Source: Phlebiopsis flavidoalba
Lineage: Eukaryota; Basidiomycota; Agaricomycetes; Polyporales; Phanerochaetaceae
NCBI GenBank assembly: GCA_035772785.1
Contig: JAOCPU010000052.1
Coordinates: 62,001-126,000, forward strand
Direction of reading: 5' to 3'
DNA length: 64,000 bases
The translations under genes and the position numbers were made by a program. A model generated the notes under the pieces. That model was not told the DNA's origin. It made no database searches and saw nothing but the letters and a program-made list of their open reading frames with translations. Shown piece by piece: positions 1-64,000 of this stretch; the stretch's first letter is position 1, and the number at the start of each line of letters is the position of its first letter.

Positions 1-926
1 AGTGAGTTTGGCTCAGTTAGATATATGTGACAAAGGATGCTTACACTCCGTCCAGGTTCATCCCAAATCTGCGGGTCCGCCCGCACAAGCCCTCATAACA
101 TATGGCGAGTATTTCGTTCCCGTCCGTGTAGTGATGTTTCCTGTTCCTTGCTAAAACCTGCGTTGTCAGCTTTTTGGAGGGACCAAAGGCAGCTCTCGTG
201 GCTTCGAAAGACTACAACAACGGGTCATTACACCACCAAACCTCAACACGGTATTCGCGCTTTCGGGCGTGTCTAACAGCGCCTGGGCATACGGCCAAAC
301 AGTAACCTGGTGACCGCACATTCACTTCAAAAGAAAAGCAAGAAAGCTTACCACTGAACCATGTGGTACCGCCAGAAACTATTCCTGTAACGGAGGCCAA
401 GTACACCGACCTCGACGACTTCCTGCGGGCCGAATGGGAGGCTGGCTTCCTCGCCAACTGGGACGCAAACGACATGCTCACCCTCCTTCGCACCTGGCAG
501 ATGGGGGACATTTCGAAGGTTTCTGGTGTCGGTTTCGTCATTGCAGGGCGACCCTCGGTCGGCGGTGCTGAGGACTGTCAAGGCGAAAGGGCTTATTATG
601 CCTTGCAAGACAGATTTTGTATTTCCCGGTACGTATTGAGAGGTGATCCGATCTGAAGGTACATGGGCTTTAACACTGGTTGCAAGGCCTGAGGACAGTG
701 AGGCCGAGGGTCGAAGCTATGGGGCAAGATACCGCCAAGTTGGTTGTTATATGCCGTCCATCTGGGGGCACAAAGGTGAGCTGCCGCGGTGATCTGTTCG
801 GGTAATGACTGAACGATTGTCCAGCGGGCGGTGGAGCAAGTGAATGAAGACACGGAATTCATATCCAAACACGTCGCAGAGTTCCTCCGAATCCTCGATT
901 CCTCCGTTGTTCTGATTAAAGGAACA
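1..926 (+). CDS. Homoserine O-acetyltransferase-like alpha/beta hydrolase, 5'-truncated by window edge
   Basis: C-terminal two-thirds of an alpha/beta-hydrolase of the homoserine acetyltransferase (MetX/Met2-like) family; fungal members of this type are often not true Met2, so the substrate is open. Readable blocks in order: HGIRAFGRV (about 245-270), YTDLDDFLRAEWEAGFL (400-450), DMLTLLRTWQMGDISKV (473-521), GLIMPCKTDFVFP (585-628, family position of the acid Asp), IPSIWGH (735-768, family position of the catalytic His) and EDTEFISKHVAEFLR (848-890). The nucleophile Ser lies before the window. Introns are seen near 629-690 (gtacgt...caag) and 775-822 (gtgagc...ccag). Frame slips occur near 705 (extra g) and 753 (extra tg). 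The exact stop is unclear; a TGA near 924 fits after one more slip. The family call is firm; the enzymatic substrate is inference. Confidence 0.75.
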
Positions 927-1177
927 CCAAGTGACTGCCGTGTGAGAGAGATTCTCAGACCGTATCAACGAAACAAAAGAAATAGATACACTGTTCTCAA
1001 TGAACATACCTTGTCCGGACATTGGGTCGATTGGCGTCAGCTACCTGCCACGAGCAGCATGCGGTTCTGTTCAAAACATGAAGGTCGTGAATTACAGAAG
1101 AAGCACATATGGTATATATCACGATGGAGGACCGTACGACTATCCAAGAACAACATTAAGCCTTGCCAGGATTGGCA

Positions 1178-2714
1178 TCAAGCCACTTGTACATAGGCCC
1201 CCTGCACAATAGTCCGTCAGCGCTGTATGCAGCGGTGCGAATGGGACTAAAAAACTCACATCTACCGTCCGCCGCATGCCCTCGTCCAAATCAACAATGG
1301 GTTCATATCCAAGCACACGCCTTGCCTTCTCGATGTTGTGCCATTTGTGTTTGCAAACAAGCTTGACACGGTACACGGTGAACGCGGGTTGTTTTCCCGA
1401 CATCCACCCCCACCACTCAGCAGCGTGGCGCGAGGATAAGCCCAATTGTGTTTGACATGACGATTGGCTTTCTTCTTGTACGACTCCGTACCGTAGTGCT
1501 TGTCGCGAAGCGGTGGTAGATCGATGGCGGGGCGTTAGTCCCCCAGAAGTACACGGGGCTCGCCATTTGTGATGAAGAACGCCTGACCGGCGACTTGGAA
1601 TGGCGAGGGTCGAGGCATGTTGCAGTGCACCCACGGCAAATTGATCAAAGCGGCTCTTACGGGTTTCACGTGCAGACGAAGCCTTGAAATCGGGATTACG
1701 CCAATTTGCCTCAATCTGCTCTGCAGTTGGCGGAGGCTCGACGTAGGGACCCAGCGGACGGGCCTCGGAGGTAGGTAATAGGCTTGTGATCCAGTGGTGA
1801 GAGTGACGGGTGGGAGGTATGCTGAAGCGAGCGCCCGAAAGCTCACTTCTTCTGACATAGTGTCTACTGGAGCAAGGGAGGTCTAGCTTGTCCCGCAGCG
1901 AGGAGGTGGGCGTGTGTGCGACATTTCCAACGTATGTCCAGTCAAATAAATTCGTTGTTGTCGCCGATTTGCCAATGTGTCTGTCCACGCTTCCAGACTC
2001 ATAGAAACCAGCAGTACCCCTGTCTGTCCCCACGTCCCCAGGTCTATTGTAGCACATGATCAGTAAATATTTGGGTTAATCGAAACGGAAGCCTACCCAA
2101 AGCGATACCTGACGGGTCTCAATGAGACCGGTGAGTAGGCCTTTCACACCCATTGGGCAGAGAGAACAAGTTCTTCTGGCTTTTGCCTTGGACTCGTTAT
2201 ATGCGTCCATAAGCCTTTTCTGTGGTGGTGGTGGTGTGCGCTCGTCAACGTTGATGAGGTCGCCGCCATTTGAAGACAAGACCGGCTGAGCTCGTGAAGA
2301 CCAGCTTCCTGACACCGCGAGGCTTGAGCAGCGGTGACAATTGTTCGGCGTGTACCATCCACGTTCACCCTCCAATACAGAGCTGGATCCTGCATTTCCG
2401 TGTGGTGGTGATACGGTATGGAAGATACATTGTTGCACCGCTCTACAGCTATCATGTCAACCTGCTTTGCAATTAAGGGGGTGGGTATAGACATACCTTG
2501 CGCAAAGCATCAGCCAACAGATTCTTCCTTCTGTGATGTCTCCGGTGTAGTAACGGTGTGTCGTCTTAATATTTCTGAACAATGTCAAAGTGACAGACAC
2601 TGTATCACCCTCCGGGGCTAGAAGCTGTTCCACTATGTGTCTACCGACGAAACCACTTCCGCCGAAGACAATACGTTTAATTGCACACCCAGCCTTGCTA
2701 GCGCTGGAAGACAT
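1178..2714 (-). CDS. ERG26: Sterol-4-alpha-carboxylate 3-dehydrogenase (decarboxylating), ergosterol pathway
   Basis: NAD(P)-dependent short-chain dehydrogenase that oxidises and decarboxylates 4-carboxysterols during C4 demethylation in the ER. The start at 2714 gives MSSSASKAGC and then the Rossmann loop IVFGGSGFVGRHIVEQLL (residues 15-32). Next come SPPHGMQDPALYWRVNVDGT (about 2380-2440, across frames), the SDR Tyr-Lys motif in DAYNESKAKA (2180-2209), NLFDWTYVGNVAH (about 1915-1955), SEARPLGPYVEPPP (1735-1775), FFITNGEP (1560-1585), AAEWWGW (1405-1425) and HNIEKARRVLGYEPIVDLD (1277-1335). A last short exon ends IVQGAYVQVA before TGA at 1178. Length and motif order match Erg26. Several 1-2 base slips lie inside exons (for example near 2090-2330), although the protein is conserved on both sides. 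It is divergent from TAM41 across a 378-bp spacer. Confidence 0.9.
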
Positions 2715-3092
2715 GACGTGCCTGACCCGTTCGACAAGTACTCACAGATGTGTTCTACAAAATATAGGATATTGTGACCTACGATTCCTGTAGCCGCTTG
2801 CGGGGGGTACCAGCGAGAATGGAAGGAAAGGACGAGGTCAGACCACTTTCTGCAGGCACGACTGGGGTAGTCCCATAAATTAAGTCGCGCTGCCAGCAGA
2901 CAGATCTCGATTGTTCACTTCATCCCCACGATGGGAATGGCGTTACACGATTCGACAGAACAGCGCGCCCCACAAGACCACGCACAAGCTGCAACCCTTT
3001 CTTCATTTGCCATCGACGCTTCGACTAGGTGACCGTGCACATGGAAACTTATTTGCTATCTAGTCCCCCTCCACTCATTTCTCTTCGCTACA
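2715..3092. promoter_or_regulatory. Shared divergent promoter region, ERG26 / TAM41
   Basis: 378 bp separate the ATG of ERG26 (minus) from the ATG of TAM41 (plus). No coding block or clear TATA box was found. The stretch just before 3093 is pyrimidine-rich (ctccactcatttctcttcgc), as is common upstream of fungal starts. Shared control of the two lipid genes is an inference from spacing only. Confidence 0.4.
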
Positions 3093-4560
3093 ATGCTTCT
3101 CGCACGCTTTCTCGCACCTCCCGCGGCCAGTGTAGCCACTGCGGTGCGCTGGCGTCTCGACCGAGTCAGGTCACCTCCACATCCTCGCCACCTTTCCACC
3201 GCCACCTCGAACTCCGCAAAGGCACCCAACCGATAGCCGCCCCCCCGTCTCTCCTAAATCAGTGATCCGAGGCCAACTGTGGGGCAGCACTCTCGTCAGG
3301 CTCTGTCCTCACTTACCGTGCGCTTGTCGTTCGTACTACCGCAACCAGATCCTTCCTGTCGCAGACACCTACACGCGCTCTACTCGAATCCATTGTTGCA
3401 CAGTTCAATGCCCCTATAACGCTACGCGTTTTGCATATGGCTCCGGGGTCTTTGAGCAAGATTGCTACAAAACCCCCAGCCCGCATCGCGAAAACGGTCC
3501 TATGCTCGACTTCGTCTTTGCGGTCACTCCACGCGTCTCACTGCTACTGCGATCAACATGCATCAGTAATCGGGACACTATCCGTTATCTTCTCGAATGC
3601 TTAGGCTCCGAGTTTCTATGTCACTCGAGTGCAAGACGTTTTCTCCCGGCTGTTGGTTCAACGCCTTCTCCACAATGAAGGGTGTAGTGGTTCTCTCTGC
3701 CATGCGTAGGTCCGCCATCTAATCTCCGCCTGTGCTATTGCCCTAGACAATCAGTACGGAGTCACGTCGGTAGACATCTCTGCTCTGACTTGCTCAACTG
3801 GCGCACGTTTTCCTTGCCGGACGCATGCACAAGCCTATAAGGATCATCAAAGACAGACGCCCGTGTACGACCTCCTCCAGCAATTGAACCTGCCGTCGGC
3901 CGTGCGCGCCGCGCTCGACGCTCCCGGAAAACTTCACGGAGAGGTACTCTTTGAGCGGATCGCCGGTTCAGCTACGCAGGATATGTTCGGGATGATGTTC
4001 CCGCGGAAAAACCGGGGTTTAAGGTTCGGGAAAAACATAAGTACCGCATTGTTTGGCGCACGCAAGAAAGCCCACAGTCAAGGAAAGCACTCTTACCAAC
4101 CCGGCTTGTTCGTTTGCGCTCCCCGGCGTTCATTGGGGGGCGCCGCACTCGTCGGGACATACAGCAAGATTGTAACGCCCCACTATGCGCGCGCCGCACA
4201 CCTCAAGAAGCTTCCCGTCGAACCTACTCAACCGGATCACCCAGCAATATGCCAGTGCCGATCACTCCCATTGTCCATCGCGAGGCAGACCGAGGGCGTG
4301 TATTGGACGCGTCTGGCGGGCGACAAGGCCCTCGCTGACACCATTCACGGTGGTAAGCCATTGTCAGCCTGCACAGGTTAAACCCTTGTTCTAACACTGG
4401 GTTGCAGAAATTCGGGGGGGATATCGTTCGGTACCCCTCCACTGTCCAGAGCCTCAAGGGCATCCTCAGCTCGGGCGTTGGAAAAAGCATTCGCTTATGC
4501 CGCTGAGAAAGTGGGGCAAGTGGAGGACCGGGCTCGAAGTCATCCGGGCTCTAGCTAGTG
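3093..4560 (+). CDS. TAM41: Mitochondrial phosphatidate cytidylyltransferase (Tam41/Mmp37)
   Basis: Makes CDP-diacylglycerol from phosphatidic acid at the matrix face of the inner membrane, the first committed step to cardiolipin. ATG 3093 opens an Arg/Ala-rich leader (MLLARFLAPPAASVATAVRW) that looks like a matrix presequence. The nucleotidyltransferase core is clear: FAYGSGVFEQD (3430-3462) and GPMLDFVFAV (3496-3525), the family's glycine loop and metal-binding Asp region. Later blocks are LGSEF (about 3601-3615), RIIKD (about 3838-3853), SAVRAAL (3897-3917), LFERIAG (3948-3968), RAAHLKKLP (4191-4217), YPSTLQSLKGILSSGVGKSI (4432-4491) and a terminal KWGKWRTGLEVIRA. Introns and single-base slips break the frame at least six times. 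The stop is uncertain; the reading weakens after about 4555. It is convergent with the S12 gene downstream. Confidence 0.9.
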
Positions 4561-5067
4561 ATCGGCCCAAGCAGCACTTCATCTTCTGCCTCCGGCGGAG
4601 CGTAGGGGCATTATTTTGGTGTACATCTATATATAATGGACGGACATGGTATTTTAAGAGAAGCGACTCACGCATCAACCCTCAATGGATCATCTCAAAG
4701 TGCTGGCAGACTTGGTCTCTGTCACCACTGGTTCAAGATTATTTAATAGAGCGTCCTATTCTTGGCAAAGTTGGAGAGTGATGATGGCCGCTCTGGTCTT
4801 GACCGACCGTGATATGTATTCCTGACACGGCAGGTAGTGAGGGACCAGCAACGGGCTTCTGTAGAAAAAAAAAAATACGTGGAAAAGTGTAGTAGTACGG
4901 CAGGAAAGGTGGTTGAGGCGAGCACGGCCCAAGGTAATGGAAGCCCGTGAATCAAGACCGTTGCTTGAAAGTTTTAGAAGAAGGCGTTGTAACTTCTGCT
5001 TCGTGATATATTGAGAGCATGCAAACTCCAGTGAGGGTAGATAAGTAGAGCAATTTGCGGTACCCGA
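4561..5067. other. Convergent 3' intergenic region
   Basis: About 500 bp lie between the 3' ends of TAM41 (plus) and mitochondrial S12 (minus). It contains an A-tract at 4865-4875 and no recognisable coding block. It probably holds both 3' UTRs. Confidence 0.4.
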
Positions 5068-5741
5068 CTATTGCTTCTTAGGCTTCTTGGCTGGAGAGTG
5101 ACCTATGTAAGTTATGTTCACTGAAGCAGAAAAACGTTGAGACCTGCCTCCGTATTTACTGCGCGCCTGCATACGACCCACAAAACCGTTGAGATCCAAT
5201 TTACCACGGACGCATTTATACCTGGCAATGATAGATATTAAACTCGCGGGAGACAAATCAGAACATGAATACTCACCTGACAACCGGGCAAATCCTGTGC
5301 ACGACCACCTCTCTTACCAAGACCACACTATGTTCCTGCAGGTTGTGGACCCTCGCCAGGAATATACGCTTGTACGACCTCTCCGTTTGAAAGCTTGACT
5401 CGTGCAACCTTACGCTTAGCAGAGTTGGGCTTCTTTGGTTTGGCTATGAATACGTTGCTGACAACTCCCTTAACTTGCGGGCGGTTGTGTAGAAGCGGGG
5501 AGGTAGGCACTTTTGCTCTTCTCTTGTGTTTTCTCCGAGTGGACTGGTTGAGCGTTGGCGAGCGAGGGCGGTGATGCATGGAAAGAGCGGAGCAGAGGGA
5601 CGAGAAACGGGAAACGAGTGAGGCGGAGACACATAGAGTGTACCGGGCCCGCGCAACAGTGCTGGCGCAGTCAGCGACGTCGTCGTTGGCCCCCATGGTC
5701 GCTGTATGCTGGCAAAGGCGCGAAAAGCGCGACGAGAACAT
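5068..5741 (-). CDS. MRPS12: Mitochondrial ribosomal protein S12 (uS12m)
   Basis: Decoding-centre protein of the mitochondrial small ribosomal subunit. The signature runs PTLNQ (about 5550-5562), [20 protein letters not shown] (5382-5441), [27 protein letters not shown], then after an intron (about 5221-5268) [15 protein letters not shown], and a last exon KKPKKQ with TAG at 5068. Two slips are unambiguous: one extra C between GEG and HNLQ near 5347, and an extra GA in VRGG near 5307. An extra T follows near 5288. The final intron appears to begin GC rather than GT (see findings). Start options in frame are 5804, 5741 and 5579; the upstream Arg/Ser-rich stretch suits a presequence, so 5741 is a choice, not proof. 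The protein is usually essential for mitochondrial translation. Confidence 0.9.
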
Positions 5742-5882
5742 CGTGCGCAACGGCCTTGGCGATTGTGCTCGACGTGGCGAAAACGGAAGCCGTCGGCCCA
5801 GCACGACTCACGATATCGCCTGCCCTAAAGTGGCACGTGCCGGCTGCTGCTCTCATTGAGTCGCGCGTCGCGTCTCATCTCA

Positions 5883-5889
5883 TATAAAA
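5883..5889 (+). promoter_or_regulatory. TATA-like box upstream of the 5932 ORF
   Basis: TATAAAA lies 43 bp upstream of ATG 5932, followed by a pyrimidine-rich stretch (ggttctttctcgcg). Position and context fit a core promoter. It sits in the short gap to the divergent S12 gene. Confidence 0.4.
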
Positions 5890-5931
5890 CTCGATATTGG
5901 TTCTTTCTCGCGACCACTGTCTTTTCAGAAA

Positions 5932-6340
5932 ATGGCCGCTATACATCAATCCAGACGCCTTCGACGCCAAGCAAGCATGAGCATCACGAATGACATCGAA
6001 GAGGCTGCGTACTTCCCAGGCACCCGCATAGATGAGGAAGTAGAAGAAGAGGAAGTCCAGAGCACCACCTTCGTCCCCTGCAAAAAAAGGGCAAGAGGGC
6101 GTGCATCTCCCATAGAGGAGGCAGAGGATGACAGCAGAAATACAGCCCGTTGATGATATTGATCCTCTGGCGGACTTTGTCGGACAGTCAACAACCAGTT
6201 GGACAGTCGACAGGCGACACCCGCCAAACGAGTTTGATTCCTATATGGTCTGGCGGGCGGGCGACTGGGACGCGGTTGTCAGACAGGTTTGCCACCAACC
6301 TTCATATGAAATCTTGTCAAGAGGACATATGCATCCGTGA
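5932..6340 (+). CDS. Unrecognised acidic protein, 5' part
   Basis: ATG 5932 opens 73 codons: a basic N-terminus (HQSRRLRRQASM), then an acidic run (DEEVEEEEVQ), a basic cluster CKKRARGRASP that resembles a nuclear localisation signal, then another acidic tract ending near 6150. A second open stretch (DDIDPLADFVGQSTTSW, about 6147-6200, through EFDSYMVWRAGDWDAVVRQV near 6228-6285) may be the next exon. No family was recognised. A TATA-like box and a divergent ribosomal-protein neighbour support it as a real start, but the 3' end was not found. Some segment between 6340 and 6900 could belong to it. Confidence 0.4.
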
Positions 6341-9300
6341 TGGCCGGAGTTTATTGATGGCGAGGGCAAAGGCAGATTGTCAAGGTTTAGGTGCTGACTT
6401 TGTTGTCATTTCAACGCTTATTACCCCTTTCCATAGGATGACAGGTAGTAAAACCACAGTCACTAGAATATCATATCTATAGACAAGCTCATGATCGAGC
6501 GTTTTCTTCTTATCGACACACGGCGAGTGTCAAGCTCGACCGTTCGCAAACCACATGAATAAAGATACTTCAAGATTTGCATCAACAGGCCAATACCGCC
6601 GGGGAAAACGTGGCCGTGTCGTATTGTTGCTGATGCAGCACACATGATTGAAATGAGAATAATAGTCCCGACCCGCACCGCTCACAGTATGCACTACAGT
6701 CGCAAATCATCGTCAAAATACGACGTGGTGGTCGTACTGGCCAGCACAAGCAACACTAAATTACAAGCGTCTTATCAAAAAACAAAACCCTCGCATGCTC
6801 AGCAAATACGCCCAAAACGCCCCAAATGTACAGCCGACTTTCCGCCGAAAGCCCCATAACATGTGGGGGGCGTGTCACGGGGTTCTTGGCGCCCGGCTTT
6901 CCTCCTTATGGATCTAATAGATCAATCATTCAAGGAAGTAACAACCATCCCGGAACCGGAGACGCCTACGCCTCGCCGTCCCGTGGGACCTTATGTGACT
7001 CGTAGCGGAGTCACGCTGTGACTACAGCATTAATCATCTTGAGTATAACCACACGCATCACCCTGCTAGTCTGTCACCAGTAGGATGGGCTAGGACGTTC
7101 GACCTAGCGCACGCATCACGTACGGGACGATGTGCATGATGTTCACAGTGGACACGGAGTGTGACATCACGCGACATGTACCCATCAATGTCGCCCCTTC
7201 AACTTGACGTCTGCTGATCCGAACCGTCATTCAACCGCGTTCGTCCCTCACCGTATGCCCCCTCGCGGCTACATGAAATTTGCATACTCATTAAGCCGTT
7301 TTACAGAGTGTGTTCGCGTGTGGCACAACCATTCACCTTCGACGCTGTGGGCGCCTATCAGGCGAATTCGGCTCGCTGTCATACCACATATGTCAGCTCG
7401 TGAAAGGACGGTGCCACCAACGCACAGGGCTGCCAAGAATGAATGATCTACCGCTTCAAGCATAACTTGTGAACACAACAAAGAGCTAAATTTTCTAGTG
7501 TCATTTTTTTCAAAGCAGTAAAAGTAGAAATAGAAAAGCGCACATAAGTGAGCCGACAACAAGCGCATCCCTCACGTCTGATGCGAACACAGCGAGCACA
7601 TGCCGAGAGAAGTAAGAGCAGACGAAAATGACGATTGCATCAATATGGATAAATAGTTAATAGCTCATCCCTCATAGCAGCCACAACTGCAACGGAGTAT
7701 TGGCGTACTATGATTTCTTTGTTTCTGCCTGTTTCTAGTTTAATGATCGTTTAATTGTTTGTCACCACAATAAGCCCTTGGGCTGCCATCTATGCCTAAT
7801 TAGGTAAGAGGCCCGAAACCGACCCGCAGTATATTTGACATAAACTGCACTTTCTCTAGTGTGTGCCAGCTAATGCGCTTCCAGGGACTCACGTTGTGCC
7901 ATGTGGTATTACGCTCGCTACACCCCGTGGGCGCTCGGCTAGCTACGCAATCCTAAGTAGTCATTAGTTGGAGCGCCCCTTAGTGGCGGCCTGCATGGCA
8001 CGTCAAAGCCACCAGTGGCTGACCCTGAGACGCGCAACATTAGGTTCAACAGATGCGATGTTGCAGGTAACCCTCAAGCCCTTATTGCGCTAACTAGAGC
8101 ACTCTACCTCTGATACTTACTTCGCCGCCCTTGACCGTGCCCTGCCCGCTCTATACTGAGGGTCCTCTGCGCACCCTACTTGCAAAGTTTTGCTCATCAA
8201 GTATCGCATCTGGAACATGATCATGCCTAGCTAAACCTGGGAACAGGCCCACCATGTGCCTGTACAGAACGCTCACCGTACACTTCCCTACTGCCGAGGG
8301 CACGACCCCCAGCCGCTCACCAAGCACCGGCGGCTGACCTGCTGTCGCTAGGCTGCGCCCCCCACATGTGTTTTTTCCTCCTCTACCTCGGCTGGTATGG
8401 ACCCACCGGGCCTATTCAAACTGTTCCGTGTTACACCCGGGCCGCCCCTCCGGCCAGCACTCCCCCCCCCTCACAAATGCGAGCAGGGCACTTAATAACA
8501 GAGGAATTCTACAATATACGCACGAAGACGAAGAATTGTGGTGACAAGAAGGTGGAGCGGGTGAAAGGAAATCGGGAGTACACGCACCTTGTGTTTTCGT
8601 GTAGTTCGTCTACATCACAATGATTATACACAACTGTAAAATCGATACCGTGTCTCTGCCTATGTGCAAGCCTTTGGTTTTCTCACTGCGACCGTTGCCG
8701 TGCCCCCCCTAATTTAGGCACATACTTGTTCCTCTGCCGCTTTGCGCATGTATCGCATGTCCCTCCTGTCTGTCACAGCACCCGTATATCACTTAGTACG
8801 ACGAGAGGATGACAGTACTGTCCTCACCAGTTGGTGGCCCCCGTCATCTTCAGTGTACCCAGCCACTACAACTGGCTCGGATGCAAAATTGCACAGATGC
8901 TCTTTATAAAAAACCCGTCGACAACGACCAGTCCATAAGAGTGGAGAAGATCTAGTGTCGGCGAAGATCGACCTTTGATACCCGTCCAGCCAGTAAACAC
9001 GGGCCTGTCTGTAGCCGACCTTCCGTAGCTGCCCCATTCTGTCGTTTGTCACTTGAAAGCACCCCTTTGGTGATGCGTTATGGCAGTCCTCTTAATTCCT
9101 CCTCGCCGCATGAATTTTCCGCGCACCCCCCACCGTGAGTACTCTTGGCAAGTTCTAAGCTGTGAAGCCAAGCAATGTTGTCTGGAAGGCATCTATCACA
9201 GCCAGCCTCGGATTAGTTCAAGGCTAGTTTTCAAGCCTCTTCTCCTCAAGTGATCGTGTCATTGGTGCGCTTCGTGGTCGAGTTTCGCCGAATCGACGGG

Positions 9301-9444
9301 TGCCTACAATTCCGATGGGTGAATGGCATACTCGACCCATCCTAGCCCTTCATCGGCCACCCAACACTCTCCCCGTGCTAAATGCTTAAACGCCCTTTCC
9401 TCGCCAGGTTGAACCTTTACTTTTTGCCCGGCTGCCACTAATCA
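6341..9444. other. Gene-poor stretch, nothing recognised
   Basis: About 3.1 kb with only short open frames on both strands and no conserved block that I could place. Composition is more AT-balanced than in the coding regions. A frame on the minus strand at 8789-9052 (87 codons, RKVGYRQARVYWLDGYQRS) is the least random-looking but unassigned. No terminal repeats, tRNA-like B box or transposase motif was seen by eye. Confidence 0.5.
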
Positions 9445-10549
9445 TTGCTGGGCCCTTCTCACCACCACCATGTTCATATCGGCCGTCATGGGCCGTTCGC
9501 CACAGTCATTGTCACCTTAGTCGTTGGATGGACTCTGCCCTTACATTTTGACTCTCACTTCATCCCCCAGCTCTCCTATACGCCCAACTCTGATACTGAT
9601 GGATACCATGCCCATAATAACATCCGCCAGCTTCGTAGGCCGTTGCCATTCCACCTCTCTCATACGGCTTCTTGGCCGATACAGATACATATATGCAAGC
9701 TAAAGCTAGGATTGGGGGCATTTAGACACAAGAGTTGGCTCCGTGCGGCCTTCCGAGTCGATCAGATAGAAACAAGAAGCTGGCAGCCCGGCCCCACACC
9801 AGCCACCGACAAAGCCTTGGCAAAAGTCTACGTCGAGAGATTGTCTGGTCACAGCCGGACCGCACTTTTAGCGGGGGCCAGGCAACCACTTGCCCTTATC
9901 CATCTGTCATCCAGGCCTTGTGCCAACAGCACTCTCCGCAGTCGGACAGCTGCTATATACACGTTTCGACTTACCCGTGCCCATCCCAGCCAACGCGTCG
10001 GGATGGAAAGGAACATCGTCTTGGGAGGTTGGCCCGACACTCACACAACCACGTCAATCTCTCTCGCGCTACCATGTCCACCTTCCAGTGTGTTCACGGG
10101 GCGTAGCCGTTTTTGTGGATATAATACTCGATGCACACGCCGTAAATCTGAATATCGACTACGTGAATCGTCCCCTGCCTTATCCCGCGCTGGCCGCTGT
10201 GGATATTTTACGTCTGACGGAGTGGAGGATCGAAGGCGACAGCCGGGAAATACGCTTGAGGCACCCTCCTTCACAAATGGAGGCAGTGTCGGAAATCAGA
10301 ACAACTTACAGCATCAATCGACAGCGTACTTGCCAAACTACCCCCAGTAAAGAGCTTGTGCACTCACTGTGGATGAATGCACAGCTAATCTGTCCACTAG
10401 ACAGTCCCAAGCACACACTCCGCCCCAATTTCCTTGACACCATGCCATCTGCATTTCAAGCCTGTTTTGTTGTTGTCGTCTTGTTGATGTATGGTTACAA
10501 TATCTTCAAGTTTGCACATCCACAAGGACCAATAAGATTGTCCATATGA
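9445..10549 (+). other. Overlapping long open frames, unassigned
   Basis: Two plus-strand frames overlap: 9445-10350 (301 codons) and 9890-10549 (219 codons). Neither shows a domain. The first is rich in His, Arg and Ser; the second includes NLNIDYVNRPLPYPALAAVD and a hydrophobic stretch AFQACFVVVVLLMYGYNIF near its end. A 301-codon frame is unusual here, because real genes in this window are broken every 50-100 codons. It may be a species-specific gene, a relic, or a chance frame in GC-rich DNA. Confidence 0.2.
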
Positions 10550-11377
10550 GTTGGTCAGAGTTTGGAAGGATGCTGGTCAATGATTTGATGGTTCGTGGTC
10601 TTTTTTTCGTCATGAGCGGATCAAGGTAAATGTATCCCAAAAGCAAAGGACTCTGCAGCTGTGCTGACACATGGGAAGAAAGGAAAGACACGTCTCGCTC
10701 ACAACACCTCCACGCAACCGTTGACATGGTAGTAACATGTTATTCATCTGTTAAGCTTTACCATGGCTCAGAACCCTCGAGCTGTATAGTGGGGTATCAC
10801 GACGGATTCTGAAGTCACAGTTGTGTAATGATTCCCGCATGAACTTTTATGTGACGTACAGTTTTTGTCAGCACTCTTGCACGCCACATCGGTTGAACTT
10901 TGTGGTTACGCGGTGAGCTAAATTACTTTGTGGAGGCCCACCACCTTCGACGTCGTACTGCATAATAAACGCAAGAAGAGACAGTGACCCTCGGGGTGTA
11001 GACAGTGTCCGGCCGTCCCTCCCCGGACTTCGATGACACCTCCTGCAGGACCAAATGCCATGATCTTTGTCGCCCAGACACTTTAAAATGTATGTGGCCG
11101 CTGTTTTTGATTTCCATGCGTAAATGCCCCCTCCAAGGGGATTTGGTCATGCGGGTTGTGCCCCTGATATCGAGAATACGGATCAGTGACGTTCTGTGAT
11201 TCCCATGTCGGATGCGTAGGTAGACGACCCATGACTCGTAATTTGCTAGGGCATACTGTTACTGATGTGTGGAGTATACGACAAGTCTTTCGGATGTTGT
11301 GCATTGTCCTGAACTTTAGTAGCACGGCTCCTCTCTCTTAGTTTTCACCATCCATTAGGTAGCCTGGCGGGGAGCAG
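10550..11377. other. Intergenic, nothing recognised
   Basis: About 830 bp with short frames on both strands only. No conserved motif, repeat or RNA gene was seen. Confidence 0.4.
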
Positions 11378-11776
11378 TTAAGTCAGTAAATAATGACAGC
11401 TAGAAGAACGTCTTACATTGACGTTGATCTCGTGCCTTCTAGCCGTGCGCAAGTACTGTGCGTAGGCGCATTCCCAGTACTGACGAAGGAGCAAGGCTCT
11501 GACTTGGGTAAATCGAAGTGTCTCGTCGAGCTTGTATGGTGCGAAGCCAGCTGGGACGCCTCGAGCATTTTCGACGGCTAAGTCGCTGAGCTGAAGGATA
11601 TTGAACAATGGTAATGAATGATCCTTCTTGAAGTACAGACCAACATCCCCCACATGATGGACACCCCAGATCCTGCTCCAGTGTGCCAATAGAGCATGGC
11701 CTGGGCTCATACTATGTCTCCAGGTCGTTCGGCAGTTATATCTCCCCATAAACCTGCGGAGTTTGGAGTATAACAA
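11378..11776 (-). CDS. Unrecognised ORF, 132 codons
   Basis: A minus-strand frame starting MLYSKLRRFMGR. Its middle part reads like structured protein (HSLPLFNILQLSDLAVENAR, then PAGFAPYKLDETLRFTQV), with balanced hydrophobic and charged residues. No family was identified and no exon was confidently joined to it. An A-tract at 11792-11804 lies just upstream of its start. It is isolated in a gene-poor region, so it may be a fragment of a transferred or decayed gene. Confidence 0.3.
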   Translation of the reverse strand: MLYSKLRRFMGRYNCRTTWRHSMSPGHALLAHWSRIWGVHHVGDVGLYFKKDHSLPLFNILQLSDLAVENARGVPAGFAPYKLDETLRFTQVRALLLRQYWECAYAQYLRTARRHEINVNVRRSSSCHYLLT

Positions 11777-12111
11777 AAACCAGTGTAATTAGAAAAAAAA
11801 AAAAACTGGTACTGGACTGCCAACATTATACACGATAACGGTGGAGCTGATGAGTATTGAGGATTGTCTACACACACGCGAGCGACAGTGGTCCCCTAAT
11901 GAAGGTGCTTCGACTAGGCATGATTTAGCACGCGAAGGCGCGGAGTGGTGAACGCTTAAGCTCATACCGTAACGCGCGTGGGCCAGTGAGCCTCGAGCAC
12001 CGTGTCTAATGGGTTCGGGTTTTCATATTGTAAGCGCTGATTTGTGCGGGGCAGGCGTGACTATTCTAGCAGCTCGTTTCACAAGCAGCACACTCATCCA
12101 GTGTCTTCAAT

Positions 12112-13000
12112 ATGTCGCCTTTCATGCGTCTCTGGGTCGCTTATCAAGGCTTTGACTCGCTGTAGCGTGCCGAAATGCGCACCTTTTCTTGTGGGCTAGG
12201 CAACCCGCACCTTCGCCTCCATCGTACCCCGAAGTACCCCCGCTAGCCCAAAGCCCATTGTCGCTAGCAGTTCCAAAGCCACGACGCCCGAAGGTCATGC
12301 AACGCCCTCTCCTGGACGTCAATGTTGACCCCAATCACGGACTTTATGCCTTTTTCCGACGTTGTGAGAGAACGATGGACAGACGGACTATGAAACACTC
12401 GAACCAAGAAACCCAGCACGCACAAAGATCAGGTCTGTCATGGGCATTCGAGTGTGTTACTCTCCCAGACTAATACCGACGAATGATAGGCAGATCATGC
12501 GGTCGGGTCTGCGGAACTCCGACGCAACAAAGCTTCAAGGACTTGCATACGCTCTGGTATGTCCTTCTTCGGGAGCGGAACCTTCTCGCTTCACAGCGGG
12601 GCGGAGGCAAGAAGGCTTGGTGTCCAGGTCAAGTCATGGCTCGCGTTCATATATTCAAACTCATAAAGTGAGTCTACCACCTATGTCATGCAAAAAGTAG
12701 TCTATAACACGCATTGTGCAGGTCCGAAAAATCTATGGCTCGTATCAAATATGTGGATCAACGAAAGACGGCTGGCGTATGAGGACCGCCGTCAGCATCC
12801 TTCAAATGAAGGACCAGCTGATGACCGAGACCACGGAAGAGAGCGCGCAAGTGGGGACGAAGACATCCGATGCGTCTAGCAATGCCTCGGTTGAGACTGT
12901 GCAGCAGACTGAAGCGCAAAACCGTGGGCCCAGTGGCCTGAGCAGCGAGTCTCCTTACTTCATTCTACCCGCCGGGTCCACTCAAAACAAGAGCTTATAG
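12112..13000 (+). CDS. MRPL4: Mitochondrial large-subunit ribosomal protein uL29m (MRPL4/MRP-L47 family)
   Basis: Component of the mitochondrial large ribosomal subunit near the exit tunnel. Diagnostic blocks: [20 protein letters not shown] (12250-12310), [14 protein letters not shown] (12323-12364), then, after an intron at about 12432-12492, [19 protein letters not shown] (12531-12587), which is the MRP-L47 core. After a further intron (about 12665-12720) comes [10 protein letters not shown] (12757-12786), continuing in another frame as [10 protein letters not shown] (12794-12823) and a Ser/Thr/Gln-rich tail ending [11 protein letters not shown] with TAG at 13000. At least three frame slips are needed. 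ATG 12112 is the first start upstream of readable protein, but the N-terminal leader is broken, so the true start is uncertain. It is convergent with SDHAF1, 230 bp apart. Confidence 0.85.
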
Positions 13001-13229
13001 AGGATAGAGGTGTTCTATTAGGACCCCCGCTATATTACTCTATGGGCACCACCATCTACATGTCCGAGCCAGTCTGCTCACCTTGTTCGGCTCTAGTCAC
13101 TTGTATAATCGTTCATCGCAGGGTTTGCTTTTCAAACTCGATTGGGATCGCACTAGCGCATGGAGAATTCATGGAAGTATAAACCTCCACATTTAAATTT
13201 ACTCTGTGTCCGCTCCCACTCCGCGCATC

Positions 13230-13546
13230 TCATGTACTGACCACCCAAATATCTCTTACTTTTCGGATCTTCGTACGTCTCAAGCTGCCGCCGACCTTTG
13301 CGTAAGAGGTGCTCGATGGCAAGAGACATCGCGCGGAGACATGGCTTTCGCTTGCGTTTTGAACGTGTAGCGCGTACGAATAATCGAAACTTGGGTCGTG
13401 TGGTGTCCGGCTTTGTCTTCACCATTCGGAGATGCTCTGCAAGCCAGTTTCGACCTCAGCGTTCCTTAGCGCTCCTACACACACGCACCTCCGGTATAAC
13501 GAGAGCACCTCTTTCTGTAAGAAGCCCGAATGTGTGACCGGGACAT
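13230..13546 (-). CDS. SDH6: Succinate dehydrogenase assembly factor, LYR protein (SDHAF1/Sdh6)
   Basis: Small matrix LYR-motif protein that helps insert Fe-S clusters into the iron-sulfur subunit of complex II. ATG 13546 opens MSRSH. With one base dropped near 13530 the frame reads HSGFLQKEVLSLYRR, giving the LYR motif at about 13491-13499. An intron (gtgcgt...ttgcag, about 13438-13487) follows, then EHLRMVKTKPDTTRPKFRLF and, after a slip, AIEHLLRKGRRQLETYEDPK (13265-13325), the most characteristic SDHAF1 block. The end reads VRDIWVVST with TGA at 13230. The length of about 85-90 residues suits the family. It is convergent with MRPL4. Confidence 0.8.
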
Positions 13547-16039
13547 CAGGAAGTGTATTGAAATGCGTCCTGTTGCCAGACGAGGACGGGGTTGGTGTGG
13601 AGGAACAAGGTGGAATGGGAAACCGGGGGAGGATCCCGATCTACAAGCGGTCCACATGTGTACGTCTTCACGTCCGTCGACGCGTTACTTATGGAGGCCG
13701 TGCCTATTTGTTTCCTCGCCATAAACTCAATAGCTCCCCAATCCTCTCATTATGTTACGCGTACGACTTGGTCGTCAGACATGTCTGCGCGCATATCCGA
13801 CGGAGCCATCTCTGTGGTTCACGCGCGCGGAAGGCGACCACCGTCGCGCTTCCTTGAGGGCGGAATGAGCAATCCACTTGCACATTGCCGAGACTACTTG
13901 TGGTCCAAAGCGCGACTACGAAGGGTACCTTCTGTCCAAGTTCTATCCTAGGGAGTTTTTCAGGATCTTCATACATCGCTTTACGCGCTTTCTTCGTGCG
14001 TGTTCACGTGTGTATCATTTCTCCTAGCCGCATATTGACCCGACAAAATTAGATTGAGCTCGCGATGGTAAGGAGTCGGTGTCGAATCCTTTAATCAGGC
14101 AATATGCGAATGCAGTTTCTGGAAAGATGCTCTCAAAGGTTTCTCCGACGTACGTACACCATCCCGCAGAATGCATTCGTTCACCGTTGAGATCACCTAG
14201 GGTAGGCCGCCGAAAACACCCAGTTGCGCTTGCATTGTATGAACACACGGAACACGCAGCTTCAATTTGCCTATGTATCAACCTCAAGAGACTTGTTGAT
14301 GCACGGGTACGCAACCTTCATAGATATTCAGTGTACACAACGCTCACCGAAGGACCACCCCTAGAGCGCAGAGCTGGAGACACCAGCCCCAGCCACACCT
14401 CAACAGTTGACAGTCTCACTGCACATGCCGAATCAAACGTCATCAACTTTTCTCTACTTGCTCTTAGCCATGCTCAACCATCTTCTTTCCCAACACATTC
14501 TCTCACGCGGCTTCCCAACGTTGGTGGTCGCGCGCAAACTATCGCGACACTTCTTCGGCGCTTCTAATCTGCCGTACCATGCGTCGAAGAGGCATATGGT
14601 CATCCCCGCAGATCAAATCACCGCACGACATGGCGTTCAGCCAGGAAGACGTTCTTCCGGCAGGGAGGCTCTGCCAAGGCCATAGACGATGCTGTGTTTC
14701 ACCTCCGAATTCGCGACGGTAAGGCCAATGACCACGTTGACCATCACCGCAAGAGACATGTTCAAAGAGACCGGTGGTAACGTGCCAGCGAGCGGTGCAA
14801 CCTGTGTTTTTTTGGCGGCCGGTGTGCAGCGTTGGCTTGTTCCCGCCTCCGCCTAAGAAAGGCATGACTGACCGCTTCCGCAGATTGCCGGCTGCAGTGT
14901 ATCTGGAGCGGGCTCGAGAAAGTTAACTTTGATGCATTCGACCCTCGTTGCAACTAGCCGGAGCGGTTTGGAGGCTGCCGTGGCGTATCTGGCTGGGGTA
15001 CTACCGAGCCAGTTTCTAGGCGTTATAGTCACATCACTTGGATATCTAGACGTGAATCAAGATATCTAGTTATCCAAGGAGGATGGATATCTGTCGGAGA
15101 TATGAGACATTTACATGTCTGGGCTCTGTCTTTAGTAAACTAGAGAGTCATAGCTCAGTAGTGGTTGACCGGGACCCATGATATATTGATAGTTCAGTCA
15201 TCGGTCATAGACTTAGGCTTTAAACTTCTCTGGCTCGGGGGCCTGCATTCCCATCTCCGGTTATACTCAGACGCCGGAGACTCGGGCAGACCTCCGCACC
15301 GGCGCTATACGCTGGGATACTGTGGTCACTCAACCATCATCATCTCTGCCAGGCAGTCCGCTGTCGCTCATCCTCGCCCTCGATATCGGTAAGCGAGGCC
15401 TAACGTCCCGCTGGTGAGTAGTATGGAACGTCTTTGCAGTGCGTACCATCCCTTCCTGCGCATATATCGAGCTCACGGCTATCCGTCTATCCGGCCACAA
15501 TTTGTTGTCTGAACCCTGCATCTACCCCACAGTATTCCTGGCAGTTGTTATTTCCGGCCCCCCTCCAGGGTTTGGAGATTTCACCTCCATTCAGCTCATC
15601 CTCACGAGCTCGATGAACCGCGACGAGCCTCAGTTGTAACGTCGAAACAGGCCTTTATATATTTCACAACAAGACGCCATATGTGCGCTCATCGTACTTC
15701 CTCTCGCGGTATGGTCGATACAGCTCTGTATTGGGCCCTCGGGATGGGGGAGGCTCATGAACCCAAAGGTCATCGACGTAAAGCATACGTCCCCATCCCT
15801 CTGCTCGTCCCCCGCTGTGCATGCGCGGCCGCCTAATGACCCCTTGTACCTCAGGTACACTCCTATCGTCCGGCGCTCACATATCCCGCTACTTCGTCCA
15901 GTGCGCTATGCACCACTACTACCGTACCGCACAAGTGCCGTTCATCAAAAGTCCATGGGTCCGCTCAATGGACCTCTGGCAGTGTTCACGGTGCACTTGC
16001 ACTTGGGGACAATTCCAGACAATCGCTGTAACGCTTGTA
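13547..16039. other. Unassigned stretch with scattered frames
   Basis: About 2.5 kb. Minus-strand pieces at 13755-13976 (GQKVPFVVALWTTSSLGNVQ) and 14024-14314 (MHSAGWCTYVGETFESIFPE) look like structured protein and could be exons of one minus-strand gene with its start near 14900. Plus-strand frames at 14079-14567 and 15434-15640 also stay open. No family was recognised. The 15160-15990 part may hold the first exons of the large plus-strand gene that follows. Confidence 0.3.
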
Positions 16040-18952
16040 TGGGAAACATTCCGCTGGGGAAGGGGACGACGACGGCTCGATCTTCGAGGCCGTTATCAAG
16101 GAGAGCCGGTTTCCAGTCGAGCAGAGACACCTAAAGTGGGAGACCTTGAGGGAAATTCTCGAGAAGTACAAGGTGCGTAACGCTGTAGACGTGCGGAACT
16201 GCGGGGTCATCTGATTTCCACCGCGCGTACAGTTCATTCCGTTTTTGTAATAAGGTCCGCATACACCCAAGTTTTTCTCTCGGGCGTCTCGGAAGATTTA
16301 TGCTCAATCTCATTAGGACGCCATGATGGCGAACTTCCCACTAGTCCTCGCCATCGCGCCAGGCCTACTATCCTATGTGCAGTGCAAATGGGCTTCACTA
16401 TGGACCATAAGGTGCGTGCCCATTGCAAACGTCGGACGCCACACATCCCAACCGCTTGTCGCGCTCAGTACCGTGCCTTTTTCGTGTTCCGCAAGATGTT
16501 TTGAGAAGCCCTCAATAGCGCGTTCGAGGGTCGTCCAGACGAAATTGTGCGCAACGTGCGCGAGTTGTCGAGATTAGACTCGCGGTACATGTTTACCACA
16601 CTCTGGGTTTCGTCTACGATCTGACTCCCTGGCGGCTAGTATGTTTTTGAGTCGGACCGTGGCGGCAGAGATATGCATGGAAGCCAAGCAAAACGAGCCC
16701 GCATACATCGCGCTCAAACGACTGGACAAGGAGGGCCTCTTAAAGTTTGAACTTTCGTACGTGCAGGTCGGCGGTGTTCTCCTCATCTTGTCTGATGTCA
16801 TACCAGGACTGTGATAGAAGAGTTAACTTAAGGTGCTTTCACCCTCCGTAACGCTTCACGCGTCGGTCTCACCTCGCACTGCAGACTTTTCTCAAGAACC
16901 CGCTCCGTTACTTTTCGGCACCAACCTTTTCCGTGCTCCGACAACTCTTCTTGGACTTCCCCTCCAACGATCCGGTTGTGCGTCTAGTGCTACTGCTGCA
17001 AATTTTCCATTCCGAACAGCCACAATCGGCCATTGTGGAACATCTACCGGCGGATATGTCGAAAAATGTGCCGTCAAAATTGAAGACATCCAGCTGACTC
17101 GGCCAGTCAAGCGCGCCGATCTCGTCGAGGTGCTGTGCAACAAGTTCGCGCCAGAGCGGTTCAAGGGGATACTGGAGTACGGCACCAAGAAGATGAGCAT
17201 GTCGCGGAGTGACATCGAGGAGCTCGTGCAGGAGGTGGCCCTCAGGTGTCTTGAAATAGGGTCCAAGGGCAAGATGCTCTCGAGGATGGTCACAGATGTG
17301 AATACCCATCCCTCCGAGAGGCGATCCGCATGCACGTCATGCGCCGCTACCGGCTCGACGTCAGCGATCTTCCCCCCCCCGCGGACCGGACCCTGCCGCG
17401 TGCTGATGTACGAAGCGCCGCTGTGTGCCAGGACTTCGTCATGCCCAAGGTGACGTTGACGGAGTAGGCTCGCAGAGCTGACGCAACGGTCCACGGGGGG
17501 CACGGCGAGCACACAGGGCCCCGGGGCGGCGCCGGCCGCGTGCGAGGCGGGTGGGAACGCGCGAGAAGGCGCGAAGGCTGGGAGCGCCGAAGGGGGCCGA
17601 TAACGACGACGATCTGGTGGCGTCGCGTCGATAAGACGGCGTCGTGCGCGCGTTCTCATGCACCCGTGGATTTGCAGGGTCACGTTGGCCAGGACACGCT
17701 CTCGGCGATGATTCGCAAGGACGAGCTGGGGCCTTCGCGCAATAGGAGAAGGTTCTACGACCCCTTCGCGACTTACCAGGATACGACCGGCAAGCTCACG
17801 TACCCGGGCGGTGAGTACCCATCTCGGCAGAAACGTGCAAAGCGTTCTGAACGTGTCCATCAGACATTGTGCCGGTTGGCAAATGGGTTGTGCGCGAGTA
17901 CTTTGGTATTCACAGCGCCGTCACTGCTGTGTTCATGTTGCATGCGGTCGTGAACAAGAACTTGATGGTACGTCGCGCCCGCTCGCGGTTGATGGTCTCG
18001 TTGACGAACTATATCACAGCTTGTACAAGCTCCCTTTAACACGTTATGTGGGTCTGTGGAGGGTCGCGTACCTGTCACGTTGAAGCATTTCAGGCTGTTG
18101 GCTCATCTTGGCCATACTCCAGTATGTGCCGTCTCATTCCGCTAGTGTCCTCGAGACTGAGCCACATCGCAGACACCGCAGCTGATAGATGACATCGAGT
18201 CCGGTGCCAGGTTTTACTTCAGTGAGGAGGACTATCTAGATCCTCTGGAGCTCAGCACGTCGCCCATTAAGTACAAAAGGGGCTCCCGCAGAAAGGTCAA
18301 GACTGAGAAGGCTTCGAGTCCCGTCGGCCTGGGAGTGGCGGGCCCCTCGACGCCGCCTCAGACCCCGACGTCCAAGAAGCGTCCGCGCAGAAGTGTCACG
18401 TCTTCTGCAAAGAAGTACCTGGTCCCCGACAGCGACGACGAGACGATCGTCGACGAGAGCGACATGCTTGTTTACGAGGCTAACTGCTTTGCCAAGAAGC
18501 GAAAAGCCGAGACGGAGCTGCACCAGTGGATCAAGCATCTGTCCGCGCTGCTGGACACGGAGCTCTGCAAGTACCGCTCTCGCGCTTGTATTTGTTTTGT
18601 TGTTTTCTCTCTCGCTTACAGTTCTGTGGCAGCTCAAGGAGCAGAAAAAGGCGCTCCGCGCCGCGGCGCCGCCAGGCGCGAAAGTGCGCGTGACAAAGGC
18701 GAGTGCGCGCGAGCCCTGCGCCCTGTTCTTCTTTCTGTTCCCAAGCTGACACAGCGCGCGCGCGTCTTCTAGAACGAGTTTGTGAAGCACATGACGCTCT
18801 ACCTGGGCCGCCTGCGCAAGGCGGACAGAGAGCAGCGGCAGCGGCTGTACGGGCCGGACGTCCCCGACGAGGACTACAGCTCGGGCGAGGACGACGAGTA
18901 CGTCGGGCACGGCGCGCGGCATGCGAAGCGGCGCAAGACTGCTGCGGACTGA
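16040..18952 (+). CDS. Unrecognised multi-exon gene, probable nuclear protein
   Basis: At least eight readable exon pieces on the plus strand: GSIFEAVIKESRFPVEQRHL (16077-16136) to LREILEKYK; FFVFRKMFEKALNSAFEG (near 16480); VRNVRELSRLDSRYMFTTLW (16550-16608); PAYIALKRLDKEGLLKFELS (16702-16760); FPSNDPVVRLVLLLQIFHSE (16965-17020); DLVEVLCNKFAPERFKGILE (17119-17178) with IEELVQEVALRCLEIGSKGK; REAIRMHVMRRYRLDVSDLP (17320-17375); GHVGQDTLSAMIRKDELGPS; VGKWVVREYFGIHSAVTAVF (17875-17935). The C-terminal part is acidic and basic with serine (SDDETIVDESD), contains KKRPRRS and AKKRKAE basic clusters and ends KRRKTAAD with TGA at 18952. No domain family was recognised. Basic clusters suggest nuclear location. 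The start was not found. Confidence 0.55.
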
Positions 18953-21257
18953 ACCCGTCCGCTGCGCCGCCACCGCGCATTTTCACACCGCAGCAGGGGT
19001 GCAGCGGGCGCGCATATCGTTATTTCTCGACCACCTTTTAAACTTTTTGACACGCACACACCACACCACCGACATCAGCCATCGTCATCGTTACCATGAT
19101 ACACGGACCCCTCTGCATCTCACGCTCACTCGGCTGTCTCGACGGTCGTGCAACCGCGCGCGCACACCCCACTACGGCGCAGACATGCCTCACACTCGCA
19201 CTCCCACGGATTATTCCTTACTCTATCGCTGCGGCCTAATTTCTCCCCCGACTGGAATAAGTGTCCTGTAGTCTATGCCTCTCTGTGTATACGAAATAAT
19301 GGACTGTACTCTATTTTATTCAAGGCTTTTGTTAGGTGGCCGCATAACGGCACCGAACCGAGTTTTGACATTTTCACCACGAGCCCGCGGCCGGGTGAAA
19401 TCAGCTGCCATCCCATCAATTCACCATTGTGGCGCCTGATAAGCGCCTCTGAGGCACGAAGAGGCGGGCCATCGCGAGAGAAACATAATGAACTGGAATT
19501 TCTAGGATACTGGGCAGTCGAGCGTCCCTTTTTGTTTCGACTGGCGTTGGGAGATGGGTACGGACATGCCTGACAAGGGATGGCTAGCGGACGCGGTGGG
19601 AGAATGGTAGGATTTCCTGCGAAAGCGTGCGTCGTGCACGGACAGAAAGGGTGCGCGATGTCCGTCGGCCTCGGGAGGCCAATTTGTAGGGCTGGCGCGG
19701 TTGCCGGGGCTGTGAGAGCAGCAACACCGTCGAGTTGGCCGCGAAGCTGCTACGTGTTGGTGCTGGCGGGCAGGAGATCATCTATCCAGGGCGTTCGACA
19801 GGTGCGCGCAGGAGCATCATGTATTTAGTTATATCCACCGCGTCGTGTACGTGTCGCGGTGTGGTGTCATGGGTGTTCGGACGCGCGGGGGCTCGGGGCT
19901 GAAAGGTTCACGGTGGCGCGCCGAGCGAGACGCGTCCGCGTCGTGCGCACGCCAACTGGGGGCTGTGGCGTGGACGGGGAAGGTGTACTGAGCCCAGGGG
20001 GGGCATGTGACGTCACGTCTTGCGATGGGGGGATCACTCGCTCAATATTGGTTCAATTTCGGGTGGAGGGGTCCCGGACGATGACGAAGTGCGCGGGTGG
20101 GTGGGTTAAATTTAAACATCAGGGATGCACACGTCCGAGCGGCGTCCGACGGGCCACAGGAGTGAGTGTCGGATGTGCGAATATTTTGGGCTACTCCCTG
20201 GGCTTTTATACACGTCAGTGTATATGGACGTTTCGAGTCTAATGAGACTCCTGCGGTAGAAGGTCACCATAGATCGGGGCTAGAACGTGAGCGGCTTGCC
20301 GTGGTGAACTATCTCGTGCTATCTCTGGCAATATGGGACAAAACATGCGAGCGAGGGCCGAGACAAGTGCGCGTGTTGCGCAGGTGGTGATTTCAACCTA
20401 GCTCAAAGCGTCCGGTCCCTCGGAGAGGGGCGATCTCGGGACGTATCTGCGCGATCACAGCGGGCACGGACGTCCAGGTTTTGGATGGTGGCACATCCGG
20501 ACGGGGCTTGGTATGTGCGCGACGTCGTCGAGTGGCTCGAAGAGGGATGCCGTGTGCGGATGCGTGCAGCGACGGTGGCATAGGCTAATGGCCAGGTATC
20601 GCTGCCAGGCACGCGCTGGGTTTCACGTCGGGGCAAATCGCAGGTGCTCGAAGGGCAGGGGAAAGAGGGTGATGCGCGGATGCAGGATGCGCGAGATGGG
20701 CGTCTGTGCTGGGAATATCGTGGGTCGGCCATGTGTGCCCTGCCTGGGACGGGCCCGTCTCTGGGCGCCGGCGGGCGAGGGCGACTGGGAGCGAGTGCCA
20801 GCGGGAGTGCCTGGCGGACGGTGGGGGCGGAATATCTGCCGACTTTTTGCGCGGCAACTCGCCCGAAATAGACTTGTCGGGCGCGCGCGCTCGGGCACTC
20901 GCTCGCCGTCGCGGCCAGCGCTGCAACGCCCCCGCCGCACCGCGCAGCCCGTGCAGGCCTCGTGGCGGTGTGCGGCAACGGCGACGATGCCGGGGTGCGG
21001 CCAGCTCGTCGCGCGAGGCCGTAGCGGTTTTGGCCGAGCGCGGACGGCAAACAGAGGCCATCCTGCTTACCTAATCGTGAAATTTACCGCGAGTTCGAGT
21101 GGGCTGTTGTTTGTTCTGGAGCTCGCCTCTCTGATGTCTACCATCCTTCGCCCGTAACCCCCCTGCGCGACCTCTCCCCGTCGTCGTCCTCGACGTCTGC
21201 GCCCCTCTGTTTCGCGTAGGGCCCCGCCTCCCCTTTCCTTCTTCCCGCCGCTAGAGA
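18953..21257. other. Long intergenic region, GC-rich
   Basis: About 2.3 kb without a supported gene. 19021-19570 is CA/TC-rich and probably 3' flank of the upstream gene. 19570-20400 is G-rich on the plus strand. 20400-21060 has very high GC with open frames on all strands that look compositional. The last 130 bp (21130-21257) are pyrimidine-rich (cccccctgcgcgacctctcc), typical of a fungal promoter before the 21258 gene. Confidence 0.4.
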
Positions 21258-23196
21258 ATGCGCCTTTGCCTGCCGGCTGCACCCAGCGCCAGAGCAATCG
21301 CCTCGTCACCCAACACCACACCCTCAAGACTCCTTCCTCCAGGCGGTCCTCTGCATCCCCCAAGACCACATGCCCAGTCCAACCCGCGACCGTCAGGCGC
21401 CCATGGCCCGCACAGACTGCCGCCTCACCTCCCAAGGCGTCGTCCGTCCCTTCGTCAAAGTGGCGCAAAATCAGGCGACGCTCCATCCCTCCCCACGCAG
21501 ACCGTCGACGCTCTGTCGACACTAGGGACGGCGATGGGGACGTTTATACCGGACGAGGCAGCAATCAGTGCGTGCTCTCTTTCGCTCGTCGCGTTGGCGG
21601 GCACTCCTACCCCGCCAAGGGGGCTCGACCCTACTCGCTAACTTTGCTGCAACAGGTGCCTCGCCATGACCCAGTGCGAGGTTTTTCTCGGGCAACGAGG
21701 TCATTTCATGTTTTCCGAATACAACCACCGGTCGTGCCCAGCATGACTTTGCCACCTTCGTCTGTACGTCGTCGACTTGGTGTGCCAAGCGCGTCAGTAT
21801 CTCCTCCTGACCTTTTGCGCACAGGGAACAGCCGGTTACCCGAATTCACGCAAACGAACCTTGTCAACATCTATCTCTTAAGCGCAACAGAAACAAACGA
21901 CATATTATTTGCAGTGGCATAACGTAACAAACCCGACGGGTCAAGCGGAGGGCTACATACATGCGCCAGTCAACGATACATGGTGGGGGGAGCCGAGGGG
22001 ATGGTGGGGAGTGGGATGGTGTTACAAACCTATCCCTTCCTCTTTCAGTGGGCAATTACAAGAGCGGACAAGACTCTGGACGGAACGGTCACCCGTCAAC
22101 ACCATTTTCACCGGCCTCCGTGAGTGCAAACGTCTATATGCTTCTACCCGTTTTCTCACTCCGTGTCTGCAGAGACCACCTTTGCCGACTCGATCATCGC
22201 GTCCATGTCATCGACATCAGCGGCATGCCAGCGTCATCATCATCTGAAGCTGCTTAGCGTCACAGCGTCATCAGCATCGGCAGCCTCTTGCGTCCGCCGC
22301 CGCCTCCGCATCCGCCGCTCCGCCGTCCTCGGTCTCGCATGGTGTGGCGGGCTCGGAGGCTCGCCCTACCTCGGGCGCATCAGGCACTGTGGAAGGTGGT
22401 TATGGAACGGGAATTGGTATACAAGCATCTTCAACTGCCTCGATTACTGGTGGGAGCGGGCAGCGTGGAATGCCTGCAGTCTTCGTCCGGCTACGACGTT
22501 CCCAACATGGGCGATCGCCGTCATCGGTTTGTCCTCGGGTGTTCCTCGCGTCTCCTGGCCTGGGTGGCATCCTCGCCTTCTTCATCATGCGGCGGAATGC
22601 GGCAGCGGCGCGGGTGCGACCTCGAGGAGGCTCGCACGTTGCGGCTCGATGGGTTCGTCAGACTAGCCGACTGAGTGCGGCTGAACGCTGGACAGAGGCG
22701 GCGAGCCGCAGTGGTCGCGCCGTCGCGCGCGCCTGCCGCGCTACGGCGCCATCTCGCACGGTGGCCGCCGTACGCCCGAGGTGCACGGACGGACGGTTTC
22801 GTCGACGACGTCGCGTGTCAGCGACGCTGCACTCTTCTCGGTCTCGCTGCGATTGCCGTTGCCGTGATGGTCCTGATGCCTCTTCCGCTCGGCGCTGCGG
22901 AAGCCGAACTTTACTGGCCGGCCTAGTAGAAAGGGGAGAGAGTCCCGAGATGGAGAGCGGCGGGCGAGGACCCGGTGAACGCAGAGGCGAGCGGGCTGCT
23001 GGACAGGGAGCTGGCGGAGGAGGGCCGGGATATTCGTAGCGTAGGCTCGTCGAGAGGCGTCAAGGTCGAGGACTCTCAGCGACGCCGCCGACGACACAGA
23101 TCGACACCAGTGACCGCCGCCCCAGCTATAGATTCCGCTTCGCCCTCGTGCCCTTCATGTTGGATTTTTCCGCGTCGATGTTGCCATTACCAGTAG
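21258..23196 (+). CDS. Single-pass membrane protein with Ser/Ala-rich stalk, unknown function
   Basis: A readable ectodomain block NLVNIYLLSATETNDILFAV (21861-21918) continues through NVTNPTGQAEG, PVNDTWWGE and ITRADKTLDGT (to about 22085). An intron (22121-22171, gtgagt...ctgcag) follows, then TTFADSIIASMSSTSAA, a low-complexity Ser/Ala/Thr stretch, Gly/Ser repeats (SASTASITGGSG), and a membrane segment AIAVIGLSSGV to LGGILAFFIMRRNAAAA (22509-22612, joined across a slip). The basic residues after it suggest a cytoplasmic tail, which is readable as ASGLLDRELAEEGRDIRSVG (22985-23044) to a stop at 23196. I recall similar uncharacterised agaricomycete proteins with this ectodomain-stalk-TM plan. 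ATG 21258 is only a candidate start; no clean signal peptide is readable. Could be a cell-wall or surface sensor (inference). Confidence 0.5.
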
Positions 23197-24767
23197 TTTA
23201 CCACCGTTCCTCACAGCAAGTGGTTGTGCATTATCCCCCATCCCTGCCCCTCATCTCGCGGTCACTGCATCCGTCCCATTCTGCTTTGACACTTTAAACT
23301 TTTTGGGACTCGCATTTTCTTACATCACTTTCGTAGTCGTTCTCGCTCTACTTCACAGCCTCACGACCCTAGCCTTTTTAGCTCTTCTCGCTACAGACCC
23401 GGACAACAACAAACAACACGCACGCCCACGCGGTCGTCTATCGCCTCACATCTCGCCCCCACGGCCGCTGCACTCGTTCGCCCCCACCCACGGTCAGGCA
23501 GCCAGCACCCACCCCCGGCCGGCTTCACACGCAACGCACCCCATACATATTCACGCACACACGCACACACGCTGTCCCTCCCTACAGCCCCCGCCCGAAG
23601 ACGTCCCGCGCACGGCACGCACGCACGCGCCCATCGTCCCGTCCGCACCCCGCCCGGCGGCACCACAGCACCCGCACCCGCACCCACCGCTCGCCGCCCG
23701 CATGTGGCGCCGCCTGCCCACCCTGCCCTGCTCTGCCCGACTGCCGCCAGCCCATACCCAACTCGCCCGCCCCGCGCGCGGGTGCCCATACCCCCTTCTT
23801 CCGGCCGGCCTATTTATTCCCTCCTCTCTATCTCTCGCGCCCCGACCCCGGGGCCCACTCGCACCCCGTTACATCGTTTTAGCCCCTTTTTACGCCTCTT
23901 TTCTTTCGATTGAGCAATTTTTTTTTTTCCTTTTTTTCAGATTTTTTTTTTTTTTGCGTCTTACTCCCGCTTGTGTTGGTCGCAGCTACTGTCGCGTTTT
24001 TGCCTGTCTGCCCGGGCGCCCCTAATTTGTGTGTTTCGATATGGAAAAAGACAAAATCGTGCGTGCGGATAATCCGGAGGGTGAGTGGTGGTAGAAGATG
24101 CGGGATGCATTGTGGGTGCGTGGTGGACACTCCTTGCCATTTCCTTTTTTGTTTTATTTCTTTCTTGTTCCGTTTTTTCGTTTCGACTCTGAGCGCTGTC
24201 GTCGTCGTCGTTCCCGTGTCTTGCAAGAGGTGGTTGTTTCACGCAGGTACCTAGGTGGCTTACATATGTTCGCTTTTTAATTGCTCCTTTCCAGACATAT
24301 ATACCACAATTGTATTTTTGTTCAAGCAACTCTTTTTCTCGGTGCTCGATTTAGCCTATGTTGAAGCGTCGAGAATGAAGCCGCGGCGAGCGAAGCACAC
24401 CGCCTTGGTCTCCTAATAGAAGGACTCATGCAAGCATCGCTTGCACATCGCTTGCCCCAAGCCGGCACGGAGCACGCATAGAGCACGCGCCGAAAGCCGT
24501 ACACAGACGCATACACCCACTGTTCTTGCCTGTGGTAGATATACACTGTCGGGCACACTGCATTCCGTTTGTGAAATGTTTTTAAACGAGAGATCTAATG
24601 GACAACACGGATGTGCAAAGCAAGGGTGTGGGTGTGTGGGGTATAGCAATACTAGGTGCGCACCATGCGCGAAAGCAATCGGCGAGATATAATATAGTGG
24701 CAGCGGGCGCGGTGTCTGGGTCTGTCCTTGTGCGGAGGGTGCGGTGTAGTCGAGGCGGCACGACGCG
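23197..24767. other. Intergenic, low-complexity
   Basis: About 1.6 kb. 23390-23800 is C-rich with CA/CG-type short repeats (cacgcacacacgcacacacg near 23550). T-runs lie at 23919-23955. Open frames here are Pro/Arg/His-rich and look compositional. It is probably the 3' flank of the membrane-protein gene and, from about 24300, the 3' flank of the carrier gene. Confidence 0.4.
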
Positions 24768-26206
24768 CTATGGGTGCGCCGTCCGGCCGTTGAGGTATCG
24801 CATGAGCATCTCGTACCTGTCCACGGCCCATGTTAGCAATGTATATATGCGGTGTGGGGGGGAAATGGAAACGCACGTCAGCATCGTCACGGCGCTGTTC
24901 GGGACCGTGCGGACGAGGTTGACGGACAGGCCGCGGTAGAGCGCGTTCCAGCCCTCGTTGCGCACGATGATCTGGCCCATGCGCACGACGCCGGGCAACG
25001 CGCGCGCGCCGTGTAGCCGTGCCCCCCGCCGCGGCGTCCGCGCCGCCACCCGCCCTTGAGCCGGCGTGGGTACGTCTGCAGGCGCGTGCGCAGCACCTCG
25101 TGCGGGTTACGTCGCGATCGACGGAGAACACGGTCATCTTCGCCGCGGACGAGCAGCCGAGGATCTCGTGTCTGCGAGAGCCGATTCGGAGGCGCGCCGT
25201 TGCCTGGCGGGTGTCAGCACGCCTCCGGCGAAGCAAGCAGGGTGTACGCACTGGCCCAGCTCTTGAGGAACTCGTGCACAGGGGGAATTGGACGGCGACG
25301 TGCGTGATGCCGAGCAGGCTCGGGAGCAGGCCGCGGAAGAAGGCGCGCCAGCCTTCTGTCCGGTAAAAAAAAAAAAAAAAGATCGTGATCGCTGCGTCTA
25401 GGGTGTGCTTGTGCTCCGTAGTGCTGCTCGTCGCGAGACTGGGTCTTTTCATAAGAGGCGCAGTTAGAAGCGGCACAAGAAGAGCTTCGCGGGCGATATG
25501 AGGGCACATACCATGAACCTAGTTTTTGATTACCTCACAGAGGGTTGGTACATAGTGTACTGGTCGCACCGGCCGCCATCGCAGAGAGAACAAGTTGTTG
25601 CATAAAGTCCATGGGTGATCCTGGCCCTGTTCAGATGGCTGGTAGCCCTTTACCTGCGCTGCTGGGTAGACATGGCGGGCGACGGGGACCTCCTCTATTC
25701 GCTGCCTCCCAAAGTGATTCTTGATGCCGTCATAGACCGCAAAGTAGATGGCCCATGTATCGGGAGGTAGCCCAGTATGGTCGCGGACCTGAGCTCCGCG
25801 AATAGGGGTACATGTCCCCGCACGCCGTCGTACTTAGAGGATGTTCTTGACCGTGTCTAGGGAGCGGGGCACAGCGCGCAGAGGGGGAGACGCACATTGA
25901 GCACAAATCGCCTGCGCGGTCGCAGGGGAACCCCTCTCCACCGACTATTGCCCAGGTAGCCGTGGTGGCCGCTCTTGACCCTGCTGGGCTTGCAGCTTTG
26001 TCTTGATCACGTCGAGCGGGACATGTGGCGACGCTGGCGACCAGGCCACCTCTCCGCGTCCCAGCTGCAGGCCCTGGGCGCGCACGCAGGTCGGACGAGC
26101 GTAGCGAGTGGGGGCGCATACGATAAGTGTCTGCCCGGTGGGGCGCGGCGGGCGGGGATGGCGGCGCACGATACGCACCAATCATGCTGTTTGTGCTCGA
26201 CGACAT
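24768..26206 (-). CDS. Mitochondrial carrier, NAD+/pyrimidine-nucleotide type (SLC25, Ndt1/Rim2-like)
   Basis: Inner-membrane six-helix transporter. ATG 26206 gives MSSSTNSMI, then an intron. All three carrier repeats are visible: GLVASVATCPLDVIKTKLQAQ-type motif at about 25985-26040; STLCTNPL-VIKTRFM at 25510-25565; and HEVLRTRLQTYPRRL at about 25060-25100. NPLWVIKTRFM in repeat 2 is typical of the NAD+/folate/pyrimidine branch. Other blocks: TILGYLP (about 25762-25785), QDHPWTLCNNLF (about 25590-25625), TEGWRAFFRGLLPSLLGITH (25295-25355), EGWNALYRGLSVNLVRTVPN (24895-24960) and YEMLMRYLNGRTAHP with TAG at 24768. One intron acceptor is preceded by a T-tract (A16 at 25366-25381 on the plus strand). 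Several slips interrupt repeats 1 and 2. Exact substrate is inference. Confidence 0.85.
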
Positions 26207-29200
26207 GGCGCGAGCGGTGCACTTGCGGGGCGGCTCAGGGCGGGGGGATGTGGACCCCGTGCGTGCGTGGCGTGCGTGGAGGAGGTTGAGGCCTGCGGCA
26301 AGGTCGTCGATTCATTGGCTAAAAGTGCGCAAGACCCGCCTGGTGGGGCTCGGGGGGGGGCGCTCGAGCGAGTCCCACAGCCGCCCGCTGAGTCGGTGCG
26401 GCCGTTTGCCCGTACGCGGGCAGCACGCCTTGCGATCCCCTTGACTCGTTGCGCCCCCATTGACTTGCGCCTGCTCCTTTTGTGCAAATACTCGTCTGAC
26501 CGCCTCACTTGCACTCGTTTGATCGCCCTGTGATTGCAGCAACCCCGCGGTCATCAGCACGTCTCGCATTATTCATGATCCGCCGACTCTGCATGGCTTT
26601 CAGTAACACGACATTTGTCTTGTTCAGTCCACCGTCTGCGATGCACTCGATGACGATCTTCGTCTTGAGAATACTCGCCAGTGCGGGCGCGATCCTGTGT
26701 ACCCACTCGTTTATAAACCTGGGATTCTGCGTCTACAGCTGCATTCACATCTCTCACACTACACCAAATCCTAGATCCAGCAACCTGGTCACAGTCAGTT
26801 CCCTCAACGGCACCGTCCTCGCCCAGTCCGACAGTCCCCGTACGGCTAAACAGAGGGCAACCAGTACTTTGCACCCAGTAGTCGCTCAACAAAGAGGCCT
26901 TTTTCCCAGTCCTCCACGGACGTGGTGAGTCGCACTCCAGGCCCTCGGCGCGCGCCGCTCACCCGACTGACACCCCGTCAGCTAGCTTACACCTGTCCCT
27001 GACAAAGGCGGGAGGCCCCCGCCACCGCCACCACTAGCCCTCGTCAGATCATAGACTGTGTCCGCCAGTGCCTGCCGCCTGTGACTATGACGCCACGGTC
27101 AACGGCGGCACCCGTCCGCGATGGTTTGCATGGCTGAGTAAGTGCCCACGAGCGGCGACTGCCGCTTATACTAGGGGGCCTCGCACGTCGGTACTTGCAG
27201 GGCATACTCTACAGCCCAATTATGGAGGCGGGACCAATCCGCATTGACGGCCACTTTGAGTTCGACAAAGGTACTCGTAGTGTCACGTGCAGATATATGA
27301 ATATCTTGTCACCTGACGCAAGGCATGAACATCATAGAGGCAAAGGTCTACCTTTCACGAATAACTATTCGTTCTTTGGCAAACATTTTGAAGTATGTAG
27401 GAATTTTACTCCGCCGAGGCCTCCTCGTAAACTGACAATGGAATATGCTCTGTCGACACCCACTCGATGGTAACATGGAAAATCATATATATTAAACTAT
27501 TTTCAGCACGGCTACAATACATAGTGCGTGTTGGTTTCCCCTCGAGCTTCTTAGTCGCCCGAGGAGAGTACTTGTCTCTGAAGACACGAATAGAGGCCCG
27601 CACACACAGACAGCCATCGCGGCTGCCCCTCTTCAGGTGAAGAGAACAATGGAACACTCAAACTGCGTCTTGCGGTTGGGCCGAATGGCGTCTCGCCTGC
27701 TGTAGAGTCGCCGGTAGTCGACTCAAGGTCTACTACTATCTAGTTACTACTCAGACACGTACTGGTGCCCCGCGAGGTAGCTGTGGTGGGCACGGCTCGG
27801 CTATGACTGGCTGTCTGCGGCTTTGACTTTTGATGGCGCGAGCTTACCCGTTTTGGTAGGCCAAGTCAAGCCAGTCACAAGCCAGTCACCCAGTCAGTCA
27901 CGCAGTCGTGTGATCCCACTACCAAACTTGGTAGAGCATCCGTCAAACACGCCAATAGACTTTTTATTTTGTTCTGAATTTCTTAGTGAGTGACCAGGAT
28001 ACATTAAAGTTATTCAAGAGCATAATCTGGCCATACTCGAGTGTATCCGCCGGCACCCTCTTTTTTGTGGGGAGCTATATCCTCTCGAGATGCCCGGCGC
28101 TCCAGCGCTTATATGCGACTGGCAGGCCCCCCCCTCGTCTACCATGTCTTTTGGGAGGTGGTGATGCAACTTCACCTCCACAACAAGTACTGAGACATTT
28201 CTGGACCCAAAAAATGGCTCAGATATGCTATTGAGCGATGTAAGTCGTGACCACGCAGTACATATTATGACACCCCCTGCCTAATGTCAATTGAGCACAA
28301 CACGCAAACCAGCTTGTGCTTTTTGATGCGCTTGAAAACGGCTTGAAAACGGCTGGGAGCAATAAGACGAGGTCAAGCCATCAGACCATGGCTCGGTATA
28401 CACGGCTCGAGTCTTGATGGCTAGCCACCGAGCCAGCCAAGCGCGCGTGCCCAAACACTACCGCAGAGGCCACCAGACGCTGCCCATGATTTAGTCTACA
28501 GTCCAACATCTCCACCGACGAAATTAAGTGACGGGGAGCAGATTGTGTAAAGATGCCTAAGGCCCGGCTAGGCCCCGTACCAACCGGACGTCTATGCAGT
28601 GGCATGCCAAACACACATAGCACTCAGGCCTTACGACCATCAAGACACCGTTTAACCTGTCCGGCGGAAGGATCTTACAAACTAATTTAAAAAGCCCACA
28701 TGTGCCGGATAAGGCTTAGTCTTCGGATTGTCTGTGAGGCCCATATGGGACCTGCCCCTTCCGGGGGTTTGAAATTAACAACATTCTCCGTGACCAGTAA
28801 TAACGCGCTGATTTACATCAAACCAGCGAGTCAATATAACTCGCGACGCCGGAACAGGCCCGATGGCGAGCTTTTATTTGTAACCACATCTTGAAGGCTC
28901 GGTCTGTGACAATATGGCGTTCTAGAGGGCTGCTATAAGGTGCCATAATTTTCTACAAGATAGCTTTCTACATTAGAGTATTTCCGATTTTTGCGGACTG
29001 TTTTGTGCATATATTTTGGTGGTGGATGTCCCAGGTCTAGCAGCAAGGGTCGCGTGTAAGGCATCCACCTCAGATCATAAAACTATTTCCACGAGGGTTA
29101 TAATAATGATCTGTAGTATTGCAGAGCATTTTTTCAAGTCCTTTAAACAGTACTATTGAGCCCTAGATGCGTAGACGGAAATAGCGTAGAACGAACAAGA

Positions 29201-29831
29201 AAGCACGTTGGCGCTTGTAGGCGCCCAACACACCAATGCGCGCGATTTCAATTGGACGCAGGCCAGCGAGGGAGAGCCGCTGCCGGCAACTTGCCGATCC
29301 CGAAACAAGGGAACGGGCAGGTCCCATACGCACGACGCGTCTCATCGCAGACCCTATATGGTCCGGGAACGATTATACTTCGCCGCAATTGGGTCGCCTT
29401 GGAGACTAAACAGCCAGGGAGGAGTCGAGGCGAGAGGGCGGTAAGAGATTGAGGAGCGTCTGGGTAGGAGTTGCAAGAGAGCGTCTGCTTATATACGTCG
29501 CGGAAGAGTGAGGGGCTGACGCGTCGGGGCTTCGTTTATTCGGAATAAACAAAGCAAACGTGATTTTGCCCATATGTGATCTCTTTCCCAACGCGAACGC
29601 GTGGCACACTTACCCAGCCGCAGGCCTGGTCCGCACTCCGCACATAAAATAGGGCAAGAGGCTTACGAGCCCTGGGAGTCGAGAATAATATTCTCTGTCC
29701 GAAAAATGAATTGTAATCTGAATGTATTACATAAAACTCAAGATAGAATGATGAGCTATACATATATGAGGATAAACTAACGAATGGACATGCCATGTGT
29801 ACGGGGTATATTCCAAAATCCCCTCACGTCT
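26207..29831. other. Gene-poor stretch, one possible small ORF
   Basis: About 3.6 kb. A plus-strand frame at 26509-26928 (139 codons, with hydrophobic MTIFVLRILASAGAILCTHS and SNLVTVSSLNGTVLAQSDSP) and a further piece at 27195-27260 (LYSPIMEAGPIRIDGHFEFD) could be exons of one unrecognised gene. The rest (27500-29830) is AT-richer with short frames only. A short direct-repeat patch lies at 27861-27910 (listed separately). Confidence 0.35.
27861..27910. repeat. Short direct repeat patch, CCAGTCAC-type
   Basis: Five imperfect copies of (c)cagtcac occur within 50 bp (aagccagtcacaagccagtc then acccagtcagtcacgcagtc). No coding role is apparent. It could be a replication-slippage minisatellite or a protein-binding cluster. 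Confidence 0.6.
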
Positions 29832-32800
29832 TCACCAGCCCCCCCCAGCCGCCCTAACCAACGCCTCCCTCTCCCTTGAGCCCTCTCACAGCCTTCTCTA
29901 TCTCCGACTTAATAGCCCACACCCAGGCGTCTCGCTCTAGCTTGCTCCGTGTCCGGTACACTGCCAGCTCGCGCTTGCTGTCCAGCGGCGGCACCGTGTT
30001 CTCGGGTATCTTCGCTGCGGTGCGGTAGTACAACACCATGAAGAGCGTGTCTTCGTCCAGTTCGTCCGACTCCAGACCGTCTTGGTATCGTCGTGTAATG
30101 GTGGTGGTCGTCGGGGTGGTACTGACCTCTGGGAGGTGTTGCGCCGCGAGGTATCGGAAAAGACGTAGGCGTCGAGGAGGTGGATGACGCCACGCCGGCG
30201 ATGATGCAGTGAGGTGCCGGTTATTGTGAAACTCAACGAGGTGTCCCGCGACCCAGAACCAGCTGCATGTCCCCCCCCCCCCTAAGCAGATCGCACTCAG
30301 TTATCGTAGCACAACGTATCAAATCATGGCAGAGAAGCTTACTGGTAGAAACCCTTTCATGCCTTTCCTACCAAACAGCCGACCGCATTTACGATGAATT
30401 CAGAGACATCGAGACATAGCCCTTGCAGTAGACACTCAATTCATCATAGAAAGAAAGGACGATAGTTCAGCGGAAAAGAGCCGTCGGGATCAGTAACGAG
30501 GAGATCTGGTACTTCGTCTCGCTCTGTGTCGAAATGTTTGTGAGGTGTTATTCCCGTGATGTGTGTGTGTACCGTCGCCAACACTAGACAATGTCCATTT
30601 CTCATTCCTGCCGCCTCGACTTGAGACTGTTCTGCTTCTTGCCAGTAGGCCACGAGCCTGGGCACCGGCAAGACCGAGCGCGCTATCAACTTACCAGCGC
30701 ATACTGGTTTCACAGGAATACGCAACCCTCTCGCCGCACAGTAGCAGACCGTGCCGTCCTGCGCACAACGGACGGGTCGTAATGGGATAGTTAAGGTAGA
30801 GTATACTATCATGTCCACTTCACTGCGCCCTATACGCGGACAACTACGCTTCCGGCCCTGGACTTATAGCACCCGCGCTCAAACTCACCTGGAGCACCGA
30901 GAGCCCCCCTCACAAACCCCCGCACCCCCTGCGCCCTGTTCCTATCACAGACGCAAGCAGTCAGCAACACAATCGGCCACAGCCACCCTCAGGGCCCAAC
31001 CAGGATCCCGATTGTGGGTCCTCCCTCGTAATGCTGACACACTCTCCATCAAAATCCCGGGCGAGTCCTCCCACTGCGGTCGTCGCCTGCGCACGCCCGA
31101 GTCAGACCGCCCCTTCTCACGCAAATAGCGACACGGGATAACACCTTGGAACGTGGGGAACGCGCGCCGCACCTGCAACGAGGCGCCCCCCCACCCCCGC
31201 CCCCGCAGGTCCGGCACACGCCGCTTCGCTACTAGAGGAATTTGTTCGCCCCGGCACCCGCGCGCGCATGGCCTGGGCACAGCGCGTGATCGCAATCGGG
31301 GTCGGCTACGCGTTGCGTCCGTACGGTGGACCGGGCCCACAGGCTACCTGCGGTGGGTAGCGCCATGACACGATCGACTGGTTTCAGTGAAGAAGATTTG
31401 CAAGCCGTAGTGTGTGGCCCAGGTACTAAAGCTGCTTGAAGCTGTGAAGTTGGGACCGGATGCGCTCGAGGGTAAGCCTTCCACCCCTGGTGGACTCAGC
31501 TCAGGTCGTGTAGTTCCGGTCTTTGAGTGTGATTCGGGGTCGGGCGGTGTCTCGGTCAGAGCCGGAGTTCCAGATGATGAGCGGGCTCTGCCGGCCTGGG
31601 TGGTACACCGAGCACATCAGTTCCACTGACGTCGGCGCAAGTCGCGCGACGCACCTGTCGTATCGAGAGTCCGTAGAGTACCGCCCCAGTCTCGATATCT
31701 CCCTGTCAACGTCGTCGGGCTGCCACACCCAGTCCAGGCGCGCGTCCACGGCGCCACGCAAGCTGCACAAGGAAGAAGCCATTTTGGAGTGCTTTCCCAA
31801 TGCAGCACCGCTTCATAATCTTCGACTTGACCACAAGAACGTCTTTGCATAGATTGACGGTGTTCCAGTTGCCTTCCGTGAATATCTTGTAGGCTGGTGG
31901 AAGTCCAGGAGCTCGGTAGAGGGTATGTCTATCTTGACTCTGGTATCCAATCTCACACATCGAAGCTCAATAGACTGGAGGCAGCTCTCCGTCAAGATGG
32001 TGCCTATGGGCTACAGTTATCGTCATTTTACGCTACAAAAATTGGACGCAAGTACTCACCAAAGTCTTCCAAAACCAATCTGCGGCACGTGTGCGAGATT
32101 TAATATTAAATACGCAACCCCTATACTTGGTCCCTTTCGACCCGCCGCCTTGTAGCAGAAGTCTTCCCTTGAAGGTGCGACCCGAGTGCGATAGGCTTGA
32201 AGGGCAGGATAAACAGAAAGTGAAATCCGTTGAAAGAATACAGTGAGAGCGTGTTGACGAATGCAGGGGTATCATGAATGCGAGTTTCTTTATTGTCGGA
32301 GCATAGACTCCTTTCCTTTTGGTATAGACTATCCGAGAGCATGGTAAGTTCAATGGCACATGCATTCTCGTGGTGTAAGATACGTACGTAGTTTTGTAGT
32401 AGCTCCAAGCGATTTTTGCGCCAGATCACAACTATGTACTGCCGAGAGGTCGTAGAAATGGACATGTGGAAGTTATCCGTGCTTTGTGCTCATCGCAAGT
32501 ATTGGCGGGCAAGGATTCTGAGGCGGCACAAAGATATTTGCACCAGCATTCTGTCTGGAAAGAGGTTGTAACTGAGCCTGCAATGCTACGGGGACACACA
32601 GACCTTACCTCTCATAATTACATCGCCATCCTGAGGCTCCGGAATCATTACTCCTCCGTGGCGTGCATGAGCGGCGCCAGCACTCGTTGTCTTCCACCTC
32701 TGCGCCACTTCTTGCAAGAACTTCCCGGGGTGGGGTGCGGGTCTCCTCTAGTGGTGTCGCAACGTCGGAATAATGTACCATCTTCCTCTTTCCCTTTCGT

Positions 32801-34036
32801 TGGGATTCGGCACGTCGAGGTATTTCCCAAGGAGCACTCTTGGCGGTCCGCGCCCCCATTGGACGGGACGAGGATGGGCTGCCCCTATCATAACGCTCCG
32901 CACCATGCGCTTCCAAATCGTTGATCGCCGTCAGTCATGGTTGTCGGGGGCCCCAACAAGGGTTGTAGTGGAGTTCATACTGTCTGGTCTGATAATATTA
33001 CCACGAAAGGGAAGCGAAGAGGTGCGGGATCGGGGACCATACGCTTGGTAGAGACTCCATCGTGTGACGACAAAGGGTCCTCCTGCGAGCAAACAGTGGT
33101 GCAGTGAAATACGTATCTGCGTTCGTCGCTGCCGTCGATGGCGCAGACCGGCATTGAGGACACGCGAGCCAACTGCCGAGCCAACTCCCATGGTCGAGGG
33201 GAGAGTGCACCGACAGCGCCGCGTCAAGTACGTCGACACCAAGAAAGACACCGACGTCGAAGGAGGTGCCCATCCATTGCTGTCTCGTCTTCGCCTCTTC
33301 GCAGGCGGGCGAGTGCGCGTGCCTGCGCCCAAATCGCTCTGCTTCCACCGTCTGTACATCTCCTCACGCACATGCCGCTCCTCGGTCTCGTCCCAGTCCT
33401 CGGTGCGCCCTCCGTGGCTCCAGAAAGAACTGGGGCCCGCAAAAAAGGGGCAGTGGCATACTCGCGAATCGAGGCACGTACTTTGGACGCGTCCTCGTCG
33501 CGTTTCGACTCAGGGGGGGTTTTTCTGGAGAAGAGATGCCCACCACCCCTTGGCGGGTTTTGGAGTCATAGTATCCAGCTCAGACACTACCCTCTCTGGC
33601 ATGTTGGGGGGGTCAATAAACCGTCTTCGATGCGTTGTGAGGGTCATCGCGCGATTGACTATTTCGATGCCAGGGTCGATAGTAATGGGCGGAGGTATTG
33701 AGTGAGAGAGAGACCATGGCTATGTAATGGGCTGCGAGCAGAAGGCAGGGTCGGAGAAGGATGTCAGCGTGTAGGGTAAACAGACAGCTAGCAGGGGCAT
33801 GATGGCAGTGGGTAACCTTTGACATGTAACCTGTGGGACCGACGGTTACATCATGCTCGCTGGGCGCTGATGCGCTGAGGTCTGATGCGCCTATGTCCTT
33901 CTTGTGGGATCGGCCGCACCGGCATCGGCCCGGTGGACGGGAAACCGATATCCATTGGCTCGCGCCTCACTGGGCGCGGCGTCGCCTGTTCGGATTTCCG
34001 AGAGGTTAGCCATCTGACGCGATCGTCATTACTCAC
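29832..34036 (-). CDS. PH-domain protein, Spo71/Mug56-like (sporulation-related family)
   Basis: Large multi-exon protein. Readable from the N-terminal side: GFPSTGPMPVRPIP (about 33905-33950), SKTRQGVVGISSPEKPPLSR (33500-33562), YVPRFASMPLPLF (33440-33485), EEMYRRWKQSDLG (33325-33366), SFDVGVFLGVDVLD (about 33225-33270), GKRKMVHYSDVATPLEETRT (32735-32795). A PH-type region follows: IVVIWRKNRLELLQNY (32385-32435), NTLSLYSF, KSRTRAADWFWKTL (32055-32105). Then VKIDIPSTELL, YKIFTEGNWNTVNLCKDVLV (31845-31905), VDARLDWVWQPDDVDREISR (31695-31755), VAYWQEAEQSQVEAAGM (30605-30660) and a second PH C-terminus, DTLFMVLYYRTAAKIPENTV (29983-30043) with KLERDAWVWAIKSEIEKAVR (29890-29950). The stop is a TGA at 29832 after one slip. 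The family is known for roles in yeast spore-membrane formation; the role in a mushroom is inference. Start uncertain. Confidence 0.7.
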
Positions 34037-34826
34037 ACTTGACGACTGTGTATCGGGTGGTCAAGGTACACAGGATGGTACGTATGTACGTCTCTATCTG
34101 CTGTCCGAAACTACACCAGCATTATATCACCAAAGACCTTTCTGATATCTGCTCATGGCGGGCAACCTCCTGCCGCACGGTAGTACTGAGTCACATAGGA
34201 AGATCACATCCATAACGCGACTCTAAAACACTTCGCTTGTCACTCAACGGCTTTAACCACCAAGTTCCCGTGGCGTAAGTAATTTTTTCTATGAGCTGCT
34301 TAGCTCCTATCAGATATCTCTCTGCATCGTGGAGAATCGTTTGATGGCTGCATGATCGTGTTAGTACTGACGTTCATCATCTTCTCTCAATTTCTGACGG
34401 TCGAAAAGACCGCTGCTAGGAAGTGCTGGGACTATACTAGCGGCAGAATTGAGGCGGAGGCGGTCCGCAAAGAAAGAAAAAGATTGATCTCAGGATGTCC
34501 GTGTCATTTCATTCTGATACGGGGGGTTTTGTTGTGTGTGGTCTCGTGAGCTGAAGTTACGGGTGGTTAACACTGTGGTTTTTGTGGTTTTGTGGCCATA
34601 GATGTTGTATTACACTGGTATTACATCGACAAAAGATCAGGGCAATCTGTCCGTTAGGTATTACAACACTGTACATGCCTACGTTAGTTCGGGCGCGGGG
34701 AGGGGGGGGGAGTCCGGTAATGTCGATGATTGAAGAAGGGATGTTGTTGAAATAAATAAATGGGGACAGAAAGCTGCTATCTCAGTTCGGCTTGGCCGCG
34801 ATTATTGGCTGTGTGCCCGATTTTGC
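34037..34826. other. Intergenic between PH-domain gene and AOX
   Basis: About 790 bp, with both flanking genes on the minus strand. It should hold the promoter of the PH-domain gene and the 3' UTR of AOX. Near 34754 the plus strand has aataaataaa. A G-run lies at 34697-34710. No coding block is supported; a 65-codon plus frame at 34352-34549 with a hydrophobic start is probably chance. Confidence 0.4.
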
Positions 34827-36946
34827 TCATCCAAAAGTTCTACGAGACTCTCTGACATACTCTTCTGCTTCCCGCGCTCGAAGCTGTGCGGAGACCGACA
34901 GTTGTCAGTAGGCGTGTGTACGTAATTGGTGTGAGAGAAAACACATACCAAGCTTGCGAACCCTTGACGTGCATATCTGGTTCCCGAAGACTTCCGGCGA
35001 ACGGGGTAATGTCCGACTTGTAGTCAAGATTAGCGAGGCTGTGGTTCACGAAGCGGTGGGTTGACTCGTCGCTGCGGACGGCATAGAGAACATCGACAAG
35101 CTTGCATCTGGCTGGAGTCGCCAATAATCCTTCGCAATTTCCGGTGCCGGAAAGTTTACTCCCTATGTAAGCCGGAGATGATGAGATGCTAGTAGAAGAA
35201 CCATCATCATGAGCAGAACGGACCATTCAGGGATACGGCCAGCCTCGAGATCCTTGACTGCAACGTGTACTACGGTGCTGCGGTTTAAGTCGCCGCCGCC
35301 CTTGGTGTTGAGAGCGGTCAATTCAATGCACTAGTGTGTCGGACAGCCTTCTTACTTCGAGATTACGCAACAAAGCTGGCGGTGGCAAATACGCGGATGA
35401 GAACAAGTAGGACAAGACTACCATCAATACAGGTCAGAGGGCATGTTCTCAGTCGAAGATATGGTGACAAGATGGCGCACAGAAAAAGCATTATAGAAAA
35501 CCGCCCTGCGCACCGAGGACCACAGGCGCGGAAGAAGATCTTAGATGGCTTGCGAGCGATAGTCTTAAACGTTCCCTACATATAGCAAGATCAGTAAGAA
35601 TTCACCGACCTAGATCAGCAACCCGATGCTTGTATGAGATTCACATTAGATGCATGCGCTCATTCTCGGCCTCATTCAAGTAGAGTAGGGATCCACCCTG
35701 CATCTCGCCTCTACACCACACCATCAATGCTTTACGATAAGGCCAGATGGTAAAGATGTTCCGCACCATGAGTCGCAAGCTTACTCAGCAGATGACGTAC
35801 CCATATCCAAGCACCGCGGCAACCATTCCCCAGGTACACCGGCGATCGTTTCCAATAAAAAAACAGGATAGCGCTAAGATGCGTGAGTGTTGTGCTGGGA
35901 TGAGCTGGGGATGTTACGACGATACCTGGAAGCCATCTGCTGCTCTGACAGAGCGTAGCCCTGCTCCTCAGTTCTTCGAGAGAGACAGGTTGCTTTTCCG
36001 GTCGCGGTTATGGCTTCCCTTCTCCTGTGTATCCCGTAAACAATGTCAAACCATTTGCCTGCCCGGGCACTTTTGGGGGTCGTGTGAGGAAGACACGTGT
36101 ACGGGAAAATTCATTCTCCACCTCGCGGTCTTGACTAGTAACTTCTTGCAAGCTTTGTCCGACAGAGTGGTCGGTGTAAACGCACGTTGTGTACCACCGT
36201 TAGGCTCGCCGGCCCTCGTGAGCCGAATGGAACAAGGGGCGCCGAAGTGAATTTGGACGGCAACCTGGAACGCCACGCAACATCGTCCCTCGCGTAATAA
36301 ACGGGTGCGGTGAGAACCAAGAACAGTCGCCGCTGTGAATTTATGTTTTTCTTGGCGACACGAGAGTAGAAGATAAGTCAGCGTGTTGCCAGTGTTTTGA
36401 GATCGCTTATTCTCGATTAGCTCGGGGGCCTTAAGGTCTTACTTCGTGTCGCAGAATGTGAAGCGGATAGGTACGAGCAGCGTCAGACAACCAGCGAGAA
36501 CGATAATAATTCCAACACTGCGAACATGGCCAGGCCCTCTGTGCCAACTTGGTGACCTACTTTCCGACCCACAAAAAATTACCTTGTTCGGTAGGGATTG
36601 CGGACCGTCAAGGAGTTATTGATGATAGTACTGGAAGACAGAGAAGGTGCGATGGGTACCATGGCCTAACGACAGCGACATGACAGGTCAATGGGAGGGG
36701 GTGAACACTTAGGTTATGCGAGATATGAAAGCTCTCCGCACGCCGTATAGGTATGTAGTTCTGAGCATGGTCAATGCAAAACTGGCGGTGTCGCGCAAAT
36801 GTGGCAACAATGAGGTTTTTATACATGTTCTCCCTGAAACTAATCCAGCGTCCCGTCTCGCTCCGAGACTCGCCGATTGTCACCGCGCAGCGCCATGTTC
36901 GCAGGGCTCTGCTGACTCTTGTGACTCCCCTAAATCCGAATGCCAT
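34827..36946 (-). CDS. AOX1: Alternative oxidase, mitochondrial
   Basis: Non-proton-pumping ubiquinol oxidase of the inner membrane; di-iron four-helix bundle. Readable blocks: APVYYA (about 36300-36318, the HPVY region), TTLSDKACKKLLVKTARW (36111-36165), QGYALSEQQMAS (about 35935-35975), LETIAGVPG then GMVAAVL (35810-35856; Glu is an iron ligand), EAENERMHLM (35644-35675; ligand Glu and His), GAQG-FYNAFFLC (about 35470-35515), VKDLEAGRIPEW (35232-35266), AVRSDESTHRFVNHSLANLD (35027-35085; ligand Glu and His of the ExxH motif), REPDMHVKG (34963-34990) and EEYVRESRRTFG with TGA at 34827. Many introns and slips interrupt it. ATG 36946 begins an Arg-rich presequence-like stretch (MAFGFRGVTRVSRALRTWRC), but its link to the core is unproven. 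Confidence 0.85.
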
Positions 36947-37567
36947 TCGGAATGGGATAATTTCACGGCGGAGCCTTACCGTCGAGCGAAAGCCACTCGA
37001 ACGGCCTGGGCTGTAGGTGGGGCGACCGTCACGTGTTGAAGCTCCTAGGTGTGTGGCGGAAAAGGCAACTCGATCACCGTTTTGGGATACGGCGTAATGC
37101 ACGCACAGCCAATGGCTGACCCCCGCGCGACTCATTTGTTCAGCTGAACGCCACTCCAAAATAGCGCACATTTGAGCGGAAGGCCGTTTCTTTTGAAAAC
37201 GAAGCAGCGCCTGGGGTTAGTTTACTGAGCAAAGTTCATCATCTTGCCACTCAGTCCAAATCGGGAGCCAGCCAATGGAGATTGAGGAGAGTAGCGCCGG
37301 TACTCCCGTGAAGTGAATGGAAAGATACACAGGTCTGCGGTATGATCGTTACGATACTCAGGTAGTCGAAATGTGTAAACGGTGAGGACGGCATCACAAG
37401 CCGACTTGGCTACTCAGCGTTAGGCCGAGTCCCACTGTCCGAGATGAACGGGGCTGACAGGGTTATATGCGAGATGCAAATGAGAAGAGACAACCTAACA
37501 TTGTATTAATCACTCGCAAGTTCAAGACATCTCAACTCACGAGGGCAATGCGGGTGGTGAAGAAGGA
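36947..37567. other. Intergenic region upstream of AOX
   Basis: About 620 bp between the candidate AOX start and the 3' end of the next minus-strand gene. It is the likely AOX promoter. No TATA box or repeat stands out. A minus frame stays open to 37171 without family features. Confidence 0.35.
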
Positions 37568-38070
37568 TCACTTCGAAATCTGTTCTTTTTTCTGGTTAGG
37601 AGAGTCCTCCTTGTTCTCACGTACCAGCTGCCGCTCTTCTGGCGAGAGGGAAAAGAAAGCATTCCTTTGTCGTTGCCACCAGCGTCTCATCTAGACAATG
37701 CATGAGCACCACACATTCGTTGAGATGGCGTTGCATAGCATACCGGGCTAAAGACATGCTCGTCTTCGCCGTAGTCCGCGACAAAGACACAATAGAGTAT
37801 CGCAGCTGTACGCATGGTGAGTTACAGCTGACGCGCGCAGCAGCGGGAGCAAATCTTGCCTGGTATTACGACAAAATTTGATACTCTATTTGCCGTCCAG
37901 AACCACGAGCGTCGATGCTCTTCTGGCTCCGGGAACTGCGGGGTCACTGGTTGAGAGGGCGGTTTGGGCTTGGCGTCGTTTGCATACGCACGAGCGCACA
38001 GCGTCCGCGGTGGCCAGACCTGGCGGCGAAGGGGTCGAGTGAGACCTGGGAAGATCGCAGGGGGCCTCAT
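37568..38070 (-). CDS. Small mitochondrial single-pass membrane protein, unknown
   Basis: ATG 38070 gives MRPPAIFPGLTRPLRRQVWP followed by PRTLCARAYAND, a strong matrix-targeting presequence with an Arg-x-Tyr-Ala cleavage-like site. Then comes a Pro-rich linker (KPKPPSQPVTPQFPEPEE), RRSWFWTANRVSNFVVIP, and after an intron (about 37780-37860) a hydrophobic segment ILYCVFVADYGEDEHVFSP (about 37738-37795). The C-terminus after another intron reads RWWQRQRNAFFSLSPEERQL and VRENKEDSPNQKKEQISK, with TGA at 37568. The plan (presequence, one TM, soluble charged tail) is common in respiratory-complex accessory proteins. No named family is claimed. Confidence 0.6.
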
Positions 38071-38500
38071 TGCTGGGGGACTTGGCCCGAGACGATAGGC
38101 TGGAGTACAAGTTCGTCGGCCTAGCGGCTATTTGCGGCATCTGCGGTTGCGCGCGCTAGCATCACCGAGCGCCAGGCAAACTGATGGGAAGCCTCAAAGC
38201 GGCAAGCTATACATTTCCGGGCTCGACTACTACTCTTCCTCTGTTGAGCCCCCTTCCTGACCTCCCATCTTTCCAAGACGATGAAATAGTCGACTGCGAG
38301 GTAGAGCGCGCCGAACACGACCCCGTCCTCACAAGCGGCCCGCGGACAGCGCAAGGAGGGATGACGGCCACAGACTCCTATAACCCCAATGTCCGGTCCA
38401 TCCGGACTTCACTCAGAGGTCATTGACGATCCCGAGGTATTGCAGAGAAAAGCAGAAGGAGCCATTTTCCGGCGGAGAATGTCGGCCGGGTACGTCCACG
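38071..38500. other. Divergent intergenic region
   Basis: About 430 bp between the small mitochondrial gene (minus) and the Zn2Cys6 gene (plus). A minus frame at 38121-38354 contains ALYLAVDYFIVLERWE, which could be part of a tiny extra gene, but nothing confirms it. Confidence 0.3.
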
Positions 38501-41500
38501 ATGGCTCTAACTCCTTCAGGCAGAAAGAACGCATGTATTGTCGTACGAATCAGACTGAAGTTGATGGTATTGTTGTACTCAAAGCGTATGACCGCGTCGC
38601 CCTGCACTTTGTGCCTCACAGTGCGACCGCGTCTTCCCTCTGCCAATCATGCCGGAAACGAAGGGTGCGCCTGAAATATGCCCCGATGGGCGCGGCGCGC
38701 TGACGGGGGGGGGCTTAAAAAGGGTAGCAGGTTCGGTTTGCTGCTATATTTATTTGGGGTCTAGTCAGCCACTGAATCACGGCGGTCTTAGATTCATTCT
38801 CGCGAATACCGACGCAGCTTCACGACAAAGATCAAGATTATGAGCGAGCGCATACAGCTGGCTCGAAGAGGGCTTGCGGTGCGTTCGCCCATACAAAAGG
38901 CATCCCCCGTTGAGCATACCCCTGCCTACGGCCAGGACCTGTTACTTCATCAAGAAGTCTCCCGAATTGTTCGGGATTCGATCAGCACCTGATGGTCCAT
39001 GATGGCACCTCTGAGCTGCACCACAGGCCTGAGGATTCCTTCCACATTCGCACGAGCCCCGTCACTTTCGAGCAAGGAACGGAGACGAGGTTACGCTCAG
39101 TTCCATGTTTCAACCCAAAGACCAGGCTGAAACGCTTACTTCTAGGGCACCTACAGCTCACATACTCCGGTCGGCCATGATCAGAAGCAGAGACTTCCGA
39201 ACGAGTTTCGGACGATTTGGCGAGACTCAGCCGTTCCTTCCCATCACCATGGTCCATCTCTTTCGAGCTGGATCTTGACATGCGGCCAACGCATCCGTGA
39301 TATGCTTCCAACCAAGGAAGACGCTCAATATCTGTGTGAACAAGCACGGCGCAATGCATTCTGGCAGTAAGCTCCATTTCCGTTCGTTCCGGGATGCTTC
39401 GGGCGCAATTCACTCACCTTCGCCTCCCTAGGCACCAGCCGGACGGGACGGGCGAGACTTTCCTGCCCAATCTCATACACAGCGTCTACCATTCGCAGCT
39501 ATCCGCTTTGCTACCACATCGATTGGGTCTCTTCTTGATGATCCTAGCGATAGGTTCGATGGTAGACCTCCAACGGGGTCCGGACAGCAAGACCGCTGAG
39601 AAATACTATTCACTCGCATCGAGCAGCCCTGTGCGAGGTGCCTGTTATGGGATGACACCAGCCTTGACGCAGTCAATGCACTCGTTAAGTTTGCTTGTCA
39701 TCTCCGAGGTGTCCCGGCCCGACAAACTCACGGTGACCCTGTGCAGTTCTTCATGGTATGGTACCGGGTCTCGACGTTCTCGGACCACAAAAGAGCGCTG
39801 GAATACGCATGGGGCATCATGGTAAGTTCATTCCCGTCTTTCTCGCCTTCCCACCCAGCCCACAATGCCGCTTCCCACAGGGGCTTGCCACGAAGTTGGC
39901 ATATTCGGTGAGTTTTCATGCCGAGACTTGCTTTTTACTGCGCTCAACCGGACTTGTAGATCGCGCTCCGTACGTAATTCCGGCGGCCCACTGTCCCTCG
40001 TCACGCCCGCGAATACTGACGCCCCGTTTAGATCGGGATGGCGTTAGGTCGAAGCTTATCCCAGAGGAGGCTGACAAAACGGCGCACGCATTTTCTGGGA
40101 TCTCGTTGGCGCTGAGGCGCGACTGGTGCGCACCGCTTCACCGGCACTCCCAAGGTTATCTGTGATGGGACGCTAACCCCGTATACTTACGCAGGCCCTT
40201 ATGTTGCGCCGACCACCATCGATCAACCTGCGGCAATGTAGACGCCAAGCAGCCAGCATTCAGTCAGGACTCGTCGGACGCCAGGATGCAAATTTAGCTC
40301 TATGCCAAACTACCTCATCGCCTGACATCATGACTTTGCAGATCACCGCTGGCAGTATGAATTCCTTGCGCAGTGCACTATCCCTGTGCTCAATTGCGTG
40401 ACTGCGGCCCAGCCAACGGGCTACCCCGATATTCTCGGGCTCGACAGCAAAATACGGAACTTTGACGTCCCGCCTCTCCTCCAGATGGCAGACGGCGAGG
40501 GGGTTTCGTCAAACGAAGCCATGCAACAGGCTATGACGGCCTGCACTCGCGAGGCTGGTAAGCACAGTCCCAGTTTGCTCCTTATAGGCGACTAACGTCC
40601 CACACTGGACACAGCGTTTACTACACCTGCACAGGAACTATTTCACACACGCGCTGACCTCCTCGGAGTTCACTGTCAAACACAAATATGCACCGTCGGT
40701 TCTGGCGGTCTACACAAGCGCTGCGAGCATCATCTGGACTCTGGAGACTCTCTTTAACCTGGGAGCCCCAGCTGGCACGCGGTTTCGCCGTATTCTGGTC
40801 GAACTATTTCTCGGGCCGCGGTGCGTTCTCCCCAAGATAGCGCGGTCCTCACTCCGACTAAACCTTCTCCTGCAGTGTTCGCTATGCTTCCTGGTCTCCC
40901 GCGCCCCGCTATTGGGCATCGTGCCGCGTGTGCTCCAGGAACTCGACCGGGTTCTCCGTCTATTCAGAGATGCCCGTGATCAGGTGTGCCCCGTGCGGCT
41001 TCCTACCTTGTAAGCCACCATCAGCCCCTGCCCCATCGCCGCCGCCGCCGCCGCCGCTCACCTACCCATTCTCCGCACAGGCTGTCCTGGAGACGCTCGT
41101 CGCTCGAGGACGCGAGACCTACATGAAATGGCGGGACGGCGCGCCCGCACCCGCCGACGAGGCGGACGAAGCATGGGGCGTACTCGCGCGTCGCCTCGCA
41201 CCACCGCCAGGCGACGGATTCGCCGCAGCCGATGCGGGGATCACCGACCCGTTCGAGTACGCACACGGGCATTTGCGGCGCTGTCTCGAGCAGGCGGCGG
41301 CGGCGGATCCGTGCACGCCGACGGGGTTCCACCTCACGCGCATCCGTGGGCCCGTCGGCTCGATCCTGCACGCCCAGTCGGACGTGCGGTCGTACAGCGC
41401 CCCGGCGAGCTCAGCCCTAGCCGTGGCGTGCCCCCCGGCGCGCCGCGCGCGCGGAACGGTTACGGCAGCGAGTCTGGCTACGCTGCGAGTAACGGTGCGC

Positions 41501-41544
41501 TGGGTGCCGACATCGCGGAGTATTGTTGGATGAGCTGGCTGTGA
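38501..41544 (+). CDS. Zn2Cys6 fungal-type transcription factor
   Basis: DNA-binding regulator. The zinc cluster is at about 38596-38705, rebuilt over slips as CTLC, CDRVFP, CQSCRKR, GCA and EICPDG, followed by ALTGG and FILANT (38791-38808), then KIMSERIQ, the usual coiled-coil linker. The middle-homology region (Fungal_trans) is clear: DLARLSRSFPSPWSISFELD (39214-39270), KEDAQYLCEQARRNAFWQ (39316-39369), an intron at 39370-39431, ETFLPNLIHSVYHSQLSALL (39449-39510), LFLMILAIGSMVDLQR, RTKLIPEEADK, PPSINLR (40205-40225), PVLNCVTAAQPTGYPDI, SKIRNFDVPPLLQMADGEGV, KHKYAPSVLAVYTSASSIIW (about 40680-40735), LETLFNL, ADEADEAWGVLARRLAPPP and a C-terminal YGSESGYAASNGALGADIAE. TGA at 41544. The first exon near ATG 38501 is a guess. 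Target genes unknown. Confidence 0.85.
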
Positions 41545-41772
41545 GGCCGTGGACCGGAAATATGTGTGTGTTCTTATATGCTTCTTTTGTTCCATTGTCC
41601 CGCGGTATGCTGCAAGGAGCGACGACATTCCTTATTTTGCGCTATACATGTACATTTATTGTAAATCACTGAGATATTTATTCACCGTAGACCCGCGACA
41701 TATATCCCCTTTCCCCCTTTGTTGTACACCACTTTCCGCTGTTGGATTTCATCTTTTCTTGGACATTTACGT
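41545..41772. terminator. Convergent 3' ends, TF / PNPO
   Basis: 228 bp between two convergent stops, AT-rich (acatgtacatttattgtaaa near 41645), as expected for overlapping 3' UTR and polyadenylation signals. Confidence 0.4.
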
Positions 41773-42548
41773 TCACGGAGCCAGCCTGTCAATCTTCCAC
41801 TGTGGTGCGTCGTCCGACGAGCCTTGCCTGCCCGCAGATACCGCACACGATCATGGAGACGCGATGGTTTCCCAGACCAGAATTCAATCTCGCTGGGTAA
41901 ACACAGAAGAGCGGAATGAGTGACATGAGAACGGAGCAGCCAACACGGGCAGCACTCACTCAGGGACCACGCGCCAGCCGCCCCAGAAGTCGGGGAGGGG
42001 TATGTCCGCTTCCTTCGTGTCGTCGCCGACGGCGAAGCGCTCGCCTTGACCTGCTCGAGGCGCTCGCGGACCCTCGCCTTCGCCGACGACCTTGCTCTGC
42101 TCGCTCGCCCACGCGCCGAGACGGCTCCCCACAGGGCCTGCTCCGGAAGTACTCCTCGCTCTCGGCGGCGCTGACCCGCTCGACGCGGCCCACGACGCGC
42201 ACCTGCCGCCGCGAGACCTCGCGCCAGTAGAACGCGAGCGCGGCGTGTGTGGGTTTGCGGCCAGCTCTGCGGACTTGCGCGAGGTGTAGTTGGTGTAGAA
42301 GACGAAGCCCCGGGCGTCGAGCTGCTTGAAGAGCACGAAGCGCGACGATGGGCACGCCCGCGGCCGTCGCCGTCGAGAGCGACATTGCCTCTGGCTCGTT
42401 TACTACGTCTTGCACCTCGGTGAGCCAGGTGCGGAACTGTGCAAAGGGATCTGGAGAGACGACCGCTGGCGAGAGCGACTCGGGCGGGTCGTACTGGTGG
42501 TGACTGACAAATCTTGATTTTGTCGGGTGAGGGGATGATGACGTCCAT
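41773..42548 (-). CDS. PDX3: Pyridoxamine 5'-phosphate oxidase
   Basis: FMN enzyme that oxidises pyridoxamine or pyridoxine phosphate to pyridoxal phosphate (vitamin B6 salvage). ATG 42548 gives MDVIIPSPDKIKI, then YDPPESLSPAVVSPDPFAQF (42435-42497), LTEVQDV, NEPEAMSLSTATAAGVP (42350-42400), FVLFKQLDARGFVFYTNYTS (42285-42345), SRKSAELAANP, LAFYWREV (42215-42240), RQVRVVGRVERVSAAESEEY (42155-42215), FRSRP, GAWASEQSKVVGEGE, VRERLEQVKA and DIPLPDFWGGWRVVP (41957-42001). After an intron with an in-frame break comes EIEFWSGKPSRLHDRVRYLR (41829-41892) and WKIDRLAP with TGA at 41773. The C-terminal WxGxxxRxHDR-like and R-L-x-P ends are hallmark PNPO features. About four slips. Confidence 0.9.
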
Positions 42549-43082
42549 AGTGAATGTGCGATGGGGAGTAGCTGCACGGGCTATGGAGGATGAGAGAGAA
42601 GAATGCGAAGAGGCGGGAAGAGAGAGGAAGAGCGAATAATGCGCCGCGGCACAAGCATATGCGGCAGGATCAGGGTCGAGTCAGGTCTGTCGAATGACTT
42701 CATCGCTCAGATGCTTCCCGCCGTCGACGCCACCACGCCTCCGCCTCATCACGAGATCCTCTCGACTTGGAGGAGTTCGCAGACGCGCACGTCCGATTCC
42801 CTCACACCCCGTCGAATGATCTATGTAAAACGCAGCCTTGAGTATATTGTAGTAATATGCAGGCTCCTGTTTGTATTACATAACACCCTACGGATCAACT
42901 ATCATCCAAATTCATTTTTATATTATAGTCAGCTACGGAGACTAGCTCCTCCTGCGCCCGTCGTATCATAGTTGCACCCCTCGAAAACATGGAAAGGGGG
43001 ATGAGCGTCGTCGTATATATAGAGAATCAGTGAGCAACACCTGCTGAAAGTACATCCTAGTAAGTACGAGCAGACTTGGTGT
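42549..43082. other. Intergenic, PDX3 promoter side
   Basis: About 530 bp between the PDX3 start and the PIH1 3' end, both minus strand. AT-rich from 42830 (agtatattgtagtaatatgc). No coding block is recognised. Confidence 0.4.
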
Positions 43083-44891
43083 GTCACGAGAGATTTGTTT
43101 GGCCTCGTCTAGAGTCCTGAATGTTCCTCGTCGCGACTGTACTGCCACTCTCGTCGGTCTTCAGGTGCGTGCGCAATTATTCGTGCTTCATGAGAATACC
43201 GCTTACATATTTTTTTGGGGGACGAACAGTCGTAATGTTGGGCGTGCGGTGCCGATCTGGCGCGAGAGGCTGAGGCCGTGTTGTGCCTCGACACGCTGCA
43301 GGGCGAGTTCTGAGTGGGGGTGTTAGTGTGTGTCCGTACAGTACGGGGCGTGTGGCGGTGGCCGTAAACTGCGGGGGTGGCTGTGGACAGAAGGGGCACA
43401 ACTCGCCAATGAGGAACGTCTTGAAGGCGACGTCGCGTGTGGCGCGCGACTTGAGCGTGCCGTTGTAGATACAGTCGACGACGACGGAGGGCTTGCCGGC
43501 GCAGGTCAGAGAGCTGTCAGGCTGCAGGTCAACGGCGCGGGCCGCCGTTGAACGTTGAAGAGCGCGACGACCCACACAGCGCGTGTGTGCGTAACACTGT
43601 GCTTGAAGACCGGAGTCGAGGTTCGTACCGAGACGACATATCGCCGTCCGACGAGCGGGGCCTCGAGAGCGGCGTGCACAGCCGTTGAAGGTGAAGGAGC
43701 GCGATTACACACGCAGCCCGTGCGTGCGTAACAACACCTTGTTTGAAGACCGGGGTGTGGGAGTGTTGAGGATCGTGCTGAGACGACGGATCGCCGTCCT
43801 GTGACTAAGGGGCGTCTCGTGGCCTTCTCGTCGACGCGCGGAGAGGGCGAGTGGGCGAGGTCGTGGGTGGTTCATCGAAGGAGTCGCGTCGAGGCCGTGT
43901 ATTGAGGTCCGGCGAGCGGGCGGCCAGGCGTCGACGATGGTGTTCTCACGCGAAGCGTGCATATTCGTCGTTATGCAAGCGGCGAGCGCGGTGTCAATGA
44001 GACGGTCGAGCGAATCGGCTCGACACGACCGCACGGCGTCCCGCGAGCGAGCAGCTCGCGCTGTGCATACCAGAGCCACTAAAAGAACTTGGTAGGTGAG
44101 TTTAATCTCATTCGTAGTACAGATTTGAATACTCACCAAAAAAATTGTGTTAGACAGCGTGTGTTTGCGATAGCTATATGCGTCCGTGAGACACGGCGTG
44201 GCGACAGAGCGTTGGCTGCAGGTCAAAGAGCTGTCAGGCAACCGTGTCAGCATCGCATAGAGGCGTCAGCGCATGACAAGTAGATTTTTCTGTCCGCTGC
44301 ACCCGACTTCACGCGACATTGATCGGCAGACTCGAAACCCACTCGCACGTCCTGCCATCCACGCGCGCACACTTGGCAGCGGAGGACAGCGAGCGCACCG
44401 ATGCACGGGGGGACACACACCAAATCTCTCTCACCTTTATCGACATCCGCGCGCGCAGGCCGGACACCACCACCGGCACATGCCACTCCGCCTCTGCGTC
44501 CTTCCTCCCCCGCCATCGCCTTCTGCACCGCGTCCTCGCTTCCCGGCGGTGGTGGCGGCACATTCGCGTCCCACACGATGTTCACAAACACCTTGACGCC
44601 CCGCGGCACGCCGTCTGCGCCCGCGAGCACGGTCGTCTTGATGCGAATCTTCGCGACACGGTGAATCGTTGCTCGGCTGATGATGGAGTTGGGGTCCTTG
44701 GCGCGATTCGCGTCGAGGTGTGTGGTGTCGCGCAAGTGTCGTGCGCGCCGACACGACGAAGCCGGCGGCGGCCTCTGCGGTGGTCTTCCTGTAGCCCTGC
44801 GTGCGCCGCCGCATGCCCTCTTGTTTTTCGGGGTCGTTCGCGTACGTTTGGGTGTGCGCGCGGTCGCTCGTGCTGCTTGCGCGTGATGCAT
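43083..44891 (-). CDS. PIH1: PIH1-domain protein, R2TP/HSP90 co-chaperone subunit
   Basis: Pih1 links HSP90-Tah1 to Rvb1/2 in the R2TP complex (snoRNP, polymerase and PIKK assembly). The PIH N-terminal core is readable: VKVFVNIVWDANVPPPPPGS (44543-44605), EDAVQKAMAGEE, EWHVPVVVSG (44455-44490) and ADVDKG. The next conserved block, AGKPSVVVDCIYNGTLKSR (43450-43512) with ATRDVAFKTFLI, lies about 930 bp away across a very long intron (about 43512-44437). It is followed after a second intron by ELALQRVEAQHGLSLSRQIG (43245-43312) and TPNI. The last exon is uncertain; an open frame ends with TGA at 43083. The N-terminal 60 or so residues are poorly readable, so the start at 44891 is provisional. 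The oversized intron is described in the findings. Confidence 0.75.
43501..44240. repeat. Repeated intron-end motif bracketing ~720 bp
   Basis: A 22-base element appears at 43501 (gcaggtcagagagctgtcag) and again at 44219 (gcaggtcaaagagctgtcag), with one mismatch. A shorter copy (ctgcaggtcaac) lies at 43522. On the gene's strand these read ...ctctTTGACCTGCAG, which has the form of a 3' splice site. So the intron's acceptor region appears in two to three copies around an extra ~720 bp. Confidence 0.65.
43544..43825. repeat. Two tandem ~137-bp imperfect repeats inside a PIH1 intron
   Basis: Unit 1 starts at 43544 (gccgttgaacgttgaagagc) and unit 2 at 43681 (gccgttgaaggtgaaggagc). Each carries in the same order gtgcgtaac, tgaagaccgg, gagacgac, and atcgccgtcc followed by ggggc-tctcg. 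Period is 137 bp with roughly 70-75 percent identity by eye, including small indels. Confidence 0.75.
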
Positions 44892-45838
44892 TGGCCTATT
44901 CTATCCTGTTGGAATAGAAGGGCAGTAAGTGTATATCTCAGCGCAAGAGTTAATGCTGTACTTACCTGTATATGCAGATAAATAACCCAGGGCTTCCATG
45001 TCCCTTAGCCCCAGGCTTTTCTTCGAGTACGCACCCGTGCAGGCCAGACCGCCGCCGCGCCGAGACGACGTTTCGATGCCCGCGAGCTTGATGTCGACGT
45101 GCACACGCAGAGTGTGTCCGGGGAGTGCGCACTCTCGCTCTTGCGCACGTCGCATTCATGTAGAGAGCCGTCGTCCGGCGAAAAGGTCCCGCCGCCCGCG
45201 CCGTGTCGTCCGCGCCTCCTCTCAGACAGCGTGCTGTCCCACAAGCCTGTGCGCAGGCACACAGCACGCTCGCACTATCTGGTGTCGTAATGGCAAGGGC
45301 TTGCCTGGTGTCGCGGCGAGACGCGACGAGATTCTGGCTAGTTTGGCTAGGTTTTGGAGGAACGGCTGCAAGGAATCAGGAATCGGAGAGACTGCCGAAG
45401 GACATGCAGGTGCTGCGGGAGGCGGCTCGCATGGGAGCCACGTGGTTCTGAACACCTTGTGCGCCAGACTCGCTGTTCCTAGTCTGCATTTTCACTGTAA
45501 AGATAACCGATTGACCAAGAGGGAATCGGAACCGCCTCGAGACTGGGCGAGCCGATGCACCTCGCTCAATCTCGCGTTAAATAAACATAGCACGGGGCAC
45601 AAATTGCAGATGATAATCCCAAGGAATCAATACATCCATTGATAATGCGGCGCGTACTGGATTGTATATGAAAGTCATACTACGTCAGTCTCTATGCGCT
45701 CTATCAATGTCGAGGTAATAACTATCATGATCGTGTAACCTCAGCCCAATTCCAGAACATCCCGTGTACCATTTATTCCCTTGCCGTATCAGGACTCGTC
45801 AAGACCTCGATTCGAATTTCCTCGGCTCTTGAGCATTA
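44892..45838. other. Intergenic, unassigned frames
   Basis: About 950 bp between PIH1 and the kinase block. GC-rich to 45500. A minus frame at 45222-45455 includes SLQPFLQNLAKLARISSRLA, which could be a short exon, perhaps 5' of PIH1. Nothing is proven. 45580-45838 is AT-rich and probably 3' flank of the kinase gene. Confidence 0.3.
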
Positions 45839-47262
45839 TCACGAAGGTTGGTCCATGTGTGGTAACAGATCAGACGCAGCCGGTCTGTCTAGCGAATATG
45901 TCCTCCAGCATCTTTTCATCAGCTCCAAAAATGCGTCCTCAACATTTTCGGTCGATTGAGGTGAATCCATTCACCAGTTCAGCGGGGGGTTCGGGGGGGG
46001 GGGTCTAGAAGGCATTTGCAGAAGATACAACCTCTTGGCAGGGGAGTATACCCGCAAAAGTGAACCTGTCAGAAAACAGCAAGTTAAAACTCCTCTTGCA
46101 GTCCAGTGGCCTTGTAATATGGGCATCATTTTGCTTGACAACTCACCTGTAACATGACCATACCGTTACCCACAGAGTATACGTCGCTTTGGGGTGTGTG
46201 TGTGATCGTAGCGGTCACAAATCCCATTCACCTAAGGTTTACGAGGATTTCTGGTGCCATATATGCTCTTGCTCCTTCACGTTTGATGCTGGTCGTAGCT
46301 GGACTAGAATCCACAAAGTTTTGCTATGCCCAAAGTCGGTCAGCACAGGATTTAGGCCTGTTTCGTGGCTGACGTCCACCAAGATATTTTTCTACGCGTA
46401 GAAGTCAATAATTTTAGTAAGGAACCCTAGAGTTAGGGCGGAACGCCGCACTATCAACTCACACATCACTCAACCCCGTGAGAAGGTCTCCGTGTACAAT
46501 ATCTTCGCAGTGAATGAACGCCAAGCCCCTTGACCAGGGGGGGCAGTGCCGGGGGCCCTAAGAGCTCGTGGTAATGATTGGTCAATCAGACATCGTCTTC
46601 GCGTGCTGAATAAGCGAGCCCACCATCCCCATACTGTTGTGTCAAAGTTATAGTCCTTTTATTTTTCTTGTAAATAATCAACCATGTTGTCATCCAGCTT
46701 TGGCAGCACAACCCGCAGTGACGAGTTATTTTGTTTTATTTCTGTCTCCCGAACTCGACCTTATATTTTGCCATGAAGGAGGACTCGGATACCGAATTCG
46801 CCTCCGGCATGCACCCCAATGGCCATACATATGTTCTCGGCTCTAGATAATGCTGTAAGGCTACCTCGCGCAGGACGGCACGCCTAGGTTGAAGGTCATT
46901 AGCATATTGAATGCACCACGTTGGAGCAGACCATTGGCTTACGTTTTTCGCCATTGTTTCCGGTCCTTCCATACGCCGATGACCCTCGGCCGTCAGTGAG
47001 TGGAATGAAGACCTTGACAGCAACGTATTCGGGTTTACCACGCCGTCCACTGGGAGGTAACGTGGCCCCCAGATAAACGATTTACTTTTGGCGTATCCTC
47101 CTGTCCCCAATCATTTCCGGTATACCATCACTGCGGGTCCACGATCTTGATACCCTGCGTGTGTAGCTCTTGGGGCACACACATCAGTGTGCTCAATGAG
47201 TCCTGACTACCAGCCTGCGAAGCGTCTTGCGTAGTGTCGTCCATCGCTTCCTCGTTCAGCAT
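45839..47262 (-). CDS. Protein kinase A of the cluster (type 1, canonical motifs)
   Basis: TKL-like Ser/Thr kinase by motifs. ATG 47262 opens a Ser/Asp/Gln-rich leader (MLNEEAMDDTTQDASQ; then VPQELHTQGIKIVDPQ). Kinase motifs in order: glycine loop GTGGYAK (47090-47110), EYVAVKVFIPLTDG (about 47003-47045; beta-3 Lys present), LREVALQHYLE (46842-46875; alpha-C Glu), KGLAFIHCEDIVHGDL (46486-46535; catalytic loop with HGD), NILVDVS, VLTDFGHSK (46319-46346; DFG intact), ARAYMAPEILV (46238-46272), SDVYSVG (about 46163-46190), ELMKRCWRTYSLDRPAASDL (45860-45930; subdomain XI Arg). Stop TGA 45839. All key residues are present, so catalysis is plausible. It pairs with the type-2 gene directly upstream in transcription order. 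Introns of 50-60 bp and several slips. Partner and substrate unknown. Confidence 0.75.
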
Positions 47263-47668
47263 GATATGCTTCCTACTCCAGCGTCAGGATCTTCCGACGA
47301 GATTATATTGTCAATGTCGTGAGTGATGCGTGCGGTCCACACGCATGACAATTATGGCCCCTAAACGCAAGCACCCAATCTCCAAGCCGCAGCACAAATC
47401 GTACTTCAGAAGCACGAGCAGCGATCAGGTGAGACCGCTTTTTACTCTTTCCCACGGCCCGGGTGACTGTTTTAAGAACGCTTCAAGCCATGGAACATGG
47501 AATTCCGGTCTGTACACTGTAGTCCTGGTTGATTCGGTTCCGAGTCACAGAAGTCTTCGAACTTTGCAAACCTACATCTGCCACCCCGGTGGTATCAGAT
47601 TGAGTGGAACATACGCTTTTTTCTCTTGTTTTACTTTCTTCCTGCTTTTGGTAGCCCACATACCACGC

Positions 47669-48960
47669 TAGACATATGTAGGCGCATAGAATCTCTCTTC
47701 CGCTGTGGGTCTGTCCTGGCCGGGCTCGTACAAAGGCCCAGCAGGCGCAGTCGTTTATGAGAAGCTTCTCAACAACCATCATCCGTCTATATGGCCACAA
47801 TGTGGGCGCTCAAGGCAGATGGCCGTCTAATAGTTATGTTGCGTTGCTCGGCGTGTAGAACAGGAGAAGAAAAGGTCAATCCGCGAAACGTAGGAAAGAT
47901 GACGACCCGCTTACGGTAAACGGCATGTACATTGAGGTCTGTCATTGGTCATTATCTGTTTGTACAAATCATATTTGAGAAGTTGCGCTCGCATGTCAAA
48001 ACACACCAGTGACACCAAAAGTACTATGGTACACACACCTGCAAGATGCACATCCCAAAGGAGAATATATCGCTTGCCAGAGTTGGGTACGGTATGTTTT
48101 CGCTATCAGGGTCATTTCCCTGTTCCATCAGTGAAGTCAAGATCTCTGGAGCCGTCCATCGGGAAAGGCCGTGTCAGAGCTTGACTCAACATCCCAAACC
48201 TGCCTCCAATAGCATATCCCCGGGACATCCACAAAAATGGCTGAAGAAGAGTCGCCGAGCTGGGCGCTGCCCTGGTCAGTTACCAAAATGTTATCCTAAG
48301 CTAGGTTATAACGATTGGGCAGTATTAAGGAGCTGGATGGCTTACGCAGCGTACTTTGGCCGTGAGCAATTTTGTTTCCTGTGTAAATATGACTAAACGC
48401 AGAAGCAATGTCACAGAGCTAGAAAAAGGAAATTTAAGCGCTGTAAGCCCGCCGGCAAAGGGTAGGTTGAGAAAGGTCTCATACAAGCGGTATATTTTCG
48501 GGTAACGATGGTTGCTACTACGTTTCTAAAGCTACCACATTATGTCTCTGTTCTTGGCGAGAGGGTAAACAACTTGAAGGCATGCATTTGAAATCAGATG
48601 AGGATCCCCTAGGGTCAACACATGGCGAATTCCGGAATATAACTCCTTTTAATTTGAATATGTTCGGATGATCGAGGTATCCCATCATACCTACAAGCCT
48701 GGCAAGTCTGGGCTGGATACAAACGAAGTATCAAGACGACTGAGTGGAAGAGAAGCCGTGAATCCTGATAAGTTACATACCTTGTAAGATGACTCCGAGC
48801 CGAATAATACCGCGACCCCATGGTTCGGTCATGAGGATCCCCGTCGTAAGGGCGATATGACTTCACACCGCTACCGCTTTGTCCGTTAAGCCGACCTTCG
48901 TAAACACCCCCCATAAGTTCCCCATCCCAGGAGAGCGGGCTGATCGTCAGCGGTGTGTCT
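47669..48960 (-). CDS. Kinase-like protein B of the cluster (type 2, degenerate motifs)
   Basis: Kinase fold readable as: GVYEGRLNGQ (48880-48910, glycine-loop end), VAVKSYRPYD after removing two bases near 48868, HPNIFKLKGVIF (48636-48672), ASAFSHIYTGNKIAHGQ (48352-48405), NILVTDQGSAQLGD (48251-48292), RWTAPEILTSLMEQGNDPDS (48115-48172), ASDIFSFGMCILQ (48050-48088) and a subdomain XI remnant NDCACWAF with REIL (about 47700-47765). Two catalytic features are off: the loop reads HGQ where HGD or HRD is expected, and DFG is DQG. With indels common here the first needs resequencing, but the second sits in a clean frame. Likely pseudokinase or weak kinase (inference). Leader exons may extend to about 50.3 kb; the start is unknown. 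Its closest relative by motif is gene D. Confidence 0.65.
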
Positions 48961-51006
48961 GAGTATGCTTAAAATGTGTCCCGTCTATGCAAACATTTTC
49001 CTCGGCACCAGCCCACTCCGCTGATGAGTCTAACCATCATCCGATGAGTGCTTTTTGATGCAAAGCCCTCCACTGGACTATATTCCTCTCGGCAAAGGAC
49101 TTCTTCATCTCGTCTCTTGAGAATCTGAAAGCGACCTCTGAGAAGAATGAATGAGATGTTATGACCTAAGCAGGCGTACCCGATGGCAAGCGTCGAGATG
49201 GTCTTGGTGAAACATCATGTTCATAACTTCCTAACATCGCGAGGGTCCTTCACGAAGCACTGGTGGTTTTGTGTGCATTTCATCCCAAAGTTTCTCGCGA
49301 CCACGTTCTGCGGCCGCGTAGGGTCCTGACATGATCAGGAAAACGGACATAAATCCTTGAGACTTGAACGGTAATCCAGGATCAGGTTCCTCAATTTTGC
49401 TGTTTCTTTCAAGCTGAGTTCAAACACTAGTGTCGTAACATGTGGCTCGAGTCGAGCTTACCGAGTGTCAACTTTGACAATCTAATGTTGATATGCGTCT
49501 TGTGGCTCGGCTGTCAGCGTTTCAGACTTTGCAGCTCCGAATATGCCTAGTTCTTGGGCCTTGCTTGTTGGCCGGTTGCGCACCCGCGAAGCGGCACTGG
49601 ACCAAACTTCCGCAAGTAAATTGAGGCTCATCGTATACTCTAACGCCGCTCAGGTGACACGTGTAAATCGAGCACGGGACGGGCTAAGCCCAAAGAGGAC
49701 ACAGCGCCTCGTCAGGATTTAGCGATGAAAGCAACTCCGAAAAACCGGGCAGCCGGTCACGTACGTCTGATGAAAGGCACAGTGGGCAACTTCACTGGAT
49801 CGGTATCACACAGCAAAACGCACACCGTCAACCTCAACCGTCCACACCCACAGGCTGGTTGCATGGCAAAATGCACCGAGTCGCGCTGTCGCACCACAGC
49901 CTCGTGACTTGGTTGATCCTATGTAATTCCATAGCCACTTCCACCGTAGGCTGCTTAGAGGCTCCCCCTAGGCCGAACAACCTTAGAGCAGACTCGGCGG
50001 ACGATGTCTTAGTGCTGTGGAAATGTTGCGAATTGTGCTTATGGTCAGATTATGAAAAAAGCTCCACATGCAGACATACATACATGATTAGAAGTAATGA
50101 GCTGTCATCAGTGCCGCAAAATCCACGACAACATTCCATCTGCGCTCAAAGAGCAAAATTGTTCGCTTGGGCTTCCCAGGGCAACGACTCGCTCTCTCCG
50201 ATCCCGGGTGGGCATCGTTTTCATGCGACGCCGGTAAAATCGCAGGGGGACGGGGCCATTGGGCGTTACTATACACATGAGTTGTATACGGAGCTGTAAT
50301 GGAAGTCATGTGTCTACTAGAACGGTTAGGACTTTGTCATTGGACAGGTCATAGTGGATGTTTCGAGCGGCGCGACAACTTGGCTGATTGTGTAGGTCTC
50401 GACCTCGGACTAACTACGCCCGCTGTTGATCATGTAAGAATTCAAGTTTACCCAAGTAAGCGGAGATTGTGAAAACATGTGCTGGTAAGGAGTACGTGCG
50501 CGGCGGTCAGGCCTAAGCTTCAGTCAGTCAGGCGCGGTTATGACTTTCATCACAGTTCATCACTACAGGGATGCTTTGTCAGCGGTCGCACCGTGCGACG
50601 CCACCACAGCCCCCATCCGTCGTCTCATTACCTGGCGGGTTGCGCGACCGCACCGCCTCAAGAGCACGCGAACGGACGCACCTCGTTCAGTGCCTGGTCG
50701 CCACGTTCAAACAACGTCGCCTCGCAACATGCGCACACGTGTTAGCTCTCCGAGCAGACAGTCATCAACCGCAGAAAACGCTGTCTCATAGCACAAGTGG
50801 CTATGGATACTATAGCCATATAGAGAATAATCGCAGTAAATCACACCAAGAAGTACTACCTAGAGGCACACGAACGAAGTACGTGATGTGACATACTGAT
50901 TCAGACAGTACGCGATCGTTTGGCTCATACAAGTCATAATAAATGTTGGCAGGAGCTTTTTTTTCAAGACTAATCTGATCCCAGGTCCATCGCTAGAGTC
51001 CTTGCT
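48961..51006. other. Unassigned spacer between kinase modules, possible 5' exons of gene B
   Basis: About 2 kb. Minus-strand pieces that look like protein: SGPYAAAERGREKLWDEMHT (49270-49330) and FAERNIVQWRALHQKALIG (49065-49120), perhaps N-terminal exons of kinase B. On the plus strand 49725-50891 holds frames without a family. 50900-51006 is the 3' flank of kinase C. No mobile-element signature was seen. Confidence 0.3.
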
Positions 51007-52701
51007 TCATGGCATTATCATAAAGTGCAGTGATTGGAGTAGCACCAGAACAGACGCAGTAGGCCTGCCCGGATGGATGATTTGTCCTCCAACATTGCGT
51101 CATCAACTCCCATAACGCGTCCTCGATATTCTCAGGCCTCTCGGGATTCCAATCCCCAGCATATCGCTTGCTCGTGACAACGGATTGGGGCGACGCTTAT
51201 TACTTCTTTCTGAAAGTATCCCGTCCAGGTAGACCTATTAAGAGGTATAGTGGGGTTTATTTGGCGACTTTCTAGAATCAAATCATAACTTGAGACTTGC
51301 CAGTAACATGAATATACTACCCGCAGAATACACAATCGCTCTCAGGGGCGTGCGCCTGATTATTGCGGCCTCCGTCCCGCTAGTCAACAATGAATTTCCA
51401 GCGCCATGTTGATGCGGTATCTTCTGCGCGTCGTATGCAATGTCGTGATCGGAGTCGAGTGGAGACGGGTGTGGGGCGTCCGAAAATTGGACTATGCCCA
51501 AATCGGTTTATCAAGGTCTTGATGCTCCGCCTCCGAAATTAGTGTCTTACATACAGAATATTCCCCTAGAGGTAAAGTTTAGCTTTCCGTACATTCAATT
51601 AAGTGCTCATGGGAATCGTCTCTCACCCCATGAAGGTCTCCGTGAAAAAACTCCTTTCGCCATGGAGAAAGTGTTGCAGTCCTTTCGACACCCCTACCCC
51701 TGAAGCTTCCCGACAAGATATGTTAGACATGATTTAACAGCACAAAATGAGTGTCAAAAATACCACGGAGTACTTGTCGCTTAAAGTTACACTCTTGCTA
51801 CCCCTTTTTTGACATTTTTGCAAATAGTTGGCTATGTTATCTTTCATCCGTGGCAGCACAAGCTGCAGAGTTTGGTATCGCCTCATCTTCCTCCACATCA
51901 TCTTCACTCGTGTGACCGAGTTCCCCGAGGCTTCCGAGGCTGGAATAATCTTCGGCTTTATAATACCCAGTGGCCGACAGATGTTTTTCGTGCTCCAAGT
52001 AGCGCTGCATTGCCACCACCTCACGACGACAGGCCTACAGTGTTGAATTCGACGTTACGGAATGTACGGTATCAAGTCTCCAATGTACTTACACTCATCC
52101 ATTGCTCGCAGTCATCAGCCCATATCTTTGTCAAGCGGTTGTGGCGGATTGAACTCCTTGACTACAACGTTTTGGCGTATATTGTGTTGGTCCGAGTCCG
52201 GGATAAATGTGCCGAATACACAACAGCATATGCTCCTTGTGGCAATGACCTTTGTTTACCCCATTATTCTAGTCGAAACCGAACGATGCCCTGTGCATAT
52301 ATACCCGGGGGGCATGACGTGGTTCGTTCTATGAAATCTGACAACGAGTCGCGAAGGGTTTTAACGTGAGTAGTCCCCATTGGTCATCATCCAGTGCAAT
52401 TTGTGCTCTATCGAGGGTGAGGAAGCTTGTGATAAAGATTATTAATAAGTGCAAAATTGCATACAATATTCGAGATACAGACGTACCCAATCTCCAAGCC
52501 GCACAAACCGCTCTGCACGGCCGCCGGTATAGCGCTGCACTTACCTGTTTCTACCGTTCCAGGTTTTTTGAACAACTTGTAAAGTCGCTGTACGTGTTTC
52601 CGGTCTGAAGCTACACCACCAACATTTTGGCCAAAGAGTTCCTCTTCTTCCTCTGAAGGTCTATCTAGCGATGGGGCTTGTGCAATGATCATGTGAGTCA
52701 T
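51007..52701 (-). CDS. Protein kinase C of the cluster (type 1)
   Basis: Paralogue of gene A. The leader includes MIIAQAPSLDRPSEEEEELF (52630-52690). Kinase motifs: NVVVKEFNPPQPLDKD (52108-52180; beta-3 Lys), REVVAMQRYLEHKNICRPLG (51970-52025; alpha-C Glu), LVLPRMKDNIANYLQKCQKR (51805-51870; hinge and beyond), GLQHFLHGE then FFHGDLHG (51627-51690; catalytic loop), TD-FGHS at 51489-51510 (reads TDFGHS if one T is restored, TDLG as given), VYSAGSIFMLLAS (51300-51340) and NIEDALWELMTQCWRTNHPS (51065-51130), followed by GRPTASV. Stop TGA 51007. The beta-strand and subdomain XI wording parallels gene A closely, and the intron after HGDLHG is in the same place. Start 52701 is the first ATG of the open leader and abuts the end of gene D. 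Confidence 0.7.
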
Positions 52702-52739
52702 CGTCTGCTAGAATCTTTGTGAGAATTTGAATCTAGGTG

Positions 52740-54476
52740 CACATACCACTGCTTATGCGGTTGTGGGTGGTCATGCACGTCGTTTGCTGTAGGCCTGTCA
52801 TTGGATTTGAAAGACCAGCAGTCAAGCAAGAGCTTCCACAGCGCATCATTTCATGCCACAGTGGTGAGAAAGGTCAGGGCGTTTGGGCAGAAACGGCCAT
52901 CCATTATCAACCGCGCAACTTGGTCTCGACAAGGAAGGTGGTGGAAAAGGTGAGCTGCGTGTCAAGATCTATCATGAAAAGTAAACTGAGCACGTCCGGC
53001 GGAAAATGCCAACGTATACGCACCTACAACGTGCACATACCAAACGCAAAGATATCACTCGCAAACGTTCTCCTAACCCCAGAGGTATCAAGTATATTGG
53101 GCTCGTTTAAATAGCATTGCGCCAATAGTTTCTGGAGCCGACCACTGTTCTCGATTATCCAATAGAGAGTAACCTAAGTCTAACCGGTGTATCTGCAAAA
53201 ACATGCTAAAGAGAATCCTGAGAGTTGGGCCCTGTAGTCATCTGTTAATGAGAATACAACCCTGGCTCGAAGTGTAAGCCAACGGCACAGAAGATGGGCC
53301 CAGTAACAGACTTACGCCATGCAGATCACCATGAATGATGCCTTTTCTGTGCACGTATGACAACGCAGCCGAGCGATCTCATAAATCTAGCACAACCTTG
53401 AACGTTATTATACTATGCGAAATAATTAGGAAAAGGCAACGTACAAATTCGTAGGTTTTGGATACCGGTGGATTGATTTGCTTCAAATATCCGATTTAAA
53501 GTCCCGTTCCGCGTAAGAGGGGTATACTGAAAAGGGGTTTTGGCGACTATATGGACATTGAAAATGATCCCTTGTATCCTGCAAATGTTGGCATGGTCGA
53601 GATAGCCCGTAACCCCCATCTGATGAGCCAGATAAAACTTGACCCAATGAGGTATATTTCAACTGAGAGCAAGGGGAGACTATGGTCAAATACATGCCTT
53701 GATATTACGCGCGACCTTCCCGTTACGTATGTTCTCAGATAGATTGCGAGAGCTATAGGTGCTATATCTGACAGCTACAGCCTGCCCGTGAAGCACGCCT
53801 TCATGAGCAACTCCGTGGGCTCCGCGCGCCGAAAGAACGGGGAAGCCCCGAGCGTTTTGCGGAGGGGTTTCAGGCTGCGAAATTCGAGTGCATCGCCATT
53901 GGTACCTTCCCTCTGTGCTTGGCAAGCCACGCTATTAAACGATGAGTGGTCTCGCGTAGAGTTTCCCATCGATCTAGATCAGCGACAGCTTCCTTGCTTT
54001 GTTGGCTCGTCATGATCTAAAAGCAATTCGCAAATGTTATCACTACAGTAACGACATGCTACATACCCAATGACAGAAATCGAGAAGACCCTGCACCTCA
54101 TCTTCTTCAGGAAGCTCGTCCACCGTTCCTAATATCTTTGATTCTAGTAGACTAATGGTGGTTTGCGGATGCTTTTTTGAACTTCTCAATCCACGCTTCG
54201 CACTCGGGGCTTTGTTGCATAGGCGGCGGGTGTGGATCATCTTGAAGGCTCGGGCGTGTCCCTTCCGATTCGCTCGATTCCTCCTCAAGGTCCAATTTCT
54301 AGCTGAGATATTATGGCATGTGACTGAGACTCATGATGCTGCCCCGCGCCTGGTGGAGATTGGTCTTGGGCATCAGAGGTTACTTTCGCGGGGATTAGGT
54401 GCGCGGATCCCGAGAAAACCACCCTGGGACTCGGACGCATGCGAACATGAAGGTTGGGATAATGAGAAAGTGACAA
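52740..54476 (-). CDS. Kinase-like protein D of the cluster (type 2, degenerate DFG)
   Basis: Paralogue of gene B. The N-terminal helical segment includes SPECEAWIEKFKK (about 54170-54215) and SKILGTVDELPEEDEVQGLL (54080-54145). Kinase motifs: GVAHEGVLHGQAVAVRYSTY (53755-53815; Arg where the beta-3 Lys is expected), HANICRIQGIIFNV (53555-53597), AALSYVHRKGIIHGDLHG (53325-53390; HGD present), then an intron and SLTDDYRAQLSG (53212-53250; DDY in place of DFG), QWSAPETIGAMLF (53112-53152), ASDIFAFGMCTL (53023-53066) and LWKLLLDCWSFKSNDRPTAN (52790-52855). It ends around 52740, within about 40 bp of gene C. Motif wording (TDxxxAQL, SDIFxFGMC, HGQxVAV) ties it to B rather than to A or C. Probably catalytically weak or inactive (inference). 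Confidence 0.65.
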
Positions 54477-56200
54477 GGGATCTTAGTGAGTCGATTCGAG
54501 AATGGTAGCCGGAGAGACATGGGGGGGACTGTTGGACAGGCAAGGTCGACGCGAGCCAGACAACGTGGATCGCATGAGGCGTCCTTCACGCCATAAACCT
54601 ATAATAAACCACAATGAGTCGTGGAAAAAATCTGTTGCCCACTAAAGCTCGTGACCGATTAAGGAAAACGATTGATATAGGGTCTTCTCATTCGCTTGAC
54701 GCCACCAAGCCGACCAACTCGTAAGTAGAGTGGGCTCGTAGACTTGCCTGGCTCAATCTGCTCCGTTATATATGTTAGCAAATTTTCGTAGCACTTCCAG
54801 TGGACGAGAACTACGCACCACAGTACAACCACAGTAGACCACAGTCAAAATTGTTCGAGGGTGCAAATCATGCATCATCAGCGCCGACCCAATCATGCAA
54901 GATTTTTCATCCGGCGCTAGAAGAGTAAATGGTCCGGTCTTCGACTTCCCAGTGCGATGAGGCGCGATGACGCTCTCCAATCCGTCCGTCCGCGGGATTC
55001 TGGCGTATGTGATGGATAGACAACACTGGTTTTAAACGCGATCCGGCACAAATATCGCAAAGTGGATACGTTTCGCAGACGAGGTGTCCATCGCGAGCGG
55101 CGCGACGCTTGGCTGCAAGACGATTCGTTGAGGCAATTCGACCCCGGGGGATTTCTCATTACCGAGGACCTGGCTAATTTTCTTTTTTTTTTTTTTTTTG
55201 TGGGTCAGCCACGTCCTTGCACCTCGATTTATCTCACTCACATTGGGTTACATTGTCGGGCGCATCAGAGCAACCTGAACGATTCACCCGCCCGGTGGGT
55301 ACGCGAGCTCGCGACCACCCAGACGCGCGCGGGTCACTCGTGGCGACGGATCGTGGCGTGAGCCCCCGCGCCCCTGTGCGTTGCCTATCGCAACACCACC
55401 CATATCCCGGGCAGCCCGCCCATTGCACACACACTGCGCGCGCCCGCCAATCTATCACGCTGCGGTTGAGCAACCTCGAACATGCTCGCCGTCTAACGGG
55501 CCGCACTAACCAGACCCCCCCCTCGCGAAGCCAAGAACCAAAAAAAAGGACCCTGATTGCGGGCATTGGGGGTGTGGCACGTGCATCCGCTCATCAGCCC
55601 ACCATAAGCGGAGAGCGTGTTCTATACGTGCAACGAACATACGCTGGCGTCTTCTGGGGCGGCTCCGATTCAGTCACACGACCGCGAGGTGCCTGATCAT
55701 TGGGCAGCAGCGGGGGCATCCGTATGTCAGGAGGCCCTAATCATCCTGGCTGCGTCCCCACGGATTGGGCGGGCGTTCAGGCACCCGGTGCTCGGTATTT
55801 TGCGAGCTGGACGATAAATTTTTTTTCGGGCGGCGTGTGGGACATCGATGCATGCGAGCGCAGAGCAATCATTGCTGCAGAACATGGCGCGTAGCCCCTT
55901 GTTGTCGTATGATATGAGTTCGTTCTCATGGTGAACGTCGAATGTATGTTGCCTCAGAGGACGACCGAAGCAATGCCTGCCACCGTGTGATGTGGCGACG
56001 CGGGGCGAGCGTGTGAGGACCCCGACTGGGTCGCCGGCGAGCTGCGTTCGTCATGAGAAAATGCGCGTTTTCTTGAGCGGATTGCCTTAACGAGCTTAGA
56101 CCGCCGGGCACACAAACATTCCCCAAGCACACTTGCCCGAGATAGGCAATTCGGTGATTGGGGCGGCCTATAGGCGATACGGTCCACCAGTATTTCTCGC
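54477..56200. other. Intergenic between kinase block and kelch gene
   Basis: About 1.7 kb. 54600-54980 is AT-balanced without motifs. A T-run lies at 55181-55199. 55200-55700 is C-rich. A plus-strand piece at 55714-55850 (PGARYFASWTINFFSGGVWD) reads like protein and might be the first exon of the kelch gene. The rest shows nothing. Confidence 0.35.
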
Positions 56201-59056
56201 TTGACTTGGCTTCAGGTTACCACTGCAAGCACCCACTCCTCTTGTCTACTCTTCCAACCCGCAAGCCGCGTCCCACGTCCCCTCCACGAACCGCCGTCGA
56301 CCACCCCGACGCCCTGGTGGCCATGTAGCCCATCGCCGACCTCACCGCCTTCTGCCGCAGGACCTCCGGGGATGTGCCGCCCAAAGCTCGTCGTGAGTCC
56401 CGACACGCTCATTAGCACCCTGCGCGTCGCCCGCTCACAGTCTTGCTGTGTCTCCCCCAGGGTGCATCGACCACCGTCGTGGGCAAACAGGATGTACCTC
56501 TACGTGAGTGCCGCCCCCTCCGAGTGCGTGGTAATGCTGGCTGAGAGCAGCAAGGGCGGACGCGCCTCAGGTCGACAAGACGAACGCAAGATGGTACTCG
56601 GACAATCTACATGTTCGACCTCGAGACGCTGCGGTGGGAGAGAATCGAGCAGAATCGGCAGACACGACGATGTACACCGCAGGCTCGGTACTTCCACAGT
56701 GCTGATACATGTGAGTGCGCCACCCGTGCTAGATGCGAACTCTACTTTTGCCCGTCGAACCTAGTTCGAGTGCCCCCGCCCTTGCACCGTGCGGGACTCG
56801 CACTCGACCCGTTTGTCAGTAGCCGTACGGGGACTTGCCAGATGCTGACACGAAAACCCCCACAACAACCCAGGGAAACAACTATCTCATCATCTTTGGC
56901 GGAATGGGCCATACCAGCTGCAATACTTAGACCCCAGAAGCAATATGCTGCGTCCTGAACGACGTCCATGGTCTTGTTCGATTTTGACGGCACAATAGAT
57001 GGCTGTCTGCCTCCCATTGGAATACCCGCCAACATACCCCCGGCACCCAGGCGCGTTACGCCCATCTTTCTTCGATAAACGGCGAACAGACTATTTGTCA
57101 TCGGCTTGGCCAAGTACCTGAACACAACGTCTGGCTCGTACGACGTGCATGTGTGACGATCTGCAACGGCAAGATTGGGTCTCCCACAAGCCGAGACTAG
57201 CCCCCGTCCACTGTGGGACATATCACCGCAGTGTTGCGGTATCGCCCTCGCAGCAGCGCTGTCCGCCTCCCACAGGAAGCAAGAAACGACGCAACAGTGC
57301 GCACCACCTGGGCCACCACCGGGGCACGCTTCAACGCGCACGCCGACGCGACTGGTTCACGGCGCCGGACGCAACGGAGCCGAGACACGGATGGTGCACC
57401 TGCCGTACACCTCTAGACGTGATCCGTCAGACAATCGTTTTTTCCGTGCGACATATAAGTCTTGTTTCAGGCAAACTACAGACGTGCGTCCCCCCAGGCG
57501 CCGCGCGCACCAATTACGGCATGCTGACTTTGCTGGCGTGATAAAGTTTACAGACTCCATCGCGAACTGGATAGTAGGTTCTCCCCTGACTCCGGGCTCG
57601 GACTTTACCGTCTCCGACCGGTCGAAACGCGGATGACGGTCCAGTTCTCTTCCCCCCGGGCCAATACTCGGTTGCGCCCTCCGGGCGCCATCCTCGGCAC
57701 CGCACTTCATCGTCGGCCGGTACCTATCTCATCTCCAGAGCTTCCAGTCGTTCTCGATATGGGGGCTCCTCGACCTCGTCAGCATGACCCATGGTCGCGC
57801 ATCGGACACCCGGCAAGCACCCTCTCCAACACCACGGCGGCTCCTGGTTTCCGCAGACTGCCCTCTGGGCCGACGCGAACGGGATGTAAGGTACCGATCG
57901 TCTTTTGGCAACCGCCACGGCAGCATCGTCGAGGACTACAGAACCGCCGTGCCTGCTCAGCTGGGACCATGTGATTGTCATCGACCTCGAGCCTTTGGCA
58001 TCTACCAGCCCCCGCCGCTCGCCATCGACATTCCCCCAAGGCAGGAGCTCGGCCTCGCTGCGCTCGAGGAGGGGTGTCCTCTGCGCGGACTATATTTGAG
58101 ATCATCTGCGACGACGGCCGCAAGATCAAGTGCTCCCGCCAAGCTCCTCGAGGACCGCTGGCCGTGGTTCAAGCGCCAGCGCCAGCTCTACTTGCAGGCT
58201 GCTGCGCGTTGCGATTGTCGAGACGGTCCCGGCGGCGTCGGCGCAGACGCCTCTGCCAGAATGTGCACGCCGCGTCACGGAACGACAAGGACGAGGAACG
58301 GCCTGACCCCCGCCTTACTTTTACTTATTTTATTTCCGGGGGGGACCGCGAAGCGTTCCTTCTCTCAGAGTCGTATCCCCATCACGCTCGCGTTTCTGGC
58401 AGTATTTGTACTCTATATGGGGGCTTTGCTCACCCCTCTGCAGCACGCCGCCGGCGGTCCTCAGCCAGCTGTTGCTTCTCTCGAGTACGTATGACCTGCC
58501 CCACCTGCAGTCGCTCGTCAAGCATCACGCGATTGCACCGAGCACTGACCATTTGCCACGTCCGTGGGCATCTACGGCGTGTCGACGCTCTGCACTGCAG
58601 GAGCCTGCAGATCAGGTGAGTGTCATCACTCTGACACCAGGGGGGGGGATACACCGGCCGTGCCCAGACTCACGCCCCGCAGAGCACTGCGTGTAGTGAT
58701 GGTGACGGCAGCCCTGCCGATCAATCTCTCTTGCATATGTTTTGATGACGTAGAATTAGGCGTACAGCCCGAAGCGACCGGGCGGGCATTGCAGAGGTTA
58801 AACGGAAGGGGAAGCAGCAGGCCGAGCGGACAAGGACGGCTTCTGGTCGGAGCCGGCCGCCACCGAGGACTCATTCAACGGCGGCGGCGCTGGGCCGGGG
58901 GGTGGAAACCCGGACAGGGGTCTGCGGCGACGGCGCGGCCCCGCGGGCTGTCGGACGCGTCTTCGTACATGCAGCAGGGCGCGTCCGCCGACGCGGCGCG
59001 ATGGGATCCGGCAGGGAGTACAGCAACGGCTCTGGCTCTGGTAGGCAGCCGAGTGT
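56201..59056 (+). CDS. Kelch-repeat protein with C-terminal BTB-like region
   Basis: Propeller protein. Kelch-type blocks: GASTTVVGKQ (about 56461-56490), FDLETLRWERIEQNR (56613-56657), NYLIIFGGMGHTS (56881-56918), LNDVHVL (about 56956-56980), DDLQRQDWVSH (57152-57186), GTYLSHLQSFSIWGLLDLVS (57715-57785), FGNRHGSIVEDY (57905-57940), DHVIVIDLE (57970-57995). Then AFGIYQPPPLAIDIP (57994-58040), LGLAALEEG, FEIICDDGRKI (58098-58130), KLLEDRWPWFKRQRQLYLQA (58138-58197), ITLAFL-YLYSMGALLTPLQ (58382-58440), PAVLSQLLLLSSTYDLPHLQ (58451-58510), LVKH and CRSLQIR. The part from FEIICDDG to SLQIR has the BTB/POZ order (dense core, LYT-like YLY helix, SSTYDLPHL helix). A basic, Gly-rich tail follows. Such proteins often act as Cul3 adaptors or polarity factors; here that is inference. 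Start and stop approximate; many slips. Confidence 0.8.
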
Positions 59057-59779
59057 AACCCGCTGGTCATGGACACCACCCGCGATCACACACAGCCCGT
59101 ATTAATTTAGCTGAAAACTGCAATGTCTATCGTGTCAGACTCGAATCTCGTGATGCTACTTAAGGAGGAACATAAGACGTTTGCACGAACCTACCGGACA
59201 CCGTCCGTGCCGAGAGCGGCAGCTCGACGTCACACCGCCACCGGGTCCTCACTCGCTATCCGTACCCGACGCGAACCCCGCTCCCGCGCCGTCACCGTAC
59301 AGGCGACCCGAGCGCGAGCCGTCCCAGGTATACGCTCCCCGTCACGGCGCCGGCCCATCACTGAGGACCCCCGCCCGTCTGGCACCAATGTTGATCCTTT
59401 GCCCCCGCATTGGCCAGTGCCTACCCATCAGTACCGACCGAAACTTCTATCGGTATAGCCGTACCGCGCCGCCCGCTTCGTATCCCGCATCCCTGCAACA
59501 CGACGCTGGACGTCGCCTCCGCCCCTGCCCTTCCTGTCGGTGCGCGTCGGGCACGCATCCGCTTACTGATAACAGCATCAGTGTACTGCATTACGCGGTT
59601 CCAGAAGTTGAGCGAGATCGACAATCTTCGCTGCGTCACGGATGCATAGCTTACATAGTCCCGAGCTCCGACCGTCTCGTGTCGAGCTTCCCGGCCCACA
59701 CGAGCAACCATTCTGCTACGCACGCAAGCGCTTAGCCTTGGGGTGCCGGTCTTACGCGTCGTTCTCCCGCTGCTTGCCT
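59057..59779. other. Intergenic, Pro/Arg-rich frames
   Basis: About 720 bp between the kelch gene and the Gln-rich gene. Frames such as SPYRRPEREPSQVYAPRHGA (59290-59350) read like low-complexity protein and might be 5' exons of the next gene. No domain is seen. Confidence 0.3.
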
Positions 59780-61250
59780 CGCTGCAGCCCCGCTTAGGTC
59801 TGTTTCGTTCTCTAGGGGGCTGTTTCCTGCGCTGTGGCGTACTGATTCGTCGTGGCAGTCGCGTCGCACTCGACGGTCACAAATCGTCTCCGCGTCGGGG
59901 GGGAGATGCAGTCCCCGCGTACAGCGAGGCGGATAGTCGGACGATGGTACTACGACGGCGCGCACCCTGCTTCGCGTCGCGTGAATTCGCGCCGCAGATG
60001 CTTCCCCACGCTCCACCGCGACACCGCGCGCGACTACCTCCTTCCGGACACACCGCACTCGCTCGCGACGAGCACGTCGGACGCGTACGCAGCGTCGCGC
60101 CGTCGCCTGCCCACGCCGACGCTCAGCACCTGCGCGCCGTCGTTTCCAGCTCGCGTACGCCAGAGCCCCGTCAGCCCGCCGTCGGCGAGCGCCCTCCCCA
60201 CGCCACGTCGAGCCCCCCGCGCTCGGCCCTCAGCCTCTCGGCGTGAATCCACGACTAGCTGGCGGCTACTACGAGGACGACGAGCCGGTCAGATGTTAAC
60301 CCGCGCGGTGCGCTGCGGGGGCTGCCAGGCTGTCCGAGGAGTCGATTCTCCCGAGATGATGGCGCGTGCGCGCGCGAAGCCGCCGTTTGGCAGGTGCAGA
60401 CGCAGATGCAGACAAGGGTGTATCAGGAGCAGCAAACAGCCAGCAGCAGGCGTATGCGGGTATGCGTACAGCAGCGACAGGAGCAACATCCCTACCCTCA
60501 GCCAGCAGCAACAGTCCTATCCTCAGCAGCACCCCACCCCACCCTCAGCAGCATCCTATCCCAGCAAATGCAACCATCCTATCCTCAGCAGCAGCAGCAA
60601 CCCTATTCTCACAACAACAACACACCTATCGGCCCCAGCCTAACGCACACCCCGCAGACCTACTTTGACGTGCCCGCGCCTCGGACTGCCTCCGCACCCG
60701 CAGGCGCTCCGCGCACGCCCCCTCCTCCGACCGCGCCCCACAATCCAGATGCCCAACCGTCCCAGCGTCGCCGCAGACCGTGCTCGCGCCGACGCCATCT
60801 CTTCCGAATGGCTGGCGACGGGCGCCTCGACTCTCCTCGCCGTCGACGCACTCGGCACACAGCGCAGCGGCAGCGCGGCGCTGGCGCCCAAGAAGGGGCT
60901 CGCGAAGGCTGTTCTCGAAGGGCAGCGGGATCAAGAACGGGGACGGCGGCCGCGGCTGTGCTGCGTTCCTGGAACAAGTCGCTCGAGAAGGCGGCGCGCG
61001 CGGAAGAGAAGCGATCGTGAAGAAGATGCAGGCCAAGGAGCGCCGCGAGCAGCTTGCGATGCAGTTCCACGGCGGGCGCGCGATCGCGAAGGCGGCGGCC
61101 GACGGCCGCTCGCTCAATTCGTCCGACGACGGGAGCAGCGCGAAGCGCAAGGTGCGCCAGTGCTGGAGGAGGAGCAGGGCCTGTATGATAGGGGCTCAGT
61201 TTGACGACGACGCTCTGAGCGCGGCGTGGGCACACACTATGGTTGTATAA
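59780..61250 (+). CDS. Gln/Pro-rich low-complexity protein with basic coiled C-terminus, unrecognised
   Basis: Low-complexity protein. 60060-60260 encodes Arg/Pro/Ser-rich sequence. 60390-60640 encodes Gln-rich sequence (VQTQMQTRVYQEQQTASSRR; YPQQQQQPYSHNNN). 60870-61140 has a charged, probably helical end: KKGLAKAVLE, RSWNKSLEKAARAEEKR, REAIVKKMQAKERREQLAMQ and FHGGRAIAKAAADGRSLNSS. The last codons reach TAA at 61248-61250. The charged end is the most protein-like and probably conserved; no family name is offered. It could be a transcriptional or RNA-binding cofactor, since Q-rich regions often sit in such proteins (inference). Start unknown. Convergent with the CHFR-like gene. Confidence 0.5.
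60487..60612 (+). repeat. Degenerate CCTCAGCAGCA coding repeat
   Basis: A 12-17 bp motif close to cctatcctcagcagca recurs about six times between 60487 and 60612, within the Gln-rich frame. Copies vary in spacing, so different frames read it as Gln-, Ser- or Pro-rich. It is a slippage-prone coding minisatellite. Confidence 0.65.
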
Positions 61251-61562
61251 TTTTTGGTTGTAATCTCTGATTGATCTTGTATGTGTGTGCTTTTCTTGGA
61301 TCGCTACCCATGTAGACCGCTCTGTATCGAGGGATATTTCTGTTTATTGCCTTGCTTATTGAACGTTCTGTATGTGCTCACCTACCTACTTACATTCCGA
61401 AACCATACAAATACACATCATGTAACTAGTGGAACAAAGGAAATCCGAGAGAGGCGACCTCGAGTCGATTGGCGATGATAGAGAAGAGAGCCATGTTGGG
61501 ATGGAATATAGTACACATCTGGGAGCAAAAGAAAAAAAAGAATACAAGTGAGCAAAGAGAGA

Positions 61563-63577
61563 TTAGAGCATGGCTTCGACAATGTCAACGAGGACGAGCT
61601 GGCGACGCCATCGAGGCGCGGGGGCGCACGGTCCGGCTGGGTATTGGGCAGCTCCTTGGGCGAGCCGGGGGCGGCCTCGTGAGAAGGACCGCTCATTGAA
61701 CCCTCCGCTAGGAGACGGCGTAGGGTAGCACGAAAACCCCCGCTCATTTCGGGGGGTGGGGCGACGACGGGTGGGAGGTCGTTGTCGCGAGCCCTGGCTC
61801 GAAGATGGTACTTCACCTTCCTTCGTGCTGATAATGTGGTTGACTAGAAACTGCGTTTAGGATTGTACTTTGAATAACGCAAAATAAGATACTTACATTC
61901 CTTTGCGTGGGCTGACAGGTAGCAACGCGATCAGTAGCTGCGAGGAACATACGTGCAGGAACACTCACCTTGGTCCCTCTGTCTCGAGCATCTACAACCG
62001 TTTGAGCAGTTGGGCCGGTCCATGATGTGCCGCGGAAGGTGGCCCTTGTTCCGTTCTTGGACCACCATTCTTTCAAGCCCCCAGAGGAAAAAACTTCGGT
62101 AGCACACACGCGGCAGATGAGATTCGTGGTGCGGTCGGGATCCGGGTCGACGCCGGCGGAAACAACGTGGACGTCCATGAATAATTCGGACTCGATGAGG
62201 GGGTAGCGAATTGGCGAGGCGACCGCAGGATCATGTCAATAATCTGCCACGGCCGGTGAGCCCCATGCAGAGGGTTACCAGCTATTATTAGCGCATGCCT
62301 CACCTCACGGTAAATGAGCACCGGCTTCAGACCTTTCAATGTGAGATAGTCAAACATGATATCGACCTCGACGGTGTTTCCCGTCAAAAGATGTCGTAGA
62401 TCTCGCCGCACTGCAGCAGGTCGCCCAGGCTCGGTCAGTCCGTGGAGCTCCTGGCCGCCGAGGGTGCGCGCGCTCTGCAGCCAGCGTCCGACAATGCCGA
62501 TGCCGCAGAATGACACTTGGCAGAAATCACATTTTCGAGGTCTGAGGGGGGCGCGAAGGGCGAGTATGCTCTCACTGGCGGAGCGGTGAGTACCCGGCCG
62601 GTGGTATGCCGCGCAAAAGCTTACCAGTTGCCGCAGTAGGCGTGGCCAGGCGGAGCGCCGTCGTCGCTGGGCCACGCACCGTCGGGGTCGGCATCGGGGT
62701 CTCACGATCGGCTCAGGACACATCCACGCGTATTGGTTTCCCGGGATGCAGTGATGGGCATGGGTGTAGAACGTTGGGGTTGCTTTGAGGGATGTGGGGT
62801 TCGGGAGAGGCTTGTCTCGGTTTCTTGACGGGGAGCTGCGGGGGATGGTTAGCGCGAGTGGCCCGGCGGGGAAGGCTGTCTGCGTCACCCGAATATTTCC
62901 GCTAGTGTAGATTTCGTCTGCTTGTATCCGTTTTTTTTCGGTTTGGCTGTTCGTGCTTTGGACGGTGCGGCGCGTGCGAGTATGTCTGCCATTCTTTGAA
63001 GAGCCCGTGATGGCGTCACCGACATCGATATGCCTCGGCACGCGGGACAATTGGTTCCCCCGTTCTGCAAGAGTCGTATTAGCACTGTACGGGCCACAGT
63101 ATATCTTCAAAGGGTGCAGAAATTGAAGAATGGATGTGTGTATTGCGGCGGGGACCCTGAAGTACATCTGCGCCACAGCTCACCTTCACCCATAGTAATG
63201 ATACAGCTGGGAAGCAGATCTCAGCAAATCCTCAAAGAAGCACCAGACGCGATCCTCACCTTCCACAGAATTCTGAAATGTCTGGCCACGTTGTAGAGGC
63301 ACGGCGAGACAATGACCGGTCGGTTTTGGACGAGCGCGGGGAGAGCAGCAGCCGCACTGGAGCTCCTGCTCGAGCTCGTCGCGCGAGTGCCTCGCCGTCG
63401 ACGCGAGGCGGCCCACTGTCCTTGGGTCCTGCAGCGCATTATCCCGATGCGTCCTATCGGCCCCGCTCCTGCTGGGCCCTCCCGCCGACGTCGTCGAAGG
63501 CGGCGGAGGCACTGCGCTTGCAGCGTGCCGCAGGGCTCGCCCGTCGGCTCGCTGTGGATCAGGCTGGCGACGTCCAT
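61563..63577 (-). CDS. CHFR-like RING-type E3 ubiquitin ligase
   Basis: ATG 63577 gives MDVASLIHSEPTGEPCG. The RING domain is split by an intron (about 63064-63260): DELEQELQCGCCSALVQNRP (63317-63376), VIVSPCL, then GGTNCPACRG (63034-63064). After it: RALQRMADILARAAPSKART (62965-63025), KQADEIYTSGNIRV (about 62888-62930), a Pro-rich linker, CIPGNQYAWMCPEPI (62700-62745), a Cys-rich block KCDFCQVSFCGIGIVGR (62488-62540), GGQELHGL, NTVEVDIMFDYLTLKGLKPV (62319-62380), VDVHVVSAGVDPDPDRTTN (62122-62180), ICRVCATEVF, GLKEWW and a basic tail. Stop TAA 61563. The Cys-rich C-terminus after a RING matches fungal CHFR-type ligases; no FHA domain is seen, as in some fungal forms. Likely role: mitotic or stress checkpoint ubiquitination (inference). 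Several slips. Confidence 0.75.
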
Positions 63578-64000
63578 GACGCTGCTGGTGCTGTGTGCGA
63601 ATGAATGTTGGGATTGAGTGTCCGACTGAGAGGACTCTGCAGCATGCCAAGTTCAAAGAGAGGTGACGAGCAGGATATGGTTAGGACGCCAAAGCTGGAG
63701 AGATCCCGACTGCAGGAACTCAGACGACGGCGGCAGACACCGGGGCCAGACGCCCGGCGACCCTGCTTGACTGGCCACAAAGCACAAAGCATTCGTGAAT
63801 GTGGGTATGGGTACAACGCTCGACGTTTATTCTAGGAAGTAGATGGACAACAGAAAACTAGCTGAAGAAAAATGTCTCTCAGCGTGGGTGAAATATTGAT
63901 ACCAACGCGCGTAGGGTGGCTAATAATGTTCGATGTAACCTCGGGGGCCAACGAGCACGTACTGTACTACGATACATGGGAACAAGCACTAGATAGGCGC
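63578..64000. other. Right edge, upstream of the CHFR-like gene
   Basis: About 420 bp. It is presumably the promoter of the CHFR-like gene. A short plus frame (63605-63835) is basic and low in structure. Nothing else is supported. Confidence 0.35.

What the first reader, a model, noticed from the sequence alone, without database searches (positions are those of the whole stretch)
45839..54476. Tandem duplication of a two-kinase module
Four kinase-like genes lie head to tail on the minus strand. By motif wording they alternate. A and C share REV-LQHYLE/REVVAMQRYLE, the HGDL catalytic loop, and an E(N)xEDAxxELMxxCWRT end. B and D share HGQxVAV, xxIxxxxGxIF, TDxxxAQL, SDIFxFGMC and a C-terminal CWxF. 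In transcription order they read D-C and B-A, so each module is type 2 followed by type 1. Non-coding bases around motifs also align (for example near 46150 with 51300, and near 48055 with 53035). This suggests duplication of a pair as one unit, then retention of both members.
Basis: partly seen in the sequence, partly recalled or inferred. Interest (0 to 1): 0.8.

Follow-up and report, generated by a model that had tools for sequence, protein, structure and literature searches.

The report
Doubled kinase gene pair in mushroom
In a draft genome of a mushroom-type fungus, four diverged protein kinase genes sit in a row as what look like two copies of a two-gene unit whose first gene has lost catalytic residues and whose second has kept them; it is an ordinary tandem gene array with an unproven but testable twist.

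Summary
Four kinase genes on the minus strand, D-C and B-A in transcription order, are real: frame-tolerant alignment scores 190-313 against 33-42 for 12 shuffles, and all four template-guided read-throughs pass Pfam's PK_Tyr_Ser-Thr cut-off. DNA similarity within the window pairs A with C and B with D (0 of 100 shuffles each). Trees group A+C (97-99% bootstrap, 61% with another template) and B+D (76-93%); A+B and C+D are rejected in three trees that share a template, not in the fourth. An old two-gene block duplication (35% and 29% identity) is the simplest reading. B is the weak point: its best DNA match is on contig C4, not D. Introns, spacer and flanks do not align beyond controls.

Decay is open: A-D have 3.8 frame breaks per 100 codons, the nearby single-copy PNPOx gene 3.0 (p 0.69), three housekeeping controls pooled 1.8 (p 0.012). 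The assembly is poorly polished.

Type-2 genes lost catalytic residues (6 of 9 scored); type-1 genes keep the five scored (10 of 10). A pseudokinase-kinase pair is possible, unproven. Known family; mild interest.

The parts
45839..47461 (-). gene A (type 1): N-terminal segment plus kinase domain; keeps VAVK lysine, alpha-C glutamate, HGD, DFG, APE
   Evidence: frame-tolerant alignment score 313 against 33-42 for 12 shuffles; read-through passes PF07714 (49.4 bits, cut-off 23.1); residues; the stop at the low end is read by eye
48036..49090 (-). gene B (type 2): kinase-like; alpha-C glutamate is Leu, DFG reads DSS, catalytic loop reads HGQ in the raw frame (frame break in the alignment); C-terminal end (about 47.8-47.7 kb, CWAF) seen by eye only
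   Evidence: score 190; PF07714 35.8 bits; residues
51043..52516 (-). gene C (type 1): kinase domain; keeps lysine, alpha-C glutamate, HGD; DFG reads DLG; APE and the SDxxS aspartate are not canonical in the aligned row (raw frames read ALE and ESD)
   Evidence: score 196; PF07714 47.3 bits; best DNA match is A (62.5 bits); residues
52545..52701 (-). possible first exon of gene C, ATG up to a GTAAGT donor; its ATG overlaps the TGA that ends D's open frame (ATGA)
   Evidence: reading of the sequence; not tested further
52698..54150 (-). gene D (type 2): kinase-like; alpha-C glutamate is Gln, DFG reads GFS, lysine lost (Ala in the aligned row, VAVR in the raw frame), HGD kept; low end is the stop read by eye, aligned part ends at 52776
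   Evidence: score 289; PF07714 59.9 bits; residues
47470..47700 (.). spacer between B and A, compared with 52520-52775 (D-C): no similarity beyond shuffles
   Evidence: 104 of 300 shuffles score as high
41776..42451 (-). control, not part of the array: the only PNPOx (PF10590) match in the assembly, 3.4 kb from gene A, itself frame-broken 6 times in 201 codons

Best explanation
An ordinary tandem array of four members of the TKL-like (PF07714) kinases that are expanded in mushroom-forming fungi. An ancestral pair, type 2 upstream and type 1 downstream on the same strand, was duplicated as a block long ago, giving D-C and B-A. Shown: four kinase genes, the A-C relationship, order and strand. 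Moderately supported: the B-D relationship. Inferred: that it was one block event rather than several. Most likely working, inferred from residues: A and C are probably active Ser/Thr-type kinases (C less surely than A); B and D are catalytically impaired, so if expressed they act as regulatory or scaffolding partners, or they are drifting. Most of the frame breaks in A and B are probably assembly errors; for C and D some may be real.
For: Alignment scores 190-313 against 33-42 in 12 shuffles (8 of A, 4 of D); four of four read-throughs above the PF07714 cut-off. A-C and B-D DNA similarity, 0 of 100 shuffles each. A+C and B+D in the best tree of four builds; A+B and C+D rejected in three. In columns where neither gene carries the template residue, A-C agree at 40/42/36% and B-D at 45/41/33% of bases by codon position, cross pairs at 25-36%. 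Similar divergence of the pairs (2.13, 2.41). Own-genome paralogues stand in other same-strand groups: G and F on C4 at 630.7-634.7 kb, H and I on C4 at 719-726.6 kb, J and K on C93 at 0-5 kb. PNPOx, single in the assembly and 3.4 kb away, has 6 breaks in 201 codons; A-D together do not differ from it (p 0.69) nor from eight other paralogues (p 0.31).
Against: With template F, support falls to 61/49 (A+C) and 76/82 (B+D) and wrong groupings are not rejected. B's best DNA matches are I and F, not D. No intron or spacer homology remains. The rows are read-throughs guided by a template, which pulls them together. Tip branches of A-D are long (0.97-1.27). Against the assembly-error reading: pooled controls actin, PNPOx and an Rpb2-like gene have 13 breaks in 738 codons, fewer than A-D (p 0.012; C p 0.017, D p 0.011, A and B not significant), and C and D exceed all 24 simulated intact genes.
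Confidence: 0.6

Rival explanations
1. Independent tandem duplications or a mixed origin: A and C are a tandem pair, while B and D came separately from the F/H/I lineage, so the alternation is not the mark of one block.
For: B's best DNA match is I (48.3 bits), then F (42.5), then D (41.1); trees with B alone, or D alone, joined to F/H/I are not rejected (p 0.128, 0.132).
Against: B+D is in the best tree of all four builds; B+I alone is rejected (p 0.0165); order and strand repeat in both pairs.
Confidence: 0.25
2. A decaying array: all four, or at least some of them, are pseudogenes with real frame breaks.
For: A-D carry 3.2, 2.9, 4.2 and 4.5 breaks per 100 codons and 2, 1, 5 and 2 stops. Simulated intact genes gave 1.1-3.4 with 0.5% indels (8 runs) and 2.1-3.4 with 1.5% indels (8 runs), so C and D lie above every run. 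Pooled housekeeping controls 13 in 738 codons, p 0.012. Paralogues E and F have only 1.0 and 1.3. B and D lost catalytic residues. The array lies in a GC-poor stretch.
Against: The single PNPOx gene nearby has 3.0 per 100 codons (p 0.69). Eight other paralogues have 2.2-3.8 (pooled p 0.31) and G 17 in 378 codons. Identity by codon position is 47/56/38% for A-C and 49/50/36% for B-D, so third positions changed most; template guidance may exaggerate this.
Confidence: 0.3
3. A chance run of unrelated kinases whose motifs only look alternating.
For: Several of the motifs are shared with other paralogues.
Against: Pair-specific DNA similarity, 0 of 100 shuffles; pair-specific matches in template-free columns.
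Confidence: 0.03

Closest known systems
TKL kinases expanded in the mushroom-forming fungus Laccaria bicolor (PMC2838846, passages read)
   Same: PF07714-type kinase domain, many paralogues in one basidiomycete genome; the relative P0001 of Phlebiopsis gigantea is 76% identical to own-genome paralogue E over 222 columns
   Different: A-D are far more diverged (36-38% to E), and B and D lack catalytic residues
FslK, fungi-specific lineage of kinases related to tyrosine kinases (PMC3937382, parts 1 and 2 of 3 read)
   Same: expanded in Agaricomycetes, mostly without other domains; the paper already reports recent species-specific duplications and truncated members
   Different: membership not testable here: no FslK sequences or model at hand; the paper describes most members as having complete catalytic domains, B and D do not
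Pkinase_fungal / FunK1 (PF17667; the name FunK1 for this model is recalled)
   Same: a fungal kinase family
   Different: not met: A scores 13.2 bits against a cut-off of 24.1; B, C and D have no match at E 0.1
Pseudokinase-kinase partners such as JAK JH2-JH1 or STRAD-LKB1 (recalled, no call)
   Same: an inactive kinase domain beside or with an active one
   Different: here two neighbouring genes; no evidence of interaction or regulation

Membership tests
PF07714 protein kinase (TKL-like) | score above the curated Pfam cut-off of 23.1 bits | tested here: met
   read-throughs A 49.4, B 35.8, C 47.3, D 59.9 bits; they were guided by a kinase template and no read-through of shuffled DNA was scanned; none of ten single-frame pieces passes (best 14.5)
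Catalytically active kinase (A, C) | lysine of VAIK, alpha-C glutamate, HRD aspartate, DFG aspartate and glycine | tested here: met
   5 of 5 in A and 5 of 5 in C; outside these five, C's aligned row is non-canonical at APE (Ser) and at the SDxxS aspartate (Ile); activity itself not tested
Catalytically active kinase (B, D) | the same five residues | tested here: not met
   2 of 4 scored non-canonical in B (HGQ in the raw frame would be a further one), 4 of 5 in D; 4 of 54 in the 11 own-genome rows other than B, D, H and I (p 0.0002), 9 of 62 with H and I added (p 0.002); comparison made after seeing the residues
Pseudokinase | stable folded protein without phosphotransfer, with a regulatory role | not testable with these tools
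   only residue losses are seen; decay is not excluded
FslK | placement in the FslK clade | not testable with these tools
   paper read in part, no sequences held
FunK1 (PF17667) | score above 24.1 bits | tested here: not met
   A 13.2 bits, B, C, D no match at E 0.1
Tandem block duplication | A+C and B+D sister pairs of like age, same order and strand | tested here: inconclusive
   A+C starred in 3 of 4 trees; B+D in the best tree of 4 of 4 but starred in none
Tandem block duplication | homology of introns, spacer and flanks between the units | tested here: not met
   such homology is expected to be lost at this divergence (inference)

The most novel reading that the evidence does not exclude
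A duplicated two-gene cassette of a pseudokinase and its active kinase: type 2 (B, D) had lost the alpha-C glutamate and the DFG glycine before the duplication, each copy then lost further, different, catalytic residues, while both type-1 partners (A, C) kept the five core ones; the pair is tightly spaced, co-oriented and perhaps co-transcribed (D's stop and a possible start of C overlap as ATGA), and works as regulator plus enzyme.
Probability: 0.17. Interest if true: 0.6.

Novelty: new member of a known kind. Interest (0 to 1): 0.27.

Why it matters
Mushroom-forming fungi carry large, little-studied kinase expansions. If the pair reading holds, part of such an expansion would consist of linked inactive/active kinase pairs that duplicate together. 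As it stands, the practical lesson is that frame breaks in this assembly cannot by themselves be read as gene decay, since actin and the single PNPOx gene carry them too.

Tried and rejected
Single-frame Pfam scans of ten exon pieces: too fragmentary. Profile (PSSM) realignment: shorter alignments than the single template for A, B and C, scores 94-241 against 26-42 for 12 shuffles, used only as a check. Homologue searches: E read-through gave 298 proteins, of the 120 listed only P0001 close; F read-through gave 2; alignment A1 gave 288, 120 listed, P0001 first, with only the 7992 candidates sharing most words scored. No second species with both types was found, so the synteny test could not be done; candidates are chosen by shared words, so absence is weak evidence. 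Non-coding homology: rejected. Co-transcription: only the search listing of PMC4503453 was seen; left as a remark. Literature on pseudokinases in Agaricomycetes: one search returned 4 papers, one search listed 10 of 252, none of those listed on the subject by title; a Phlebiopsis kinase tandem search returned 0.

Rows dropped: of 14 candidate stretches, ten entered the trees; O, P, R (kinases of other kinds) and a badly cut slice of G were left out. G was added later from a proper stretch. P0122, P0123, P0124 and P0126, four of the proteins listed, were used and left out again.

Corrections: an earlier count gave 15, 10, 17 and 18 frame breaks for A-D, and the Fisher test uses 60 of 1438; the counted values are 13, 8, 16 and 17, together 54 of 1438. 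The catalytic-residue Fisher test used hand counts (7 of 10 against 4 of 52) and is replaced.
Full report
What the window is. The window is C52:62001-126000 of a 36.28 Mb, 129-contig assembly. The closest protein found to the family is P0001, a partial hypothetical protein of Phlebiopsis gigantea, so the organism is probably a relative of it; that is an inference from one protein.

The four genes. None of the 63 PF07714 matches listed for the genome lies on C52, and ten single-frame pieces score at most 14.5 bits. A family-specific query, the read-through of paralogue E on contig C4, finds all four on C52 at E 0.0013 to 0.067. A frame- and intron-tolerant aligner with a template made of part of E and P0001 scores A 313, B 190, C 196, D 289; 12 dinucleotide shuffles (8 of A, 4 of D) score 33-42. 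The read-throughs pass the PF07714 cut-off in four of four cases; because a kinase template guided them this is supportive rather than independent. A GT intron after the HGDxHG motif is aligned in all four and in E; one after FGMxLQ with a GT donor only in A and D (and E), with a non-GT donor in C, and B's alignment ends there.

Are they alternating? Without any template, best blastn scores are 62.5 bits for A-C and 41.1 for B-D, not reached in 100 shuffles each; A-B and B-C are at chance and A-D borderline; C-D is 21.1 bits. Among the family stretches compared, A and C are each other's best DNA match; D's best is B, but B's best are I and F on C4. Trees: 15 rows A+C 99/97, B+D 87/86; 20 rows 97/100 and 93/88; 16 rows 98/97 and 89/86; 11 rows aligned to template F instead, 61/49 and 76/82. 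A+B and C+D are rejected in the first three, which share a template and most rows, and not in the last. In columns where neither gene has the template residue, A-C bases agree at 40/42/36% and B-D at 45/41/33% by codon position, against 25-36% for the four cross pairs. The A-C link is firm, B-D likely.

One block or several events? Order and strand repeat, landmarks keep a nearly constant offset (five A/C at 5112-5184, three B/D at 4925-4985), the aligned parts within each unit are separated by roughly a quarter of a kilobase (B's end by eye), and the two pairs are about equally diverged (2.13 and 2.41). One block duplication is the simplest account. Against it: B or D alone with F/H/I is not rejected, and introns, spacer and flanks show no homology beyond controls. 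The four together as one clade are not rejected in one build (p 0.14) and rejected in another (p 0.037). The duplication is old: 35% (A-C, 307 columns) and 29% (B-D, 230 columns) identity, against 76% for E and its Phlebiopsis relative.

Are they broken? The alignment needs 13 frame changes in 400 codons for A, 8 in 277 for B, 16 in 379 for C and 17 in 382 for D. But the best actin match of the genome needs 11, six of them away from introns, in 372 codons at 316 identities to recalled yeast actin, and the only PNPOx gene in the assembly (one PF10590 match), 3.4 kb from gene A, needs 6 in 201 codons at 88 identities to recalled E. coli PdxH. An Rpb2-like gene needs 1 in 165 and E, against P0001, 3 in 226. 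A-D together do not differ from PNPOx (p 0.69) or from eight other paralogues (p 0.31), but they exceed actin, PNPOx and the Rpb2-like gene pooled (13 in 738, p 0.012; 18 in 738 with every actin call, p 0.13). Simulated intact genes gave 0.3-1.4 per 100 codons without errors, 1.1-3.4 with 0.5% indels and 2.1-3.4 with 1.5%, 8 runs each; A and B lie within the last two, C and D above all. Templates differ in closeness, which changes spurious calls. The fair statement is that the assembly is poorly polished, that A and B need no other explanation, and that decay of C and D is neither shown nor excluded. Codon-position identities for A-C (47/56/38%) and B-D (49/50/36%) suggest some constraint on the proteins after the split; template guidance may exaggerate this.

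Catalytic residues. Five positions were scored: lysine, alpha-C glutamate, HRD aspartate, DFG aspartate and glycine (positions recalled from general knowledge of kinases). A and C keep 5 of 5 each. B has 2 of 4 scored non-canonical, D 4 of 5; together 6 of 9. The other own-genome rows have 9 of 62, of which H and I on C4 account for 5 of 8; without those two rows 4 of 54 (p 0.002 and 0.0002). The comparison was made after seeing the residues, and substitution errors of the assembly may add to it. In D the aligner puts Ala at the lysine position; the raw frame reads VAVR. In B the raw frame reads HGQ at the catalytic loop, where the aligner sees a frame break. Both type-2 genes have lost the alpha-C glutamate and the DFG glycine; the other losses differ. 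Outside the five, C is not canonical at APE and at the SDxxS aspartate in its aligned row, so its activity is less sure than A's.

How it works, best guess. A encodes a probable active kinase, C perhaps; type 2 genes encode kinase-fold proteins that probably cannot transfer phosphate efficiently. If they are expressed, a regulatory or scaffold role beside the active neighbour is the natural hypothesis, by analogy with known pseudokinase-kinase pairs (recalled). Nothing here shows binding, co-expression or function.

Compared with what is known. A large number of TKL kinases in Laccaria bicolor is reported in PMC2838846 (passages). PMC3937382 (parts 1 and 2 of 3) reports an Agaricomycete-expanded kinase lineage with species-specific duplications. 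A tandem group in such a family is expected; other same-strand groups of this family exist in the genome on C4 and C93. Two literature searches listed no work on pseudokinases in these expansions by title (4 papers, 10 of 252 listed).

Verdict. The pseudokinase-kinase pairing is the one point worth following.

Noticed in passing
whole assembly; L035 and L032 (actin), window 41776-42451 (PNPOx): Housekeeping genes carry frame breaks (actin 11 calls in 372 codons, 6 away from introns; PNPOx 6 in 201; an Rpb2-like gene 1 in 165), so the assembly is poorly polished and any claim of a broken gene in it needs a control.
   Followed up: yes
window 46000-55000: The kinase array fills a GC-poor stretch (47-52% GC per kb) between GC-richer flanks (54-68%); other GC-poor stretches lie at 1-17 kb and in parts of 27-38 kb.
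   Followed up: no
window 52698-52701: D's stop and a possible start of C overlap as ATGA, which would fit a shared transcript; one case in a poorly polished assembly.
   Followed up: no
G000:C4:629378-639560 and 719100-726600: Five members of the same kinase family (E, F, G, H, I) plus a further PF07714 match; H and I also lack catalytic residues (2 of 5 and 3 of 3 scored).
   Followed up: partly
window 56545-56955 (+), 24655-25518 (-), 62076-63179 (-): Kelch-repeat, mitochondrial-carrier and cysteine-rich (zf-CRD) gene fragments, each below its Pfam cut-off.
   Followed up: partly
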